Assembly: GCF_009720625.1 (NCBI RefSeq)
Contig: NZ_CP046266.1
Span: 379,501 to 443,500 of the forward strand
Length of the DNA stretch: 64,000 nt
Direction of reading: 5' to 3'
DNA from: Metabacillus sediminilitoris
GTDB taxonomy: Bacteria > Bacillota > Bacilli > Bacillales > Bacillaceae
Part shown: piece by piece, positions 1 through 64,000 of the stretch
How the letters are laid out: every line of letters begins with the position of its first letter
Numbering within the stretch: the first letter of the stretch is position 1
Notes under the pieces: generated by a model
Databases searched by the model: none
What the model was told of the DNA's origin: nothing
The model's input: only the letters and a program-made list of their open reading frames with translations
Program-made: the position numbers and the translations under genes

Positions 1-25
1 AGTCAAAAAAAGTTTAATCAAAAAA

Positions 26-343
26 ATGAAAAATGAAATCATTGAGTCTGAATTTATCAAAAGTGGCAAAAAAACTCTCGATATTCCACGTACTGCGTCA
101 GAAACCCAGGTGTATCAATATGCACTTGGAGCAGCGGTTTTTTATTCCATATATGAAGAAGACCAATTTCAAGACCATATGAGTGAGTTGCTGCCGAATG
201 AATATTATAAAGCTGGTCATAACGGAGGGGGATCATCTTGCTCTGGTATTGGCTGCAGCAGTTCTTCTGATCATGATTCAGGAGGCGATGGAGATTCGGG
301 AGGATCAAGCTGCTCTAGTTGTGGAGGAGGCTGCAGTAGTTAA
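26..343 (+). CDS. Gly/Ser/Cys-rich C-terminal protein, probably cut by the left window edge
   Basis: About 65 ordinary residues, including a short hydrophobic patch (YALGAAVFYSIY), are followed by a low-complexity tail of Gly, Ser, Cys and Asp ending in CSSCGGGCSS. I do not recognise a named family. Cys/Gly-rich tails of this kind close several uncharacterised Bacillus proteins. The frame stays open from the ATG at 26 back to the window edge and there is no SD in the 25 bases visible, so this may be only the C-terminal part of a longer protein. The multiple Cys pairs could bind metal or form disulfides, which is inference. An inverted repeat follows the stop codon. Confidence 0.55.
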   Translation: MKNEIIESEFIKSGKKTLDIPRTASETQVYQYALGAAVFYSIYEEDQFQDHMSELLPNEYYKAGHNGGGSSCSGIGCSSSSDHDSGGDGDSGGSSCSSCGGGCSS

Positions 344-368
344 TCAGCAATATATATGTATGAATTAA

Positions 369-405
369 GCCCTCTTTTCATATAAAAGCTGCATGAAAAG
401 AGGGC
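369..405. terminator. Convergent-gene hairpin, probable bidirectional terminator
   Basis: A perfect 13-bp inverted repeat (GCCCTCTTTTCAT / ATGAAAAGAGGGC) with an 11-nt loop lies between the stop of the Cys-rich gene and the stop of the convergent MATE gene. The U-tract is weak on both sides, so termination strength is uncertain. Confidence 0.6.
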
Positions 406-432
406 TATTGTACTTTTAAAAATTGCCTGTGC

Positions 433-1824
433 CTAAACAACAACTTCCTCAGGCTTTCCTCGATCGACCAACGCATGTTTTTCCCATTTACGGCTTCTCC
501 ATCTGAAAAACATAATAACAGCACGTGTCCATTCATCAGCTGCTATAGCAAGCCAAATACCCGCTAGACCTAATTCCAGGTGGAAGACTAAGAAATAACC
601 GAGAGGTAAGCTCATGGCAACCATTGAAAAGACACCGATGATAACAGGATATTTTGCATCACCAGCTGCCCGCAGCGAATTAATGATAACAATATTGATT
701 GTTCTTCCTGTTTCAAGTAAAAAGCTTAAGAGCAAAACATTCGCGCCTAATCGAATGATTTCTTGATCATTAGTAAATAACCCCATTAATTGATCGCGTA
801 ATACAATCACGATCACGACCATAAGTACAGTTATAGCACTTGCCCAGCGTACACTTTTCCATACTCTGTTATATGTTTCAAGCTTGTATCCTCCGCCAAC
901 TAATCTGCCAACAATGATTGCCGTCCCTAAACCAATTGCCATCGCAAAAAGGTATATAAACATCGAAATATTTGCTGCATATTGGCGTGCCGCCAGTGAG
1001 CTTGCACCGAGAAATGTTGCATAAAATAAAAAGACAAGCTGGCATGACTGATACATAACCTGTTCAAAAGCGGACGGGATGCCAATCTTGAGGATTTTTT
1101 TTATGAATTCTTTTGATAGTGAAAAATAATAAACAACTTTCGTCTTTATTTCAGTTACTTGGTAAAACAGCCAGAAGAACACAATGAGAGCAAGGAATCG
1201 ACTGACAACAGAAGAAATTGCTGCTCCTTCTACACCCATTTCAGGAAATCCAAAATGACCGAAAATAAGTAAATAGTTTCCAATGACATGAATAATGTTC
1301 ATTCCGAGCGAAACATACATCGTCTCTTTCGTATGTCCATGCACACGTATGATTGCTGCTAAAGAATTAATCATTGCCTGTAAGAAAATCGCTCCACCGA
1401 CAATGGCTAAATAGCTGACAGCATAGTCTAAAACTAAGCCTTGTAAGTTCAATGCCTTCAACATACTGCTGCCAAATAAAAGGAATAATACACTGATAAA
1501 CAGACCGATTACTACATTCAATGTTATCGCTAAAGCTGAAATTTTAGCTACATCATGAAATCTGCGTGATCCGATATATTGAGCCACTACAATCGATGCT
1601 CCATTACCGATAACCTCTAAAATTAATATCGCGATGTGTAAAAATTGATTTGAAGCGCCAACCCCTGCAACCGCATCATCTGAAATTGCACTAAGCATAA
1701 ACGTATCTGCGATACCCATTAGCATAAAAAGAAAAATTTCCAAAAAGATGGGCCATGTTAGAAAAAATAAATTAAGATGATTTCGTTGTTGATCTTCTAG
1801 ACCATTTGCTCGATTGGATGCCAA
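433..1824 (-). CDS. MATE family efflux transporter
   Basis: The 463-residue protein has about 12 hydrophobic segments in two similar halves, the usual MATE layout and length. N-terminal family features include FFLTWPIFLEIFLFMLMGIAD and later VAQYIGSRR, with a second-half counterpart IIVGRLVGGG. MATE proteins export drugs and other cations with Na+ or H+ antiport at the cytoplasmic membrane; the substrate cannot be read here. The start is a TTG at 1824, the only sensible start, preceded five bases upstream by AAGGTG. It is monocistronic and divergent from the PyrR-controlled MFS gene; 443 bases separate the two starts. Confidence 0.9.
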   Translation of the reverse strand: MASNRANGLEDQQRNHLNLFFLTWPIFLEIFLFMLMGIADTFMLSAISDDAVAGVGASNQFLHIAILILEVIGNGASIVVAQYIGSRRFHDVAKISALAITLNVVIGLFISVLFLLFGSSMLKALNLQGLVLDYAVSYLAIVGGAIFLQAMINSLAAIIRVHGHTKETMYVSLGMNIIHVIGNYLLIFGHFGFPEMGVEGAAISSVVSRFLALIVFFWLFYQVTEIKTKVVYYFSLSKEFIKKILKIGIPSAFEQVMYQSCQLVFLFYATFLGASSLAARQYAANISMFIYLFAMAIGLGTAIIVGRLVGGGYKLETYNRVWKSVRWASAITVLMVVIVIVLRDQLMGLFTNDQEIIRLGANVLLLSFLLETGRTINIVIINSLRAAGDAKYPVIIGVFSMVAMSLPLGYFLVFHLELGLAGIWLAIAADEWTRAVIMFFRWRSRKWEKHALVDRGKPEEVVV

Positions 1825-1964
1825 TTTTTCACCTTCTTTTTCTGTATTCTAAACCAGATAGTATCTTACCATCTTTAGTTGAACATGAACATCCGTTTTT
1901 GAGGAAGAGTCGTATAATAGCAGAAAAGTTTGGTTTATTCCAAATTGTACAAGAGTATTTCTTG

Positions 1965-1996
1965 TTGAATAAGACATTCTAACATGCTAGTATAAT
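1965..1996 (+). promoter_or_regulatory. Possible sigma-A promoter for the PyrR leader
   Basis: A perfect -10 TATAAT at 1991-1996 lies 15-20 bases before the PyrR-type leader. The best -35 match, TTGAAT at 1965-1970, has a long 20-bp spacer, so the pairing is weak. A second TATAAT-like match at 2002-2007 exists. Confidence 0.35.
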
Positions 1997-2010
1997 ATCA
2001 ATATAATAAT

Positions 2011-2125
2011 ACCTTTAATACGGTCCAGAGAGGCCGAGAAGGGCGGCAGCATAATTACGTATAATTATGTTTACTTTGTATAACTTTGCCCTTTTGTCCT
2101 CTGTGACAAAAGGGTTTTTATTTTG
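2011..2125 (+). promoter_or_regulatory. PyrR-binding attenuator leader with intrinsic terminator
   Basis: The leader contains GGTCCAGAGAGGCCGAGAAG (2022-2041), which matches the conserved PyrR-binding loop of Bacillus pyr attenuators (TCCAGAGAGGCTGAGAAGG type). It is followed by a strong terminator: CCCTTTTGTC (2089-2098) pairs with GACAAAAGGG (2105-2114) and runs into a T-tract. In the known mechanism PyrR with UMP stabilises the binding loop (anti-antiterminator) and lets the terminator form, so pyrimidine sufficiency shuts off the gene downstream. Here the controlled gene is an MFS transporter, not a pyr biosynthetic gene. The mechanism is transferred from the known family; the match is read directly. 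Confidence 0.85.
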
Positions 2126-2148
2126 TAGAAATTGAAGTAGGTTAGAAC

Positions 2149-2184
2149 CTCTTTTAAGCGAAGTCCTGTGAGACTTCAAAAGAG
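2149..2184 (+). other. Second leader hairpin downstream of the attenuator
   Basis: CTCTTTT and GAAGTC (with a 4-base bulge) pair with GACTTC and AAAAGAG, giving a 13-bp bulged stem between the PyrR terminator and the MFS start. There is no T-tract, so it is not a terminator. Its role, perhaps RNA stability, is unknown. Confidence 0.45.
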
Positions 2185-2267
2185 AATGGATCTGTAAAAT
2201 ACAATTCCATTCCTTCAAACACGAAGAAGTTTTATCATCAAAGATTATTTAGGGAGGATGGAATCAT

Positions 2268-3467
2268 ATGGATTATCGTAAGAAAACAGTTGTCGCATCG
2301 GTTGCAGGTTTGACATTAGAAGGTATGGACATCATGTTTATTTCATTTGCAATGTCAATGATCATTGCTGATTTTAACATTGATTTAGCAACAGGAGGAC
2401 TCATTTCTTCCATAACTAATATTGGAATGCTTGCTGGTGGAATCATCTTCGGGATATTGGCAGATAAATTTGGACGTGTCCGAATTTTCACCTATACGAT
2501 TATTTTATTTGCAATAGGTACGGCCTTAACAGGATTAGCAACAAATATTGAACAAGTATATTTATTTAGGTTTATTGCTGGACTTGGTGCTGGTGGAGAG
2601 TATGGCATTGGAATGGCCCTAGTAGCGGAAGCTTGGCCGAAGAAAAAACAAGGAAGAGCGTCTTCTTATGTAAGTGTTGGTGCACAATATGGTGTCATTC
2701 TAGCGGCATTAATCAGCGCAATCATTCTCCCAACGTTAGGATGGAGAGCTTTGTTTTTCGTTGGAGTGCTACCGGTCATTTTTGCCTTTATTGTGAGAAA
2801 AAATTTAGATGAATCACCTGAATGGCTTGCTGCTCAAAAAGAGGAGAAATTGGCTCAAAAACAAAAGGATGGTAAGCTGCTTCAGTTGTTTGCTTCACCA
2901 AAAGTCGCCATGACCACAATAACATTAGCTGTTATGGCAACTGTTCAAATTGCAGGATATAACGGTTTAATGATCTGGCTTCCATCAATGCTGCAACAAT
3001 CACAAGGTTTATCTGTTTCAAGTTCAGCACTTTGGACAATCAGTACTGCTGTTGGAATGATTATAGGAATGCTGACCTTTGGACAATTTATGGATCGATT
3101 TGGAGCAAAGCGTTCCTTCGGTATTTTCCTACTTGCCTCGGCATCTGCAGTATTTTTATACTCATATGCTGAAGGTGGTGCAGGTGTATTGGTTGGCGGT
3201 GCCATTGTGGGCTTCTTCTCAAATGGAATGTTTGCCGGATATGGAGCGTTAATAAGTAGTTTTTATCCAGTTCAAATTAGAAGTACTGCGACAAACACGA
3301 TATTTAATTTCGGGAGAGCAGTCGGAGGGCTGTCGCCAATTCTTGTTGGTTATATTCTACAGAGCTATGATATGACAGTAGCTATGACATATTTAGCAGC
3401 TTTATACTGTATCTCCTTTATCTTTATGCTAAGCCTTAAGAAAAGACCAGCAAATGCTTCTATTTAA
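2268..3467 (+). CDS. MFS transporter under PyrR control (candidate pyrimidine or precursor importer)
   Basis: The 399-residue protein has 12 predicted TM segments and the MFS signature between TM2 and TM3 (GILADKFGRVR). The motif FRFIAGLGAGGEYGIG in TM4-5 is typical of the aromatic acid/sialate/niacin:H+ symporter branch (AAHS; NiaP-like). The ATG at 2268 follows AGGGAGG. The product sits in the cytoplasmic membrane and probably imports a small organic acid by proton symport. Because the gene is preceded by a PyrR attenuator, its substrate is likely tied to pyrimidine supply (for example orotate or a base); this is inference, since family members carry diverse acids. It is monocistronic, with its own terminator, and convergent with the BenE-like gene. 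Confidence 0.88.
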   Translation: MDYRKKTVVASVAGLTLEGMDIMFISFAMSMIIADFNIDLATGGLISSITNIGMLAGGIIFGILADKFGRVRIFTYTIILFAIGTALTGLATNIEQVYLFRFIAGLGAGGEYGIGMALVAEAWPKKKQGRASSYVSVGAQYGVILAALISAIILPTLGWRALFFVGVLPVIFAFIVRKNLDESPEWLAAQKEEKLAQKQKDGKLLQLFASPKVAMTTITLAVMATVQIAGYNGLMIWLPSMLQQSQGLSVSSSALWTISTAVGMIIGMLTFGQFMDRFGAKRSFGIFLLASASAVFLYSYAEGGAGVLVGGAIVGFFSNGMFAGYGALISSFYPVQIRSTATNTIFNFGRAVGGLSPILVGYILQSYDMTVAMTYLAALYCISFIFMLSLKKRPANASI

Positions 3468-3480
3468 TAAATAGCAAATC

Positions 3481-3540
3481 GATTGCCTGTTACTATCTGG
3501 ACTTCATCTTCACATCCAGTAAGTGACAGGCAATTTTTTT
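3481..3540 (+). terminator. Rho-independent terminator of the PyrR-controlled MFS gene
   Basis: ATTGCCTGT pairs with ACAGGCAAT, with further inner pairing (TCTGGA/TCCAG), followed by seven T residues. Confidence 0.8.
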
Positions 3541-3567
3541 GTAGGGTAAGTAGTCTTGCTTAATACA

Positions 3568-4770
3568 TCAGCTACTTATTTTTATTTTTTTCTCGACTCT
3601 TTTCCATTCAAAATGGTCCTTTTCGATAAGGAATGAGACGATTAAACTGCCGATTACAGCCCAAAGAGGTGCCCCTATATCTAAAAAATTCACCCCCGAC
3701 ATCCCTATAATTAAGGCAAAAAAAGCCCCCATTTGGAATTTACTATCTGAAAAGGCAATCTTCAGTGAACTTAAGAGAACCCCAATCATTGCAAGACCTG
3801 CAATTGAACTCACGATTACCCCCGGCATAGCGATCACAAAGGGAACAACTAATCCTGCAAGGATTCCAAATAGTGAAAACAAAAATCCATTTACAGCAGA
3901 TGCAGCATATCTGCTTTCTTTCTTACCTGTTTCTTCTGATGCACAAATTGCTGTCATTGGTCCAGCGATATTAATTGCGTGTGCACCGAAGAATGATGCG
4001 ATAAACCCAAGTATAGCACCGTAAATTGACATTGCGCTTATGGGTGGCTTATACCCTTTAGCCATTAAAACACCAGTTGCTTGGGCATTTTCAGTGCAGA
4101 TGATTAAGATCGCAAGTGGGATGGAAATAGATATGATAGCATCAAAACGAAATGTCGGCATTTCTAGTTGAGGAAAAATAAATGAACTTTGTATTGTATG
4201 TAATTGAAATTCATTCGTAAAAATGGCTAATAAAACAGAAACGATAAATGCAGATAATACAGGTGGGAACGTTGGGATCATTCGTGAAGAAAAAAGATAG
4301 ACTAATATGGCTGAACCTGCAAGTAAGGGTGAAAGCTGTACAGAAGTGATCATTTCGGTCGCAAATCGAATCATGACGCCTACTATCATCCCCATGACAA
4401 TCGGAACAGGTATCCAATTCATTACTTTTTCAATTAACCCTATTGCTCCAAGTATAAAGACAATAATATTGGCAATGAGATATGCCCCAATTGCTTCATT
4501 TAATGAAAAATGAGATAAGGCACCAGCAATTGAATGAGCTCCTGAAATGGGCTGACGATATTTTAGAGAGAGAAACAGACCTAGTAAACCCCCAAAAAAA
4601 TAAACAGCAAATAGCCAGCTTATTGTTTGAACATGTGTTAAACCACCGCTCGAAGCTGCCCCAATAATAATCAGTGCGGGTCCTGTACACCCAAAGACTG
4701 CGGCAACAGTACCAGAACTAATCGTGTTTAAATGGATATCCTTCCGTGGATTTGTAAACTTTATTTTCAT
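3568..4770 (-). CDS. BenE family (benzoate/H+ symporter-like) transporter
   Basis: This is a 400-residue, highly hydrophobic protein with 10-12 TM segments. Features that match the BenE/YdcO family are FGCTGPALII near the N-terminus, SGAHSIAGAL, and the ENAQATGVLMAKGY and GAHAINIAGPMTAIC motifs in the second half. The family imports benzoate-like acids with protons; the real substrate is not known. I choose the ATG at 4770, because GAGGAGG sits eight bases upstream; an upstream GTG at 4791 would swallow that SD. It is monocistronic and convergent with the PyrR-regulated transporter. Confidence 0.88.
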   Translation of the reverse strand: MKIKFTNPRKDIHLNTISSGTVAAVFGCTGPALIIIGAASSGGLTHVQTISWLFAVYFFGGLLGLFLSLKYRQPISGAHSIAGALSHFSLNEAIGAYLIANIIVFILGAIGLIEKVMNWIPVPIVMGMIVGVMIRFATEMITSVQLSPLLAGSAILVYLFSSRMIPTFPPVLSAFIVSVLLAIFTNEFQLHTIQSSFIFPQLEMPTFRFDAIISISIPLAILIICTENAQATGVLMAKGYKPPISAMSIYGAILGFIASFFGAHAINIAGPMTAICASEETGKKESRYAASAVNGFLFSLFGILAGLVVPFVIAMPGVIVSSIAGLAMIGVLLSSLKIAFSDSKFQMGAFFALIIGMSGVNFLDIGAPLWAVIGSLIVSFLIEKDHFEWKRVEKKIKISS

Positions 4771-4954
4771 TAAAAGCCTCCTCACCAACACTAAAATATG
4801 AAACTACTTTTTCTCTAAAATATATATAAATAGTACAACTAATAATTCAGAAAAGATTCCGCATATTTTCACATACAATTCTTAATAAGTAAGAATCTGA
4901 ACGGTAGAGCGTGTTAGGAGTTAATTTTTATAATCGTAACTTTTTGCGACTGCC

Positions 4955-5314
4955 TCAGCCTTTCGCAGAAAGTTTCCATGCGGGAATAAGGGAATGGAAA
5001 TGAAAGAACAAACTCGCTAAGACATGAAGAATGACGTAGATTAGTAGTGTTACAGAATAAGTGATAAGCCAATCCATGAAGGATCCATTTAAAAACATAA
5101 ACAACAAGAACATACCGACTGGAAATGGTGTCAGAATGATAAGCCACAAAGGTGAATGCAACTTTTCAACAATCTTTCCTAAAATAACAACACTAGCTCC
5201 AATGACCTGCAAAAATGATAAACCTTAAGTTAAGAATAAATCTCCTAGAAAATACGAAAGACTTGTTAGTAAGATCGCTGCAATAAAACTTTTAAAATAG
5301 TTCACTGTTTTCAC
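4955..5314 (-). pseudogene. Small membrane protein gene interrupted by an in-frame TAA
   Basis: Read from a GTG at 5314, one frame gives about 118 residues with three or four TM segments ending in HSLIPAWKLSAKG, but an in-frame TAA sits at 5225-5227 after codon 29. Both sides of the stop are hydrophobic and read as one continuous membrane protein (FLGDLFLT, stop, GLSFLQVIG). A TTG at 5212 could restart an 85-residue C-terminal piece, but it lacks a good SD. I do not recognise the family. A nonsense-mutated gene is most likely; a sequencing error or a functional truncated product remain possible. Confidence 0.55.
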
Positions 5315-5393
5315 ACTCACTATTCGTAATATGAAATCTTAACCTGTTTTGCTCGTTTTCAGAAATCTTGCCATTTTAGACCTATAAATGGAA

Positions 5394-5433
5394 AAGGACA
5401 CCTGGGAGTTTATATAAAAACCAAGATGTCCTT
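5394..5433 (-). terminator. Terminator downstream of yozB-like gene
   Basis: On the minus strand AAGGACATCTTGG pairs imperfectly with CCCAGGTGTCCTT and is followed by TTCC. It lies 30 bases after the yozB stop codon. The T-tract is short. Confidence 0.6.
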
Positions 5434-5462
5434 AATCATGTTGAGCTAGCAATAATATGATA

Positions 5463-6011
5463 TTAGTAATAAGGCGAGATCATTAAGTAGACTACTACAC
5501 CTGTAAAGCTAACATATAACCAGAGAGGCATTGTCCAGCGAGCAATTTTGCGATGCTTTTCTACCTGCATATTTAGACCTCGTCCAAGTGTGATCAAAGC
5601 AAGCGGGACAATCACTGCAGCAAGAACAATATGGGTAAGGAGAAAGAAGTAGTAAACATACATGAAGATGCCTTCCCCGCCATAGCTAGTTGATTCAGCC
5701 ATTGAATGATAGGTTAAATAAGATATACAAAACAAAAATGTCGTCGTAAATGCTGCAATAATAAAGCGGCGGTGCATGTTAATATTTTTCTGCTTAATCA
5801 TAACTAAAGCGGCAATTAAAAATAAAAATGTAAAAGTGTTAAAAATGGCGTTCATTAACGGCAAAATCTTTAAATCAATGCCGAACAAAGTACCGTCTGA
5901 ACTTTTAGGCAAGAAGTACGTTGCAATAATGACACCTACAATGACAATCGATAAAACCCAAATGAGAGGATTGTAGTTATGTTGTTTCGGATTATCTAGT
6001 TTTTGTCTCAT
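5463..6011 (-). CDS. yozB: DUF420 membrane protein, YozB/CtaM-like
   Basis: The 182-residue protein has five TM segments. His-containing motifs typical of DUF420 are visible: NMHRRFI after TM2, YLTYHS in TM3, LTHIVLAAVIVPLAL in TM4 and KHRKIARWTMPLWLYVSFTG in TM5. In Staphylococcus the DUF420 protein CtaM is needed to mature haem-A-type terminal oxidases; B. subtilis YozB is the counterpart. Localisation is the cytoplasmic membrane, with a likely role in cytochrome oxidase assembly (family knowledge). The ATG at 6011 follows AGGAGAG. It is monocistronic and lies next to the divergent hemY-type gene, so both flanking genes touch haem biology. Confidence 0.88.
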   Translation of the reverse strand: MRQKLDNPKQHNYNPLIWVLSIVIVGVIIATYFLPKSSDGTLFGIDLKILPLMNAIFNTFTFLFLIAALVMIKQKNINMHRRFIIAAFTTTFLFCISYLTYHSMAESTSYGGEGIFMYVYYFFLLTHIVLAAVIVPLALITLGRGLNMQVEKHRKIARWTMPLWLYVSFTGVVVYLMISPYY

Positions 6012-6275
6012 GTTTTCTCTCCTAAAAAATATTTCCTACCTTAAGCATAAAAAATTCATCAGCAAAGAGCAATCGAATACGTACTACTTTTTCACTCTAA
6101 AAAGAGAAATTCATACTTTTGACATAAACAAGATGATAATTGAGCACATAATCAAACGTTTGTTTAAGTCATCCACCTTTAGTTTCACATGTTGTATGAA
6201 AAGTCACTGACTTAAAAACAGAGCAGTATGGTAAACTTTAAATGAAAAAAGGAACGTAAATAGAGGTGAGCATAG

Positions 6276-7661
6276 GTGAAGACAGTCTTGGTTATAGGCG
6301 GTGGTATTACTGGCTTATCCACCATGTATAATTTATCAAAATGGAAAAAAGCACATCAATCTGATGTGAGGCTTATTCTTGCAGAGGCATCTTCTGAACT
6401 CGGAGGGAAAATTCGCACTGTAAAAAATAGTGGATTTGTCATGGAAGCGGGAGCGGATTCCATTGTAACTCGTAAAGCAAATACGATGACATTTATAGAA
6501 GAGCTTGGTCTGGAAAATGAAGTTGTATATAATGCTACAGGAAAATCATTTATTTACACAGAAGGAGAACTAAAGCCAATTCCTGCTGATTCAGTTTTTG
6601 GAATTCCTGCTACTATCGAGTCTTTGGCGAAAAGTACCCTTGTATCAGCACAAGGAAAGGTTGAAGCGCTAAAAGATTTTTATACAAAGAATGAGCGTTT
6701 TACTAAAAATGATTCAATTGGCGAGTTTCTTGAACATTTTCTCGGAAAAGAATTAGTTGAAAAACAAATTGCTCCAGTACTCTCAGGTGTTTATTCTGGC
6801 AGGCTTAATGACCTTACAATAGCTTCTACTCTTCCATATGTGCTTGATTATAAAGAAAAGTATGGAAGTATTATGAAAGGGTTTGAGGCAAATAAAGAAA
6901 CCTTCCAAAGTGGTGGGGAAAAGAAGTTTCTTTCCTTTAGAAATGGTTTGGTTTCACTAATAAATGCATTTGAAAAAAGGCTTGAGAATGTTGAAGTATT
7001 AAAAAATACAAACGCTCGCAAACTTGAAAAATGTTCTAATCGTTATTATGTTTCTTTTAACAATAATAGGTTCGTCGAAGCGGATTATGTAGTGCTTTGT
7101 ATGCCACATACAGCTGCAAATGAACTAATAAATAATAGTAAGCTCAAACAAGATTTTGACCAATTAAAATCAAGTTCAATGATCAGTGTGTATCTTGGCT
7201 TTGATGTACCAGACAATATGCTTCCAACAGAAGGTACGGGGTTTATTTCAGCAAATAGTAATGACTTATCTTGTAATGCTTGTACATGGACAAGCAGAAA
7301 ATGGGAACATACATCTTCAAGCCGCAATTTGCTCGTAAGACTATTTTATAAAAGCAGCCATCGCGTATTTTCTTCTTTAGATAAAATGAACAAGGAAGAA
7401 CTGCTGCAAGTTGCACGTCAAGATATTCATAAAAGTCTTGGTATTACAGCTAAGCCAATTGCAAGCGAAGTAACAAATTGGTTTGATAGTATGCCGAATT
7501 ACCAAATTACCCATCCAAAAATCGTTAAAACACTTGAGAGAAATATGGAAACAATGTACCCGGGGATGATGATAGCCGGTTGCTCGTATTATGGTGTTGG
7601 CATACCTGACTGTATCGAAAGTGGCGAAAGAACAGCCGAAAAGATCATCACATTTCTCTAA
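6276..7661 (+). CDS. hemY: Protoporphyrinogen/coproporphyrinogen III oxidase (HemY/CgoX type)
   Basis: This is a 461-residue FAD amine-oxidase-fold protein. It has the N-terminal dinucleotide motif VIGGGITGLSTMY, the FAD-binding ELGGKIRTV segment, VMEAGADSI, the central ARKLE...VVLCMPHTAA region and a C-terminal IAGCSYYGVGIPDCIESGE motif, as in bacterial HemY. In Gram-positives the enzyme oxidises coproporphyrinogen III to coproporphyrin III in the coproporphyrin haem pathway. The GTG at 6276 is preceded by GAGGTGAG. It stands alone, without hemE or hemH, so it may be a paralogue of the enzyme in the usual hemEHY operon. It is monocistronic with a clear terminator. Confidence 0.9.
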   Translation: MKTVLVIGGGITGLSTMYNLSKWKKAHQSDVRLILAEASSELGGKIRTVKNSGFVMEAGADSIVTRKANTMTFIEELGLENEVVYNATGKSFIYTEGELKPIPADSVFGIPATIESLAKSTLVSAQGKVEALKDFYTKNERFTKNDSIGEFLEHFLGKELVEKQIAPVLSGVYSGRLNDLTIASTLPYVLDYKEKYGSIMKGFEANKETFQSGGEKKFLSFRNGLVSLINAFEKRLENVEVLKNTNARKLEKCSNRYYVSFNNNRFVEADYVVLCMPHTAANELINNSKLKQDFDQLKSSSMISVYLGFDVPDNMLPTEGTGFISANSNDLSCNACTWTSRKWEHTSSSRNLLVRLFYKSSHRVFSSLDKMNKEELLQVARQDIHKSLGITAKPIASEVTNWFDSMPNYQITHPKIVKTLERNMETMYPGMMIAGCSYYGVGIPDCIESGERTAEKIITFL

Positions 7662-7668
7662 TAGAAAC

Positions 7669-7702
7669 GAACAGCATATATAGAGTGCTGTTCTATTTTT
7701 TT
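7669..7702 (+). terminator. Terminator of hemY-type gene
   Basis: GAACAGCA pairs with TGCTGTTC and is followed by TATTTTTTT. Confidence 0.8.
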
Positions 7703-8218
7703 GCTCAAATAGTAGATGTTTAACTTTTTTAATAAAACGAGAAAATATAGAATGATTCCTTTTAAATAGGGTATTAGAAAAAAGAGCGTATTCTTTTTAT
7801 TTGCTAATATTATAATAAGTTGAATGAAAATCGAATAATATTCACGTGGAAAAATTGGTCAAAAAAGTACTAAGTAAGTTATTTTAAACTAATATTTTTT
7901 CAATGATTTTATTATAGAAAAAAATGTAATTCCCTCTATTATTTTTATTGATTATTATGAATTATTAATAAATATACTCTGCATGATAGTGAAATATAAT
8001 AATGACAAAAATATCCAATGTTATTTTAATATATTGTATACTTCTTTAGGATATGATATTGTATAAAAATGCTGAATTTTTAACTAGCCTTTATTTGCAT
8101 TTAAATAGATATTTTACATTATAAAATTTCTGATTATTTTTAATATAAAAAATATGGAAACATTTAGGTTAGTGAAAAATCGATTATCGATAAAAAGATT
8201 TTTATGGAGGGTTTATTT
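7703..8218 (+). promoter_or_regulatory. Very AT-rich upstream region of brnQ with a CodY-like box
   Basis: About 500 bases without a gene, strongly AT-rich. The only motif I can support is AAATTTCTGATTATT at 8124-8138, which matches the CodY box AATTTTCWGAAAATT at 12 of 15 positions. CodY is known to repress branched-chain amino acid transporters when BCAA and GTP are high, so the site fits the gene. The AT background raises the chance of a fortuitous match. No T-box specifier or terminator was seen. Confidence 0.45.
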
Positions 8219-9559
8219 ATGTCAAAAAATTTACCATTCTCATTTTTGATTGTAGTTGGTTTCATGTTGTTCGCTTTATTTTTTGGTGCAGGGAATTTAA
8301 TTTTTCCTGCTTTGCTTGGACAATCAGCTGGATCTAATGTTTGGGCTGCAAATGCTGGGTTTTTAGTTACAGGTGCTGGTCTTCCATTGCTTGGAATTTT
8401 AGCGTTAGGTATTTCAGGAAAAGATGATTTACAATCATTAGCAAGTCGTGCGCATCCAACATTTGGATTGTTATTTACGATTGTTTTGTATCTTTCTATT
8501 GGACCGCTATTTGCCATACCAAGAACAGGAACAGTTTCATTTGAAATTGCTATTCGACCATTTTTAGGGGAGCAAGTAAGCTTTTTAGGTTTGCTTATTT
8601 TTACAATTATTTTCTTTGCTATTACATGTTTTATTTCCATAAATCCTTCCAAGATGGTTGATATTATTGGGAAATGGTTAACACCAATTATGCTCTTGTT
8701 TATTGCGATCCTCATAGCCTTTGTACTATTTAATCCTATGGGCGATTTCCAAGCACCTGCTGATGCTTATTCAACTCATGCTTTTTTTAAAGGTTTCCAA
8801 GAAGGTTATTTGACGATGGATGCACTGGCTGCATTTGTGTTTGGAATTATTGTTATCAATGCGATTAGAGACAAAGGGGTTACGGATAAAAAGAAACTTC
8901 TTATGATCTGTACAAAAGCTGCACTTATTGCGGCAGGTCTATTAGCATTAATTTATACAGGATTATCTTATTTAGGTGCTTTAAGTGTAGAGGACTTAGG
9001 GTATTTAGATAACGGAGGACAAGTTTTAACGGAAGTATCAACATTTTACTTTGGCCCATTTGGCGGAGTCATATTAGGCTTGATTGTATTATTAGCGTGT
9101 TTAACAACGAGTGTTGGCTTGATTACAGCTTGTTCTACTTATTTCCATAAACTAATTCCGAGCATTTCTTATAGAAATTTTGCGATTATTTTTTCGGTTA
9201 TTAGTACGATTTTTGCTAACTTCGGCTTATCGCAATTAATTTCTCTTTCAGTACCAGTATTAACAGCTATTTATCCATTAGCTATCGTTTTAATCGCTTT
9301 AACTTTTACACATTCACTGTTTAAAGGACAAGCTGCTGTTTATCAAGGAAGTCTATTATTAACATTCATTGTTAGTTTATTTGATGGATTAAATGCAGCT
9401 GGAATTGAAATTGTGGGAGTAAATCAATTATTTGCTCAATTTCTTCCGTTCTATGAGATCGGATTAGGCTGGATTGCACCTGCCGTTATTGGGGGTATTT
9501 TAGGATTTATTATTAATCGTATCCGAACGGAACCTGTTCTAAAAGAAGCTAACTCTTAA
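8219..9559 (+). CDS. brnQ: Branched-chain amino acid:cation symporter BrnQ
   Basis: This is a 446-residue membrane protein with about 12 TM segments and the LIVCS-family opening (FALFFGAGNLIFPALLGQSAG), plus TSVGLITACSTYFHK and a late ALTFTHSLFKGQ region. It imports Leu, Ile and Val with Na+ or H+. The ATG at 8219 has GGAGG eight bases upstream; the upstream ATG at 8204 overlaps that SD and is rejected. It is monocistronic, behind an AT-rich region with a CodY-like box, and ends in a strong terminator. Confidence 0.93.
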   Translation: MSKNLPFSFLIVVGFMLFALFFGAGNLIFPALLGQSAGSNVWAANAGFLVTGAGLPLLGILALGISGKDDLQSLASRAHPTFGLLFTIVLYLSIGPLFAIPRTGTVSFEIAIRPFLGEQVSFLGLLIFTIIFFAITCFISINPSKMVDIIGKWLTPIMLLFIAILIAFVLFNPMGDFQAPADAYSTHAFFKGFQEGYLTMDALAAFVFGIIVINAIRDKGVTDKKKLLMICTKAALIAAGLLALIYTGLSYLGALSVEDLGYLDNGGQVLTEVSTFYFGPFGGVILGLIVLLACLTTSVGLITACSTYFHKLIPSISYRNFAIIFSVISTIFANFGLSQLISLSVPVLTAIYPLAIVLIALTFTHSLFKGQAAVYQGSLLLTFIVSLFDGLNAAGIEIVGVNQLFAQFLPFYEIGLGWIAPAVIGGILGFIINRIRTEPVLKEANS

Positions 9560-9629
9560 AATAATAAAGAGATGAAAAAAGGGAAATCTAACAGTTATGT
9601 TAATAGTTCCTCAATATAAATATCAATGA

Positions 9630-9666
9630 AGAAGCCTGGATCGAGGATCCTAGGCTTCTTTTTTTT
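9630..9666 (+). terminator. Strong terminator of brnQ
   Basis: GAAGCCTGGATC pairs with GATCC-T-AGGCTTC around a 3-base loop and is followed by eight T residues. Confidence 0.85.
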
Positions 9667-9707
9667 AGTGGTTAATTTCAACGAATAACAATGATAATAG
9701 AGAAAAA

Positions 9708-9742
9708 TTGATATATTTTTTATATCTGATATACTAAGTATA
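9708..9742 (+). promoter_or_regulatory. Promoter with embedded palindromic operator (autoregulatory HxlR site)
   Basis: TTGATA (9708-9713), 16 bp, TATACT (9730-9735) reads as a sigma-A promoter. Its -10 box is one arm of a perfect palindrome TATACT-A-AGTATA (9730-9742). An operator overlapping the -10 of an HxlR gene suggests autorepression; TACT/AGTA half-sites are typical of HxlR-family targets. The expected transcript start is only about 15-20 bases before the proposed start codon. Confidence 0.6.
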
Positions 9743-9758
9743 CAAAGAGGTGGTTTTT

Positions 9759-10073
9759 ATTAATATATGTCCATACTTACAATTTGCTTTTGAAATATTA
9801 GGTAAGAAATGGAATGGGTTGATTATCCATTATTTATCCCTATGTTCGAATGGAGCAGCTCATTTTTCTGATATGAAAAGAGATCTTCCAGAAATTACAC
9901 CTAGAGCTCTTTCGTTAAAGCTTACTGAGCTTATAGAATACGGGTTAATTGAAAAGGTAGTCACGTCTGGATCTCCAGTTTCCATTTCGTATCATTTAAC
10001 AGAAAAAGGTCGCTCCTTAACAACTGCATTAGCCCCTATACAGGAATGGGCACAACAATTTAAAGATAAATAA
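9759..10073 (+). CDS. HxlR family redox-sensing repressor, YodB-like; apparent ATT start
   Basis: A roughly 104-residue winged-helix protein. The N-terminal CPYLQFAFEILGKKWNGLII is close to the start of B. subtilis YodB, including the conserved Cys (residue 4 here) that senses quinones and diamide in YodB/CatR. A second Cys is near residue 29 (LSLCSNG). The frame's only canonical start, GTG at 9750, lies inside the SD itself (AGAGGTGG, 9746-9753). The ATT at 9759 has ideal spacing and is my preferred start. It is first gene of a three-gene operon with a DsbA-fold protein 17 bases on and a YdhR-like protein. Probable role: thiol-based repressor of this operon under electrophile stress (inference from family and context). 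Confidence 0.85.
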   Translation: MNICPYLQFAFEILGKKWNGLIIHYLSLCSNGAAHFSDMKRDLPEITPRALSLKLTELIEYGLIEKVVTSGSPVSISYHLTEKGRSLTTALAPIQEWAQQFKDK

Positions 10074-10090
10074 GGAAATGAGGAGAATAG

Positions 10091-11014
10091 ATGGATAAAA
10101 ATAATATGATTTGTGATTTAGAAACAGGTATATGCGGTGTAGCCGGGGAAGATTCAATGGAATTTATCAACCTTATTCAACCACAAAAGAAGATCACGCT
10201 TTATTATGTTACTGATCCAATATGTTCACACTGTTGGGCGGTTGAGCCGGTATTACGCCGGTTTAAAGAGCAATATGGACAATATTTTAACACTCAAACG
10301 GTGATGGGTGGATTATTACCAAGCTGGAAGGGATTTGCAGATGTTGCAAATGGGATAGGCAGTCCTTCAGATGTAGCAAGTCATTGGAGAGAAGTTGGTG
10401 AGCATTCACGTATGCCAATTGATGGGACACTATGGCTTGATAACCCTGTGCAATCTTCTTACCCGCCATCACGTGTATATAAATTAATTCAACAAAAGGA
10501 TGAGCAGCTTGCTGTCACTTACTTACGTCGTGCAAGAGAAGCAGTTTTTGCTTTTAATCAAAACATCGCAGACGATGAAGTGTTAATTGAGATTGTAAAT
10601 AATCTAGGACTAGATGGTGAAGAAATTGTGAAAGAAGCTAGTAAGGAATCAAGTCAAATGCTTTTAGATCAAGACTTTGCCCTTGCTAGGAGCCTGGGGG
10701 TTCGTGGATTTCCAACAATTATTATGGTAAATGAGGAAAATAAAGGTGTTAAAATTGTTGGTGCACGACCATTAGACTATTATGTAAAGGGACTTGAAAA
10801 AGTTCTGGAATTAACGGATCCGCTACAAATACAAGAGCTTCCGACACTGAAAAATCTACTAGCTAAAGAAGGTTTGTTGTTTTCAAGAGAACTAGAGGAT
10901 ATGTATGATCTCAAACAAAGCGAAGTTGAATCATTTGTAGAAGGACAACTTACTTTAGGTGATTATCAACGTAAGGAAATTCTTGGTGAAGTATATTTCG
11001 AAAAACATAAATGA
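10091..11014 (+). CDS. DsbA-family thioredoxin-fold protein (FrnE/SpxH-like)
   Basis: The 307-residue cytosolic protein has a thioredoxin-fold active site DPICSHCWA (Cys45, Cys48) after the first beta strand, the long helical insertion of the FrnE group, and the cis-Pro segment GVRGFPTIIMV (around residue 210). The N-terminus carries two extra Cys (MICDLETGICG). There is no signal peptide. Relatives include FrnE-type isomerases and the ClpXP adaptor SpxH (YjbH); which role applies cannot be decided, though the operon with a YodB-like regulator points to thiol/electrophile stress. The ATG at 10091 has an SD AGGAG and follows the HxlR gene by 17 bases. Confidence 0.85.
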   Translation: MDKNNMICDLETGICGVAGEDSMEFINLIQPQKKITLYYVTDPICSHCWAVEPVLRRFKEQYGQYFNTQTVMGGLLPSWKGFADVANGIGSPSDVASHWREVGEHSRMPIDGTLWLDNPVQSSYPPSRVYKLIQQKDEQLAVTYLRRAREAVFAFNQNIADDEVLIEIVNNLGLDGEEIVKEASKESSQMLLDQDFALARSLGVRGFPTIIMVNEENKGVKIVGARPLDYYVKGLEKVLELTDPLQIQELPTLKNLLAKEGLLFSRELEDMYDLKQSEVESFVEGQLTLGDYQRKEILGEVYFEKHK

Positions 11015-11030
11015 TAAGGGGATTAAGATC

Positions 11031-11336
11031 ATGGCTGTATTATTACAAGTAGACTTTCCACTCGAGGGGCCTTTTGGAAATGAAATGAAAGAGGCGTTCT
11101 CTGATTTAGCAAAAAGCATTACAGAAGAGCCCGGTTTTCTATGGAAGATTTGGACGGAAAATCAAGAAACAAAAGAAGCAGGCGGTATTTATGCTTTTGC
11201 AACAAAAGAAGATGCAGTAACATATGCAGACATGCACAAAAAAAGAATGGCGAATCTAGGTGTTTCAAATCCAAGATTCAGAATATTTGACATCAATGAA
11301 GGTTTAACGAGAATTACAAATGGACCAATAAAATAA
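11031..11336 (+). CDS. YdhR-family putative monooxygenase (dimeric alpha/beta barrel)
   Basis: The 101-residue protein begins MAVLLQVDFPLEGPFGNEM and carries the EEPGFLWKIWTEN and GGIYAF motifs of the YdhR family (ferredoxin-like dimeric alpha-beta barrel related to quinol or polyketide monooxygenases). The ATG at 11031 follows AAGGGG; a longer frame from 10959 only overlaps the upstream gene. Third gene of the HxlR operon, 16 bases after the DsbA-like gene, before a terminator. The likely substrate is a quinone-like or other reactive aromatic, inferred from the regulator type. Confidence 0.83.
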   Translation: MAVLLQVDFPLEGPFGNEMKEAFSDLAKSITEEPGFLWKIWTENQETKEAGGIYAFATKEDAVTYADMHKKRMANLGVSNPRFRIFDINEGLTRITNGPIK

Positions 11337-11341
11337 GAATG

Positions 11342-11381
11342 AAAAACAGGTTTGATAAAAACAAAATCAAGCCTGTTTTTT
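11342..11381 (+). terminator. Terminator of the HxlR redox operon
   Basis: AAAACAGGTTTGAT pairs with ATCAAGCCTGTTTT (one G-T pair) and ends in a T-run. Confidence 0.8.
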
Positions 11382-11530
11382 CGTTTAACATAAATACTCA
11401 CATGAAATTCATTTGTAAACTTCGGTGATAATTCTAACAAAACAACTAGTACATAGGTGACAAAACCAAAAAAATAAAAATAGGATATAAAAAAGAGATT
11501 TTTGTGTATTTCCGGACAAGGGGGATAACA

Positions 11531-12718
11531 ATGAAAAAAGATGGCTCGTACCACTTTGAAACAAAAGCAATCCATGCAGGATATGATGCAAAAAAACATT
11601 CGGATAGCTTAACTCCGCCAATTTATCAAACCTCTACTTTTGCTTTTTCCTCATTACAGCAAGGGGCGAATCGATTTGCTGGAACTGAAGATGGTTATAT
11701 TTATTCCCGGCTTTCTAATCCTACTGTTTCCGTACTTGAAGAACGCATTGCACAATTGGAGGGAGGTGAAGCTGCCCTTGCTTTTGGATCTGGCATAGCT
11801 GCAGTTTCAGCTGCGTTAATAGGATTAACAAAAATGAATGATCATATTTTATGTTCAAAAGGTTTATATGGCTGCACTTTCGGTTTGCTACAGATGCTCC
11901 ATGAGAAATATTCGATCGATTATTCCTTCTCCGAATTAAAATCTACAGAAGACATCCTTAAAAATATTCGGAAAAATACAAGGTGTATTTATATCGAAAC
12001 ACCAATAAATCCTACAATGAAATTAATTGATTTAAAGTTAATCGCTAGTATTGCAAAAGAAAAGGGAATAATTGTTGTTGTCGATAATACCTTTTCAACT
12101 CCATATTTGCAAAAACCTTTGCAATTAGGCTGTGATCTTGTCATCCATAGTGCGACAAAGTATATTTGCGGGCATGGTGACGTTATTGCCGGCCTCGTTG
12201 TTGGGAATCAGGACATGATTGCAGGAATAAAGAAATCAGCCCAGAAGGATATAGGCGGAATTATTTCTCCTTTTGATGCGTGGCTTTTACTGCGGGGGAT
12301 TAAAACATTAGCTGTAAGAATGGACCGCCATTGTGAAAATGCAGAAAAGCTTGCTGATCAGTTGAGAAAACATCCAAAAGTGAAGTCTATTTATTACCCA
12401 GGAGACAAACACCATCCAGATTACGAAATCATGAAGAAACAAATGAAAAAAGCTGGGGGGCTTCTTTCATTTGAGGTAAACGGGACATTTGAAGATGTTG
12501 TAAAGGTCGTTAATCAGTTAAAGTTAATTCCAATTGCAGTAAGCCTTGGTGATGCTGAAACACTTATTCAGCACCCAGCCTCGATGACACATGCTGTAGT
12601 CCCTGAGGAAGTAAGAATCGAAATGGGAATATCGAATGAATTGCTGCGTTTATCGGTTGGACTTGAAGCTTGGGAAGATATTTGGGAGGATTTAAAACAG
12701 GCTTTAGATACATTATAA
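11531..12718 (+). CDS. L-methionine gamma-lyase (PLP, Cys/Met metabolism family)
   Basis: This is a 395-residue fold-type I PLP enzyme of the Cys/Met metabolism family. Diagnostic residues are Tyr113-Gly-Cys115-Thr (the Cys that marks methionine gamma-lyases), the GSGIAAVSAAL phosphate-binding loop, ETPINPTMKLIDL, and SATKYICGHGD with the Schiff-base Lys at about 210. It should split methionine to methanethiol, 2-oxobutyrate and ammonia. Cystathionine gamma-synthase or -lyase activity is a less likely alternative. The ATG at 11531 follows AAGGGGG; the frame continues upstream to 11504 without an SD. It is monocistronic, with terminators on both sides. Confidence 0.85.
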   Translation: MKKDGSYHFETKAIHAGYDAKKHSDSLTPPIYQTSTFAFSSLQQGANRFAGTEDGYIYSRLSNPTVSVLEERIAQLEGGEAALAFGSGIAAVSAALIGLTKMNDHILCSKGLYGCTFGLLQMLHEKYSIDYSFSELKSTEDILKNIRKNTRCIYIETPINPTMKLIDLKLIASIAKEKGIIVVVDNTFSTPYLQKPLQLGCDLVIHSATKYICGHGDVIAGLVVGNQDMIAGIKKSAQKDIGGIISPFDAWLLLRGIKTLAVRMDRHCENAEKLADQLRKHPKVKSIYYPGDKHHPDYEIMKKQMKKAGGLLSFEVNGTFEDVVKVVNQLKLIPIAVSLGDAETLIQHPASMTHAVVPEEVRIEMGISNELLRLSVGLEAWEDIWEDLKQALDTL

Positions 12719-12724
12719 GAAGTT

Positions 12725-12775
12725 AAAAACCAACTCTTCGATTTGGAGTAATTTGTATCGAGAGTGGGTTTTTTA
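12725..12775 (+). terminator. Terminator of methionine gamma-lyase gene
   Basis: AAAACCAACTCTTCGAT pairs with ATCGAGAGTGGGTTTT and continues into a T-run. Confidence 0.8.
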
Positions 12776-12937
12776 GCTTTTACATATAAATGTTTTGAAT
12801 ATCTGAATGTTGGGAAAAGTATAGAAATTTAGTGCAGAAAAATTAATATGTTAAAATAGTTAAAGTGTATATTGAATCATAATTGCACAAAATATACTGT
12901 CAAAAATAGAAATATTTTTAAAGGGGTGTTGAAGGGA

Positions 12938-14359
12938 ATGCAGGTAATCGAAAACTTAATAAATGGAACGAATAATCTTCTTTGGTCTTATGTACTAATT
13001 ATTTTATTAATTGGAGCAGGTGTTTATTTTACCGTACGGACAAAATTTGTTCAATTTCGTATGATTGGTGAAATGTTCAGACTTTTAGGTGAAGGAGCAA
13101 TGGCTGATAAAAAAGGTGTTTCATCTTTTCAGGCATTTTGTATTAGTACTGCTTCACGGGTAGGTACTGGTAATCTCGCTGGTGTTGCAATAGCCATTAC
13201 AACTGGAGGTCCTGGGGCTGTATTTTGGATGTGGTTAATCGCATTAATAGGATCAGCGTCAGCGTTTATAGAAAGTACATTGGCTCAAATATATAAAGTG
13301 AAAGATGGCGATACATACCGAGGCGGGCCTGCCTACTATATGGAAAGAGCACTAAATGCACGCTGGATGGGTGTAACTTTTGCAGTGATCATTTCATTGA
13401 CATTTGGATTGGCATTTAATTCAGTTCAGGCTAACACGATTACAAGTGCTCTTAATGGATCATTTGGAATTAACAAGGTGTTAATTGCAATTGTCCTGTC
13501 AATTATTACAGCTGTTATCATATTTGGCGGATTAAAAAGGGTTGCAACAGTATCTGAATTTATGGTGCCAATTATGGCAGGTGCTTATATTTTAATGGCT
13601 CTCTATATTGTAATCGTGAATATTACGGAAATACCAAGTGTATTCGTTCTAATTTTTCAGAGCGCATTTGGTTTAAATGAAGTAGCTGGCGGTGCACTAG
13701 GTGCTGCGATGATGAATGGAATTAAACGTGGATTATTTTCAAATGAGGCTGGTATGGGTAGTGCTCCTAATGCGGCAGCTACTGCTGATGTTAGTCATCC
13801 TGTAAAACAAGGACTAATTCAAGCTCTTGGTGTTTTTGTGGATACTCTTTTAATTTGTAGTTCAACAGCTTTCATCATTTTATTGTCAGGTCTTTATACT
13901 TCAAATGAATCAGACGGTATCTTGCTTACACAAAATGCACTTGAAACAGCAATGGGATCTTGGGCAGGGATATTGCTTGCTGTCATTGTATTCCTATTCT
14001 GCTTTAGTTCGGTTGTAGGAAATTATTATTACGGTGAAACAAACATTGAATTTATTAACACTAATAAATTGTGGTTAAATGTATATCGAGTTGCAGTTGT
14101 TGCTATGGTTGCCTTTGGCTCTCTTGCATCATTAAGTTTTGTATGGAGTCTTGCGGACCTGCTTATGGGGATAATGGCAATCATTAACTTAATAGCCATA
14201 GTGTTATTAGGGAAAATTGCTATCGCTGCACTCAATGATTATATGAAGCAAAAAGCAAGCGGGAAAAATCCAGTCTTTCATGTTTCAAATATTAAAGGGT
14301 TAAAAAATGTTGAAGCTTGGGGTAGTACTGCACAGCAAGATAAAGGTCGTACCAAATAA
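12938..14359 (+). CDS. Alanine/glycine:cation symporter (AGCS family)
   Basis: A 473-residue sodium:alanine symporter-type protein with about 11 TM segments. Family motifs visible are FCISTASRVGTGNLAGVAIA, GGPGAVFWMWLIALIGSASA, the YRGGPAYYMERAL loop, and GLFSNEAGMGSAPNAAATAD. It imports Ala, Gly or Gln with Na+ at the membrane. I prefer the ATG at 12938 (GAAGGG just upstream), giving the standard N-terminus MQVIENLINGTNNLLWSYV. The frame extends to 12872 without an SD. A second AGCS gene lies at 55758-57230; the two differ in regulation because only that one has a glycine riboswitch. Confidence 0.9.
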   Translation: MQVIENLINGTNNLLWSYVLIILLIGAGVYFTVRTKFVQFRMIGEMFRLLGEGAMADKKGVSSFQAFCISTASRVGTGNLAGVAIAITTGGPGAVFWMWLIALIGSASAFIESTLAQIYKVKDGDTYRGGPAYYMERALNARWMGVTFAVIISLTFGLAFNSVQANTITSALNGSFGINKVLIAIVLSIITAVIIFGGLKRVATVSEFMVPIMAGAYILMALYIVIVNITEIPSVFVLIFQSAFGLNEVAGGALGAAMMNGIKRGLFSNEAGMGSAPNAAATADVSHPVKQGLIQALGVFVDTLLICSSTAFIILLSGLYTSNESDGILLTQNALETAMGSWAGILLAVIVFLFCFSSVVGNYYYGETNIEFINTNKLWLNVYRVAVVAMVAFGSLASLSFVWSLADLLMGIMAIINLIAIVLLGKIAIAALNDYMKQKASGKNPVFHVSNIKGLKNVEAWGSTAQQDKGRTK

Positions 14360-14434
14360 GCAGCTAAAAATGCACATATCATATTTTTAATAAAGGTTCT
14401 GTGAAAGCTTATTGTTGATTTTAGCATTATGTAT

Positions 14435-14476
14435 GTTGATTGTAGCGGAAAGCGAACGCCTCTCGCTGCAATCAAC
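14435..14476. repeat. Short palindromic relic of the GC-rich repeat family (copy A)
   Basis: GTTGATTGTAGCG...CGCTGCAATCAAC: the two ends of the larger repeat found at 23.8, 38.7 and 44.7 kb joined by a short centre, as if internally deleted. It can fold into a single hairpin. It lies between the AGCS gene and the MerR gene. Confidence 0.7.
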
Positions 14477-14581
14477 AGGCAGGTTTAACAAATCCTTAAT
14501 AAGGTAAATTATTTGTATGGAATACCAAGTTAGGGTAAAATTTTATGTAATTCTATCGCGTTATGGTTTGGAGGAGGATAA

Positions 14582-14983
14582 ATTGGGGAAAACAAACTGA
14601 AAATAGGCGAGCTAGCTGAACTTACACATGTAACAAAGCGAACAATTGACTATTATACAACGATTGGTTTATTAAAAGCAGAACGTTCTCCTTCTAATTA
14701 CCGTTATTACGATCATAGTTCCATAGAAAAGCTGAATTTTATTGAAAAATGTAAAAAAGAAAATATGTCTTTAGAAGATATTAAGAGTAAGTTACTTGAG
14801 AAGGATGCTGAAGAAATCGATGTCCAAGATTTAAGATTGAAAATAAAAGGACTAGAGAGTGATGTTTCAAAGCTGTTAGCTAATTTTGATAAAAACGATC
14901 CTAATGCTCATGAGTCTATTAAAAAGAGTATTTCTCAAGAAAGTTTGTCATTAATACAAACCTTATTGCTACTATTAAATTAA
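14582..14983 (+). CDS. MerR family regulator with an apparent ATT start
   Basis: A 133-residue protein with a complete MerR N-terminal winged helix (LKIGELAELTHVTKRTIDYY, then TTIGLLKAERSPSNYRYYD) and a C-terminal helical part (KIKGLESDVSKLL). No Cys pair for metal sensing is visible in the C-terminus. A canonical start is absent: the frame is closed by TAA at 14579-14581, directly before ATT (14582), and the first ATG (14765) would remove the whole DNA-binding domain. GGAGGAGG at 14570-14577 sits just before the ATT. The gene is 42 bases upstream of the YhdP/MpfA gene and may regulate it; an analogous MerR gene, yhdQ, is near yhdP in B. subtilis. Confidence 0.8.
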   Translation: MGENKLKIGELAELTHVTKRTIDYYTTIGLLKAERSPSNYRYYDHSSIEKLNFIEKCKKENMSLEDIKSKLLEKDAEEIDVQDLRLKIKGLESDVSKLLANFDKNDPNAHESIKKSISQESLSLIQTLLLLLN

Positions 14984-14990
14984 TCATTAT

Positions 14991-15028
14991 AGGAGGTGTA
15001 GGTCTTACTACTGTAAGACTACTCATTG
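14991..15028 (+). promoter_or_regulatory. SD and TTG start separated by a perfect hairpin
   Basis: AGGAGGTG at 14991-14998 is 27 bases from the TTG start at 15026, too far in linear RNA. Between them GTCTTAC (15002-15008) and GTAAGAC (15013-15019) form a perfect 7-bp stem with a TACT loop. Folded, the SD-to-start distance shrinks to nine bases. In-frame stops at 14999 and 15014 exclude any earlier start. Translation should therefore depend on the hairpin. Confidence 0.65.
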
Positions 15029-16345
15029 ACCATTTTTAACTTATCATTAATTGTATTATTAATCGCTTTAACTGGATTTTTTGTGGCAACAGAATTTGCA
15101 ATTGTAAAAGTACGTATGTCTAAAATTGATCAACTAATTGCAGAAGGAAAAAAAGGCGCACTTGCCGCTAAAAAGGTCGTTTCTCATTTAGATGAATATT
15201 TATCAGCTTGCCAATTAGGAATTACGGTTACTGCATTAGGTTTAGGTTGGTTGGGAGAGCCTACAGTAGAAAAAATACTACACCCTGTGTTTGAAAGATT
15301 TAACTTTAATGAATCCTTAACACATATTCTTTCATTTGGTATTGCCTTTGCCGTTGTTACCTTTTTACATGTTGTTGTTGGTGAACTTGCTCCTAAAACG
15401 GTTGCCATTCAAAAAGCTGAAGCAATTACCCTAGCTACTGCTCGTCCAATTATTTTGTTTTACAAAATTATGTACCCATTTATTTGGGCATTAAATGGTT
15501 CAGCACGATTGCTTGTAGGGATCTTTGGGATGAAGCCAGCCTCAGAACATGAATTGGGACTTTCTGAAGAGGAATTACGTATCTTAATGTCGGAAAGTTA
15601 TAAAAGCGGGGAAATAAATCAAAGTGAATTGAAATATGTAAATAATATTTTTGAATTCGATGAAAGAATCGCAAAAGAAATTATGGTACCCCGAACTGAA
15701 ATTGTAAGTATTTCAATTGATAATTCATACGAAGAGGTAGTAAAGATCGTACAATCTGAGAACTATACACGATATCCTGTAGTGGATGGAGACAAAGATA
15801 ACATTCTTGGATTTTTAAATGTAAAAGAATTTCTAACTGCAAAGGTAATGAATGATATAAATGTCCAGGATATGAAATTAGAAACATTCATTAATCCCGT
15901 TATTCGTGTCATTGAAACGATACCAATTCATGACCTCTTAGTAAAAATGCAAAAGGACCGCACACATATCGCGATTTTAATCGATGAATACGGCGGTACA
16001 TCCGGTTTAGTTACTGTTGAAGATATCATAGAAGAAATTGTTGGAGAAATTAGGGATGAATTTGATGATGATGAAGTTTCTGAAATTAGAAAATTAGCAG
16101 AAGATCATTATCTTTTGAATGCTAAAGTTTTAATCAGTGATGTAAATAATTTACTTGGTACGAATTTAGATGATGAAGAAATTGATACGATTGGCGGCTG
16201 GATGCTGACACAAAATTTTGATGCGCAAGTTGGCACTGAAATTGAAGCAGAGGATTATGTGTTTAAAGTGAAAGAGATTGATGGTCACCATATCATATAT
16301 TTAGAAGTAAAAAAGGTAAACACCATGAATAGTGTCATGAATTAA
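15026..16345 (+). CDS. mpfA: CNNM/CorC family magnesium export protein, YhdP (MpfA)-like
   Basis: A 439-residue protein: N-terminal DUF21/CNNM membrane domain (about 1-200, with [13 protein letters not shown] and [20 protein letters not shown] as in YhdP), tandem CBS domains (about 215-335, with [10 protein letters not shown] and [20 protein letters not shown]) and a CorC/HlyC C-terminal domain (about 350-430). B. subtilis YhdP/MpfA protects against excess Mg2+ and is the closest match by N-terminus. The start is TTG at 15026, behind a hairpin-bridged SD. It is probably co-transcribed with the upstream MerR gene and ends at a strong terminator. Confidence 0.88.
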
Positions 16346-16368
16346 TAGCCCTTTTTAAGGATTTTCAG

Positions 16369-16415
16369 ACTGTAGACAAACTCGGTGAAATTTGAGTTTG
16401 CCTGCAGTTTTTTTA
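16369..16415 (+). terminator. Terminator of mpfA-like gene
   Basis: ACTGTAG-AC-AAACTC pairs with GAGTTTG-C-CTGCAGT, followed by seven T residues. Confidence 0.82.
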
Positions 16416-16591
16416 ATATGTAATTAACACAATTCACAAAACACCTGCCATTACTAGTAACTATATCGGCTGCATGCCCTCATATTAAAGAGAGTGTTCG
16501 TAGAGTTCTTCTCTCATTAATGATGTTAACTTGATAAAATCACAAAATGGGTTCAGAAAGATAGATTCTGAGCCTCTTATATCGAAAAACT

Positions 16592-16616
16592 AAAAAGCCC
16601 TTAATAAGGGCTTTTT
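16592..16616. terminator. Bidirectional hairpin terminator
   Basis: AAAAAGCCC-TTAATAA-GGGCTTTTT is a perfect stem with T-runs on both strands. On the minus strand it lies downstream of the Spo0E-like gene. From 16416 to 16591 nothing else is recognisable. Confidence 0.75.
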
Positions 16617-16668
16617 AAGGGCTTTTTTTTGAAAATATTATGACTAGGCAGAAGCAAGAGGATAATCA

Positions 16669-16836
16669 TTAACTACATGACTTTAATAATAATTGAGTTT
16701 CGAAAATTAATTTGTCCAATTCTTGGCTATATTTAATTGTTTCCGGGTTATCCATTCCTTTTGTTTGCGCGGTTACAATCATTAGCCTTCTAGCCAGACT
16801 AATTTTATTTGCTAATTCAGATTCTAAATATGTCAT
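16669..16836 (-). CDS. Spo0E-like aspartyl-phosphate phosphatase
   Basis: A 55-residue protein, MTYLESELANKISLARRLMI at the N-terminus and KYSQELDKLIF later. The SQELD signature is the catalytic hallmark of the Spo0E family (Spo0E, YisI, YnzD), which dephosphorylates Spo0A-P and delays sporulation. The size fits the short YisI/YnzD type: two helices forming a hairpin. The ATG at 16836 follows AGGAG nine bases upstream. It is monocistronic on the strand opposite to its neighbours, with a hairpin terminator 50 bases beyond the stop. Confidence 0.9.
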   Translation of the reverse strand: MTYLESELANKISLARRLMIVTAQTKGMDNPETIKYSQELDKLIFETQLLLKSCS

Positions 16837-17124
16837 AGTTCATAGCTCCTAATAAGATGGTAAGATCGTATATTTATATTATTAAGGATTTTGAAAGATT
16901 TTGAAATGCTTTCGACAATTGTTCTATGAAAAAGACAATTTTCCTCGAGATTTTCACACATGCTTTAACTCCAAATAATTAAAATACACATTCCTTTACT
17001 ATAAATTGTTAAGAATAGGAACATCCGTATAACAAAAATTAAGTTGGAAAAGATAAATTCAACAACAATTAAAGTTTTAATGAGATGCTATGACGATCTT
17101 ATGGGTAATTAAAGGGAGTTACGA

Positions 17125-18234
17125 ATGAAAAAAGAAACGATTAGCTCACTGCAACTTTTTTATATACTTATTGGATTTGAATTTGGAACAACGATCATAT
17201 TAGGGGTAGGCTCAGGGGCAAAGCAGGATGTATGGATAGCCATCTTGACTGCTGCTATTTCCAGTTTGATTTTAATGACTATTTATATCAAGTTATCAGC
17301 TTTGTACCCAAATTATACATTGCTGCAAATGCTTCCGGTCATAGTAGGAAAATATTTAGCTTATCCAATAATTGTTCTTTATATAGGTTATTTTATTTAT
17401 ATCGCAGCAAGAGTGTGTCGCGATTTTGGTGAACTAATGATATCAACTATTTTAGTAGAAACTCCAATTGCGGTAGTTATTGGGAGCCTGATGGTATTAA
17501 TGATCTATTGTCTCCGCGGTGGGATTGAAACATTTGGTCGAATGGGAGAAGCTGTTTTTCCATTATTTATGTTTTCTTTAGTGATTATTTGGATTCTTTT
17601 ATTAACGGTTCATTCTTTTAATATTACAAACCTTACTCCTGTATTAGGAAATGGAATAAAACCTGTTTTAAAGGAAGTATTTCCAAATACTCTTACTTTT
17701 CCATTTGGTGAATCTGTCATTATCTTGATGTTTATTCCCTTCTTAAACAATAAAAAGCATGCTGGAAGGGTAGGTTTTGCTGTCATTTTAATTGGAGGAA
17801 CCCTTTTATCCATTAATTCAATCCTCATTTTATCTGTGTTAGGTCCTGAGATATACAAGAATGATTTCTTTCCGCTTCTTTCTGCTACAAGATTAGTTAG
17901 TATCGCAGATTTTTTAGAAAGATTTGATGCGATCATTATCCTTATGATGGTAGCTGGGGTTTTTTTTAAGGTTGGAATGTTCACATTCGGCGCTGCAGTA
18001 GGGATATCACATTTATTCAATGTGAAAAATACTAAGTCCATCCTTCTTGGAATCGGTATGATTTTAACGCCACTATCTTTATTAATAGGAGACAACTTTA
18101 TAAGATTTTTAGAAATTGGTTTAGAATTTATCACCGTATATATTCATCCAGTACTGCAAATGATTATTCCCTTCAGTTTGCTTTGTATTGGGTTTATGCG
18201 AAAGAAGTTTCAATCAAGGAAAAATCATTCATAA
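17125..18234 (+). CDS. Spore germinant receptor B subunit (first of three)
   Basis: A 369-residue GerAB/GerKB-type inner-membrane protein of the APC superfamily, about 10 TM segments, with LQLFYILIGFEFGTTIILG at TM1 and the conserved GGIETFGRMGEAVFPLFMF in the middle. B subunits bind the germinant amino acid or sugar in the spore inner membrane. The ATG at 17125 has GGGAG eight bases before. A rho-independent terminator follows, so this copy is probably its own transcription unit. It is very similar to the next gene (long identical blocks, such as LVSIADFLERFDAIIILMM), indicating a recent tandem duplication. Confidence 0.9.
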   Translation: MKKETISSLQLFYILIGFEFGTTIILGVGSGAKQDVWIAILTAAISSLILMTIYIKLSALYPNYTLLQMLPVIVGKYLAYPIIVLYIGYFIYIAARVCRDFGELMISTILVETPIAVVIGSLMVLMIYCLRGGIETFGRMGEAVFPLFMFSLVIIWILLLTVHSFNITNLTPVLGNGIKPVLKEVFPNTLTFPFGESVIILMFIPFLNNKKHAGRVGFAVILIGGTLLSINSILILSVLGPEIYKNDFFPLLSATRLVSIADFLERFDAIIILMMVAGVFFKVGMFTFGAAVGISHLFNVKNTKSILLGIGMILTPLSLLIGDNFIRFLEIGLEFITVYIHPVLQMIIPFSLLCIGFMRKKFQSRKNHS

Positions 18235-18251
18235 GTGTACGACTTATTTAC

Positions 18252-18277
18252 CAAGACATTGACTGTCTTGTTTTTTT
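18252..18277 (+). terminator. Terminator between first and second gerB-type genes
   Basis: CAAGACA-TTGAC-TGTCTTG followed by seven T residues. Confidence 0.82.
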
Positions 18278-18394
18278 GTTTCTGATTTATTGAGTACATA
18301 TTAAGGATAGATTCGGAAATGATAATCTCAACTAGGAATGAAATTTTTCCCTCTAAATGTTGATTGATTTTCGGGCGATAAAAGGGAGATGGAA

Positions 18395-19501
18395 ATGGAA
18401 AAGGAAAACATTAGTTCACTGCAACTTTTCTATCTTTTTATTGGATTTGAATTTGGAACAACGATTATTTTGGGAGTAGGGGAAGGAGCAAGGCAAGATG
18501 AGTGGCTCGTTCTTTTAATTAGTACATTATGTGGTTTGATTTTAATGGGGATCTATATTCTACTAGCAGCATTGTACCCTAACCAAACATTTGTGCAAAT
18601 GCTTCAAGTTTCATTAGGGAAATTTTTGGGTTATCCGATAATTGTTATTTATATTATTTATTTTATTTACATTGCTGGAAGAGTGTGTCGCGATTTTGGT
18701 GAACTAATGGTAACAACTATTTTAGTTGAAACTCCCATTGTTGTCATTATTGGCAGCTTTATGGTTTTGATGATTTATTGTCTTAGAGGTGGAATTGAAA
18801 CGTTTGGCCGTATGGGAGAAGCTGTATTTCCTTTGTTTATGTTTTCTTTAGGTATTATTTGGATTCTCTTATTAACGGTCAAATCTTTCAATATTTCGAA
18901 TCTAACCCCTATATTAGGAAATGGATTAAAGCCGGTATTAACAGAGGTGTTTCCATCAGTTACAATGTTTCCATTTGGTGAGACTGTTACGATCATGATG
19001 TTCTTTCCATTTTTAAACAAGAAAAAGAATGCTGGAAAAGCTGGGTTTGCTGTTATCTTAATTGGAGGAATTCTATTAACAATTAATTCAGTTCTCATTT
19101 TATCTGTGCTAGGCCCGGAAATAATTCAGGAAGCTCAATTTCCGCTTCTTTCGGCTACAAGATTAGTTAGTATAGCCGATTTTTTAGAAAGATTTGACGC
19201 CATTATTATTCTAATGATGGTTGCCGGAGTGTTTTTTAAGGTAGGTATTTATACGTATAGTGCAGCTTTAGGGTTATCACAATTAATCAAAGTCAACACT
19301 ATGAAGTCGATATTACTAGGTTTAGGTACCATTATCACTCCACTATCACTATTAATAGGAAATAACCTTGTAAGCTTTTTAGAATTTGGTTTAGGGTTTT
19401 TCAATAATAAAGTTCAACCTATTATGCAATTACTTATTCCTCTTTTGTTGCTTTGTATTGGATTTATCCGGAAGAAATTTCTTACAAGCAAAAATAATTA
19501 G
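18395..19501 (+). CDS. Spore germinant receptor B subunit (second of three)
   Basis: A 368-residue GerAB-type permease-like protein, about 10 TM segments. Shares with the first copy the blocks CRDFGELM, GGIETFGRMGEAVFPLFMF and LLSATRLVSIADFLERFD. It differs mainly at the loop after TM1 (GEGARQDEW) and near the C-terminus, regions that could change ligand choice. I use the ATG at 18395, which has the same GGGAG spacing as the first copy. It heads a probable operon B-B-A-C-D, because only 17 bases separate it from the next gene and no terminator follows. Confidence 0.9.
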   Translation: MEKENISSLQLFYLFIGFEFGTTIILGVGEGARQDEWLVLLISTLCGLILMGIYILLAALYPNQTFVQMLQVSLGKFLGYPIIVIYIIYFIYIAGRVCRDFGELMVTTILVETPIVVIIGSFMVLMIYCLRGGIETFGRMGEAVFPLFMFSLGIIWILLLTVKSFNISNLTPILGNGLKPVLTEVFPSVTMFPFGETVTIMMFFPFLNKKKNAGKAGFAVILIGGILLTINSVLILSVLGPEIIQEAQFPLLSATRLVSIADFLERFDAIIILMMVAGVFFKVGIYTYSAALGLSQLIKVNTMKSILLGLGTIITPLSLLIGNNLVSFLEFGLGFFNNKVQPIMQLLIPLLLLCIGFIRKKFLTSKNN

Positions 19502-19518
19502 TGATATGGGAGTTTATC

Positions 19519-20613
19519 ATGAAAATCGAAAAAATTAGTGGGCTTCAACTTTTCTACATAATGGTTGGATATGAACTTGGGACAGCCATAATTCTAGGTG
19601 GTGGTGGTGAAGCAAAGCAAGATACATGGCTGGTTTTAGTTTTAGGTATGCTTTGCAGCCTTATTGTAATGGGGGTTTTTATTAAATTATCGACCTATTA
19701 CCCAGATGATACTCTCATTCAGATGATACCTAAGATTATTGGGAAATATCTTTCATATCCTATAATCATTCTTTATATTGGCCATTTTACTTATTCAGCT
19801 GCGAGAGCTTGTCGGGAGTTAGGAGATCTTATCCTTGCAACAATATTAACTGAGACTCCAATTTTTGTTGTTATTGGCAGTTTTATGTTGTTAATCGTCT
19901 ATTGTCTCTGTGGTGGAATCGAATCATTTGGCCGAATGAGTGAGATGGTTTTTCCAATCTATCTATTTTCATTAGCCGTCATATGGATTTTGTTATTAAG
20001 TGTAGAGGATTTTACAACCCGAAACCTTACCCCGGTATTAGGTAATGGTGTGAAACCGGTCTTGAATGAAGTGTTTCCAAATAGAATAAACTTTCCATTT
20101 GGTGAAACAATTATCATAACAATGTTTTTTCCATTTCTAAGCAATAAATTGAATATCAGCAAAATAGGAATGTTGGTCGTATTGGTGGGAGGGATATTGT
20201 TAACCATTAACTCAATTATGCTGATATCTACTATAGGACCTGAAATATATAGCGGGAATTATTTCCAACTTTTAACAGCTACACAAATGGTTTCTATTGC
20301 AGATTTTTTAGAGCGTTTTGATGCGGTCGTTATTTTAATGATGGTAGCGGGAGTGTTTTTTAAAGCGGGTGGATGGACATTTGGGGCAGCTTTGGCCGTT
20401 TCTCAATTATTCAAAGTAAAGGAAATGAAGCCTGTACTAGTAGCTCTCAGTACAATTATTGTTCCCATATCGCTTTTAAGTGCAAATAATTATATAGAGC
20501 ATATTGAAATTGGTTTTGACTTTTTTGTACCATACGTTCACACATTTTTGCAGATTTTTATACCGATTCTTTTGTTCTGTATCGCATTTATTCGAAATAA
20601 AAAACTTTCATAA
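19519..20613 (+). CDS. Spore germinant receptor B subunit (third, divergent copy)
   Basis: A 364-residue GerAB-type protein with the same layout as the two upstream copies but clearly more diverged (GYELGTAIILGGGGEAKQD at TM1, GGIESFGRMSEMVFPIYLF in the middle). The ATG at 19519 follows GGGAG; an upstream GTG overlaps the previous stop. It lies 33 bases before the A-subunit gene. Having divergent B subunits that share one A and one C resembles the interchangeable B subunits known in B. megaterium receptors (family knowledge). Confidence 0.9.
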   Translation: MKIEKISGLQLFYIMVGYELGTAIILGGGGEAKQDTWLVLVLGMLCSLIVMGVFIKLSTYYPDDTLIQMIPKIIGKYLSYPIIILYIGHFTYSAARACRELGDLILATILTETPIFVVIGSFMLLIVYCLCGGIESFGRMSEMVFPIYLFSLAVIWILLLSVEDFTTRNLTPVLGNGVKPVLNEVFPNRINFPFGETIIITMFFPFLSNKLNISKIGMLVVLVGGILLTINSIMLISTIGPEIYSGNYFQLLTATQMVSIADFLERFDAVVILMMVAGVFFKAGGWTFGAALAVSQLFKVKEMKPVLVALSTIIVPISLLSANNYIEHIEIGFDFFVPYVHTFLQIFIPILLFCIAFIRNKKLS

Positions 20614-20646
20614 TTAATAGTATTCAGCCTTTCTGGAGGTGAGTGT

Positions 20647-22212
20647 ATGAAGATGTTAAAGTGGATGAAATTATTAAATTCTACTCAACAAGCTATAAGT
20701 AAGAAAAGTCCTAATCAAGGGACCAATATAAATCCTAATGATTTATTAACAGGGATGATAGAAGAAGATTTTTATAAAATTAAACGCCAGATGGAGGGGG
20801 CTTCCGATTTTTCGTATCGAAAGTTCAAATTTAATACGTATACAGCTATTATTCTATATCTTGATGGACTAGTAGATATGAAAAGAATGGAAAGTAATAT
20901 TATCGATCCATTATTAAATCAAAGTAAGGATTTACTTCAAAAAGATGATCTGACAATTAACGAAATAGAGGATGAAATAAGCTCAGGGAAAGTAAAGATA
21001 GCAAATACAATCCAACAGATTACAGATCATGTATTAGCTGGAGGGACAGTATTACTTATTAACAGTCTTACTCAATCCCTTTTAATAAGCGAACAATCAT
21101 GGGAAAAACGATCTGTTGAAGAACCGGCTTCAGAAGCTGTTGTTTTAGGTCCTAGAGAAGGTTTTACTGAAAATATTCGAACAAATACAAGCATGATTCG
21201 TCGGAGAATTAAATCATCCAACCTAAAGTTGGAAAGCATGAAGATTGGCAAATTATCAAAAACTGAGGTAGTTATAACATATATCGAGGGAATTGCAGAG
21301 TCATCATTAGTTGAGGAAGTTCGTACAAGACTGAAAAGGATTGATATTGATGCTATAGAAGATAGCGGGTACATCTTAGAATTTATTGAGGATAAACCAT
21401 ACTCTGTTTTCCCGCAAGTGCTGCAAACGGAACGTCCTGATCGAGTAGTTGGAAATCTTCTTGAAGGAAGGGTAAGCATAATCGTCGAAAATAGTCCCTT
21501 TGCACTTGTCGTTCCAGTTACTTTTTTCCAAATGATGAATTCTCCAGAGGACTATTATGGAAGATTTATTATGGCAACTTTTATACGCATGATCAGGTAT
21601 TTATTTCTTCATATTGCCTTATTGTTTCCTTCTATTTATATTGCTGTAACAACCTTTCATCAGGAATTATTACCAACAAACCTTTTATTTAGTGTAGCAG
21701 CCTCTAGGGAAAAAGTTCCTTTTCCCGCAATCGTAGAGGCATTGTTAATGGAGATTACCTTTGAGGCCCTAAGGGAAGCCGGTTTAAGATTACCCAGACC
21801 AATTGGTTCAACAGTCAGTATTGTAGGAGCATTAGTAATCGGTCAAGCTGCGGTAGAAGCGGGGATTGTCTCCGCGCCTTTGGTTATTGTCGTTTCAATT
21901 ACCGGGATTGCCTCGTTTATGTTTCCGAGTTACAGCATGACAGGGGCAATTCGCCTCCTGCGATTTATTATGATGTTTTTAGCTGCATTTCTTGGTTTTT
22001 ATGGAATTCTATTAGGGGTATTTTTTATTCTTGTTCACCTTGTTCAGCTGCGTTCATTCGGTGTTCCATATTTGGCACCTCTTGCCCCTTTTAATTTTAA
22101 TAATATGAAAGATATCCTTATTCGAGCACCATGGTGGAAAATGAACGAACGCCCTGAACAGGTTGGGAAAAGTAATTTAAAAAGGTTAGGCTCACAAAAT
22201 AGAAAAAACTAG
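20647..22212 (+). CDS. Spore germinant receptor A subunit (GerA/GerKA family)
   Basis: A 521-residue protein with a hydrophilic N-terminal domain (about 1-290; SDFSYRKFKFNTYTAIILYLDGLVD and ESSLVEEVRTRLKRIDIDAIEDSGYI are typical) followed by 4-6 TM segments, containing REKVPFPAIVEALLMEITFEALREAGLRLPRP, quoted here only by its conserved core PFPAIVEALLME and EALREAGLRLP. A subunits form the receptor with B and C in the spore inner membrane and are proposed ion-channel components. SD GGAGGTGAGTG just before the ATG. Directly abuts the C-subunit gene. Confidence 0.93.
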   Translation: MKMLKWMKLLNSTQQAISKKSPNQGTNINPNDLLTGMIEEDFYKIKRQMEGASDFSYRKFKFNTYTAIILYLDGLVDMKRMESNIIDPLLNQSKDLLQKDDLTINEIEDEISSGKVKIANTIQQITDHVLAGGTVLLINSLTQSLLISEQSWEKRSVEEPASEAVVLGPREGFTENIRTNTSMIRRRIKSSNLKLESMKIGKLSKTEVVITYIEGIAESSLVEEVRTRLKRIDIDAIEDSGYILEFIEDKPYSVFPQVLQTERPDRVVGNLLEGRVSIIVENSPFALVVPVTFFQMMNSPEDYYGRFIMATFIRMIRYLFLHIALLFPSIYIAVTTFHQELLPTNLLFSVAASREKVPFPAIVEALLMEITFEALREAGLRLPRPIGSTVSIVGALVIGQAAVEAGIVSAPLVIVVSITGIASFMFPSYSMTGAIRLLRFIMMFLAAFLGFYGILLGVFFILVHLVQLRSFGVPYLAPLAPFNFNNMKDILIRAPWWKMNERPEQVGKSNLKRLGSQNRKN

Positions 22213-22242
22213 ATGTCAAAGAGGACAGACAGGGTGATGCTG

Positions 22243-23397
22243 ATGAAAACCATTAAATTCTATTTCATAGTGATGATCTCGATCTCATTACTTACTGGTT
22301 GCTGGAATCGAATCGAGGTAAATGATATTGCCATTGTGACTGCTATTGGATTGGATCTCCAAGAAGATGATAAAATCCGTTTATCACTTCAAGTTGCAAT
22401 TCCCTCTAAGCTGGGGCCAACTAGTGGTACAGGTACATCAGGGAGCGGCAATAGTACGTTTATGATATCTGAGACAGGTGCAACACTTTCTGAAGCGTTC
22501 CGCCACCTTCAAGGGAAGTTATCAAGACGTGTATTTTTCTCACATAGCAGGGTTTTATTGATAGGGGAAGACTTAGCTAAGGAAGGTGTTTCCCATATTC
22601 TTGATTTCTATTCACGGTACCATCAACCACGTATGAATAGTTATATCATGTTTACAAAAGGAGATGCTTTCGATGTTATAAAAAACCAGCCGCAACTTGA
22701 AAGTGTTTCAGCTGAGGAAACGAGAGAATTAACGAAGCTTACTGTCGGATTAACAGTTAATATCAAAGATTTTCTAGATATGCTTCTTACAGAAGGGTTA
22801 GAACCAGTAGCTCCACAATTTGCCTCAGAGCCTTTGGAAGTTAATACGGATAGTCAAAGTGAAAATGCACAAGCGATTGTTGGTGCTGCAGTTTTTAGGG
22901 GAGATAAATTAGTTGGGTGGATGAATGATAACGAAACAAGGGGAATATTATGGCTTCGCAATGAGATGAATATGGGAGTCATAACGGTTGATCTCCCTAA
23001 AGGAAAGGGTGATGGCCATATTAGCTCAAATATTATTCGATCTGAAACAAACATAGAACCTAAAATAAAGAATGGTAAAATACATATTTCTGTAAATACC
23101 ACGTCAGAGATGAATGTAATGGAAAATGCTTCAGAGTTATCGTTAGATGACTCGAAAAATATTGAGAAATTGCAAAAAGAAATCGAAAAAGAAATTAAAA
23201 ATAGAATCCAAAAAGCGTTAGATAAAGCAAAAGATGATTTGGAATCAGATATATTCGGATTTGGTGAAGCTGTATATAAAAAATATCCAAAACAATGGAA
23301 TGAAAAATATAAAAAATCATGGGAAAAGGATTTTCCAGAATTAGATGTGTCGATTAATCCGAAGGTATATGTAAGACGGATTGGTCTAACGAAATAA
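22243..23397 (+). CDS. Spore germinant receptor C subunit, Ger(x)C lipoprotein
   Basis: About 384 residues with an N-terminal lipoprotein signal (MKTIKFYFIVMISISLLTGC, lipobox LLTGC) and the family-typical CWNRIEVNDIAIVTAIGLD right after it. The Ger(x)C domains follow. The mature protein is a diacylated lipoprotein on the outer face of the spore inner membrane. An ATG at 22213 exactly follows the A-subunit stop, but AGGGTG six bases before the ATG at 22243 and the proper signal peptide favour the later start; 22237 is also possible. It is followed at 34 bases by the small D-subunit gene. Confidence 0.92.
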   Translation: MKTIKFYFIVMISISLLTGCWNRIEVNDIAIVTAIGLDLQEDDKIRLSLQVAIPSKLGPTSGTGTSGSGNSTFMISETGATLSEAFRHLQGKLSRRVFFSHSRVLLIGEDLAKEGVSHILDFYSRYHQPRMNSYIMFTKGDAFDVIKNQPQLESVSAEETRELTKLTVGLTVNIKDFLDMLLTEGLEPVAPQFASEPLEVNTDSQSENAQAIVGAAVFRGDKLVGWMNDNETRGILWLRNEMNMGVITVDLPKGKGDGHISSNIIRSETNIEPKIKNGKIHISVNTTSEMNVMENASELSLDDSKNIEKLQKEIEKEIKNRIQKALDKAKDDLESDIFGFGEAVYKKYPKQWNEKYKKSWEKDFPELDVSINPKVYVRRIGLTK

Positions 23398-23431
23398 AAA
23401 CTATTCATCAAAAAAAGAGAAGGGTTGATAT

Positions 23432-23596
23432 ATGTTTAAGTTTTTGCTCATTGGTGTCATCTTTATCATTATATTCTCTTGGGAAATACCCAAATTAATA
23501 AAACAAAAGCAACTAAAAGAGTTATTCGTTTTTTCCTTTCTGGGAATAATAGGATTTATCTTAAGCATACTGGTGGTTATACAATCGTTTATTTAA
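23432..23596 (+). CDS. Small two-TM germinant receptor D-type subunit
   Basis: A 54-residue protein with two TM helices (MFKFLLIGVIFIIIFSW and FVFSFLGIIGFILSILVVI) joined by a Lys-rich loop. The ATG at 23432 has an AAGGG SD. Small two-TM 'D' proteins next to A-C-B operons modulate germinant receptors in Bacillus; position, size and topology match that class. Sequence conservation cannot be tested here. It ends the germination operon, about 110 bases before a terminator. Confidence 0.75.
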   Translation: MFKFLLIGVIFIIIFSWEIPKLIKQKQLKELFVFSFLGIIGFILSILVVIQSFI

Positions 23597-23703
23597 ATAT
23601 AGATCATTTAGTATATTAAGATGGCTTTTACATTCTCGGAAAGTAAGTGAATATAGACCAAGAGTCACATATTTGCGAGGAATGCCCTTTAATTTTTAAA
23701 TAG

Positions 23704-23735
23704 AAAAAGGAGTTGAGTACATCTCACTCCTTTTT
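23704..23735 (+). terminator. Terminator of the germination operon
   Basis: AAAAAGGAGT-TGAG pairs with CTC-ACTCCTTTTT and ends in T residues. Confidence 0.8.
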
Positions 23736-23741
23736 GTTGTT

Positions 23742-23945
23742 GGCTGTTTTCGCATACTTTGTTGCTATTTACCAAGTAATGCGGTGTGGTTGATTACAGC
23801 GAGAGATGCACGATGACCGCGGGGCGGACGGTGAGCCTCCTCGGCGTAAACGCCTGCATGAGTCTCACCTGTCCCGCTACTCCCGCAGGAGTCTCGCAAT
23901 CTGCTCCAATCAACCTTAAATAGTTTTCGTTTTAAAAACAACAAT
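23742..23945 (+). repeat. GC-rich palindromic repeat with long shared flanks (copy B)
   Basis: The core 23788-23915 starts GGTTGATTACAGCGAGAG and ends CTGCTCCAATCAACC, with inner GAGCCTCCTCGGCGTAAACG and TCCCGCAGGAGTCTCGC. The GC content is far above the surroundings. The left flank (GGCTGTTTTCGCATACTTTG onward) and right flank (TAAATAGTTTTCGTTTTAAA) recur in inverted orientation at copy D. Similar GC-rich elements are common in Bacillaceae intergenic regions; no open reading frame is credible inside. Confidence 0.85.
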
Positions 23946-24019
23946 CTTTACGAAAAGAGCCTTGTTTTTATAACAATAAACTAAGATAATTTTTGAACTT
24001 TAAATCTTAAAACAGTCTT

Positions 24020-24611
24020 TCATTTCTCTGCAACCGTTTTTCTTACATCAGAAATGTAGATTTCTTTGTGTCGTTTATCAATTCTTATTAGTCCATTCTC
24101 CTCGCAATATTTTTCCATAATTGAGAAAGTAGCAGGTTCATCATCGTAACTGCCATGATGCATCTCATCTGTAAAAAGTCCATCAGATAATCGTTCATAT
24201 TTTGCCAATTGGACAGGCAGGTGTTTCTTTTTCATCCTTACATGTTCAATTGTTTGTTGAAAAAGGTCTTCTGTTACAAAATCAGGCTGCCTAATCATTA
24301 ATTAATACACAAGCTCATTTTTATCAAAATAGTCTAACTTTTTTCCTGCTTCGGTTAAATCCCATATACCTTTAAGCGGGTACACCGTATATTCATAGTA
24401 ACCATCAGGAGCAATTCCTCTTTTCGGCATCATCCGAATACGATAAGACAATGCATACAAAAGCTCTATATGTAAACGAAATGTATCACGATCAGGATGT
24501 TTTCCTACACCATTTACTGTGATATACCATTTTTCACTATCATCCAATAAAGTCGGTTTTTTTATTAGGTAAATAGATATCCTTTTCTCTTTTCCGCCAT
24601 TCGTACTTCAT
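24020..24611 (-). pseudogene. GyrI-like effector-binding domain protein, decayed
   Basis: Three frames together give one GyrI-like protein of about 195 residues: MKYEWRKREKDIYLPNKK (from ATG 24611), then LLDDSEKWYITVNGVGKHPD...YALSYRIRMMPKRGIAPDGY...VYPLKGIWDLTEAGKKLD, then IRQPDFVTEDLF...GSYDDEPATF. The first junction is a +1 shift in a run of seven A residues; the second is an in-frame TAA at 24302-24304 where intact homologues read through (NELVY, stop, LMIRQPDF). Two independent lesions make a pseudogene likely. Intact relatives bind small molecules. It neighbours the ytcD-type regulator on the same strand. Confidence 0.8.
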
Positions 24612-24642
24612 TTTATAACATTCACCTGCATAGCTTTTTATT

Positions 24643-25008
24643 TCATTTGTTATTTAGGATATTATCTTCCAATAAATCTGAAGGATCACCATAAACCTTT
24701 GTAATATGTTTTTCTCCCCACGCACATAAGGAGTCCAAAATACTCTGTAAGGTCTCGCCATACTCACTTAGTTCATATTCCACTTTTGGTGGAATTTGAT
24801 GATGAACAATCCGATTAATAACTCCATCTTCTTCTAACTCTCGTAATTGTTGAGTTAGCATTTTTTGTGTGATGTTAGGCATAAGTCGCTTTAATTCACT
24901 CGTCCGTTTTTTACCATGTGTGAGATGACAAAGGATTACACATTTCCATTTTCCGCCTATTACTTCAAGTGTTGCTTCAACTGATATATTGTATTTCTTT
25001 TTCTGCAT
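24643..25008 (-). CDS. ytcD: HxlR family regulator, YtcD-like
   Basis: A 121-residue winged-helix protein: ATLEVIGGKWKCVILCHL, then KRTSELKRLMPNITQKMLTQ, the classical HxlR core, and EYELSEYGETL. The ATG at 25008 has AGGAGAG upstream. It diverges from an MFS gene followed by an aldo/keto reductase gene, the same arrangement as ytcD-ytbD-ytbE in B. subtilis, so it probably controls those two. Cys near residue 27 could give redox sensitivity (inference). Confidence 0.87.
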   Translation of the reverse strand: MQKKKYNISVEATLEVIGGKWKCVILCHLTHGKKRTSELKRLMPNITQKMLTQQLRELEEDGVINRIVHHQIPPKVEYELSEYGETLQSILDSLCAWGEKHITKVYGDPSDLLEDNILNNK

Positions 25009-25040
25009 ATGGAATCTCTCCTATTTTAATAGGCACTAAA

Positions 25041-25088
25041 AAGTACCTATAGTACAAAAAGGTACCTTAATCACTTTAAAGTGCGTAC
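25041..25088. promoter_or_regulatory. Candidate HxlR operator: repeated GTAC half-sites between divergent genes
   Basis: AAGTACC...GGTACCTT (25041-25068) forms an inverted repeat, and GTAC occurs at 25043, 25052, 25062 and 25085, the first three at 9-10 bp spacing (one helical turn). It lies 33 bases upstream of ytcD and upstream of ytbD, where an HxlR regulator would bind. Confidence 0.5.
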
Positions 25089-25164
25089 TTTTCTTTATGA
25101 CTGTTATATCTCATAATAACATTTGCCAGCTGATAACGAACAGATTTTTATTCCATTCTTTATT

Positions 25165-25320
25165 GGCGTAAAACCCCACCATTAAGATTAAGGTGAAAGG
25201 AAAGCTGATCATCTGTGGAGGGGAAATACCCGTAAAGAAGACCAAAGTAGGCCATGAAGTCCAAGAGTTAGGAGATTGCCACAATGCAGGGTATGAGCGT
25301 GATAATCTCGCTTTATTTAT
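25165..25320 (+). repeat. Degenerate relic, possibly an RNA-structured insertion element end
   Basis: Contains, in order, GTAAAACCCCACC, GGGGAAATACCCGTAAAG and GATAATCTCGCTTTAT. The same order of landmarks recurs at 55672-55762. No transposase frame is intact. Its origin is uncertain; an IS200/IS605-type end or another structured RNA is a guess. Confidence 0.35.
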
Positions 25321-25365
25321 ATAGTTTGTTCAAAAGTTAAAGATTAATAAGTAGGAGGAGAAATC

Positions 25366-26568
25366 ATGACTTTAGATAAAAAACGAAGTACATTTGCACT
25401 TCTTGCATTAGCGGTCAGCGCTTTTGCAATTGGAACCACAGAATTTATTAGTGTAGGCCTGCTGCCATTAATTGCAGAGGATCTAACGATTCCAGTAACT
25501 ACAGCCGGGTTAACCGTTTCTTTATATGCCTTAGGCGTAACATTTGGTGCGCCAATCCTAACCTCTTTGACATCTCGTATGTCGAGAAAAACATTATTAC
25601 TTTGGATTATGATTATTTTTATCATTGGTAATAGTCTGGCAGCCAGTGCGACAAGTATTGGTGTATTACTAGTGGCACGTGTCATTTCTGCGTTATCACA
25701 TGGTGTGTTTATGTCAATTGGCTCTACAATAGCTGCAGATTTAGTTCCTGAAAATCGTAGAGCAAGTGCGATATCTATTATGTTTACAGGACTAACTGTC
25801 GCGACCGTTACCGGTGTACCATTTGGAACATTTATTGGACAGCAACTAGGGTGGAGAACGGCTTTTATTGCTATTATTATTATCGGTATTATCGCCTTAA
25901 TTGCTAACAGTATCCTTGTGCCATCTGATTTACGAAAAGGTACTCGAACAACATTTCGTGACCAATTTAAGCTTGTGACCAATGGCCGTTTACTGCTCTT
26001 ATTTATCATTACAGCTCTTGGTTATGGAGGTACATTTGTTGTGTTTACCTATTTATCTCCATTACTTCAAGATATTACAGGCTTTAAGGAAGATACAGTT
26101 GCTATCATCCTGCTTGCCTATGGACTTGCGATTGCAATTGGAAATATGGTTGGTGGAAAGTTATCGAATATAAATCCGATTGGTTCATTATTTTATATGT
26201 TTATTATACAGGCAATTGTCCTTTTTCTATTAATGTTTACAGCCCCATTTAAAACAGCAGGCTTAATTACGATTCTCTTAATGGGACTATTAGCCTTTAT
26301 GAATGTGCCTGGATTACAAGTTTATGTCGTTATGTTAGCTGAACGTTTCGTGCCAAGTGCAGTGGATGTAGCTTCTGCTATCAATATAGCTGCGTTTAAT
26401 GCTGGTATTGCTATTGGTTCGTATTTAGGTGGTTTAATTACTGAATCGATCGGTCTTATTCATACTTCATGGATCGGCGCATTGATGGTATTAACAGCTG
26501 CAATATTAACAGGATTCAGTCGTGCACTTGAACAAAAGGATAAAAAGAGTGAAGCACTAGCAGGATAG
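25366..26568 (+). CDS. ytbD: MFS transporter, DHA1 family, YtbD-like
   Basis: A 400-residue, 12-TM protein. LALAVSAFAIGTTEFISVGLL at TM1 is typical of the AraJ/YdhP/YtbD branch of drug:H+ antiporters, and the MFS motif TSRMSRKTLLL follows TM2. Substrate unknown; export is likely. The ATG at 25366 follows AGGAGGAG. It is the first gene of a probable two-gene unit with the aldo/keto reductase, opposite a ytcD-type regulator. Confidence 0.88.
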   Translation: MTLDKKRSTFALLALAVSAFAIGTTEFISVGLLPLIAEDLTIPVTTAGLTVSLYALGVTFGAPILTSLTSRMSRKTLLLWIMIIFIIGNSLAASATSIGVLLVARVISALSHGVFMSIGSTIAADLVPENRRASAISIMFTGLTVATVTGVPFGTFIGQQLGWRTAFIAIIIIGIIALIANSILVPSDLRKGTRTTFRDQFKLVTNGRLLLLFIITALGYGGTFVVFTYLSPLLQDITGFKEDTVAIILLAYGLAIAIGNMVGGKLSNINPIGSLFYMFIIQAIVLFLLMFTAPFKTAGLITILLMGLLAFMNVPGLQVYVVMLAERFVPSAVDVASAINIAAFNAGIAIGSYLGGLITESIGLIHTSWIGALMVLTAAILTGFSRALEQKDKKSEALAG

Positions 26569-26654
26569 TAGTCAGGATGAGAGGAGGTGATCCTGCTAAA
26601 AACCGGCTGCATGTTATAAATAATACTTTTAAAAATTTAGGAGGTTTATATAAA

Positions 26655-27497
26655 ATGATTAAAAATTTACAAGATACAACAACTTTGCATAATGGTGTGA
26701 AAATGCCCTGGTTCGGTATTGGAGTTTTTAAAGTAGAAGAAGGCCCAGAGTTAGTGAACGCAGTAAAAACAGCGATTAAACATGGTTATCGCAGTATCGA
26801 TACAGCAGCAATTTATGAAAATGAAGAGGGCGTAGGACAAGCCATAAAAGAAGCAATTACTGAATTTGGTGTTACTAGAGAAGAACTTTTTATTACATCA
26901 AAAGTGTGGAATGCTGATTTAGGATACGAGTCTACGATCGCAGCCTATGAAACGAGTTTAAATAAGCTTGGATTGGACTATTTAGATTTGTATCTGATTC
27001 ATTGGCCTGTAGAAGGAAAATATAAAGAGGCATGGAGAGCATTGGAGACACTTTACACAGACGGGAAAATAAAAGCAATTGGAGTAAGTAATTTCCAAGT
27101 CCATCATCTTGAAAATTTGATAAAAGATTCAAAAATTAAACCGATGGTTAACCAAGTAGAATACCATCCTCGATTGACACAAAAGGAGCTTAAATCGTTT
27201 TGTCAGGACAATGGCATTCAACTAGGAGCTTGGTCACCTTTAATGCAAGGTCAATTGCTTGATAATAAAGTCTTACAAGAGATTGCAGATAAGTATAAAA
27301 AATCTATTGCCCAAGTCATTTTGCGTTGGGATTTACAAAATGGAGTTGTAACCATACCGAAATCTACGAAAGAGCATCGTATCGTAGAAAATGCTTCTGT
27401 CTTCGATTTTGAATTGTCAGAAGCCGATATGGAACGCATTAATGGATTAAATCAAGATTTACGAGTTGGACCAGATCCTGATAATTTTGATTTTTAA
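26655..27497 (+). CDS. ytbE: Aldo/keto reductase, YtbE-like
   Basis: A 280-residue AKR TIM-barrel enzyme. Visible motifs: GVKMPWFGIGVFKVEEG, GYRSIDTAAIYENEEGVG (catalytic Asp/Tyr), SKVWNADLGYE (catalytic Lys), LYLIHWPVEGKY (catalytic His), IGVSNFQVHHLE and the NADPH-binding IPKSTKEHRIVENASVFDF. It reduces aldehydes or methylglyoxal-like carbonyls with NADPH (family knowledge). The ATG at 26655 follows AGGAGG; upstream in-frame residues lack an SD. It lies 86 bases after ytbD, likely co-transcribed. Confidence 0.9.
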   Translation: MIKNLQDTTTLHNGVKMPWFGIGVFKVEEGPELVNAVKTAIKHGYRSIDTAAIYENEEGVGQAIKEAITEFGVTREELFITSKVWNADLGYESTIAAYETSLNKLGLDYLDLYLIHWPVEGKYKEAWRALETLYTDGKIKAIGVSNFQVHHLENLIKDSKIKPMVNQVEYHPRLTQKELKSFCQDNGIQLGAWSPLMQGQLLDNKVLQEIADKYKKSIAQVILRWDLQNGVVTIPKSTKEHRIVENASVFDFELSEADMERINGLNQDLRVGPDPDNFDF

Positions 27498-27512
27498 ATA
27501 GAAGAAAGTGAT

Positions 27513-27545
27513 GAAACCGTTCGGAATTCGAGCGGTTTTGTTGTG
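27513..27545 (+). terminator. Terminator of ytbD-ytbE
   Basis: AAACCGTTCG pairs with CGAGCGGTTT around GAATT, followed by a T-rich stretch. Confidence 0.65.
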
Positions 27546-27672
27546 TTAAAAAGCATTTTCTCTTTAACCTAATTGATCATATTGAAAAGATAGATCTCAT
27601 ACAAAATTAAATGTAAAATTAGCCAGAAAGTTGTATAGTTAGGGTATCATTTAATTATTTGGTGGGATTTAT

Positions 27673-28575
27673 ATGAACTTTGTCATTCTTGTATTACCTG
27701 CATTTTTAATCTTAGCTATCGGGTATATCGGGCAAAAAAAGTTAAAAATCGATAGAAAATCAGTCTCTACTACTGCCCTTTATTTAATGTCGCCTTTTTT
27801 GGCTTTTCGAACATTCTATACGAATAAAGTGTCAATCGAGTATCTTTATATCGTTTTATTTTGTCTTACTCTATGTGCAGTCTTGTTAGTTTTAATTCTT
27901 TTCATTGGGAAAGTGAAAAAATTGCAACAACCTAAAGTTTCTGCAATGATTTTATCAGGTGTGTTTATGAATAGCGGGAATTATGGGGCACCAATTATTT
28001 TATTTGCATTTGGAAGTGTTGGATTTGATTATGCAGTTATCATGATGGTCATTCAATCATTATTGATGAATACGGTTGGCTTGTATTATGCTGCAAAAGG
28101 TAGTAAAGAGACAAATACTATGAAAGAATCATTAATGAAAGTAGTTAAAATGCCAATTATTTATGGGGCGGCACTTGGTCTGATTATTCAAGTGTCAGGA
28201 TTAATCGTACCGAATTTTGTTATACAAGCTGTCGAATTAATAGCAGATGCGGCAATCCCGACGGTCATGCTTGTTCTAGGTATGCAATTAGCAACATTAA
28301 GTAGAAACAACATGAAATTAGGTGAAGTAGCTAGTATGGTTATGATAAAAATGGTTGTGTCTCCTATTATTGCCTATTTCATTATCATGATATTTTCAAT
28401 TGAAGGGTTATTAGCTAAAATATTACTTGTTTTGGCAGCCATGCCAACGGCTGCAAATACAACTTTGTATGCTTTGCAATTTAATACTGAGCCGGAATTT
28501 GTGTCATCAAGTACACTTATTACAACAATTTTGAGTATCATTACTGTACCAATCATGCTTTTACTTGTTTCATAA
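27673..28575 (+). CDS. AEC family (auxin efflux carrier-type) transporter
   Basis: The 300-residue protein has about 10 TM segments in two halves with the AEC motifs SGVFMNSGNYGAPIILFAFG and, in the second half, ADAAIPTVMLVLGMQLA. Bacterial members carry malonate, malate or other small acids; the substrate cannot be inferred. The ATG at 27673 follows GGTGGG. Forty bases downstream lies a small HTH protein gene, perhaps co-transcribed. Confidence 0.88.
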   Translation: MNFVILVLPAFLILAIGYIGQKKLKIDRKSVSTTALYLMSPFLAFRTFYTNKVSIEYLYIVLFCLTLCAVLLVLILFIGKVKKLQQPKVSAMILSGVFMNSGNYGAPIILFAFGSVGFDYAVIMMVIQSLLMNTVGLYYAAKGSKETNTMKESLMKVVKMPIIYGAALGLIIQVSGLIVPNFVIQAVELIADAAIPTVMLVLGMQLATLSRNNMKLGEVASMVMIKMVVSPIIAYFIIMIFSIEGLLAKILLVLAAMPTAANTTLYALQFNTEPEFVSSSTLITTILSIITVPIMLLLVS

Positions 28576-28615
28576 TTGTTAACATAAAACGATACATAAT
28601 AAAAGGACTGATCAC

Positions 28616-28846
28616 ATGTACTTAACCATTCAAGAAACAGCAGAATACCTCTCTTTACCAGAAGAACAAGTAAAAAGTTTAATACTACAAAAAAAAATTA
28701 GAGCTTTATATGATGGTGAACAATATTTAATATACAAAGATCAATTTCAAACACACTTTGAGCAATTAGAAAAGTATAAAAGATTATTAGATGATTATAT
28801 GAAGGAACCAATACCAGAGGATATTGATGTAAAAGATGAAGACTAA
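28616..28846 (+). CDS. Small excisionase-type helix-turn-helix protein
   Basis: A 76-residue protein with the excisionase/MerR-like opening MYLTIQETAEYLSLPEEQVK followed by SLILQKKIRALYDGEQYLIY (recognition helix and wing) and an acidic helical tail. Stand-alone copies of this fold are common in Bacillus as presumed DNA-binding proteins of unknown role; no integrase is nearby. The ATG at 28616 follows AAGGA. It ends at a very strong bidirectional hairpin. Confidence 0.82.
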   Translation: MYLTIQETAEYLSLPEEQVKSLILQKKIRALYDGEQYLIYKDQFQTHFEQLEKYKRLLDDYMKEPIPEDIDVKDED

Positions 28847-28861
28847 TTAATTGTAAGGAAT

Positions 28862-28907
28862 AAAAATGAAGGGACATTCTCCATTTGGAGAATGTCCCTT
28901 CATTTTT
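28862..28907. terminator. Strong bidirectional terminator
   Basis: A perfect 21-bp stem (AAAAATGAAGGGACATTCTC onward / GGAGAATGTCCCTTC onward) with an ATTT loop. T-runs on both strands serve the HTH gene (+) and glnS (-). Confidence 0.9.
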
Positions 28908-30585
28908 ATTTTAATTTAAACGAGCTTTTTAATGATACGATACGGTTAAAAACGATATGATCTTTTTTTGAGTGTTTAGGGTCAACATTAAAATATCCAT
29001 GACGGAAAAATTGATATTTGTCGTGTGCTTTTACATCCTTCATATTTGGCTCAACAAATCCTTGTAAAACTTCCAACGAGTTTTTGTTCACAAAGTCTAA
29101 GAATGTTTTTTCTTCAAAACTTTCTTCTTCAGGGTTTTCCGTTTCGTTTTCTTCATTATCAAGAATTAGTGGTTCATATAAACGGAATTCGGCAGGAAGA
29201 GCATGCTTTGCATCAACCCAATGCAGAGTACCTTTCACTTTACGTCCAGTAAATCCTGTTCCACTTTTTGTTTCAGGATCATACGTACAATGAATCTCAA
29301 GCACATTTCCGTCCTCGTCTTTGATAACCTCTTCACATTTAATGAAGTAAGCATGTTTTAGACGTACTTCATTACCAGGGAACAAACGGAAGTACTTTTT
29401 AGGAGGATCTTCCATAAAGTCTTCTTGTTCGATGTAAATTTCACGAGAAAACGGAATTTGTCTCATACCCATTTCAGGAACTTCAGGATTGATTTCAGCG
29501 TCTAACATTTCAACTTGATCTTCAGGATAATTCGTAATGACAACTTTTAGCGGGTTTAGAATTCCCATTGTACGAGGTGCTTTAAGCTTTAGATCTTCAC
29601 GAACAAAATGTTCAAGCATTGCTTCATCAACAGTACCAAAGCCTTTTGATACGCCAGTTTCTTTTACGAATTCACGGATTGCTTCAGGAGTGTACCCTTT
29701 TCTTCGTAAGCCTGAAATTGTTGGCATACGCGGGTCATCCCAGCCGTCAACAAACTTTTCATCTACAAGCTGTTTTAATTTTCGTTTACTCATAACAGTA
29801 TTAGAAATGTTCAAACGGCCAAATTCAATTTGTTGCGGTTTATTTTCCATTTCACATTCTTCAATCACCCAGTTATAAAGAGGGCGTTGATCTTCAAATT
29901 CTGTCGTACATAAAGAATGTGTAATTCCTTCGATTGCATCTTCTAGTGGGTGGGCAAAGGCATACATTGGATAAATGCACCAAGCATCACCAGTGTTATG
30001 ATGTGTTGCATGTGATACGCGATAAATAACTGGATCGCGTAAATTGATGTTAGGTGAAGACATATCAATTTTTGCGCGAAGAACCTTCACACCATTTTCG
30101 AATTCGCCTTTTCTCATACGTTCAAATAGATCGATATTTTCCTCTACTGAACGATTTCTAAAAGGACTTTCTTTACCAGGCTCAGTTAATGTGCCGCGGT
30201 ATTGTCTAATTTCATCAGCGTTCAAGTCATCAACATATGCTTTGCCTTTTTTAATAAGAAGCATTGCGCGATTATACATTTCTTCAAAATAATCAGAGGC
30301 AAAAAATAATCCGTCCCATTGATAGCCTAACCATGCAACATCTTCCTTGATTGCTTCAACGTATTCAATATCTTCTTTTAATGGGTTTGTATCATCAAAA
30401 CGTAAATTTGTTTTTCCATTAAAATCATCTGCTAATCCAAAGTTAATCACAATTGATTTTGCATGACCAATGTGAAGGTATCCGTTAGGCTCAGGTGGGA
30501 AACGAGTATAGACATTATCACGTTTTCCAGTTTCAAGATCCTCTTTAATAATACTTTTTATAAAGTTTGAGGAATTGTGTTCCAA
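28906..30585 (-). CDS. glnS: Glutaminyl-tRNA synthetase
   Basis: This 559-residue class I synthetase has the HIGH motif ([10 protein letters not shown], residues 38-41), RFDDTNP, the GlnRS-specific acceptor-binding region, [11 protein letters not shown] as KMSKS equivalent (around 270) and the two-domain anticodon-binding beta barrel ([16 protein letters not shown] to the C-terminus). It charges tRNA-Gln with Gln directly. Most Bacillus use GatCAB transamidation instead, so this gene suggests horizontal acquisition (family knowledge; GatCAB is not in the window). The start is TTG at 30585 behind AGAAAGG. No T-box was found upstream. Confidence 0.96.
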
Positions 30586-30706
30586 ATGAAATCAAACCTT
30601 TCTTTTTTATGTAAAAATGAGTTCTGTAACCATTATACCAATAGTAACGAAAAAGGGTAATTTACTCTCTTAATATATTTAGTAATAATATCACTATTTA
30701 CATGAT

Positions 30707-30730
30707 AACTCATCTGTATACAGATGAGTT
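30707..30730. promoter_or_regulatory. 24-bp perfect palindrome between divergent glnS and MFS genes
   Basis: AACTCATCTGTA directly abuts its reverse complement TACAGATGAGTT. There is no loop and no T-tract, which fits a dimeric repressor operator better than a terminator. It lies 122 bases before glnS and 269 before the MFS gene. The regulator is not identifiable here. Confidence 0.6.
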
Positions 30731-30998
30731 TCATTAGAAAAAAGATAAGAAGGAATATGGAGTAACCACATGGTATGAAACAGAGTTGTATTTAAAAGTG
30801 AACATGTTAAATCGGACCCACAAAAAATAATAAAAATTTAAGTTCTTCCAGTTTCCTAATTAAAGGAATTTTTTTGGGTATTTGCAATTATTATATATGG
30901 TACATTATGGTTTTGCAGGACTAGAAATATAGTTGTTTATTTCAGCCTTAACACCCGCAAACAGCATGAAGTGCGACTAGAATTAGTGGAGGAATCGG
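30731..30998 (+). promoter_or_regulatory. Intergenic leader of the MFS gene
   Basis: About 270 bases without a credible gene. The only structure seen is a weak TTCCT...AGGAA hairpin followed by seven T residues at 30853-30875, which could be an attenuator or a minor terminator. Confidence 0.3.
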
Positions 30999-32249
30999 AT
31001 GGAAAAAGAAACTACTTTTAAAGACTTTATTGGAAATCGATTTATTCGCGCGATTTTACTGTCAGGTTTGTTCTTGCAGCTTGGTATTTGGGTAAGAAAT
31101 TTTTCTGTGTTACTTTTTGTTATGGAACAAACGAATGAAGATCCTTTTGCAGTATCAATGATTTCGGTTGCTGAATATGCTCCAATTTTTATTTTTTCCA
31201 TTATTGGAGGGACGTTTGCAGACAGGTGGAAACCAAAGAGGACGATGGTTTGGTGTGATATTTTAAGTGCTATTTCTGTTTTTGCTGTTTTAATTACGTT
31301 AATCTTTTCATCTTGGCATGTTGTCTTCTTTGCGATGCTAATATCATCAATACTTTCGCAGTTCTCACAGCCGTCTGGAATGAAGCTATTCAAAGTACAT
31401 GTTCCTGAAGCACAACTTCAAATGGGAATGTCTATTTACCAAACAATGTTTGCCTTGTTTATGATTATTGGGCCAGTTATTGGGACTGTGGTGTTTCAAC
31501 AATTTGGAATTGAAGTATCAATAGCCATTACCGGTGTTATGTTTTTGTTTTCAGCTGTAGCATTAATGTTTTTACCTGCAGATAAAACAATGGAAAAAAC
31601 GACTGAACAAACAACCGTTGTAACAGAGTTTGTTCAGGGATTTAAGTATGTATTGAAAAATAAATTTTTAACACTTCTTGGAGCGAATTTCTTTGTTGCT
31701 GGTTTAGCAATCGGCTTAATACAGCCATTAGGTATTTTTATCGTGACAGAGAAGCTGCAGATGAATAAGGAATTTATCCAATGGTTTATGGCGATAAATG
31801 GAGTTGCCATGATTATAGGCGGTGGAATTGCATTAGCCATTTCAAAAAAAGTCAAGCCGATTCGAATGCTTGCGGCTGGAATGCTTGTAAATGCTATTAT
31901 GATTTCAATAATGGGTTTCTCAACTATTCTTTGGCTTACATTAGCAGCACAGTTTTTTGCGGGATTAATGATGCCGGCAATCCAAATTAGTATTAATACA
32001 ATGATTCTTCAAAATGCAGAAGAACCATTTGTTGGACGGGTAAACGGGATTATGACACCGCTCTTTATGGGTGGAATGGTGTTGATGATGAGCCTAGCAG
32101 GGATAGTCAAACAGCTTACAGGTTTAGCTTTAGCCTATCAAATTTCTGCCATTTGCCTGATAATTGGTGTCATACTTGTGATGCCCCTCGTACTCAACAG
32201 GAAGGATCAGAAGAAGGATGTGAAATTTTCAGCTAAAGAAATGGGATGA
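30999..32249 (+). CDS. MFS transporter, DHA3 family (macrolide/enterobactin efflux-like)
   Basis: A 416-residue, 12-TM protein. Typical DHA3 features are FIGNRFIRAILLSGLFLQLG at TM1, GGTFADRWKPKRTMVWCD (MFS motif A), and the late RVNGIMTPLFMGGMVL. Family members include EntS and MefA exporters; the substrate here is unknown. The ATG at 30999 follows GGAGG. It is monocistronic with a clear terminator and possibly controlled via the upstream palindrome. Confidence 0.87.
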   Translation: MEKETTFKDFIGNRFIRAILLSGLFLQLGIWVRNFSVLLFVMEQTNEDPFAVSMISVAEYAPIFIFSIIGGTFADRWKPKRTMVWCDILSAISVFAVLITLIFSSWHVVFFAMLISSILSQFSQPSGMKLFKVHVPEAQLQMGMSIYQTMFALFMIIGPVIGTVVFQQFGIEVSIAITGVMFLFSAVALMFLPADKTMEKTTEQTTVVTEFVQGFKYVLKNKFLTLLGANFFVAGLAIGLIQPLGIFIVTEKLQMNKEFIQWFMAINGVAMIIGGGIALAISKKVKPIRMLAAGMLVNAIMISIMGFSTILWLTLAAQFFAGLMMPAIQISINTMILQNAEEPFVGRVNGIMTPLFMGGMVLMMSLAGIVKQLTGLALAYQISAICLIIGVILVMPLVLNRKDQKKDVKFSAKEMG

Positions 32250-32254
32250 AACAG

Positions 32255-32297
32255 AAGCATAAGTAGTGGTCATTTACGACATACTTATGCTTTTTTT
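32255..32297 (+). terminator. Terminator of DHA3 MFS gene
   Basis: AAGCATAAGTA pairs with TACTTATGCTT and runs into seven T residues. Confidence 0.82.
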
Positions 32298-32409
32298 GAT
32301 TCTAGATTATATCAGTATTTATACATACTTTATCTTACTAAATAGATATACCAACGTATATAAAAATCAATTATGAATATAATAACGGAGTCTAAAAGGA
32401 GGTGTAACC

Positions 32410-32535
32410 ATGCCAAATTTAAATGATAATAAATTTAGAAAGATACAATCTGAAAGTCAAAAGCAAGGTAAATCTCAAGAAGAGTATGCAGCAGAGCTTG
32501 ATCGTAATCGAGCGAAGAGCCAAAAGAAAAAGTGA
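32410..32535 (+). CDS. Small hydrophilic protein, possibly spore-associated
   Basis: A 41-residue, Lys/Gln/Ser-rich protein (MPNLNDNKFRKIQSESQKQG, then KSQEEYAAELDRNRAKSQ). SD AAGGAGGTG lies directly upstream of the ATG at 32410, supporting a real gene. Composition resembles small acid-soluble or other minor spore proteins, but no family motif is certain and no sigma-G promoter of good quality was found. A terminator follows. Confidence 0.65.
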   Translation: MPNLNDNKFRKIQSESQKQGKSQEEYAAELDRNRAKSQKKK

Positions 32536-32590
32536 ACCATATTGTCATATTTTTGCGTAAAGATCACAAATACAGTCTAACAGATTTCCT

Positions 32591-32640
32591 GCCGTTTATG
32601 AATTGAAGGGTATGAACCTTCTATTTATAAACGGCTTTTT
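32591..32640 (+). terminator. Terminator downstream of the 41-residue gene
   Basis: GCCGTTTAT...GAAGG pairs imperfectly with CCTTC...ATAAACGGC, followed by TTTTT. Confidence 0.75.
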
Positions 32641-32754
32641 CATTGAGAATAAAATATTTTCTGTTTAAAAAATATTCAAAAAATAGTTGACATTATTGCG
32701 ATACCCAATTAAAGTATATTTATTCTTTCTTTTACTGAATTGCATATAAACAAT

Positions 32755-32867
32755 CTCTTATCAAGAGTGGCAGAGGGACTGGCCCGATGACGCCCGGCAA
32801 CCGTTCTATTATATAGAATTGGTGCTAATTCCTGCAAAACCTTATTTGGTTTTGAAAGATAAGAGAG
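32755..32867 (+). promoter_or_regulatory. SAM-I (S-box) riboswitch aptamer
   Basis: The canonical S-box core is readable: CTCTTATCAAGAGTGG opens the P1/P2 junction, GAGGGACTGGCCCGATGA, CCCGGCAACC, GGTGCTAATTCCTGC, and GATAAGAG closes P1. SAM binding stabilises P1 and allows the following terminator. A TTGACA at 32687-32692 may be the -35 element. It controls an Rbs-type ABC importer rather than a known methionine gene. Confidence 0.97.
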
Positions 32868-32893
32868 GAGACTCCTTATATATTTTGTGGCGA

Positions 32894-32922
32894 AACCTCT
32901 CTATCTTTAGAGAGGTTTTTTG
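32894..32922 (+). terminator. SAM riboswitch expression-platform terminator
   Basis: AACCTCTCT-ATCTTT-AGAGAGGTT followed by T residues, 27 bases after the aptamer. Confidence 0.9.
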
Positions 32923-33069
32923 TATTATCAGGTTTTATCTTTTAAAAGGCGATAGTACAAGAAAAACGAAGACTTTCACTACTAAACGATGGTGTTACGT
33001 CAAGTTTTTATTATGTTAATGAAATGTAATTGAAGCAATATCAATAGAGAAAAGGGGAGTCACAAACAC

Positions 33070-34197
33070 ATGAAAAAGAGATTTCTAAATTCTGCATATT
33101 TATTAATTCTTGTATTTACTTTGTTATTAACTGGATGCTCTTCAGGTGGTGGAGAAACAACTGCGTCTGTTAAAGAGAAAGGAAATCAAGATGTATCACT
33201 AGATGGTGTTCCAGAACGATTTACTGGTGATGATGTAACAAAAATTAAAGTGATTCGAAAAATTGGTGGTGATGATCATACTGCTCAATTTTTTGCCGGT
33301 GCAAAAGAAGAGGGTGAAGCGCTTGGCTTCCAGGTAGATGTATTTACAGCAAATGGTGACACAGCTAAATTTCATGATGCTATTGCACAGGGATTAGAGG
33401 AAGATTATGACGGGTTTATTATTTCACATGGAGATGATGCAGCAACAGTCGCTGAAGTACAAAAACTTGTTGATGCAGGTAAAAGCGTTGTAACTTTTGA
33501 TTCAAATGAAGAGTTAGCGAAAGTTGAAGGTGTAACACTGACATCCCAAGATGATGAAGCACTTGCTACGTTAGCTTTAGACCAGCTTATTAAAGATACA
33601 AAAGGTGAAGCTAACATTGTATATCTTTGGGTAGACGGTTTTCCGCCAATGGTGAGACGTAATGCGGTCTATCAAGAAAAATTAGCCAGTAATCCTGGTT
33701 TGAAAGAAATTGAACGATTTGGAGTGGCTTCAGCTGATACATCAGTACAAACTCAAAATGCTGTAGCAGCAATGTTAAATAAACATCCTAAAGGTGAAAT
33801 TGACGCAATATTTGCAACATGGGATGCATTTGCAATTGGTGCAGCTCGTGCAATTAAAGAAGCCGGAAGAGATGAAATAAAACTTTATGGGATCGATGTC
33901 TCAAATGCTGATCTTCAAGAAATCCAGGATAAAAGCAGTTCTTGGAAATATACAGCAGCAGTTGATCCTAAGCTGATTGGTGCGGTAGATATGAGATTAC
34001 TAGCTAAAAAGTTAGCTGGTGAAGAAACACCTGAGACGTATAACCTTGAAGCTTCACTTATTTCTCAAGATGCATTAGCAAAATCTAGTGAACCTATTAA
34101 CATGGTTAATCTTGCAGATTCAATTGAAGGCTGGGGACAATCAACAGCATTTGAAGAAGAGTGGATCAAAACATTAAAAGAGTATTATAAAAAATAA
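33070..34197 (+). CDS. Rbs-type substrate-binding lipoprotein under SAM riboswitch
   Basis: A 375-residue periplasmic-binding-protein (type 1, RbsB-like) lipoprotein: signal peptide ending LLLTGCSSGG, then two alpha/beta lobes (IKVIRKIGGDDHTAQFFAGA, GFIISHGDDAATVAEVQKLV, LWVDGFPPMVRRN, FATWDAFAIGAARAI). Such proteins bind pentoses or nucleosides. S-box control argues for a sulfur metabolite with a ribose part, such as methylthioribose; comparative genomics has predicted S-box-regulated methylthioribose importers (MtnABC) in Gram-positives. The ATG at 33070 has AAAGGGGAG upstream. A terminator separates it from the ATPase gene. Confidence 0.87.
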   Translation: MKKRFLNSAYLLILVFTLLLTGCSSGGGETTASVKEKGNQDVSLDGVPERFTGDDVTKIKVIRKIGGDDHTAQFFAGAKEEGEALGFQVDVFTANGDTAKFHDAIAQGLEEDYDGFIISHGDDAATVAEVQKLVDAGKSVVTFDSNEELAKVEGVTLTSQDDEALATLALDQLIKDTKGEANIVYLWVDGFPPMVRRNAVYQEKLASNPGLKEIERFGVASADTSVQTQNAVAAMLNKHPKGEIDAIFATWDAFAIGAARAIKEAGRDEIKLYGIDVSNADLQEIQDKSSSWKYTAAVDPKLIGAVDMRLLAKKLAGEETPETYNLEASLISQDALAKSSEPINMVNLADSIEGWGQSTAFEEEWIKTLKEYYKK

Positions 34198-34209
34198 TTT
34201 TAAGGTCTT

Positions 34210-34250
34210 ACAAACACTCTCTTTGCTAGTTTAAGAGAGTGTTTGTTTTT
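34210..34250 (+). terminator. Internal terminator inside the ABC operon
   Basis: ACAAACACTCTCT pairs perfectly with AGAGAGTGTTTGT and is followed by TTTT. Partial read-through would give more binding protein than transporter, a common stoichiometry. Confidence 0.8.
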
Positions 34251-34292
34251 AGCATAAGGTAGAATGCTGATTTATAAGAAAGGAGGCATGTT

Positions 34293-35804
34293 ATGTTGAG
34301 TACGTTGTTAGAAATGAAAGCTATTTCGATTGAATTTCCAGGAATAAGAGCATTAAATTCAGTCGGTTTTTCAATAAAAACTGGGACAACACATGCACTT
34401 ATCGGTGCGAATGGTGCTGGAAAGTCAACGTTAATGAAAGTCTTATCAGGTGCTTATGATCATTACACAGGTGATATATTAATTGATCAAAAGCAAGTGA
34501 ATATCCGAACACCAAAGGATGCGCAAAGCAGCGGTATTCAAATTGTTCATCAAGAGGTAGACACAGCATTAATTTCTTATTTAACAGTAGGGGAAAATAT
34601 TCTGTTATCCAAAACTGTTAATGATAAGGGGAGAAGCTTCTTTGTAAATTGGAAGAACCTTCATGAAGAAGCAACAGATATTCTGCAAAGCTTACACATA
34701 AATGTATCTTCCAAAAGATTAGTTAGCGAATTATCCTTGGCAGAAAAACAAATGGTGCTAATTGCAAGAACAGTTTCAACAAATTGCCGCTTTCTCATTT
34801 TAGACGAACCAACGGCCCCGTTAAGCCATTCAGAAACAAAGGAGCTCTTTCGTATTGTGAAGGAGCTGAAAGACAAAGGTGTAGGAATTATCTTTATATC
34901 GCATCGCCTTCCTGAAATATTTGAGATTTGTGAAGAGATTACAATTATGAGGAATGGAAAGGTTGTGACACATGAGTTAATTTCGAATACTACACCAAAT
35001 AAGGTCGTGGAACTAATGTTAGGAAGGGAACTTACAGAACAATTTCCTCAAAAATCTTTATCTTTCGTGACGGGTGAAGCCATTTTTGAAGTGAAAAATC
35101 TTTGCGATTCAGATAAATTAACAAATATATCTTTAACAGTGAATAAAGGTGAAATTGTTGGGATAGCAGGTTTAGTTGGCGCAGGGAAAACAGAATTATG
35201 TAAGGCATTATTTGGCGAAACAAAAATAAAGACTGGAGAAGTAAAACTGCATGGAAAGGTATTGCGCTTATCTAATCCATATCAAGCAGTTAAGCAAGGA
35301 ATCGCATTAGTTCCGGAGGAAAGAAGAAAAGAAGGAATTCTCGTTATGGAATCTGTCTCGACAAATTTAACGGCAGCGAATTTAGGGCGTTTTACAAAAC
35401 GTTTGGGTTTTATAAATAGAAAGGCAGAAAGAAGCACATCATTAGAGCTCATTGAGCGCCTTGGGATAAAAACACCTTCAGAAGAAGCAATGGTTCAACA
35501 TTTATCTGGGGGAAATCAGCAAAAAATCGCAATTGGCAAATGGTTAATCGCTGATGCTGATGTATATATCTTTGATGAACCGACAAAAGGAGTCGATGTC
35601 GGGGCTAAAAAAGATATTTTTGAACTCATTTTAGAACTTGCCAACAAAGGAAAAGCGATCATTTATGCTTCCTCTGAGCTTTCAGAGATAATTGGGATTA
35701 CGAATCGTTTATATGTTCTATATGATGGACAAGTCGCTAAGGAAATAGAAACAAACGTAACAAACGAAGAAGAGCTACTATTTTATTCAACAGGAGGGAA
35801 GTAA
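34293..35804 (+). CDS. Rbs-type ABC transporter ATPase (two nucleotide-binding domains)
   Basis: A 503-residue RbsA/MglA-like protein with two NBDs: Walker A GANGAGKSTLMK (about 37-48) and the degenerate GLVGAGKTELCK (about 292); signature VSELSLAEKQM and HLSGGNQQKIAIG; Walker B FLILDEPTAPL and VYIFDEPTKGVD. It energises import with the permease downstream, which starts 3 bases after the stop. ATG at 34293 with AAAGGAGG. Substrate as discussed for the binding protein. Confidence 0.93.
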   Translation: MLSTLLEMKAISIEFPGIRALNSVGFSIKTGTTHALIGANGAGKSTLMKVLSGAYDHYTGDILIDQKQVNIRTPKDAQSSGIQIVHQEVDTALISYLTVGENILLSKTVNDKGRSFFVNWKNLHEEATDILQSLHINVSSKRLVSELSLAEKQMVLIARTVSTNCRFLILDEPTAPLSHSETKELFRIVKELKDKGVGIIFISHRLPEIFEICEEITIMRNGKVVTHELISNTTPNKVVELMLGRELTEQFPQKSLSFVTGEAIFEVKNLCDSDKLTNISLTVNKGEIVGIAGLVGAGKTELCKALFGETKIKTGEVKLHGKVLRLSNPYQAVKQGIALVPEERRKEGILVMESVSTNLTAANLGRFTKRLGFINRKAERSTSLELIERLGIKTPSEEAMVQHLSGGNQQKIAIGKWLIADADVYIFDEPTKGVDVGAKKDIFELILELANKGKAIIYASSELSEIIGITNRLYVLYDGQVAKEIETNVTNEEELLFYSTGGK

Positions 35805-35806
35805 GG

Positions 35807-36808
35807 ATGAATCAATCACATCCTGTACAAGTGAATAATCCTTCTAAAAGGACATTCGATTTATTCCAATTTTTATATAAATATGGAACAATCCTAACAA
35901 TCTTTCTCTTAATCATCATATTTGCCGCTACGAATCCATCGTTTATTCAAGGTAATAATATAATTAATATTTTACGTTCTATTTCGATTGTGACAATTAT
36001 CGCGATTGGAATCACCATTTCTCTCGCTGTAAATGGATTTGATTTATCAGTTGGTTCTGTAGCCTCTCTATCGAATGCAATCGTCATTTCAATGTTTGTG
36101 TGGTTTTCGCAAAATACGGTTGTGGCTATTTTTTCGGCTATTGTAGCTTCACTGCTTGTCGGAGCCTTAAATTCATTTGTCATTGTAAAGCTAAAGGTTC
36201 CGGATATGCTTATAACGCTGGCGACTATGTTCATTGTACAAGGGATAGCACTCACGTACACAAAAGGAGCAACAGTATCGCAAAATATGGTAATGCCTGA
36301 CGGAACCTTTTCAACAGGAATCATCAGTCCTCTTTTTGAAAAAATTGGTCAAGTACCATGGATTATCCTTATAATGGTCGTTGTTGTTGTTGTCGTTCAT
36401 GTTTTCCTAACTTACACAAAACATGGACGTTATATGTATGTGATTGGCGGTAATATCGAAGCGGCTAGGTTAACAGGAATTCCTGTTAATAAATATAAAG
36501 TAATCGCCTATTTGTTATCAGCATTATTTGCTGCAATTGGCGGGATTGTCCTTGCTTCTCGCGTGATGACAGCTGAAATAAATGCGGGATCTCCTTATTT
36601 AATGGATTCAGTTGCTGCTGCGTTTATCGGATTTTCTGTTTTAGGTGCAGGAAAGCCAAATGCATTTGGCACTTTTATTGGGGCTGTTTTAATCGGTATT
36701 CTTCAAAACGGACTTGTGATGATGTCTGTACCTTACTTTGCAATGGATATCGTAAAAGGGACAGTACTTGCATTTGCACTTGCGCTTACTTATTACAGAA
36801 AAAAATAA
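35807..36808 (+). CDS. Rbs-type ABC transporter permease
   Basis: A 333-residue RbsC-like membrane protein with about 10 TM segments. Characteristic motifs: GFDLSVGSVASLSNAIV, TLATMFIVQGIALTYTKG, GGNIEAARLTGIPVNKYKV and FGTFIGAVLIGILQNGLVMM. Last gene of the SAM-riboswitch operon, with an AGGAGGGAAG SD inside the end of the ATPase gene. No clear terminator follows. Confidence 0.93.
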   Translation: MNQSHPVQVNNPSKRTFDLFQFLYKYGTILTIFLLIIIFAATNPSFIQGNNIINILRSISIVTIIAIGITISLAVNGFDLSVGSVASLSNAIVISMFVWFSQNTVVAIFSAIVASLLVGALNSFVIVKLKVPDMLITLATMFIVQGIALTYTKGATVSQNMVMPDGTFSTGIISPLFEKIGQVPWIILIMVVVVVVVHVFLTYTKHGRYMYVIGGNIEAARLTGIPVNKYKVIAYLLSALFAAIGGIVLASRVMTAEINAGSPYLMDSVAAAFIGFSVLGAGKPNAFGTFIGAVLIGILQNGLVMMSVPYFAMDIVKGTVLAFALALTYYRKK

Positions 36809-37039
36809 CGGGATGGATTTTTCCATTTGAAGCACATTTGTTACCAATTTAGAGCATACTGTATAGAGGATATGGAGGCTATATGCTAGTCTCCTGCATG
36901 GCTTAAAAGTTACAATGTATTGTCCTTTCTGGATAAACAAATGTATTTATGCAGAAGAAATTTCTTGATTAATTAAGCAAAACGGGCGATAATAAAACAT
37001 ATTATTGACTGAAAATTTTAAATTGTAGGAGATGTGGAA
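36809..37039 (+). promoter_or_regulatory. Leader of aspartate kinase with CodY-like box
   Basis: TATTGACTGAAAATT at 37003-37017 matches the CodY box AATTTTCWGAAAATT at 12 of 15 positions and lies just before the SD. No lysine riboswitch or T-box is visible in this 230-base gap. Confidence 0.4.
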
Positions 37040-38401
37040 ATGAAGGTTGTAAAGTTCGGAGGTTCTTCCTTAGCGTCAGGGGAACAACTTAAAAAAGTAC
37101 TGCAAATCGTTGTCTCAGATCCAGATAGAAAAATCGTAGTAGTCTCAGCTCCTGGGAAACGTTATTCCGACGATATTAAAGTGACTGATTTATTAATTGA
37201 GTGTGCCAAAAAGCATTTAAATAATGATCATGCTGAACCTGTTTTTGCGGCGATCATCGAGAGATACGCATGCATTGCAAAAGAATTATCAATTTCCCTC
37301 GATATTATAGAGAAAATTTCTAATGATTTAAAGGATATTCTTAACGGAGATAAGAGTAAGCCAGAAAGTTATTTAGATGCAGTGAAAGCAAGTGGAGAGG
37401 ACAATAATGCGAAGCTTATTGCTGCTTATTTTCAACATCATGGTGTTGAAGCACACTATGTAAATCCAAAGGATGCAGGATTACTAGTTTCAGATGAACC
37501 TGGAAATGCGCAAGTTTTGCCGGAGTCTTATGATAATTTATATAAATTGCGTGAAAGATCAGGAATCATTGTCTTTCCAGGATTTTTTGGATACACAAAG
37601 AGCGGTGAAGTTCTTACGTTCTCAAGAAGTGGCTCAGATATTACAGGTTCTATTTTAGCTAACGGAATAAAAGCGGATTTATATGAAAACTTTACAGATG
37701 TGGATGCTGTTTACTCTGTTAACCCAACGATTGTAAAAAATCCAAAGGAGATTAAAGAGCTAACATACCGTGAAATGCGCGAGCTTTCATACGCAGGGTT
37801 TTCTGTTTTTCATGATGAAGCTTTAATACCAGCATTCCGTGCAGGTATTCCTGTAAATGTAAAGAATACAAATAACCCATCTGCACCGGGAACAAGAATT
37901 GTTAATGAACGAACTAATTCGAACGGTCCTGTCATCGGAATTGCAAGTGATAAAGGGTTTTGCAGTATTTATGTGAGCAAATACTTAATGAACAGAGAAA
38001 TCGGCTTCGGTCGTAAACTGCTGCAAATTTTAGAAGATTTCGGTTTAACATATGAGCACACACCATCAGGTATTGATGATGTAACAGTTATTTTAAGACA
38101 AGATCAAATGGATGAAGAAATGGAAAAAGCAATCCAAGACCGTATTATGACTGAATTACATGCAGACGAAGTGATCATAGAACATAACCTTACATTGATT
38201 ATGGTTGTTGGTGAAGGAATGCGTCATAATGTCGGTACGACAGCACGTGCATCAAAAGCACTTGCTAATGCAGGTGTAAATATTGAAATGATTAATCAAG
38301 GTTCATCAGAAGTTAGCATGATGTTTGGGGTAAAAGAATTGCAGGAAAAACGAGCTGTTCAAGCCCTTTATAATGAGTTTTTTGTAGCTGTGCCAGTTTA
38401 A
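37040..38401 (+). CDS. Aspartate kinase, single-chain (ThrD/YclM type)
   Basis: A 453-residue protein: N-terminal amino acid kinase domain (MKVVKFGGSSLASGEQL, IVVVSAPGKRYSDDIKVTDL, FSRSGSDITGSILANG) and two C-terminal ACT domains (GFCSIYVSKYLMNREIGFG; LIMVVGEGMRHNVGTTARAS). It phosphorylates aspartate at the entry of the Lys/Thr/Met pathway. The roughly 450-residue, no-internal-start form and the VVVSAPGKR segment match B. subtilis YclM rather than LysC (two-subunit type). ATG at 37040 with AGGAG; the GTG at 37034 is rejected. Confidence 0.92.
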   Translation: MKVVKFGGSSLASGEQLKKVLQIVVSDPDRKIVVVSAPGKRYSDDIKVTDLLIECAKKHLNNDHAEPVFAAIIERYACIAKELSISLDIIEKISNDLKDILNGDKSKPESYLDAVKASGEDNNAKLIAAYFQHHGVEAHYVNPKDAGLLVSDEPGNAQVLPESYDNLYKLRERSGIIVFPGFFGYTKSGEVLTFSRSGSDITGSILANGIKADLYENFTDVDAVYSVNPTIVKNPKEIKELTYREMRELSYAGFSVFHDEALIPAFRAGIPVNVKNTNNPSAPGTRIVNERTNSNGPVIGIASDKGFCSIYVSKYLMNREIGFGRKLLQILEDFGLTYEHTPSGIDDVTVILRQDQMDEEMEKAIQDRIMTELHADEVIIEHNLTLIMVVGEGMRHNVGTTARASKALANAGVNIEMINQGSSEVSMMFGVKELQEKRAVQALYNEFFVAVPV

Positions 38402-38418
38402 TTGTTAGAAATAAAGAA

Positions 38419-38451
38419 TAAAGATGCTAGGTTAACCTAGTGTCTTTTTTG
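38419..38451 (+). terminator. Terminator of aspartate kinase gene
   Basis: AAGATGCTAGG-TTAA-CCTAGTGTCTT with a T-run. Confidence 0.78.
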
Positions 38452-38730
38452 TTGTTTTCATAAGCATTGCAATATTGGCTTAATAATGAAATATGCGAAA
38501 ACAATAAATTGTCTATATTCGATAGTATTGCTTGAACAAAATAATTTTTTCCTGTTGAATTTTTTTGTCCCAACTCATAAAGTTATAAACCAAACACTAA
38601 TTTTCTACAGGTTTGAGTCGACCGGACTATGCTGAATCTTTATCACAAACATTTATCTTGAATTCGTTACAATCTAAACAACAATCTTTTAAAAAGGAAA
38701 AATTTGTAGCTATATAACAGTATTAGGAAT

Positions 38731-38875
38731 GGTTGATTAAAAACGAGAGGATGCACGATGACCGTGGGGCGGGAGGTGAGCCTCCTCGGAGCTAGCGCCT
38801 GCATGAGTCTCATCTGTCCCGCTGCTCCCGTAGTAGTCTCGCATATCCGTTCCAATCAACCTAAATAGTTTTTGT
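38731..38875 (+). repeat. GC-rich palindromic repeat (copy C)
   Basis: Starts GGTTGATTAAAAACGAGAGG and ends TTCCAATCAACC, with the same interior as copy B (ATGCACGATGACCG, GAGCCTCCTCGG, GCCTGCATGAGTCTCATCTG). The right flank CTAAATAGTTTTTG recalls copies B and D. It lies in the 630-base gap between the kinase and the sucrose regulator; the remainder of the gap shows nothing else. Confidence 0.85.
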
Positions 38876-39033
38876 TCAAGGAACCTATTTAAAAGCAACT
38901 ATCTTTTAGAAAACAGCCTTTAAAAAAGAGGCCTTTTTATTTGCTGTTTTAAAAATCAGTTTCAACTATTATTAGATAAGTTGATTTCGTGTATACTTGT
39001 TACAAGCAAATTAAAGTTGGAGTTGTATTAAAG

Positions 39034-40014
39034 ATGACAATTGGAGAAATTGCAAAACTAGCTGGTGTTGCAAAAAGTACAGTTTCGCGGTATTTGAATG
39101 GCGGATCTGTTGGTGAACGTACAAAAATAAAAATTGAGCGTGTTATTAAAGAGACTGGATATGTTCCTAATACATTTGCTCGTAGCTTAAAAGCGAAGAA
39201 GACGAATATTATTGGCACAATTGTTCCTAGGCTTAATTCTTATGCAACATCTCAAACATTAATCGGAATTGATGAGCAACTAAGAGAACAGAATTATCAG
39301 TTACTCATATCAAATACTAGTCAAGATATTAAACGCGAAATTGAAAGTATCTATACATTAGCAAATCAAAAAATTGCAGGAATCATTCTGTTGGCGACAC
39401 GATTAACAGATGAGCACTTTGAAGCCTTTCAAAAAATAGATGTCCCAGTATTGTTAGTTGGGCAGCAAGATCCACGTTGCTATAGTTTAATCCATAATGA
39501 TGAAGAAGCTGGGTATGAGCTTGGGAGATATATTATTGGTCAAGGTCACAGAAAAATTGCTTATCTTGGGGTGACAGAAGAAGATATAGCAGTTGGAGTG
39601 AAAAGGAAACTTGGATTTAAAAAAGCTATCTCACATGAAAGTGATTGCGAGGTTACCTATTTTGAAACAAGCTTTAATTTAAAAGAAGCAATAAAAAAGT
39701 TTCCTGAAATCTATGTAACCTACAAACCTTCGATTATTGTCTGTGCAACTGATAATATTGCTCTTGGTGTATTAAAGGCAGCACAAATGGAAGGATTACA
39801 TGTACCAGAAGATTTATCGATTACAGGATTTGGCGGCTATGAGGTGACAGAAATAACTCATCCTAGTATAACGACAGCAAAATTTAACTATAAGGAAGCA
39901 GGTGTTCTAGCAGCTAAAAATATTGTGAAATTGGTTAATAATGAAGAAATAGAAAAGATTACCGTTTCAAATTTCGACATGATTATTAGAGAGAGTGTTG
40001 ACAAACTTAACTAG
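39034..40014 (+). CDS. scrR: LacI family sucrose operon repressor
   Basis: A 326-residue LacI/GalR protein: N-terminal HTH (MTIGEIAKLAGVAKSTVSRY), hinge RSLKAKKTNIIGTIVP and a periplasmic-binding-like effector domain. It is immediately upstream of, and same strand as, the sucrose PTS gene, and GGAACCGGTTCC operators lie between them, so it almost certainly represses scrA-scrB-scrK and is relieved by a sucrose or fructose phosphate. The ATG at 39034 has GGAG upstream. The sucrose operon promoter -35 lies inside its 3' end. Confidence 0.9.
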   Translation: MTIGEIAKLAGVAKSTVSRYLNGGSVGERTKIKIERVIKETGYVPNTFARSLKAKKTNIIGTIVPRLNSYATSQTLIGIDEQLREQNYQLLISNTSQDIKREIESIYTLANQKIAGIILLATRLTDEHFEAFQKIDVPVLLVGQQDPRCYSLIHNDEEAGYELGRYIIGQGHRKIAYLGVTEEDIAVGVKRKLGFKKAISHESDCEVTYFETSFNLKEAIKKFPEIYVTYKPSIIVCATDNIALGVLKAAQMEGLHVPEDLSITGFGGYEVTEITHPSITTAKFNYKEAGVLAAKNIVKLVNNEEIEKITVSNFDMIIRESVDKLN

Positions 40015-40026
40015 AATTTATATACT
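39998..40026 (+). promoter_or_regulatory. Sigma-A promoter of the sucrose operon
   Basis: Consensus -35 TTGACA (39998-40003), 17-bp spacer, -10 TATACT (40021-40026). The expected start point falls at the first operator (40033). Confidence 0.85.
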
Positions 40027-40032
40027 ATTAAT

Positions 40033-40044
40033 GGAACCGGTTCC
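40033..40044. promoter_or_regulatory. ScrR operator O1
   Basis: A perfect palindrome GGAACCGGTTCC overlapping the predicted transcription start, suited to block initiation. Confidence 0.85.
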
Positions 40045-40070
40045 ACGACCGGTTTATAAATTAATCATGA

Positions 40071-40086
40071 TTGAAACCGGTACCAT
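40071..40086. promoter_or_regulatory. Operator O2 / CcpA cre site
   Basis: TTGAAACCGGTACCAT fits the cre consensus WTGNAANCGNWNNCAW at every defined position and is a degenerate version of O1. Its centre is 40 bp from O1. Carbon catabolite repression by CcpA is plausible. Confidence 0.65.
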
Positions 40087-40105
40087 ATATTTTTTATAAA
40101 AGAAT

Positions 40106-40117
40106 GGAACCGGTTCC
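40106..40117. promoter_or_regulatory. ScrR operator O3
   Basis: A second perfect GGAACCGGTTCC, centred 73 bp (about seven helical turns) from O1, allowing looping by a tetramer or cooperative dimers. Confidence 0.8.
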
Positions 40118-40147
40118 GTAAAACTTATAAGGGTAAGGGGGATAACA

Positions 40148-41572
40148 ATGAACTATTCACAAATTGCAAAACAAATAGTAGATGCAATTGGCGGAAAAGA
40201 AAATGTTTCTGCTGCAGCACATTGTGCGACAAGACTTCGTCTCGTTTTAAATGATGAAGAAAAAGTTAATCAAGCAAAGTTAGATGAGATGGATATTGTT
40301 AAGGGTACATTCTCAACAGGTGGACAATACCAGATCATTTTAGGAGCCGGAATTGTAAATGAAGTGTACAAGGAGCTGTCAAAGCTTACTGGCATGGGAG
40401 AAATGTCCACAAAAGAAGTAAGTAGTGCGGGTTCTAAGAAAATGAATCCTCTCCAGCGTTTTGTAAAGATGCTGTCAGATATTTTTGTGCCAATCATTCC
40501 AGCAATTGTAGCTGGTGGTTTATTAATGGGAATTAATAATTTATTAACAGCTCAAGACTTATTTATTGAAGGAATGTCACTTGTTGAGGCAAATCCCGGA
40601 ATGGCTGATTTAGCAGCACTTATTAATACATTTGCAAATGCGGCTTTTGTTTTTTTACCTATCTTAATTGGATTTTCAGCAACACAACGATTTGGTGGTA
40701 ACCCTTATTTAGGAGCAACACTTGGGATGTTAATGGTTCACCCCGACTTATTAAATGGCTGGGGATATGGTGAGGCATTAACAAATGGGGAAATACCTGT
40801 TTGGAATATTTTTGGATATGAGATTGCAAAGATAGGCTATCAAGGTACAGTTTTACCGGTTTTAGTAGCATCATTTATTTTAGCAAAAATTGAAACCAAT
40901 TTACGTAAAATAACACCGTCATCATTAGATAATCTATTAACACCGTTATTATCTATTTTTATTACTGGTCTCTTAACATTCACATTAGTAGGACCTATTA
41001 CTAGAACTGCAGGAAACCTATTATCAGATGGACTTATTTGGTTATACGATACAACTGGCTTCATTGGAGCAGCATTGTTCGGTTTAGCATATGCACCGAT
41101 TGTTATTACTGGTATGCATCATAGCTTTATTGCAGTTGAAACACAATTACTAGCTGATATTGCAAAAACAGGAGGGTCTTTCATTTTCCCTGTTGCTGCT
41201 ATGTCAAATGTAGCGCAAGGAGCTGCAACTCTTGCTGTATTATTAATAGCTCGTGATGCAAAAGTAAAAGGTGTAGCGTCAGCAGCAGGTATTTCAGCAC
41301 TACTAGGTATAACTGAACCAGCTATGTTTGGTGTTAACTTGAAGCTGCGTTATCCATTCATTGCTGCAATAATTGGAGCAGCTGCAGGTTCAGGTTTTAT
41401 GTCACTGTTTCATGTTAAAGCAATCGCTTTAGGTGCTGCAGGACTACCAGGTGTTATTTCAATTAAACCTGGTACGATCACATTTTATGTGTTAGGTATG
41501 CTCATCTCATGTGCAGTTGCTTTTATCGTAACAATTGTATTAGGAAAAAGAGCTGCTAAAAAACAAGGATAA
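40148..41572 (+). CDS. scrA: Sucrose-specific PTS enzyme IIBC
   Basis: A 474-residue protein with an N-terminal IIB domain (AAHCATRLRLVLND, phosphorylated Cys near residue 26) and a C-terminal IIC membrane domain of about 10 TM segments (GITEPAMFGVNLKLRYPF near residue 390, GMHHSFIAVE). No IIA domain, so it relies on a separate IIA(Glc)-type protein, as in B. subtilis SacP. It imports sucrose as sucrose-6-phosphate, the substrate of the next gene. The ATG at 40148 follows AAGGGGG. Confidence 0.93.
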   Translation: MNYSQIAKQIVDAIGGKENVSAAAHCATRLRLVLNDEEKVNQAKLDEMDIVKGTFSTGGQYQIILGAGIVNEVYKELSKLTGMGEMSTKEVSSAGSKKMNPLQRFVKMLSDIFVPIIPAIVAGGLLMGINNLLTAQDLFIEGMSLVEANPGMADLAALINTFANAAFVFLPILIGFSATQRFGGNPYLGATLGMLMVHPDLLNGWGYGEALTNGEIPVWNIFGYEIAKIGYQGTVLPVLVASFILAKIETNLRKITPSSLDNLLTPLLSIFITGLLTFTLVGPITRTAGNLLSDGLIWLYDTTGFIGAALFGLAYAPIVITGMHHSFIAVETQLLADIAKTGGSFIFPVAAMSNVAQGAATLAVLLIARDAKVKGVASAAGISALLGITEPAMFGVNLKLRYPFIAAIIGAAAGSGFMSLFHVKAIALGAAGLPGVISIKPGTITFYVLGMLISCAVAFIVTIVLGKRAAKKQG

Positions 41573-41586
41573 TTTAACAATTTAGA

Positions 41587-41607
41587 GGGGAATCTACATG
41601 ATTCTCC
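41587..41607 (+). other. Intercistronic hairpin between scrA and scrB
   Basis: GGGGAATC-TACAT-GATTCTCC (one mismatch), with no T-tract. It could stabilise the upstream mRNA; not a convincing terminator. Confidence 0.4.
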
Positions 41608-41651
41608 TGTCTTTATTTCTAAGGTTATGAATACTAAGCATGAGGAGAACG

Positions 41652-43121
41652 ATGAATATGGAATGGACAAGAGAAATGAGATATCGTCGACTTGAAAATG
41701 CAAGCAAGGAAGAGATTGAAACAATCACAAAAAAGGTAAAAAACTGCGAGTGGAGACAAAGCTATCATATACAGCCCACAACTGGGTTATTGAATGATCC
41801 GAATGGATTTTCTTATTTCAATGGTGAATATCATTTATTTTATCAATGGTTCCCACTTGGCCCAGTTCATGGACTAAAATATTGGTACCATACAAAATCA
41901 AAGGACTTGGTTCATTGGGAAAATGTTGGGGTTGCAATAAAGCCAGATCATGATTATGACAGTCATGGTGCCTATTCTGGCAGTGCAATCGAGCATGAAA
42001 ATCACTTGTATTTAATGTATACAGGGAATACTCGCAATAAGCAGTGGGAGCGCCATCCTTATCAAGTAATGGCTGTTATGAATAAACAGGGGAAGATTAT
42101 TAAGTCTCAATCTCCAGTTATAGCAGATGTGCCTGAAGGCTATACTGACCATTTTAGAGATCCAAAGATATGGAAATCAGGTGATACATTTTATGTGGTA
42201 ATCGGTGCTCAAAGGGCGAATTCTACTGGTTGTGCAGTTCTATATAAATCAATCAATTTGTCAGATTGGACTTTTTTAGGTGAAATGAAAACAGATTTGG
42301 AGCATTTCGGTTATATGTGGGAGTGTCCTGATTACTTTGAATTAGATGGAAACGGAGTTTTTGTTTTTTCACCACAAGGATTAGAACCAAAGGGTGATCA
42401 TTTTCAAAATATCTATCAATCAGGTTATCTAGTAGGTGATAAACTAGATTTACAGACCTTATCTTTTTCTCATGGAGAGTTTCATGAACTTGACCGTGGC
42501 TTTGATTTTTATGCCCCACAAACGACATTATCCTCAGATGGACGTCGTCTTCTAGTTGGCTGGATGGGCCTTCCGGAAATTGACTATCCAACAGATCGAA
42601 ATGATTGGGCACATTGCCTAACCCTCCCAAGAGAGTTAAGCGTAAAAAATGGAAAACTTTTTCAGCAGCCTGCAAAGGAATTAAAGAAGCTGCGAAAAGA
42701 TAAGAGTGAGTTGGAAGCTACCATCACGAATGAAAAACTTAAAGCTTTCAGTGGAAAGAAGTATGAACTAATCTGTGAGGTTCTTGAAAATGATTCAGCC
42801 GTATTTGGTATTGAATTCCGTGCAAAAGGTGATGAAAAAACAGTCATTCAGTATGATGCACATGAAAAAAGGGTTATGTTAGACAGAAGTTTGTCTGGAC
42901 AACCTGTCGGTGAAGCTTTTGGTACAAGACGCCAGTGTTCAATGGAATCAAGAAAAATTAAATTTCATCTATTTGTTGATACATCATCTGTGGAGATTTT
43001 TATTAATAATGGTGAGGAAGTATTTACTAGTAGAATTTTCCCGAAAGCAGATAGTAATGAAATTCGTTTTTTTGCAGAAGGTGGGACTGTTACTTTCATT
43101 GCTAAAAAATGGGATATCTAA
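41652..43121 (+). CDS. scrB: Sucrose-6-phosphate hydrolase (GH32)
   Basis: A 489-residue GH32 enzyme: five-bladed beta-propeller with catalytic motifs GLLNDPNGFSYF (nucleophile Asp), HFRDPKIW (RDP), MWECPDYFEL (acid/base Glu), and a C-terminal beta-sandwich (SSVEIFINNGEEVFTSRIFP). It cleaves sucrose-6-phosphate to glucose-6-phosphate and fructose. GAGGAG lies just upstream; ATG 41652 or 41658 are both reasonable starts. Second structural gene of the sucrose operon, 17 bases before scrK. Confidence 0.93.
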   Translation: MNMEWTREMRYRRLENASKEEIETITKKVKNCEWRQSYHIQPTTGLLNDPNGFSYFNGEYHLFYQWFPLGPVHGLKYWYHTKSKDLVHWENVGVAIKPDHDYDSHGAYSGSAIEHENHLYLMYTGNTRNKQWERHPYQVMAVMNKQGKIIKSQSPVIADVPEGYTDHFRDPKIWKSGDTFYVVIGAQRANSTGCAVLYKSINLSDWTFLGEMKTDLEHFGYMWECPDYFELDGNGVFVFSPQGLEPKGDHFQNIYQSGYLVGDKLDLQTLSFSHGEFHELDRGFDFYAPQTTLSSDGRRLLVGWMGLPEIDYPTDRNDWAHCLTLPRELSVKNGKLFQQPAKELKKLRKDKSELEATITNEKLKAFSGKKYELICEVLENDSAVFGIEFRAKGDEKTVIQYDAHEKRVMLDRSLSGQPVGEAFGTRRQCSMESRKIKFHLFVDTSSVEIFINNGEEVFTSRIFPKADSNEIRFFAEGGTVTFIAKKWDI

Positions 43122-43138
43122 AAAAGAGGTGAAAAATT

Positions 43139-44116
43139 GTGGCTAGATTATTTTCAATAGGAGAAGTGCTAATCGATTTTATTCCTGCACAAAAAGGAAA
43201 AGCATTAAAAGATGTCTTTTCATTTGAGCGAGCACCAGGAGGGGCACCTGCAAATGTAGTAGCAGCTGTTGCGAAATTTGGCGGGAATGCTTCAATGATT
43301 ACAAAACTTGGATCTGATGCATTTGGTGACTTCCTCATTGATACACTAAATGAAGTTGGCGTAAATACGAATTATGTATACAGAACAAATGAAGCTAATA
43401 CAGCATTAGCATTTGTTTCGTTAAAAGAAGATGGAGAAAGAGATTTTTCTTTTTATCGCAATCCATCAGCGGACTTACTATTGTCAGAGGAAGAGATTGG
43501 TGAGAACTGGTTTAATGAAGGAGATATCCTTCATTTCTGTTCGGTCGATTTAGTTGAAAGTCCTATGAAGCAAGCTCACGCTAAAGCTATCCGTTCGGCA
43601 AAGGAAAAGGGTGCGATCATTAGTTTTGATCCAAATGTTCGCTTACCGTTATGGAAAGACCCGCAAGATTGTAGAAAAACGATTCTTCAGTTTATTCCAG
43701 AAGCACATCTCGTAAAAATTTCTGATGAAGAATTAGAATTTATTACAGGAATAGCGAATGAGAATGAAGCGATTCACTCATTATTTGTTGGTGACGTAAA
43801 AGCAGTCATTTATACGAGAGGTTCACAAGGGGCCGATCTCTATGTGAATGGAAAATGCTACAGTTCATCTGGCTTTGGCGTTACTGTTGAGGATACAACA
43901 GGTGCAGGTGATGCATTCATCGGAGGATTTTTATTTAAATTATTAGAGAAAAATGCATCTGTCCCTCAATTAATGAAGACTTTACAGGAAGAAAATCAGG
44001 AAATACTATCATTTGCAAATGCAAGTGGTGCTTTAACAACAACAGGAAAAGGGGCTATTTCAGCATTACCGACAAAGGAAGATATTTATCAACTAATTAA
44101 GAAAAATAGTAACTAA
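43139..44116 (+). CDS. scrK: Fructokinase (PfkB family)
   Basis: A 325-residue ribokinase-fold enzyme with PfkB signature 1 (APGGAPANVVAAVAKFGG) and signature 2 (VEDTTGAGDAFIGGFLF, catalytic Asp in GAGD). It phosphorylates fructose released by ScrB to fructose-6-phosphate. GTG start at 43139 with AGAGGTG eight bases before. Last gene of the sucrose operon; a terminator follows. Confidence 0.92.
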   Translation: MARLFSIGEVLIDFIPAQKGKALKDVFSFERAPGGAPANVVAAVAKFGGNASMITKLGSDAFGDFLIDTLNEVGVNTNYVYRTNEANTALAFVSLKEDGERDFSFYRNPSADLLLSEEEIGENWFNEGDILHFCSVDLVESPMKQAHAKAIRSAKEKGAIISFDPNVRLPLWKDPQDCRKTILQFIPEAHLVKISDEELEFITGIANENEAIHSLFVGDVKAVIYTRGSQGADLYVNGKCYSSSGFGVTVEDTTGAGDAFIGGFLFKLLEKNASVPQLMKTLQEENQEILSFANASGALTTTGKGAISALPTKEDIYQLIKKNSN

Positions 44117-44146
44117 CAGATTTTTAATAAACCATTGATAAACGAA

Positions 44147-44187
44147 AAAGAGGCTGATATGTGCAGGGCATGATTGACAGCCTCTTT
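44147..44187. terminator. Bidirectional terminator after scrK
   Basis: AAAGAGGCTG pairs with CAGCCTCTTT; serves scrK (+) and the small-protein pair (-). Confidence 0.75.
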
Positions 44188-44192
44188 ATTCG

Positions 44193-44324
44193 TTATTTTC
44201 TGTTGTCAGATGATTTTTTCAAAGATTTCGTTGTATTTTGCTTATTAGAAATTGAATCAGATGAACGAATTGTCTTAGCTGGTAAATTATTATTAGGTGC
44301 TGCTTGTTCATTCCAATCAGCCAT
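44193..44324 (-). CDS. Small hydrophilic protein, 43 residues
   Basis: MADWNEQAAPNNNLPAKTIR at the N-terminus, then a Ser/Asn/Lys-rich tail. GAGGTGAT precedes the ATG at 44324 by 7 bases. Second gene of a pair with the 74-residue protein upstream (39-base gap). Composition suggests a forespore or structural minor protein; no family recognised. Confidence 0.6.
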   Translation of the reverse strand: MADWNEQAAPNNNLPAKTIRSSDSISNKQNTTKSLKKSSDNRK

Positions 44325-44363
44325 TTTAGAGATCACCTCACACATGTAAAGTAAGATATTTAC

Positions 44364-44588
44364 TTATTCTTCAACTTCATTTCCTCGCATTAGTTTTTCA
44401 AATGGAGCCATAGTTGGATCTTGTTTGTTTTGCAGATGAAAAGGATTCTTTTCTTGGGCAAACTCAGGATCTGCATTTAATTTAATGCCAATTTGAGATC
44501 CAGCTGTTGCTAATGAATCGTTTATGATTGATTCTTTTTCTCCATCAGGATGAGGAGTTATTACTGAATGTTGATTTCTTCTATCCAT
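44364..44588 (-). CDS. Small hydrophilic protein, 74 residues
   Basis: MDRRNQHSVITPHPDGEKES at the N-terminus, then an acidic, Asn/Gln-rich chain ending MAPFEKLMRGNEVEE. No TM segment, no Cys. Excellent SD (AAAGGAGATGATAAC before the ATG at 44588), so probably a real gene. A sigma-G-like promoter with one mismatch lies upstream, hinting at forespore expression. Function unknown. Confidence 0.65.
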   Translation of the reverse strand: MDRRNQHSVITPHPDGEKESIINDSLATAGSQIGIKLNADPEFAQEKNPFHLQNKQDPTMAPFEKLMRGNEVEE

Positions 44589-44616
44589 GTTATCATCTCC
44601 TTTTTTACCATATTCT

Positions 44617-44645
44617 TAACATCTCTCGTTGAAGAAGAACTATTC
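44617..44645 (-). promoter_or_regulatory. Possible sigma-G/F promoter for the small-protein pair
   Basis: Minus strand: GAATA, 17 bases, GATGTTA. The -35 GHATR matches; the -10 CATnnTA has one mismatch (G for C). Confidence 0.4.
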
Positions 44646-44667
44646 CTATAAAAGAATAAAGAGGATT

Positions 44668-44855
44668 TTGTTGTTTTTAAAACGAAAACTAAACTATTTA
44701 ATGTTGATTGGAGCAGATTGCGAGACAGGTGAGACCCCGCAGGCGTTTACGCCGAGGAGGATCACCGCCCGCCCCGCTAAAAAGCGAGCATCTCTCGCTG
44801 CAATCAACCACACCGCATTACTTGGTAAATAGCAATAAAGTATGCGAAAACAGCC
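44668..44855 (-). repeat. GC-rich palindromic repeat with long shared flanks (copy D, inverted)
   Basis: Core 44703-44809 (GTTGATTGGAGCAGATTGCG ... GCTGCAATCAACC). Reverse-complemented, it aligns to copy B: within the 68 bases starting GGCTGTTTTCGCATAC I count only two differences. An internal segment of about 20 bases (CCCGCTACTCCCGCAGGAGT in copy B) is missing. Orientation is opposite to copies B and C. Confidence 0.85.
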
Positions 44856-44959
44856 TTAATAAAAGAAGGATAGAAGCTAGAGGAACTTGGAATAGTAAGA
44901 ACACATCCATCTTAATAAACAAGCCAATTGATTGCAAAATACTCGGCAAACCACATAAA

Positions 44960-44989
44960 AAAAGAACAATCATAAATGATTGTTCTTTT
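44960..44989 (-). terminator. Terminator overlapping the 3D-domain gene stop
   Basis: AAAAGAACAATCAT pairs with ATGATTGTTCTTTT; on the minus strand it continues into a T-run (CTTTTTTTATG). The first stem bases overlap the stop codon. Confidence 0.8.
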
Positions 44990-46178
44990 AATCTAAAATA
45001 ATAATCTTCACCGTTTTACGGCCCCATTGTCTAGCCTTTGCGCTGTTTGGCATTAATACATCAATTTTATGTCCAATGATGGCACCGCCTGTATCGCCAG
45101 CAATTGCAACACCGTAACCTTCTACCCATACTTTGGATCCGAGAGGAATAACACCAGGATCAACAGCAATGAGCTTCATATTTGGATTTTTTTTGATATT
45201 GTATCCAAGATAGGTGAGGTCACTTTGTGTATCTTCGTGACTATAGGCTGTTGCTGCTACATACAGTTCTTTACCAGATTTAGAAGTTGAAGCTTGTCCT
45301 GATGAAGATGCAGATGGTTTTTTTGCTGTTGAAGGTGGAGCAGAAACCGTTTGTACGACTTTTGCTTGTTCTTTAGCTTTTTTAGCTTTAGCTAATTCCA
45401 CAGCTCTAGCTTTTGCTGCAGCTTCTTCTTTTTGTATTTGAGTTTGAATTGTTTTAATTTGTGATTGTATATTGTTTTTATCCTGTTCAGCAAGGTCGAT
45501 TTCGTTTGCTATCTTAGTATATTTATCCTGCATTGCAACTAATGCAGCGTTTCTTTTTGAAAAATTCTCTTCAAGCTTTGCCTTTTTTTCTTCGATTTCA
45601 GCCTGTTGACTAATGAGGAGCTGTTCTTGTCGATCGATTTCTTTTTTATCTTCCTCAATTTGCTTTAGGTCAGCTTCTTGTTCATCTAAAATATTTTGAT
45701 CCGCATTTAAAAGTGTCGCAACTGCGCCAACCCGTTCAAAGAAATTTCCTAAGCTTTCAGAGTTTACGAGAGTTTCAATGACAATAGATGTATGATCGCT
45801 ATGCTGAAGAGCGACTAATCTTTTTTGCATAATGTCTTCACGCGCATACACCTTGTCCTGTAGAAGGACAATTTCTTCTTTCTTCTGTTCGATGATTTGC
45901 TGAATTTCATCAATTTTACCTTCAACTTGAGCTAAGCTTTGTTGGTTTTGAGAAATATCATTCTCTAAAATTTGTAAATTTTCTTGAATACTTTTCACTT
46001 CTTCATGAACAGCTTGCTGTTCTTTTTCCTTTTGAAGAATGGTTTGTTGATTCTGCTCTAGCTGTTCCTCCGCACTATGTAAAGTGTCTTTAGTTGATGC
46101 TGCATTTGCCACATTAGTAAAAGGTAATAATAATAGAAGGATACAAAGTGTGGCAATTGTTCGCTTTAAAGCCCGCAT
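44988..46178 (-). CDS. Secreted 3D-domain cell-wall protein with N-terminal coiled coil
   Basis: A 396-residue protein: Sec signal peptide (MRALKRTIATLCILLLLLPF, cleavage after ANA), a long coiled coil (about 28-255) of the PcsB/CwlO type, a Ser/Ala/Lys linker and a C-terminal 3D domain (about 305-396). The catalytic-type Asp residues lie in AVDPGVIPLGSKVWVEGYG, AGDTGGAI and HKIDVLMPN. 3D domains share the MltA-like lytic fold; Bacillus relatives are YocH-like hydrolases and Sps/resuscitation-type factors. It likely cuts peptidoglycan outside the cell. Monocistronic. Confidence 0.88.
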   Translation of the reverse strand: MRALKRTIATLCILLLLLPFTNVANAASTKDTLHSAEEQLEQNQQTILQKEKEQQAVHEEVKSIQENLQILENDISQNQQSLAQVEGKIDEIQQIIEQKKEEIVLLQDKVYAREDIMQKRLVALQHSDHTSIVIETLVNSESLGNFFERVGAVATLLNADQNILDEQEADLKQIEEDKKEIDRQEQLLISQQAEIEEKKAKLEENFSKRNAALVAMQDKYTKIANEIDLAEQDKNNIQSQIKTIQTQIQKEEAAAKARAVELAKAKKAKEQAKVVQTVSAPPSTAKKPSASSSGQASTSKSGKELYVAATAYSHEDTQSDLTYLGYNIKKNPNMKLIAVDPGVIPLGSKVWVEGYGVAIAGDTGGAIIGHKIDVLMPNSAKARQWGRKTVKIIILD

Positions 46179-46273
46179 AAAGCAACCCCTTTCTCGTATA
46201 TAGTTATAACATAGAAAGGGGCTGTTTTAGGTTACAATTAGATTAAATATTCATCCAATTTATTCCTGTTATT

Positions 46274-47518
46274 CTATTTATTCTCTTTTTGCCACATAAC
46301 TAGCATGTGATCGGTTGGTAATAGAAATGCTAGAATTCCCACTATAGGTAATAAGGCAACCGTTATCATCGTAGGTGTTAATCCAACAAAATCGATCATC
46401 GCACCTAATGCAATTGATCCGATTGCACCCATTCCAAAAGCAAGACCTACAGTTAAACCTGACATTGTACCAATTTTTCCAGGAACGAGTTCTTGGGCAT
46501 AAACAACGGTAACAGAAAAGCTAGACATTAAGACGAATCCGATCAAAGCTAACAAAATAATTGATACGGTAGCATTAACAAAAGGCAAAATAATTGTGAG
46601 TGGTACTGCTGAAAGCAACGAAATAATGATAATATTCCGTTTACCATATTTATCAGCTAAAGGTCCCCCAAAGAATGTACCGACAGCGCCCATTAGTAAG
46701 AAAATAAAAATATATACTTGTGATTGAGCAATTGTTAAATGATATTTATCGATTGCATAAAACGTATAGAAGTTTGAAATGGCACTCACATACCAGGAGC
46801 GTGCAAAAATAAGGAAAATAATAATGATTAGTGCTGTAATAATCGATTTGGATATAGCCTCGTTTTTCACTTTCGGTTCGGTTTTTGGTTTACTAGCAGT
46901 ATTAGTAATAGATAAACGTCTAGAATACCAGATAGCAATATACGTTAATAATCCAACTGCGATTGCCGCTACAATCGTAAACCAAATTGCACCAAACTGA
47001 CCAAGCGGTACTAAAATTAAAGCTGTAATGAGCGGGGCAAGCGCTTGACCGCTGTTACCACCAACTTGATAAATCGATTGTGCCAATCCACGCCGTTTTC
47101 CCGCTGCCATATAAGCAACCCTTGATCCTTCTGGATGAAAAATCGCAGATCCTAATCCGATAAAAATGACAGATAGAAGGATGGTTAAAAACGATGGTGC
47201 AAAGGCTAAACCAAGAATTCCGAGCAAACTGCTCGTTAATCCAATTGGTAAAGCGTATGGCATTGGTTTTTTATCGGCATAAAAGCCAACAACAGGCTGC
47301 ATTACTGACGAAACCATATTTAAGGCAAATGCGATCAACCCGAGTTGAGTAAAGCTTAGACCCATCGAACCTTCTAAAATTGGGAACATCGCAGGAATAA
47401 TGGCTTGGATACTATCATTTAAAAGATGACAAAGACTAATAATAAATAAAATATTGTAAACGGTCTTTGTCTCCTGTTGTGTTTTCACAGGTTGTTTTGT
47501 TATTGAAGCTATAGACAT
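46274..47518 (-). CDS. MFS transporter, fosmidomycin resistance (Fsr) family
   Basis: A 414-residue, 12-TM protein with the Fsr-type N-terminus SLCHLLNDSIQAIIPAMFPI, FIGLGSAIFHPEGSRVAYMA (family signature FHPEGSR) and a typical loop to the second half. Relatives export fosmidomycin or similar phosphonates with protons. The ATG at 47518 follows AAGGAG. No terminator is obvious; a clear separation from the Fe-type ABC operon upstream (115 bases). Confidence 0.87.
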   Translation of the reverse strand: MSIASITKQPVKTQQETKTVYNILFIISLCHLLNDSIQAIIPAMFPILEGSMGLSFTQLGLIAFALNMVSSVMQPVVGFYADKKPMPYALPIGLTSSLLGILGLAFAPSFLTILLSVIFIGLGSAIFHPEGSRVAYMAAGKRRGLAQSIYQVGGNSGQALAPLITALILVPLGQFGAIWFTIVAAIAVGLLTYIAIWYSRRLSITNTASKPKTEPKVKNEAISKSIITALIIIIFLIFARSWYVSAISNFYTFYAIDKYHLTIAQSQVYIFIFLLMGAVGTFFGGPLADKYGKRNIIIISLLSAVPLTIILPFVNATVSIILLALIGFVLMSSFSVTVVYAQELVPGKIGTMSGLTVGLAFGMGAIGSIALGAMIDFVGLTPTMITVALLPIVGILAFLLPTDHMLVMWQKENK

Positions 47519-47632
47519 ATTACTCCTTCTTCCTCGTGAATTTATTTTTCCATCTCACTAATTTCCCCAATAATCATATTATTGTAAATACAAGGAAAAA
47601 ATTCAAGAGGATAAGAGAATAGTAAATGAGGA

Positions 47633-48712
47633 TTAACGAAAAGTAACTGCTGGTTTATCTGATTTTATTGTTTGTTTTAGATTTATATAAACGAAATCAT
47701 CAACATGAAAAGGATCATATTGAGAATCCTCATGAATGGTGATTAGCTCTGGACCAATATCAACTGTATAATGAATTTCTTTCCCTTGATATTGAACATT
47801 TTTAATCGTTCCTTCAATGCCTTCTCCTGTATATGATAGTGAAAATTGCTCTGGTCTAATCGGACAAAGATCTTTTTTCCTTAAATCTGCTGACACATCC
47901 AATTTAGCCCAATGTGAATGAATGTTCTTGTAAGAGGGCTTAAAGGTAGTGGCATCCACCCATTCACCATGAATCAAATTTGCTTTACCTACAAATGTTG
48001 CAACAAACTCGGTATTTGGCTTGTCATAAATTTCTCGAGGGGTACCAACTTGTTGAATTTGTCCATTGTTCATGACAACAATTCTGTCTGCCAATGCAAG
48101 TGCTTCATCTTGATCATGTGTTACATAAACAATGGATGCTCTTGTCACTTTATGAAGACTTTGTATTTCACGTCTCATTTCCATTCTTAATTCTGCATCT
48201 AAACTGCTTAAAGGTTCATCCATAAGTAATAACGCAGGTTTTGGAGCAATTGCCCTTGCTAGAGCAACTCGCTGTTTTTGTCCCCCTGATAATTCATGTG
48301 GCATTCTCTCTGCAAAGCTTTGAAGTTCTACAATGTTTAAAACCTCTTTAAGCCTATTTTCAATATTTATTTTAAGATCATCTTGTAAAAATCGATGATG
48401 AAGCAGTGGAAACCTAATATGATCTTTTACATTCATATGCGGCCATAATGCAAATGATTGAAAAACCATACCGATATTTCTTTTTTCAGGTGGTGTTGAT
48501 TGGTTTTTCTCACTAACTAGTTGATGATCAATAAAAATCTCACCCTCTGATGGTGTATCAAATCCAGCTAATAGTTTAAGCAAAGTCGTTTTTCCACAAC
48601 CTGAAGGGCCTAGAATGGCAATGAATTCTCCAGTTTTAATTGATAAGGTAATGGATTTTAATGCATGTGTTGATCCGAAAAATTTGCTAACATTTTTAAT
48701 TTCTGTCGTCAT
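47633..48712 (-). CDS. Fe(III)-type ABC transporter ATPase
   Basis: A 359-residue FbpC/PotA-like ATPase: Walker A GPSGCGKTTLLKLL (about 34), Q-loop FQSFALWPHMNV, signature ELSGGQKQRVALARA, Walker B LLLMDEPLSSLD and H-loop YVTHDQDEA. A C-terminal TOBE-like domain follows (about 240-359). ATG 48712 overlaps the permease end by 17 bases, implying translational coupling. Energises the FbpB-type permease. Confidence 0.9.
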   Translation of the reverse strand: MTTEIKNVSKFFGSTHALKSITLSIKTGEFIAILGPSGCGKTTLLKLLAGFDTPSEGEIFIDHQLVSEKNQSTPPEKRNIGMVFQSFALWPHMNVKDHIRFPLLHHRFLQDDLKINIENRLKEVLNIVELQSFAERMPHELSGGQKQRVALARAIAPKPALLLMDEPLSSLDAELRMEMRREIQSLHKVTRASIVYVTHDQDEALALADRIVVMNNGQIQQVGTPREIYDKPNTEFVATFVGKANLIHGEWVDATTFKPSYKNIHSHWAKLDVSADLRKKDLCPIRPEQFSLSYTGEGIEGTIKNVQYQGKEIHYTVDIGPELITIHEDSQYDPFHVDDFVYINLKQTIKSDKPAVTFR

Positions 48713-50423
48713 TAGGTAACACCTTTCTTTCCCAATACTTTTGAAATAGAAAAATAATTATAAATCCAATTAGGATAAGCAATACGATGATCGTTGAAAA
48801 AGCAGTTGAATATGTTGTATTTCCAGCTTGTTCAAAATTAAAAATGACAAGACCAATTGTTTCCGAGCCGCTAGACCAGAGTAGAGAAGAGACAGTTAAT
48901 TCAGTTAGGGCAGTTAAGAAAACAAGAAAAGCTCCGCTTAATAAGCCTGGTAAGATAAGTGGAATCAAAATTTTTCGCCATTTGTAATAGGGAGAAGCCC
49001 CGCTTGTTCTGGCAGCATCCTCCATTGAACCATCTATTTGTAAGAGAGAGGTTACACTCCCTCTAATTTGCAGAATTAGAAATCTGGTGATATATGCGAT
49101 ATAAAGGATAAAAATTGATCCATATATGCCTGGGTTCCAACCGGGAATAGGTTCTAACCATGTAAAGATCATGGCAAGTGCTAAAACTGTACCAGGAAGT
49201 GCATATGGAAGTCCGACCATAACTTCTATCGATTTATTTAATAAAGATGGTTTTCTAACACGTATATAAGCAATATATGTCCCAACAAATAGTCCTATCA
49301 ATGTCACAATAAATGCAAGTTGTAAACTATTTTGAATAGCTCCTTGCACCTTCGAGCTAGAGAATAAAATAAATTCGTAATGTTTAAAGCTAATATTTTG
49401 CAAGTTGAAATCCAATCCGTATGCCTTTATTAAGGATGTGGAAGCCATGGATAGAAGAGGAACTAGACTCGTCACAATTAAGAAGGTCCATAACAATGTT
49501 TCTATTATTAACCTCATTCTTCCAGGTAATATCACGCGTGGTTCTTTGTCTACTCTAGAAGTTTCAATTTGTTTAGATCGCCGAAGCAGCAACCATTGAA
49601 AAAAGGTACCGATGATAGCGAATATCCCTAAAATGACGGATAATGCCGCACCTTTTGCAAAAGCAGAAGGCCCGAATCCAATAATTTGTTCATAAATATA
49701 TGTACTTAAAACACGAATATTAGCTGGTATTCCTAAAAAAGCTGGAATGCCAAAGTTATCAAGGCTTGCTAAAAATGCTAAGAGCCCACCGCTTGCAATT
49801 CCTGGGAGAGCTAGAGGTATTGTTATTTTTCTAAGTGAAATATATTTAGATCCACCAGATACTTTTGCTGCCATCTCTAGTTCTCTTGGTATTTTTCTTA
49901 GTACACTACCAGATAATAAGTAAACTAATGGATAATGAGAAATTCCCATTACTAAAATAATGCCTGTTAAACTATATAAATTCATAGGCTGTATATGACC
50001 TGGCAGAATGTTTAATAGTTTAGCAACAGGACCATTAACCCCCATAAATTGTGTCCAAGCAAGTGTTGTAATATAAGATGGAATAACGAAAGGTAAAAAA
50101 ATAAATAGATTCAACAGTTTTTTATGACGTACATTTGTATATGCTACTATCCAGGCAGTTAGCAGGCCGAGAAAGACAGAAATAATTGTAGAGCCAGTAA
50201 CAATGATGATTGTATTGTAGATTGTCTTCCAGGTTACAGGGTTTTTTAATACCTCAACATAATGGCTGAGGCTTAAGCCGTTTTCAGAGCTAAGGCTTAA
50301 CAAAACTAGTCTAATAATCGGTATGAAAAAGACGAGGAAAACTAAGAAGAATACAAATATCTTAAAAAAAGAAGGGGAATACTTTGTGAAAAGATTCCCC
50401 GAAGTGATTGCGGATCTTGCCAT
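48696..50423 (-). CDS. Fe(III)-type ABC transporter permease (fused, two halves)
   Basis: A 575-residue protein, about 12 TM segments, made of two permease halves, each with an EAA loop: MAAKVSGGSKYISLRKITIP (about 185) and MEDAARTSGASPYYKWRKIL (about 470). This fused form is typical of FbpB/AfuB iron or 2-aminoethylphosphonate importers. It lies 21 bases after the binding-protein gene. Confidence 0.9.
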   Translation of the reverse strand: MARSAITSGNLFTKYSPSFFKIFVFFLVFLVFFIPIIRLVLLSLSSENGLSLSHYVEVLKNPVTWKTIYNTIIIVTGSTIISVFLGLLTAWIVAYTNVRHKKLLNLFIFLPFVIPSYITTLAWTQFMGVNGPVAKLLNILPGHIQPMNLYSLTGIILVMGISHYPLVYLLSGSVLRKIPRELEMAAKVSGGSKYISLRKITIPLALPGIASGGLLAFLASLDNFGIPAFLGIPANIRVLSTYIYEQIIGFGPSAFAKGAALSVILGIFAIIGTFFQWLLLRRSKQIETSRVDKEPRVILPGRMRLIIETLLWTFLIVTSLVPLLSMASTSLIKAYGLDFNLQNISFKHYEFILFSSSKVQGAIQNSLQLAFIVTLIGLFVGTYIAYIRVRKPSLLNKSIEVMVGLPYALPGTVLALAMIFTWLEPIPGWNPGIYGSIFILYIAYITRFLILQIRGSVTSLLQIDGSMEDAARTSGASPYYKWRKILIPLILPGLLSGAFLVFLTALTELTVSSLLWSSGSETIGLVIFNFEQAGNTTYSTAFSTIIVLLILIGFIIIFLFQKYWERKVLPNDDRN

Positions 50424-50444
50424 GTTTGACGCCTCATTTCTTAT

Positions 50445-51488
50445 CTATTTATCTCCGAATAAGTTGCTGAATTCTTCCTTATCAGATTCACGTGCCTCAT
50501 ATAATTCGGATAAATCAGCTTCTAAAACATTCATTTCCTCAATGGTTTTTAGTCCTTCAGGAGCATCAATTCCGTTGCGGATTGGTGTGTAGCCTATTTC
50601 TGCTGCAAGCTGTTGACCTTCCTCAGAAAGAACAAAATCTACAAAAGCTTTAGCTGCAGCTTCGTTTTTTGTATTTTTCATGATTGCGATTGGTTCAGTG
50701 ATGACTGGAACACCTTCTTTTGGATAAATAAGATCGATTGGTGAACCATCTGCTTTAGCACGAGCAACAAGATAATCAACAATCATGCCATAAGATTTTT
50801 CACCTGCAGCAACTGCTTGTTGAACAGCACCATTTCCTTCTGTGATCATCACTTCGTTTTTCTTTAAGCCTTCATAGAAATCCCAATTGAATTCGCCATT
50901 TCTTGTGAAAACACCTAGGTTATAGGCAGCGGCACCAGAATATAAGGGACTTGGCATAACAGCTTGTCCTTTAGCAGCTTCTGAAGCTAACACATTCCAA
51001 GAGTCAGGTAATTCTTTTACCTTTTCTGTATTTACAGCTAAAACTGTAGCCATAACCTTTGTTCCTGTATACATTCCGTCTTTATCTACAAACGATTCAG
51101 GAATTTCATTTGCTTCTTCTGATTTGTAGGATAATAATAAGTCCTCATTTTTTAAATTCTCGTATGTTACGGCATCTGCTACTAGCAAAACATCTGCTTG
51201 TACTTCACCTGCTTTATTTTCTGCAAGGATTTTACTCACAACTTCTTCAGTTCCAGAACGGAAAATCTCGATTTTTACATCTGGATATTTCTCAGTGAAT
51301 GAATCTACGAGCTTTTGCGCATCTTCGTCAGGCTGTGATGTATAAAAAGAAAGATTTCCTTCTATTGTTGTTTGTTCTTCCGATTCATTTTCATTATTCG
51401 CTGTTCCAGTTGTTTCTGTATTACTACTGCATGCTGCTAATAGTAAAAGAATGAACATAAACGTTAATGTTTTTTTGATTATTTTCAT
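50445..51488 (-). CDS. Fe(III)-type ABC transporter substrate-binding lipoprotein
   Basis: A 347-residue type 2 periplasmic-binding-protein (FutA/FbpA-like): lipoprotein signal (FILLLLAACSSN), GNLSFYTSQPDEDAQKLV, FRSGTEEVVSKI, ADVLLVADAVTYENLK, PLYSGAAAYNLG and a C-terminal EEGQQLAAEIGYTPI. Family members bind ferric ion, or organic phosphates in the phosphoglycerate/AEP subset, so the substrate is not certain. No convincing Fur box was seen upstream. SD AGGAGGTC before ATG 51488. Confidence 0.87.
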   Translation of the reverse strand: MKIIKKTLTFMFILLLLAACSSNTETTGTANNENESEEQTTIEGNLSFYTSQPDEDAQKLVDSFTEKYPDVKIEIFRSGTEEVVSKILAENKAGEVQADVLLVADAVTYENLKNEDLLLSYKSEEANEIPESFVDKDGMYTGTKVMATVLAVNTEKVKELPDSWNVLASEAAKGQAVMPSPLYSGAAAYNLGVFTRNGEFNWDFYEGLKKNEVMITEGNGAVQQAVAAGEKSYGMIVDYLVARAKADGSPIDLIYPKEGVPVITEPIAIMKNTKNEAAAKAFVDFVLSEEGQQLAAEIGYTPIRNGIDAPEGLKTIEEMNVLEADLSELYEARESDKEEFSNLFGDK

Positions 51489-51549
51489 TTTGACCTCCTG
51501 TATTAATTCATTGGTTTCTCTTTTTATTCACGTGTGAAAATTGAATAGC

Positions 51550-51567
51550 TTATGTAGTTCTCGCCAT
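51550..51567 (-). CDS. Possible five-codon leader peptide
   Basis: On the minus strand ACAGGAGGTGAA is followed by ATG-GCG-AGA-ACT-ACA-TAA (MARTT). The SD is almost a duplicate of the one before the binding-protein gene 60 bases on. Either a leader peptide tuning the Fe-type operon or a chance SD duplication. Confidence 0.3.
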   Translation of the reverse strand: MARTT

Positions 51568-51689
51568 TTCACCTCCTGTAGTATAAGTCTAGTAATTCAT
51601 TATTAAGAGTGGTTAAACAAAAGGTTTTTATTTTGTTAAGTATGTGTAAATATGAAAAATCGTAAGATGTGGAGATTTATAGAGAAAAT

Positions 51690-51729
51690 AAAAGACTGTC
51701 TTTTAGTGGTGATAAAAGAAAGTCTTTTA
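51690..51729. other. Isolated inverted repeat in a 530-base gap
   Basis: AAAAGACT-G-TCTTTTA pairs with TAAAAGA-A-AGTCTTTT. No adjacent gene end explains it. The rest of 51568-52019 shows no gene. Confidence 0.4.
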
Positions 51730-52019
51730 GGTTAATCGTTTGTGATTAACTATTGCTTTGTATAAACATCGCATAGGGAGTGATAGAACAATTTAGGGAG
51801 AGTCGAGCTTCTGAAATGGCCATACTTAATGTAGCAATCGTTGCAAATTTTTAATAATCCAAGGAAGTTTATCATAAAGATAATGAAGAAAGTATTATAC
51901 CTTGTACATAGTCTCATTCTTTGGTGTGATCACCTATTTCTGGTAAACTATTAAAAACGCTTCCATTCTTTTTTTTGTAAATGCTTGGTTATATGTAATT
52001 ACTAGCTTGGAGGACAGAT

Positions 52020-53750
52020 ATGCTAAAGTTTCGCTCATTTCTTAAGCCCTATCGATTTCCGATGTCGATTGCATTACTATTGATGCTCATTGAATTGGCG
52101 GTAGAACTTATTCATCCACTTTTAATGGCTAAAATTATTGATGAAGGAATACTTAAAGAAGACCTTTCTGTTGTTATGCAATGGGGAGGGATTATGGTAG
52201 GAATTTCACTTTTAGCATTTGCTTCAGGGATGGTCAACTCATTTTATGCAGCCCATGTTAGTCAAAGTTTTGGTTTTGATATTAGAAAGCAGATTTTTAT
52301 TAAGGTGCAATCTTTCTCATTTGAAAATTTAAGTCGATTTCCTGCTGCATCATTAATTACTAGAATGACAAATGATATTACCCAATTGCAAAACACGTTA
52401 TTTATGGGACTTAGAATAATGTTAAGGTCGCCGCTTCTTATTATTGGCTCAATTATTATGTCATTTATCGTCAGCCCTGCATTAGCTGGTATTTTTGTGG
52501 TGGTGATACCACTAATTGTTCTTTTACTCATTTGGATCATGAAACGAGGAAGTCGTTATTTCAAAAGAGTTCAGTCTAAGCTAGACAAGGTGAATGACGT
52601 ATTGAGAGAAAATTTAATAGGTATGAGATTAGTTAAGGCATATGTTAGAAGAGATCATGAAGGGAAGCGATTCTCACATGCGACAAATTCTCTTAGAGAT
52701 TCAACAGTTAATGCTCTACGGATGATTGAAACTTCGATGCCAATTTTGTTATTTATCATGAATATTGCAATTTTATTTATCTTGTGGAACGGACATACAC
52801 ATGTGATAAATGGAAGTGTTCAGGTAGGGGAAGTAGTAGCCATTGTTAATTATGGTTTTCGGGTAACCTCTGCGTTATCAATGTTTTCTTTTATTGTTAT
52901 GTTTCTTTCTCGTTCACATGCATCAGCATCAAGAATCTCAGAAGTGCTAGATATAGAAAATGATAGGCAAAAATATGAGGATACATATACATTCACAGAA
53001 GGAAATGTGGTCTTTGACCAGGTTTCATTCACATACCCTGGAACGAACCAAGTTGTTCTTAACGACCTTTCATTTACTGTAAATGCTGGGGAAATGATTG
53101 CTGTAATGGGTGGTACAGGATCAGGTAAGTCTTCACTTTTCCAGCTGTTACCTCGTCTTTATGAAGTGAATTCAGGGAAAATTTCCATTGATAATATAGC
53201 AATTGATTCAATGAACTTGAAGAATTTACGTGATCAAATTGGATTTGTTCCCCAAGAAGCGGTGCTCTTTAGCGGTACTGTAAAGGAAAATATAGCGTGG
53301 GGTAACGAGCATGCAACCTTTGAAGAAATAATCGAAGCAGCTAAAGCAGCACAAATTCATGAAACAATTGAAGCACTACCTAATAAATATGAGACGATAA
53401 TAGGTCAAAAGGGTGTCAATCTCTCAGGGGGGCAAAAGCAGCGTCTATCTGTAGCACGAGCTTTAGTACGTAAGCCGAAGCTGCTTTTATTAGATGATAG
53501 TACGAGTGCATTAGATGTCAAAACAGAATCAAAGCTATTAGCAGCATTACGCTGTTATTCTTGTACGACACTTTTAATCACACAAAAAATCAGTACTGCA
53601 CAAGGGGCACATAAAATTTTACTGCTTGAGGATGGAATACTAATAGGAGAGGGTAGCCATGATCAGTTACGTAAGACATCTCCTCTTTACGAAAAAATCT
53701 ATCACTCTCAAAAAATGGAGGAGTTAATTGATGTTCAAGCAACTAACTAG
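52020..53750 (+). CDS. Heterodimeric ABC exporter, degenerate half
   Basis: A 576-residue half-transporter: six TM segments (about 1-320) and one NBD with Walker A GGTGSGKSSLFQLL, signature NLSGGQKQRLSVARAL and Walker B LLLLDDSTSALD. Two catalytic positions are altered: the Glu after Walker B is Asp (DDSTS), and the H-loop His is Gln (LLITQKIS). This marks the degenerate site of LmrCD/BmrCD/YfiBC-type exporters. ATG 52020 with GGAGG; overlaps its partner by 20 bases. Confidence 0.92.
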   Translation: MLKFRSFLKPYRFPMSIALLLMLIELAVELIHPLLMAKIIDEGILKEDLSVVMQWGGIMVGISLLAFASGMVNSFYAAHVSQSFGFDIRKQIFIKVQSFSFENLSRFPAASLITRMTNDITQLQNTLFMGLRIMLRSPLLIIGSIIMSFIVSPALAGIFVVVIPLIVLLLIWIMKRGSRYFKRVQSKLDKVNDVLRENLIGMRLVKAYVRRDHEGKRFSHATNSLRDSTVNALRMIETSMPILLFIMNIAILFILWNGHTHVINGSVQVGEVVAIVNYGFRVTSALSMFSFIVMFLSRSHASASRISEVLDIENDRQKYEDTYTFTEGNVVFDQVSFTYPGTNQVVLNDLSFTVNAGEMIAVMGGTGSGKSSLFQLLPRLYEVNSGKISIDNIAIDSMNLKNLRDQIGFVPQEAVLFSGTVKENIAWGNEHATFEEIIEAAKAAQIHETIEALPNKYETIIGQKGVNLSGGQKQRLSVARALVRKPKLLLLDDSTSALDVKTESKLLAALRCYSCTTLLITQKISTAQGAHKILLLEDGILIGEGSHDQLRKTSPLYEKIYHSQKMEELIDVQATN

Positions 53751-55536
53751 TCCGTTTAAATATGAAAAAATTCCCTTGCAAAATAAAGATAAAAAGTGGC
53801 AAAAACAGAAAATGAATGTTCAGACCTTATATCGATTGTGGCAGTATTTATCAGTAAAAAAAGTTCTGTTGTCAATTGTGTTGTTAATGGTTTTGGCAAG
53901 CTCTGGACTCGGTTTATTAGGTCCATATTTAATTGGAATAACGATCGATGAATATATTGTAACAAGAGAAGAAGAAGGCTTATTTCCCTTAATAATTGTC
54001 CTAATTATCATCTATAGTTGTTATTCAATCTCATTGTTTTTACAAAATTACTTGATGATTGGTGTTTCACAATTTACGGTCAATCAAATGAGAAAAGACT
54101 TATTTCACCATTTACATAAGCTTTCAATTTCTTTTTTTGATAAAAGACAGCATGGCGAATTAATGAGTCGAGTGACAAATGACATTGAAAATGTAAGCTC
54201 CACATTAAATAGTTCTGTTATTCAAATTTTTTCAAGTGTCTTAACATTAGTTGGTACAGTATCGATCATGATATGGCTTAGTCCGCTTTTAACTGTCATT
54301 ACAATGGTGATTATTCCATTAATGGTATTCGGGATGAAATGGATAACAAATAGAACTGGTACATTATTTAAAAAACAGCAGCAGCATTTAGGAGAACTAA
54401 ATGGTTATATTGAAGAAGTCATTTCTGGACAAAAAATGATCAAAGCATATTCTCAAGAGGAAAAGGTAATTGCAGCTTTTATTGAAAAGGGCCAGAACCT
54501 AAAAGGTTCGGGTTTTTGGGCACAAACGATTTCGGGCTTTATTCCAAAGGTGATGAATGTCTTAAATAATCTAAGCTTTGCGCTTATTGCTGGAATTGGC
54601 GGTATTTTAGCACTGAATCAAATGGTGACCATTGGAGTTATCGTGATCTTTGCGGAATATGCTAGACAATTTACACGTCCATTAAATGATCTCGCCAACC
54701 AATTTAATACCTTACTATCAGCAATTGCAGGTGCAGAAAGAGTGTTTGATATTCTTGATGAAGAGGAAGAAAAAGATGAGTACACAGCTGGTTCTAGTGG
54801 AGAGGTGATTAGCGGAGAAGTTGTTTTTTCAGATGTATCCTTTTCATATGATGACGAAAAGGAGAGACATACAGTTGAACATATTAGCTTCACGTCAGCT
54901 CCTGGTGAAACGATTGCTATCGTAGGACCAACTGGGGCGGGGAAAACAACAATTATTAATCTTATTTCCCGATTTTATGATCCAGATCAAGGAGTCATTA
55001 GTGTTGATGGGATGAATATGGTTCAAATGAGTCGTGATCATCTTCGCAGGCAAATGGCCTTTGTTTTACAAGATACGTTTCTTTTTCAAGGGTCGATTTT
55101 AGAAAATATTAGATATGGACGATTAGATGCAACAGATGAGGAAGTTGTAGAAGCGGCAAAATTAGCAAATGCAGATTCATTTATTCAAAAGCTGCCAAAT
55201 CGCTATCAATCTATCCTTACACAAGAAGGTAACGGTATTAGCCATGGCCAGAAACAGCTATTAGCCATTGCAAGAGCTATGCTTGCAAGCCCTAAAATTC
55301 TCATTCTAGATGAAGCGACAAGCAGTATCGATACGATTACTGAAATTCGAATTCAAGAAGCTTTAACAAGGTTAATGAAGGGAAGAACGACCTTTGTTAT
55401 CGCACATCGACTAAATACGATTCGAAAGGCTGATCAAATATTAGTTTTAAAAGACGGTCGACTTATTGAAAACGGGACACATGATGATTTACTAAAGGAA
55501 AAGGGCTTTTATTATGAGCTTCAGAATAAAATGTAG
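53731..55536 (+). CDS. Heterodimeric ABC exporter, canonical half
   Basis: A 601-residue half-transporter with six TM segments (about 45-320) and an NBD: Walker A GPTGAGKTTIINLI, Walker B ILILDEATSSID with catalytic Glu, H-loop FVIAHRLNTI. The signature reads GISHGQKQLL, with His replacing Gly at the second position, the usual asymmetry of the partner subunit. The ATG at 53731 has GGAGG nine bases upstream, inside the first gene. Likely a multidrug or peptide/lipid exporter; a terminator follows. Confidence 0.92.
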   Translation: MFKQLTSPFKYEKIPLQNKDKKWQKQKMNVQTLYRLWQYLSVKKVLLSIVLLMVLASSGLGLLGPYLIGITIDEYIVTREEEGLFPLIIVLIIIYSCYSISLFLQNYLMIGVSQFTVNQMRKDLFHHLHKLSISFFDKRQHGELMSRVTNDIENVSSTLNSSVIQIFSSVLTLVGTVSIMIWLSPLLTVITMVIIPLMVFGMKWITNRTGTLFKKQQQHLGELNGYIEEVISGQKMIKAYSQEEKVIAAFIEKGQNLKGSGFWAQTISGFIPKVMNVLNNLSFALIAGIGGILALNQMVTIGVIVIFAEYARQFTRPLNDLANQFNTLLSAIAGAERVFDILDEEEEKDEYTAGSSGEVISGEVVFSDVSFSYDDEKERHTVEHISFTSAPGETIAIVGPTGAGKTTIINLISRFYDPDQGVISVDGMNMVQMSRDHLRRQMAFVLQDTFLFQGSILENIRYGRLDATDEEVVEAAKLANADSFIQKLPNRYQSILTQEGNGISHGQKQLLAIARAMLASPKILILDEATSSIDTITEIRIQEALTRLMKGRTTFVIAHRLNTIRKADQILVLKDGRLIENGTHDDLLKEKGFYYELQNKM

Positions 55537-55597
55537 TTCAAGTACTTTTCATGTTTTGGCGTACCTATTGTTCTCAATATTTCTTTGAAGGATATTA

Positions 55598-55629
55598 AAA
55601 AAGCACCAGCTTCATGCTGGTGCTTTTTA
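55598..55629 (+). terminator. Terminator of the ABC exporter operon
   Basis: AAAGCACCAGC-TTCAT-GCTGGTGCTTTTT. Confidence 0.88.
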
Positions 55630-55669
55630 CTCTTTATTAATCAAGCTTTGCTTTATCCCTTCATGACGG

Positions 55670-55762
55670 GCAGTAAAACCCCAATTTTAAAATCAGGGGA
55701 GAGAGCAAAGAAGAAAGGTGGCGCTAAACTGCCCGTAAAGATCTAATAAATCTCGCTTTATG
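55670..55762 (+). repeat. Second degenerate relic of the 25.2-kb element
   Basis: GTAAAACCCC (55673-55682), then GGGGAGAGAGCAAAG, then CCCGTAAAG (55732-55740) and AATCTCGCTTTAT at the end, in the same order as at 25165-25320. CGGGC before and GCCCG after can pair. Its last bases overlap the stop codon of the AGCS gene. Confidence 0.35.
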
Positions 55763-57230
55763 AAACTCTCTCATTCTCTTTATTATCAGTGTGTTCATAA
55801 CCATTAGCCCAGAAATCTGCATTTTTAATACCTAATTTGGTTGAATTAAAAGTGGGATCAAGGCCTTGCTTCTTTTGCTGATCATAATCTTTTAAAGCGA
55901 TAAACGCTGGTTTAGATAATAATAGTATGGCAATTAAATTCAACCAAACCATAATTCCAAGTCCAATATCCCCAAGTGTCCATGCTAATGTCGCTTCTTT
56001 TATTGCTCCATAGAAAGTGGCAACTAAGAGAATAACTTTTAATAGATTTAAAGCAATTTTACTGTTTCTACCCTTTATCAGATAAGCGAGATTTGTTTCT
56101 GCGATATAGTAGTAAGCCATAATTGTTGTGAATGCAAAGAAGAAAAGTGCGATAGCAACAAATCCTGAACCAAATCCAGGGAAGACTGTATCAACTGCTG
56201 CTTGCGTATATCCGGGACCTTCTTCCACTCCGGTAATATTTTGGACTAAATAGTCTCCTGTACTTTCATCAATTGTATTGTACGTTCCTGAAAATAAAAT
56301 CATGAAAGCAGTTGCTGTACAAACTAAGAACACATCTAGATAAATAGAAAATGCTTGTACTAACCCTTGTTTAGCAGGATGAGACACTTCTGCTGCAGCA
56401 GCAGGGTGAGCTCCTGTTCCTTGTCCAGCTTCACTTGCATAAAGGCCACGTTTTACACCCCAAGCAATCGCCGAACCAATTATTCCACCGAATAATGAAT
56501 CTGCCCCAAAAGCGCTGGTAAAAATAAGTGAAAAAACTTCTGGAATATCATTGAAATTAATAGCTACGATATAAAGAGCTACAAGTAAATAACTTAAAGC
56601 CATGAAAGGGACGACAAATTGTGCAACATTTACAATACGCTTAATACCACCAAAAATAATAAGAGCTAAAATTGCAACAAGTACGATACCGGTTATGGTA
56701 GTGTCGATATTAAATGCATTATCAATGGATACTGCAATTGAATTGGATTGTACGCCAGGCATTAAAACTGCCATAGCAATTAGTGTGGCAATTGAAAAAA
56801 TAACAGCATACCACTTCCAGCCAAGTCCTTTTTCGATATAAAAGGCAGGACCACCTCGATATTCTCCATCTTGCTTTTCCTTATAAATTTGGGCAAGTGT
56901 AGACTCAACAAAAGCTGAAGCGGCACCGACAAATGCGATCACCCACATCCAAAATACAGCGCCAGGTCCTCCGAATGCAATAGCTGTTGCCGTTCCAGAG
57001 ATATTACCTACTCCAATACGACCGGATAAAGCTAAAGATAATGCTTGAAAGGAAGAAACACCTTCATCTGAGCTTTTTCCTTTAAATAATAAACGGACCA
57101 TTTCTTTTATATGACGAATCTGTAAGAAATTAGTACGTAAAGTAAAGAATAATCCAACTAAAACACAAAAGATGATCATTGGTGTGCTCCATAAAAAATT
57201 GCTAAGATTCGTAACGATTTGTTCGAACAA
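55758..57230 (-). CDS. Glycine-riboswitch-controlled alanine/glycine:cation symporter
   Basis: A 490-residue AGCS-family protein, about 11 TM segments, with SLALSGRIGVGNISGTATA, GGPGAVFWMWVIAFVGAASA, YRGGPAFYIEKGL and GLYASEAGQGTGAHPAAAAE. Na+ or H+ symport of glycine/alanine at the membrane. The start is TTG at 57230 with AGGGGGG. The gene lies about 430 bases after a glycine riboswitch terminator; such control is known for AGCS transporters, and supports glycine as the substrate. Paralogue of the gene at 12938. Confidence 0.92.
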   Translation of the reverse strand: MFEQIVTNLSNFLWSTPMIIFCVLVGLFFTLRTNFLQIRHIKEMVRLLFKGKSSDEGVSSFQALSLALSGRIGVGNISGTATAIAFGGPGAVFWMWVIAFVGAASAFVESTLAQIYKEKQDGEYRGGPAFYIEKGLGWKWYAVIFSIATLIAMAVLMPGVQSNSIAVSIDNAFNIDTTITGIVLVAILALIIFGGIKRIVNVAQFVVPFMALSYLLVALYIVAINFNDIPEVFSLIFTSAFGADSLFGGIIGSAIAWGVKRGLYASEAGQGTGAHPAAAAEVSHPAKQGLVQAFSIYLDVFLVCTATAFMILFSGTYNTIDESTGDYLVQNITGVEEGPGYTQAAVDTVFPGFGSGFVAIALFFFAFTTIMAYYYIAETNLAYLIKGRNSKIALNLLKVILLVATFYGAIKEATLAWTLGDIGLGIMVWLNLIAILLLSKPAFIALKDYDQQKKQGLDPTFNSTKLGIKNADFWANGYEHTDNKENERVS

Positions 57231-57660
57231 GAAAATCCCCCCTAAATTAAATATTCGTAAATTTCTAACGTTTTCATATAGATTGGTCTATAAACCAAAT
57301 TAGAAATTGTAACATGATTGTTTTTCATTTTAAGAAAAATATAAGAATGACAAATAATGAGCTTGATACAAAAATTCATACTGAAAAATATATTACATTT
57401 CCTGTTTAAAGAATCGCAAAATCAATCGCATTCCCCCCTAGATAAATTTTAAGATTTTTAATGAATGTCACACTAATATTAATAAAGACTTTGTATAGCG
57501 ATATACTAAAGTCCTAAAAACTCTTTCTAGGAATAGACTTAATTTTGAAATATTTACAAGAAGTCCATTGTGAGTAGTTTACATATAACTTGATGTATTC
57601 GGCTATAATATAAATTCAGATGTTTTGAAAATGTGATAGGGTTGTTTAGGTGTAAAACGT
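57231..57660 (-). promoter_or_regulatory. Long leader between riboswitch terminator and AGCS start
   Basis: About 430 bases, AT-rich, with no credible gene. An additional promoter could lie here. No further structured RNA was recognised. Confidence 0.3.
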
Positions 57661-57695
57661 AAAAAGGAAACAGAAAGGGGTACCCTTCTCTGTCC
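57661..57695 (-). terminator. Expression-platform terminator of the glycine riboswitch
   Basis: On the minus strand GGACAGAGAAGGG-TAC-CCCTTTCTGTTTCC followed by TTTTT. In gcvT-type riboswitches glycine binding disrupts such a stem and turns the gene on. Confidence 0.85.
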
Positions 57696-57749
57696 TTGTA
57701 CCTAAAATTTAAACTCTATTATTACTAATAGAAGCTTAATTTAATACAC

Positions 57750-57862
57750 ATTCTCCAGAGCTACGTCCAGTTGTGTTCCATCTACCTGAGAGATTCGTTT
57801 CCAAGGGTCTTTTTTTGGAACTTGCTCCTTCGGTGGCGTAAAAACATTTTGCACTCTCTCAC
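57750..57862 (-). promoter_or_regulatory. Glycine riboswitch (single gcvT-type aptamer)
   Basis: On the minus strand: GTGAGAGAGTGC, CGCCACCGAAGGAGCAAG, GAATCTCTCAGGTAGATGG and GGACGTAGCTCTGGAGAA. The conserved blocks of a glycine aptamer (GAGAG, CACCGAAGGAGCAA, CTCTCAGG, GGAC) are all present. Only one aptamer is seen. It regulates the AGCS gene downstream. Confidence 0.93.
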
Positions 57863-58061
57863 AACTATCATCCGTTTATATTATTTTTAAATAAAATTTT
57901 CATCTTAGAAAAAAATTATTACATATATTAGTAAATTTATCAATATATCGTGTGAGAAAATATGACATGATACTTTCGACCATAGAATAAAAGACTAACT
58001 ATTATGGCAGATTTTTAGTAAGATGAGTATATAAACATATACAAATAATGGGAGCGAGAAG

Positions 58062-59057
58062 ATGAAAGCATTAGTTCATGCAGAAATAGCGGGTATTAAT
58101 GGATTAGCTTATCAAGAAATGGAAGAGAGAATTCCAAAAGCAGAGGAAGTAAGAGTCTTGCTTAAAACAGCAGGCTTAAATCATCGTGATTTGTTTACAA
58201 TAGACCAAAATCATAAACCATCAGATCCACCGATAATCATTGGTTCTGATGGTGCCGGAATTATTGATGCGGTTGGTGATGGAGTAGAAAATGTTAAAGT
58301 TGGAGATGAAGTGATCATTAATCCAAGCCTTGGATGGAGAGAAAAAAGTGATGCGCCGCCACAAGGATTTGGGATCATTGGTCTCCCTACACATGGTACT
58401 TTTGCAGAAAAAATTATTGTTCCAGCCGAAAATGTAGTACATAAACCAGAGTATTTGTCATGGGAAGAAGCAGGTGTTTTATCATTAGCAGCATTAACAG
58501 CTTATCGCGCCTTGTTTACTAGAGGTAAAATAAGTCCTGAGATGAAAGTGCTCATTCCTGGTATCGGTAGCGGAGTTGCGACGTTTTTACTGCAATTTGC
58601 AAAAGCTGTCGGTGCTACAGTATATGTAACTTCAAGGTCAAAGATTAAATGCGAGAAGGCCCTTGAACTTGGTGCTGATCTAGCAATAAATAGTGAAGAG
58701 GATTGGGATAAAGCATTGAATGGAGAAAAAGTGGATCTTGTCATTGAATGTGTAGGTGCAGCAACATTTAATAAGTCATTAAAACAACTGCGTTCCGGAG
58801 GCACGATCGTTACATTTGGAGCATCAGCAGGAGACGTCGTTCAACTAAACATTCGTGAGTTTTTCTATGGCCAATATAATCTTTTCGGTTCGACAATGGG
58901 AAGTGGGGAAGAATATAGTGAAATGCTCCAATTTATTGAGAAACATCAAATCAAACCTATTGTTGACCAAATGTATCCACTTGAACAATATGAGCAAGCA
59001 TTCAGTCGCTTGGAAAAAGCACAACAATTAGGGAAAATTGGATTTACTATTAGATGA
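58062..59057 (+). CDS. Zinc-type alcohol dehydrogenase-like protein (MDR), YogA-like
   Basis: A 331-residue medium-chain dehydrogenase/reductase. The N-terminal GroES-like domain (KTAGLNHRDLFTIDQNHKPS, GSDGAGIIDAVGDGVENVKVGD) and a Rossmann domain (VLIPGIGSGVATFLLQFAKA) are clear. It lacks the structural-zinc Cys cluster, as in the quinone-oxidoreductase and YogA branches. NADPH-dependent reduction of an enone or quinone is likely. SD GGGAGCGAG before the ATG. Confidence 0.86.
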   Translation: MKALVHAEIAGINGLAYQEMEERIPKAEEVRVLLKTAGLNHRDLFTIDQNHKPSDPPIIIGSDGAGIIDAVGDGVENVKVGDEVIINPSLGWREKSDAPPQGFGIIGLPTHGTFAEKIIVPAENVVHKPEYLSWEEAGVLSLAALTAYRALFTRGKISPEMKVLIPGIGSGVATFLLQFAKAVGATVYVTSRSKIKCEKALELGADLAINSEEDWDKALNGEKVDLVIECVGAATFNKSLKQLRSGGTIVTFGASAGDVVQLNIREFFYGQYNLFGSTMGSGEEYSEMLQFIEKHQIKPIVDQMYPLEQYEQAFSRLEKAQQLGKIGFTIR

Positions 59058-59068
59058 AGAGATTATTG

Positions 59069-59097
59069 GAATGTTTCAAATCTTTTTGCACATAGTA
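59069..59097 (+). promoter_or_regulatory. Sigma-G promoter of the SASP-like gene
   Basis: GAATG (59069-59073), 17 bases, CATAGTA (59091-59097): both fit the sigma-G consensus (GHATR, CATnHTA), 30 bases before the start codon. Confidence 0.75.
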
Positions 59098-59127
59098 AAG
59101 GAGTACCAATTATAAGGAGGGCTCACT

Positions 59128-59283
59128 ATGTCAAAACAAGGGAAACAGAATAAACAACAGTCAGGTCAGCAAATAGCGAAACAGCAAGGTGAAAATGATA
59201 TTGAATTTGGCAGCGATTTTCAAGTAGGAAATAGCAAGCATCAAAGCCAAAAGAAAAGTGGTAAACAAGTTAATAAGAAATAG
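59128..59283 (+). CDS. Gamma-type SASP-like small spore protein
   Basis: A 51-residue, Gln/Lys/Asn/Ser-rich protein beginning MSKQGKQNKQQSGQQIAKQQ and containing IEFGSDFQVG, similar in style to the EFGTEFASE elements of gamma-type small acid-soluble proteins. AAGGAGGG before the ATG and a sigma-G promoter upstream support forespore expression. Gamma-SASPs are amino-acid stores degraded at germination by GPR; the exact cleavage motif is not obvious here. Confidence 0.75.
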   Translation: MSKQGKQNKQQSGQQIAKQQGENDIEFGSDFQVGNSKHQSQKKSGKQVNKK

Positions 59284-59296
59284 GAAAAGAAAACAA

Positions 59297-59325
59297 AGGG
59301 CTGAACAACTAAACGGTTCAGCCCT
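59297..59325. terminator. Bidirectional terminator between SASP-like gene and ytr operon
   Basis: AGGGCTGAAC / GTTCAGCCCT, with T-rich sequence on the minus strand. Confidence 0.78.
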
Positions 59326-59332
59326 CTTATCA

Positions 59333-61324
59333 TTATTTAAATAAGTTTCTTATTTCATCAGGAACTTGTTCATCTGAGAATGAACCATACCATTCATTAC
59401 CATCCTTCAAACGGAATTTAATGAGATAGGTTTGTTCTTCAGGATACTCGGTGAACCGTTCAAGTGCTTTTGTTAAAACATCTTTGTCTGTAATCGTAAA
59501 ATACTGTTCTCCTGATTTGAATATTTCAACAAGGCTATAAACTTCTTCGTTTCGATTTTTTTTACTCGTTATTTTCGTTACCTCTGCATTAACTAGATCA
59601 TCACTATTTACGCGTGCATCATCTAAATACCCATGCTCTTCAAGCCACTTTGAGATCTCATGATAAGATTTCTTCCAATCTACAGAAATTCCCTCGAATG
59701 ATTGTTGGTTCTTATCCGCTTTTTGATAGCTGAATTCAATATATCCCCAAGGACTTGTCTGGTCCGTTAAATCATCTAGTGTTTGCTTAAGAAGTTGGTT
59801 TTCTATTACGTTTCTTAATTGTTTGATTTCCTCTGGATCTGTTATTAACACTTGTTTTGTAACAGGGCCATTTGGAATAAATTTAATCGAAAGAATATCT
59901 TCACGTAATAGTGTGTATTGCGGAAGATTCTTTTTGTAAGACTCTGCTTCCATAACAGATTTTAGCTTATCCTTCATTAAGTCAACAGGGAGACTATACT
60001 CTCTTGTAAATGATTTTCCACTATTTAGACGATAGGAGATCACAACTTTTTCTTGATATTTCTCATTATATGTCAGTGATTCGATATGCTGTTGTTGATC
60101 AATAATGGCTTCATGTAAGTTTCTTACATCTTGAATATAAAGCTTTGAATCTGAGAAAATATCTTCATCTTTACTTAATAATTCCTGCATTTCATATTTC
60201 TTACCATAATATACCTCGCTAATTTGGTCCATACGAGGAAGTTTATTTTCGAACTGAATAATATCTGTCTTAATGCTAATAAGTATAAAAGCAAATAGTA
60301 TACTATAGCAAATAAAACCAGTAAATATACGGTAATGAAAGATTCTCCATGTTTTCTGAAGGATCATTTCAGCTGCAACATAACCAATGATTGCCCCGCT
60401 TATATAACCAAAAATAATCCAATTCCAATTTAGGGTGCTAGTAGCCGAGAAATAAGTCCCGCCAACAATCATACTGCAAAAGGTAACACCATATTTAAAA
60501 ACAGGTTTTAAAAAGTGAAATGCAATGACATCTGTTGCACTTTCAAGTTTTCTTGCCTTATAAAGTCCCATTCCAACAAAAAATAAACAAACGGTAATAA
60601 TCATATAAATGACTAGTTCAAGACTAGAAAAAGGATTTGTTGTTGTCCAAGTATCGATAAATCGTAAAAAAGGAGATAAGTAAACAAGATTTTCTTCGAT
60701 TGCAATTGGTGAGAATCCAAACAGCAAAAATGATAAGTTGTAGCTTACCATTGTAGCCATTCCAATCGGTAAAAAGAGAAAAATATAAGTTAGTATAGCC
60801 TGTGCACTAGACATACCTGTCAACATTCCAACAGCGACTGTAAATAAATACATCATGATTGTTAGTAGGATAATAAGACCCGTCCATGATAATATTTCTG
60901 TCAAGCTTAAAATGGATTGAAATTCTGGAATTGATCTTGTCACGAAAAATGTGACAATTGACGTTAGGAAAATCGGAATTAACAATAATAGCAATCCACT
61001 AATAATATGACTGATATATAATGTGATTCTTCGTATTGGTAAGCTGTGAATCATATCAACAGATGCCTCATTCTGTAGATAACGGAATAAGAGCAAACCA
61101 GTTGCAACTGGTATTGAAAAGAGGATAAGTACCTGTAACTCAGTGTTAATATATAAGTAATTCTTATAGTCAGAAAAGATAATATAGTCTCTAGAAGCCA
61201 TTTGCATAAGCTCCAAAGGTACCGCGAATAAAAGGAAAAGAAAATAAATAATCCCAATCCAGCCATGCTGTCTAATATCCTGTTTAATCAAGCCGCTTTT
61301 AAAGAAGGATTTTTTCGATTTCAT
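59333..61324 (-). CDS. ABC transporter permease of the ytr-type operon (large, single)
   Basis: A 663-residue protein: an N-terminal membrane half with about 9-10 TM segments (RQHGWIGIIYFLFLLFAVPL; EASVDMIHSLPIRRITLY, the YtrC/D-like motif) and a C-terminal hydrophilic half (about 350-663). In B. subtilis the equivalent function is divided between smaller YtrC and YtrD. The ATG at 61324 has GGAGG eight bases before and overlaps the ATPase gene by 26 bases. Confidence 0.82.
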   Translation of the reverse strand: MKSKKSFFKSGLIKQDIRQHGWIGIIYFLFLLFAVPLELMQMASRDYIIFSDYKNYLYINTELQVLILFSIPVATGLLLFRYLQNEASVDMIHSLPIRRITLYISHIISGLLLLLIPIFLTSIVTFFVTRSIPEFQSILSLTEILSWTGLIILLTIMMYLFTVAVGMLTGMSSAQAILTYIFLFLPIGMATMVSYNLSFLLFGFSPIAIEENLVYLSPFLRFIDTWTTTNPFSSLELVIYMIITVCLFFVGMGLYKARKLESATDVIAFHFLKPVFKYGVTFCSMIVGGTYFSATSTLNWNWIIFGYISGAIIGYVAAEMILQKTWRIFHYRIFTGFICYSILFAFILISIKTDIIQFENKLPRMDQISEVYYGKKYEMQELLSKDEDIFSDSKLYIQDVRNLHEAIIDQQQHIESLTYNEKYQEKVVISYRLNSGKSFTREYSLPVDLMKDKLKSVMEAESYKKNLPQYTLLREDILSIKFIPNGPVTKQVLITDPEEIKQLRNVIENQLLKQTLDDLTDQTSPWGYIEFSYQKADKNQQSFEGISVDWKKSYHEISKWLEEHGYLDDARVNSDDLVNAEVTKITSKKNRNEEVYSLVEIFKSGEQYFTITDKDVLTKALERFTEYPEEQTYLIKFRLKDGNEWYGSFSDEQVPDEIRNLFK

Positions 61325-62201
61325 ATCCGACATCCTCCATTTCATAAATAAAGATTTCTTCAAGTGTTAGTGGTAAAAGATCAAATAAGATAACCTCAGT
61401 TGAATGGATGATCTCATGAATTTGATCTTCTCGTCCTTTGACAATTAAGAGTGAAACACTTCCTCTTTTTTCTTGATGCAAAATGTTAAGTTTATTAAAT
61501 AGCTGTTCTTCTTGAGAAGGATCTGATAAAGCTAATTGAACCTTATGAGTATCTGTTTTTAAATCATCAATTTCCTTTTCAATCAATATTTTACCTTGAT
61601 GCATAATCCCAACATGATCACAAAGATCTTCAATTTCACGTAGGTTATGTGAGGAGATAAGGACAGTCATTTCCCGTTCAGCAACATCTTGAAATAGTAA
61701 ATTTTTAATCTTTTGTCTCATTACGGGATCAAGTCCGTCAATTGGTTCATCTAGAATTAATACATCGGGCATTGCAGATAAGGCAAGCCAAAAGGCTACC
61801 TGCCGTTTCATCCCCTTTGACAATCGATGTACTTTTCTATCTAATTCGATTTTAAAGGCTGGCTTAAGCTGTTCAAACCGTTGTTGGTTCCAATTTGGGT
61901 AATATTCTTTATATTGTGCAGCCATTTGCGCAACAGTAGCTTGCGGGAAAAAATAAAGGACATCAGGAATGAAGGCAACGCGTTCTTTGATCGGGATATT
62001 TTCAAAAGCTGGTTGTTTATCGATTTTGATTGTTCCTTTATCTTGGCGATTTATGCCGGCAATCATTTTTAATAGCGACGTTTTACCAGCCCCATTTGAG
62101 CCAAGCAGACCATATATTGAGCCTTTCTTAACTGTCAATGAAAGGTCATTTACAGCGAGTTGTTTATTGTATTGTTTACTTACGGATAGAACTTGTATCA
62201 T
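61299..62201 (-). CDS. ytrB: ABC transporter ATPase, YtrB-like
   Basis: A 300-residue ATPase: Walker A GLLGSNGAGKTSLLKM (about 34-45), Q-loop PDVLYFFPQATVAQ, signature RLSKGMKRQVAFWLAL, Walker B VLILDEPIDGLD and H-loop LISSHNLRE. LSKGM rather than LSGG is typical of the YtrB/BcrA-like export group. Overlaps the GntR gene by 26 bases and the permease by 26, so the three genes are tightly coupled. Confidence 0.9.
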   Translation of the reverse strand: MIQVLSVSKQYNKQLAVNDLSLTVKKGSIYGLLGSNGAGKTSLLKMIAGINRQDKGTIKIDKQPAFENIPIKERVAFIPDVLYFFPQATVAQMAAQYKEYYPNWNQQRFEQLKPAFKIELDRKVHRLSKGMKRQVAFWLALSAMPDVLILDEPIDGLDPVMRQKIKNLLFQDVAEREMTVLISSHNLREIEDLCDHVGIMHQGKILIEKEIDDLKTDTHKVQLALSDPSQEEQLFNKLNILHQEKRGSVSLLIVKGREDQIHEIIHSTEVILFDLLPLTLEEIFIYEMEDVGYEIEKILL

Positions 62202-62583
62202 CACTGTTATCCCCTTTGTTTGTATGATTCACCTCAAAAAAAAGTACATCTAAATCTCCTTTTGTTAACCCAAGGTAAATGGCTTCTGCAATAAGTTTTT
62301 TAATCTCTGCCTTTAGTTCAGTTAATTTCTGTTCATTAGGCATATGTTCAATTGCAGCGACAAAATTACCTTTCCCTTTTATTGAATAGAGGTATCCTTG
62401 ATTTTCCAGCTCGCGATATGCCCTCTGAATCGTATTCGGATTAACAGTTAATTGGCTTGAAAGCATTCTTATTGAAGGCAATTGTTCATCTGGTTTAAGG
62501 ATTTGAGTAATAATTAATTCTTTAATTTTATCGACTAATTGTTCATATATGGGCTTTCTGCTTCTTACATCAAGTTGAAACAT
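62176..62583 (-). CDS. ytrA: GntR family repressor, YtrA-like
   Basis: A 135-residue GntR regulator: winged-helix QLDVRSRKPIYEQLVDKIKE, ILKPDEQLPSIRMLSSQLTV (recognition region), NPNTIQRAYRELENQGY, then a short C-terminal helical dimerisation segment, as in the YtrA subfamily. It heads the operon and should repress it; in B. subtilis ytr operons respond to cell-wall antibiotics. SD AAGGGGG before ATG 62583. Confidence 0.9.
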   Translation of the reverse strand: MFQLDVRSRKPIYEQLVDKIKELIITQILKPDEQLPSIRMLSSQLTVNPNTIQRAYRELENQGYLYSIKGKGNFVAAIEHMPNEQKLTELKAEIKKLIAEAIYLGLTKGDLDVLFFEVNHTNKGDNSDDTSSIRK

Positions 62584-62684
62584 GAGTACCCCCTTCGTAT
62601 TAACTGTATTAATGTGATTAGTACAGTTAGATTGTATAGGATAAAAAAGGAAAAAACAAGGGGGGAAGTGGAAAAATAGGTCAC

Positions 62685-63215
62685 ATGGCGGATGAAAAAT
62701 ATGAGATGATAGATAGAATGGGAAATGAAGTTTTTATCATTGAAAGTAAGGTGTGTGAAAATTTGCAACAAAGTGTAATAGAAAACGTTGTTCATGAGCT
62801 ATTGCAACATACTGGCTCATCTGTAAAGGTGAAAATGGAGTCATCGTTCCCGGAGAATCGTCTTGTAGGTGGAAAATATCATATCAGTACTCATACAATT
62901 ACTTTATATATTGATGAAATAAAAAAGCAATGCGTTCAGTTATTTTCAACAGATGCCTATTTTATAGACTATCTAAAAATTGTTTTTGCCCATGAAATAG
63001 GCCATGCAGAAGATTTAGAACTAGCTATGTTATGCGATCAGCTTGATGAATGCACAACTCAACATGAAAGAAATAAGCTTGCACTTACGATTGAGGAAAA
63101 TGCATGGCGTTATGCGGAATCTTATTTAAAAGAGGTTGATCCTAGCTTAGTTGAAACGGTGATTTATCATTCGTTACAGTCCTATCGTGAGAAAACTGAA
63201 CTTGAGATTGCATAA
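62685..63215 (+). CDS. HExxH putative zinc metallopeptidase-like protein
   Basis: A 176-residue soluble protein with HEIGH at residues 103-107 in a helix (IVFAHEIGHAEDLELA) and a downstream acidic helix EENAWRYAESYL (137-148) that could supply the third zinc ligand, an arrangement similar to ImmA/IrrE-like peptidases. No signal peptide or TM segment. Family not recognised with certainty. The SD is weak for the ATG at 62685; 62706 is an alternative. It is divergent from the ytr operon and ends at a terminator. Confidence 0.7.
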   Translation: MADEKYEMIDRMGNEVFIIESKVCENLQQSVIENVVHELLQHTGSSVKVKMESSFPENRLVGGKYHISTHTITLYIDEIKKQCVQLFSTDAYFIDYLKIVFAHEIGHAEDLELAMLCDQLDECTTQHERNKLALTIEENAWRYAESYLKEVDPSLVETVIYHSLQSYREKTELEIA

Positions 63216-63252
63216 TAAAACAAGTCTAATCTATGGGGTAATTTAGAAATAT

Positions 63253-63283
63253 AAAGGATAGGCGTATGTCTATCCTTTTTTTT
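63253..63283 (+). terminator. Terminator of the HExxH gene
   Basis: AAAGGATAG-GCGTATGT-CTATCCTTT followed by T residues. Confidence 0.8.
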
Positions 63284-63314
63284 ATCAAAATCTGGTCATA
63301 ATAGAATACCGATA

Positions 63315-63527
63315 CTATTTATACTTTTCTTCACTTGATGATTGATCTTTCGTTTTATGCTTTTGTTTTTCTTCTCGTAATTCCATTTTTAAATCCTCCA
63401 TTGGGATCGGATCTACATTTTGCTCACTTTCAAAACGATCAAATAATGTTTTATTATTTGTTTTATATTGTTCTGGATGATCCATTTCTTTTCTCTGTTT
63501 ATTATTTTTAGAATCCAACCTTTCCAC
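63315..63527 (-). CDS. Small charged hydrophilic protein
   Basis: A 70-residue Lys/Glu/Gln-rich protein (MERLDSKNNKQRKEMDHPEQ; NVDPIPMEDLKMELREEKQK). Start codon uncertain: GTG 63527 with AGAAGG close by, or the TTG nine bases on. No known family; no TM segment. Frame integrity and SD support coding, but not strongly. Confidence 0.5.
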   Translation of the reverse strand: MERLDSKNNKQRKEMDHPEQYKTNNKTLFDRFESEQNVDPIPMEDLKMELREEKQKHKTKDQSSSEEKYK

Positions 63528-63589
63528 CTGCCTTCTAAGTGTTTGTCATTTATATACCACCACTTAACAATAAAGAAACATCAATATTC

Positions 63590-63664
63590 AAATCTATCAA
63601 CTTTCCGAAGAAATCTATCAACTTCTCAAAAAAATTTATCAACTTTCTTCTTAAATCTATCATT
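63590..63664. repeat. 21-bp tandem repeat, about 3.5 units
   Basis: AAATCTATCAAC or a near copy begins at 63590, 63611, 63632 and 63653, an exact 21-bp period with a variable spacer. Similar AGTTGATAGATTT arrays are scattered in other Bacillaceae genomes (recalled, not checked). No gene is credible over it. Confidence 0.8.
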
Positions 63665-63807
63665 TGAAAAATTATGGAGTAAAGACTCTAACATGCCCGA
63701 CTGTAAATGCCTAAATTTGTATAGAAAAAGATCTGTTCAAAAAATAGCATTGAGCAGCTATTTTGCTTTACAATAGAAACATACTGTGCAGAAGGATAGG
63801 ATAAATT

Positions 63808-64000
63808 ATGAGTATTTTACAAGTTGAAAATTTATATAAAACATATGGCGAAAAAGTCTTATTTGATCATATTTCCTTTACGATTGCACCGAAGCAAAGA
63901 ATCGGTTTAATCGGTGTAAATGGAACAGGGAAATCGACATTATTAAAAGTAATTGCAGGGATCGAATCAGCTGATACAGGTGAGATCACTCACTCAAATA
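63808..64000 (+). CDS. ABC-F family ATPase, YfmR-like (truncated by window end)
   Basis: The first 64 residues are visible: MSILQVENLYKTYGEKVLFD, then the Walker A GVNGTGKSTLLKVIAG. There are no TM segments, and the N-terminus is nearly that of B. subtilis YfmR, an ABC-F translation factor that helps stalled ribosomes. ATG at 63808 behind AAGGA. The rest lies outside the window. Confidence 0.8.
   Translation, partial: MSILQVENLYKTYGEKVLFDHISFTIAPKQRIGLIGVNGTGKSTLLKVIAGIESADTGEITHSN

Follow-up and report, generated by a model that had tools for sequence, protein, structure and literature searches.

The analysed stretch of 64,000 nucleotides from Metabacillus sediminilitoris (hereafter the window) contains an MpfA-family gene that very probably uses a split ribosome-binding site, in which a folded hairpin bridges a distant Shine-Dalgarno (SD) sequence and the start codon, the bridge perhaps being the control point of a low and adjustable synthesis of the exporter. 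At the sequence level, the leader comprises a distal SD, a hairpin, and no earlier in-frame start, with covariation of the stem and a near-constant folded spacing among relatives, and this arrangement is found mainly in Bacilli and before MpfA-family genes. These features suggest that the hairpin likely bridges the SD to the start, that translation of the gene probably depends on it, and that it is perhaps regulated by the helicase CshB. Such a bridge would account for a TTG start that has no SD close by.

Table 1. Features of the split site and its surroundings (positions within the window).
Feature	Position	Strand	Basis or remark
MerR-family gene, neighbour outside the hairpin element	14583..14983	+	Directly upstream; TTG 14583-14585, its best-placed start, is not in the MerR coding frame
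Extended Shine-Dalgarno AGGAGGTG	14991..14998	+	Sequence; SD of the candidate split site
5' arm of the bridging hairpin, GTCTTAC	15002..15008	+	Sequence; covariation
Loop TACT	15009..15012	+	Alignment: sequence and length variable in relatives
3' arm of the bridging hairpin, GTAAGAC, containing in-frame TAA 15014-15016	15013..15019	+	Sequence; covariation
Unpaired linker TACTCA, preceding the start	15020..15025	+	3' gap measures 5-7 nt in 138/180 leaders
TTG start codon	15026-15028	+	Sequence
YrkA/MpfA-type gene, TTG start, 439 aa, CNNM, CBS pair and CorC_HlyC	15026..16345	+	Domain matches, identity

The perfect 7-bp stem between the SD and the TTG, described in the initial annotation with a linear spacing of 27 nt and a folded spacing of 9 nt, is exact to the base, the difference being the 18-nt hairpin. 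Its exclusion of earlier starts by in-frame stops holds as well: the TAA of the 3' arm is in frame with the TTG, and no in-frame ATG, GTG, or TTG lies between them. Perfect stems of 7 bp with a 3-8-nt loop are frequent in the window (80, against 32-54 in five mononucleotide shuffles), so that such a stem is unremarkable by itself. A GGAGG at most 12 nt upstream accompanies one of these 80 stems on the + strand, the hairpin at 15002-15019, and none on the - strand. The stability of the 121-nt stretch around the hairpin is not unusual (z -0.76); the SD-to-start segment alone is unusually stable (z -3.4, reached by none of 100 shuffles). The reality of the element is settled by its conservation across leaders. 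In predictions for the free leader the SD is largely paired (28% unpaired at 37 °C), so the ribosome would have to open part of the leader. The Rfam 15 covariance models, applied to positions 12000-17000 at E up to 1, gave no match over 14991-15028. A mechanical scan for the SD-hairpin-start order before 654 ORFs in 864 kb of the M. sediminilitoris genome (40 stretches and the window) returned seven candidates, two of which are clean single hairpins by eye, those of the window gene and of the genome's other close MpfA paralogue.

The domain order of the window gene (CNNM, CBS pair, CorC_HlyC) is that of MpfA, and its protein is 71% identical to YrkA of Bacillus subtilis, the best of the five family genes there, and 64% to YhdP/MpfA. 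We take the reference genome to be B. subtilis 168, in which the names yrkA and yhdP/mpfA were assigned from map positions. By identity the gene, named yhdP/mpfA in the initial annotation, looks YrkA-type. Four B. subtilis paralogues of MpfA, YrkA, YhdT, YqhB, and YugS, are named in the accessible text of one study (PMC8844918), in agreement with the five family genes counted here. The family has a role in Mg2+ tolerance according to the accessible parts of two studies (PMC6711546; PMC8844918), and its members are putative Mg2+ exporters of Bacillus-like bacteria.

Leaders of the family were gathered via protein similarity, disregarding the hairpin, from same-genus genomes, 80 named loci, and family- and class-level samples. 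Among the 234 distinct leaders obtained, 197 have a good SD but no in-frame start 4-13 nt downstream, 17 have a conventional in-frame start, and 20 have no SD of at least 6 nt. Starts in the 197 distant-SD leaders are mostly TTG (166; ATG 24, GTG 7), and the predicted hybrid of their distal SD with the anti-SD has a median of -15.2 kcal/mol, reaching -8 or better in 196/197. The linear SD-start distances are evenly distributed modulo 3 (67/67/63), which together with the in-frame stops rules out a coding or N-terminal extension of the gene. A conserved leader peptide was also rejected: an ATG follows the SD in L004, yet an ATG, GTG, or TTG at normal spacing (5-12 nt past the GAGG) is present in just 18/197 leaders. 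By eye, several of the 17 leaders with a conventional start still carry the hairpin, and a few of the 20 SD-less ones show GGGGGTG and a hairpin; L021 keeps the hairpin before its TTG, a recognisable SD upstream being absent.

A helix of at least 4 bp was found between the SD and the start in 180 of the 185 distinct leader segments, which begin after GAGGTG, and the folding z is below -2 in 169 of them. In these 180 leaders the linear distance is 32.8±6.8 nt (19-56), whereas the folded distance, counted from GAGG, is 9.8±2.2 nt, with 84% at 8-13 nt; shuffled segments form a helix in 2649/3700 cases, with a folded distance of 13.6±6.4 nt and 35% at 8-13 nt. An earlier subset of leaders gave 10.1±2.5 nt in 116/120, and a looser definition letting the TG of the SD pair, since superseded by the GAGGTG-bounded segments, gave 7.9±4.0. 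The hairpin varies in length among leaders while the folded SD-start distance hardly changes, which, with the covariation described below, supports the proposal of the initial annotation that the hairpin connects a distant SD to the TTG. The hairpins of the relatives have a median stability of about -10.4 kcal/mol, and their main helices range from 4 to 16 bp. A terminator can be set aside, as five Ts precede the start in just 4/176 hairpins. In L277, L162, L339, and L341, a T run after the hairpin ends in the TTG start and resembles an intrinsic terminator by eye. A closed state was likewise dismissed, namely the pairing of the SD with the start region that RNAalifold predicts: its five pairs have no both-sided changes, and pairing of the SD with the linker and start does not exceed that with shuffled linkers (0.314 vs. 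0.355, 163 leaders).

Covariation in relatives, the check that the initial annotation had proposed, was observed for the stem. In 47 YrkA-type leaders, taken from 71 short ones by the letters of the start codon and not by the stem, 98.2% of the cells of the seven stem pairs are standard-paired, against 24.8-44.2% with one arm slid. Both-sided changes occur at five of the seven pairs and amount to 27 cells, vs. 8.8 in shuffles, none of 500 shuffles reaching 27; one pair is UA in 27 leaders and CG in 20, with no intermediate. When the 71 short leaders are read in the modal geometry, at least four of the seven pairs are Watson-Crick in 40 of them, and the remaining pairs of these 40 are GU (14), AC (4), or other (2). 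The covariation within the YrkA type rests partly on few independent events, as on a protein tree of 77 rows (pair states taken from the 60 rows fitting the CTTAC/GTAAG pattern) the UA/CG pair changes only three times and the outermost pair ten times, and the two supported independent pair comparisons both agree (p 0.5), too few for significance. Across all families, 176 hairpins present 70 distinct sets of the outer five pairs. With one mismatch allowed, the 54 different outer 5-mers found in the 5' arm group into 10 clusters, one of which holds 40, so that the 5' arm keeps a pyrimidine-rich character and the stem sequences are not wholly unrelated. Two Priestia plasmids (L307 and L350) have an identical loop and, by eye, an outer pair that alternates between G-C and A-T, which from the sequences is a natural compensatory pair.

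A strict automatic rule classed 64/95 Bacilli leaders as split, while just 4/560 shuffled upstream regions passed it. These 64 comprise 58 of the 88 evaluable class-sample leaders (16/20 families; the sample was drawn from 89 places in the upper part of the match list), four of the five B. subtilis paralogues, one Listeria, and one Priestia. The other 31 fail the rule, some being conventional (e.g., L137, L146) and others failing through ambiguous starts. All five B. subtilis paralogues display the SD-hairpin-start order by eye, which makes the element directly testable; in the one missed by the rule (L275), in-frame TTG codons inside the hairpin could serve as starts. Outside Bacilli, 27 loci were retrieved and 16 leaders were evaluable, of which one is split, and weakly so, and nine are conventional; the copy on a Paraclostridium plasmid also has a conventional leader. 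From these leaders, the bridging hairpin is widespread in Bacilli and rare outside. A covariance model built from the 47 leaders gave 42 matches at E<0.02 in 60 family genomes, 41 of which precede MpfA-family ORFs (the exception, L340, is without an ORF); because many of the matched leaders had built the model and the search filters were stricter, this result speaks for specificity and not for frequency. The element looks old, retained in Mg2+ exporter genes across Bacilli. One Listeria monocytogenes record (L306, NZ_CP030101.1) is deposited as a plasmid, its 2.9 Mb suggesting a chromosome. Bacillaceae-like mpfA loci were also seen in records titled Desulfosporosinus or Chryseobacterium (L039, L040, L054, L108), perhaps through contamination or mislabelling.

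In the mechanism that we propose, the 30S subunit would pair with the extended SD AGGAGGUG while the adjoining hairpin stays folded and spans the gap between the SD and the start, so that the UUG, at an effective distance of about 9 nt from the SD, would reach the P site. The combination of a very strong SD, a bridge, and a weak UUG start would keep the synthesis of the exporter low and adjustable post-transcriptionally. The bridge would be the control point, most likely via unwinding (by a DEAD-box helicase, e.g., CshB) or through the ribosome's state, and not through melting of the stem as such. In Staphylococcus aureus, the accessible text of one study reports that slow growth without CshB is suppressed by mpfA mutations (10/15 suppressor strains) and that mpfA mRNA is higher without this helicase, an effect that the authors call possibly indirect (PMC5122736); a hairpin in the leader would give a physical target to this unexplained genetic link. 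As far as the available parts of a second study go, loss of mpfA is suppressed by a mutation of an initiator tRNA or by an AUG start of the paralogue mpfB, and its authors read this as improved initiation on mpfB (PMC6711546), so that the strength of initiation seems limiting for at least one family member there. The protein S1 is said to have no major role in translation in B. subtilis (PMC3858243, accessible text), and a structured spacer may therefore persist. The CshB, mpfB, and S1 facts fit a possible control through the bridge. The leaders would also constitute a natural library of folded spacers for studies of initiation in bacteria where, as in B. subtilis, S1 is said to matter little.

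The hairpin could also be a passive bridge, needed for the spacing but with no regulatory role, translation being constitutive; this reading, which denies only the control, is unlikely but to be taken seriously. It agrees with the absence of an Rfam family at the leader (Rfam 15, E up to 1) and with the description of T4 gene 25, in the accessible part of PMC3014915, as a split site serving effective expression. Nevertheless, the hairpin has been kept in many paralogues and families of Bacilli even though its deletion would immediately create an ordinary site. Far less probable is that Mg2+ or temperature opens the stem and shuts off translation, a form of the Mg2+- or temperature-sensitive switch that the initial annotation had raised as a possibility. 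The tolerance role of the family (PMC6711546; PMC8844918, accessible parts) would favor an Mg2+ switch, but the predicted occupancy of the stem is 0.988 at 37 °C, 0.963 at 60 °C, and still 72.7% at 80 °C. By these values, predicted for temperature, a switch by melting of the stem is unsupported, and an Mg2+ effect by another route is conceivable; moreover, the spread of the relatives' main helices, 4 to 16 bp, indicates that they are not tuned to one stability.

The polarity of the arms, with more pyrimidines in the 5' than in the 3' arm in 173/176 hairpins, may avoid a second SD beside the first or keep a reserve SD. It would also be expected if the purine-rich 3' arm served as a weak SD, 5-9 nt ahead of the start codon and masked by a repressing hairpin, with the distal SD acting as a standby site or pairing with the 5' arm in an alternative fold. 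Indeed, the predicted proximal hybrid with the anti-SD is -5 kcal/mol or better in 108/197 leaders, L103 and L029 have AAGGAG or AAAGGA 5-7 nt from the TTG, and a second paralogue type reads AGGAGGTGACTCCT, whose SD and 5' arm could pair by eye. However, the proximal hybrids are no better than those of same-letter shuffles (mean -4.8 vs. -5.0, median -5.3), which retain the purine bias and thus keep the bias itself outside the comparison. Practically no proximal hybrid (above -3.5) exists in 59/197 leaders, while the distal one is almost always strong, and in the window the proximal value is just -0.4 kcal/mol. As it also leaves the near-constant folded distance from the distal SD to the start unexplained, we consider a sequestered proximal SD improbable. 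Nearly negligible, in our judgment, is a DNA palindrome bound by the MerR-type regulator encoded just upstream, in place of an RNA hairpin. A MerR gene does lie directly upstream here and at many related loci, and GTCTTAC-N4-GTAAGAC is a good palindrome. In contrast to the fixed arms and spacer of an operator, stems and loops come in widely differing lengths, asymmetric bulges included, and the distance of the palindrome to the SD and start is nearly fixed; GU wobbles outnumber AC mismatches (14 vs. 4), as expected for RNA and not DNA, and the plasmid copies L307, L350, and L351 keep the hairpin, although a search of the 1.2 kb upstream detected no MerR gene. By eye, AGGAGGTGACTCCT occurs in L111, L024, L026, L027, L029, L030, and many of L072-L110, where the SD can pair with the 5' arm around a GTGA loop; a two-state leader, alternative to the bridge, is possible for this second paralogue type.

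To our knowledge, a bridging hairpin between the SD and the start is known chiefly from two T4 genes. The literature searched, which excluded most subscription papers, holds no report of one before mpfA-family genes; the accessible text of PMC5122736 has no occurrence of hairpin, Shine-Dalgarno, TTG, or UTR, and that of PMC8844918 none of leader, UTR, TTG, or ribosome binding. In the T4 split sites, folding shortens the spacing from 27 to 11 nt (gene 25) and from 22 to 5 nt (gene 38), and close T-even phages reportedly share the gene 25 arrangement, which more distant ones lack (PMC3014915, accessible part). The MpfA leaders share with these genes a distant SD, an intervening structure, and a spacing shortened by folding (27 to 9 nt in the window). 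The SD is too far for normal initiation in the window and in the 197 distant-SD leaders, and the hairpin would restore a functional distance, as judged from the folded spacing of the 180 helix-forming leaders and the covariation; no competing start with a normal SD is present in the window, whereas 17/234 leaders do have a conventional one. Unlike the T4 cases, the arrangement belongs to a bacterial gene family and persists throughout a taxonomic class, with stems that differ in sequence and length; most members combine a TTG start with a very strong SD. By analogy, the MpfA leaders would work like the split sites of the two T4 genes, in a form that has become fixed in a family of bacterial genes. 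In Escherichia coli thrS, a bipartite ribosome-binding site is interrupted by a hairpin that binds the regulator ThrRS (PMC3858243, accessible text). A hairpin likewise interrupts the site in the MpfA leaders, although the thrS hairpin separates the SD from a U-rich element further upstream, and that of the window is downstream of the SD. The leader does not resemble an RNA thermometer in the predictions either, with the stem still formed at 60 °C and the SD outside it. The riboswitch of mgtE, which we take to be the M-box Mg2+ riboswitch, is comparable as an RNA in front of a gene of Mg2+ homeostasis; the window leader differs from it as a single small hairpin, with no aptamer seen and no Rfam match. 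That mgtE has a riboswitch is mentioned in the accessible text of PMC8844918.

The neighbouring MerR gene lies ahead of mpfA, in the same orientation, in 68/69 homologue rows (68 loci) within the fetched stretches, and displays a peculiar start. In the window (14570-14610) and at 67 other mpfA loci, the start codon placed by the SD is offset by one base from the MerR coding frame. TTG, ATG, or CTG followed by GGG or GGA is found in 68/69 rows, a pattern for which the search had asked. From the first conserved MerR codon back to the closest in-frame stop, 40/69 rows contain no in-frame ATG, GTG, or TTG, and in 44/69 there is no in-frame start within 15 codons; in other rows, B. subtilis included, an in-frame start further upstream is possible. 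The zero frame from the out-of-frame start ends after five codons in 37/68 and after nine in 20/68. From the sequence, either a conserved -1 shift at codon two or an unusual mode of initiation seems to be at work. A MerR-mpfA operon of Bacilli that senses Mg2+ through the ribosome, by means of the bridged UUG split site and a MerR -1 shift at GGG, is a speculative and rather improbable extension; if true, both steps would respond to the Mg2+ loading of the ribosome or to helicase action, a feedback without a ligand-binding riboswitch. Downstream of the GGG, third-position variation follows the MerR frame (44 rows), with a weaker contrast in the first three codons, and in a Sporosarcina copy the annotation starts the MerR gene at ATT.
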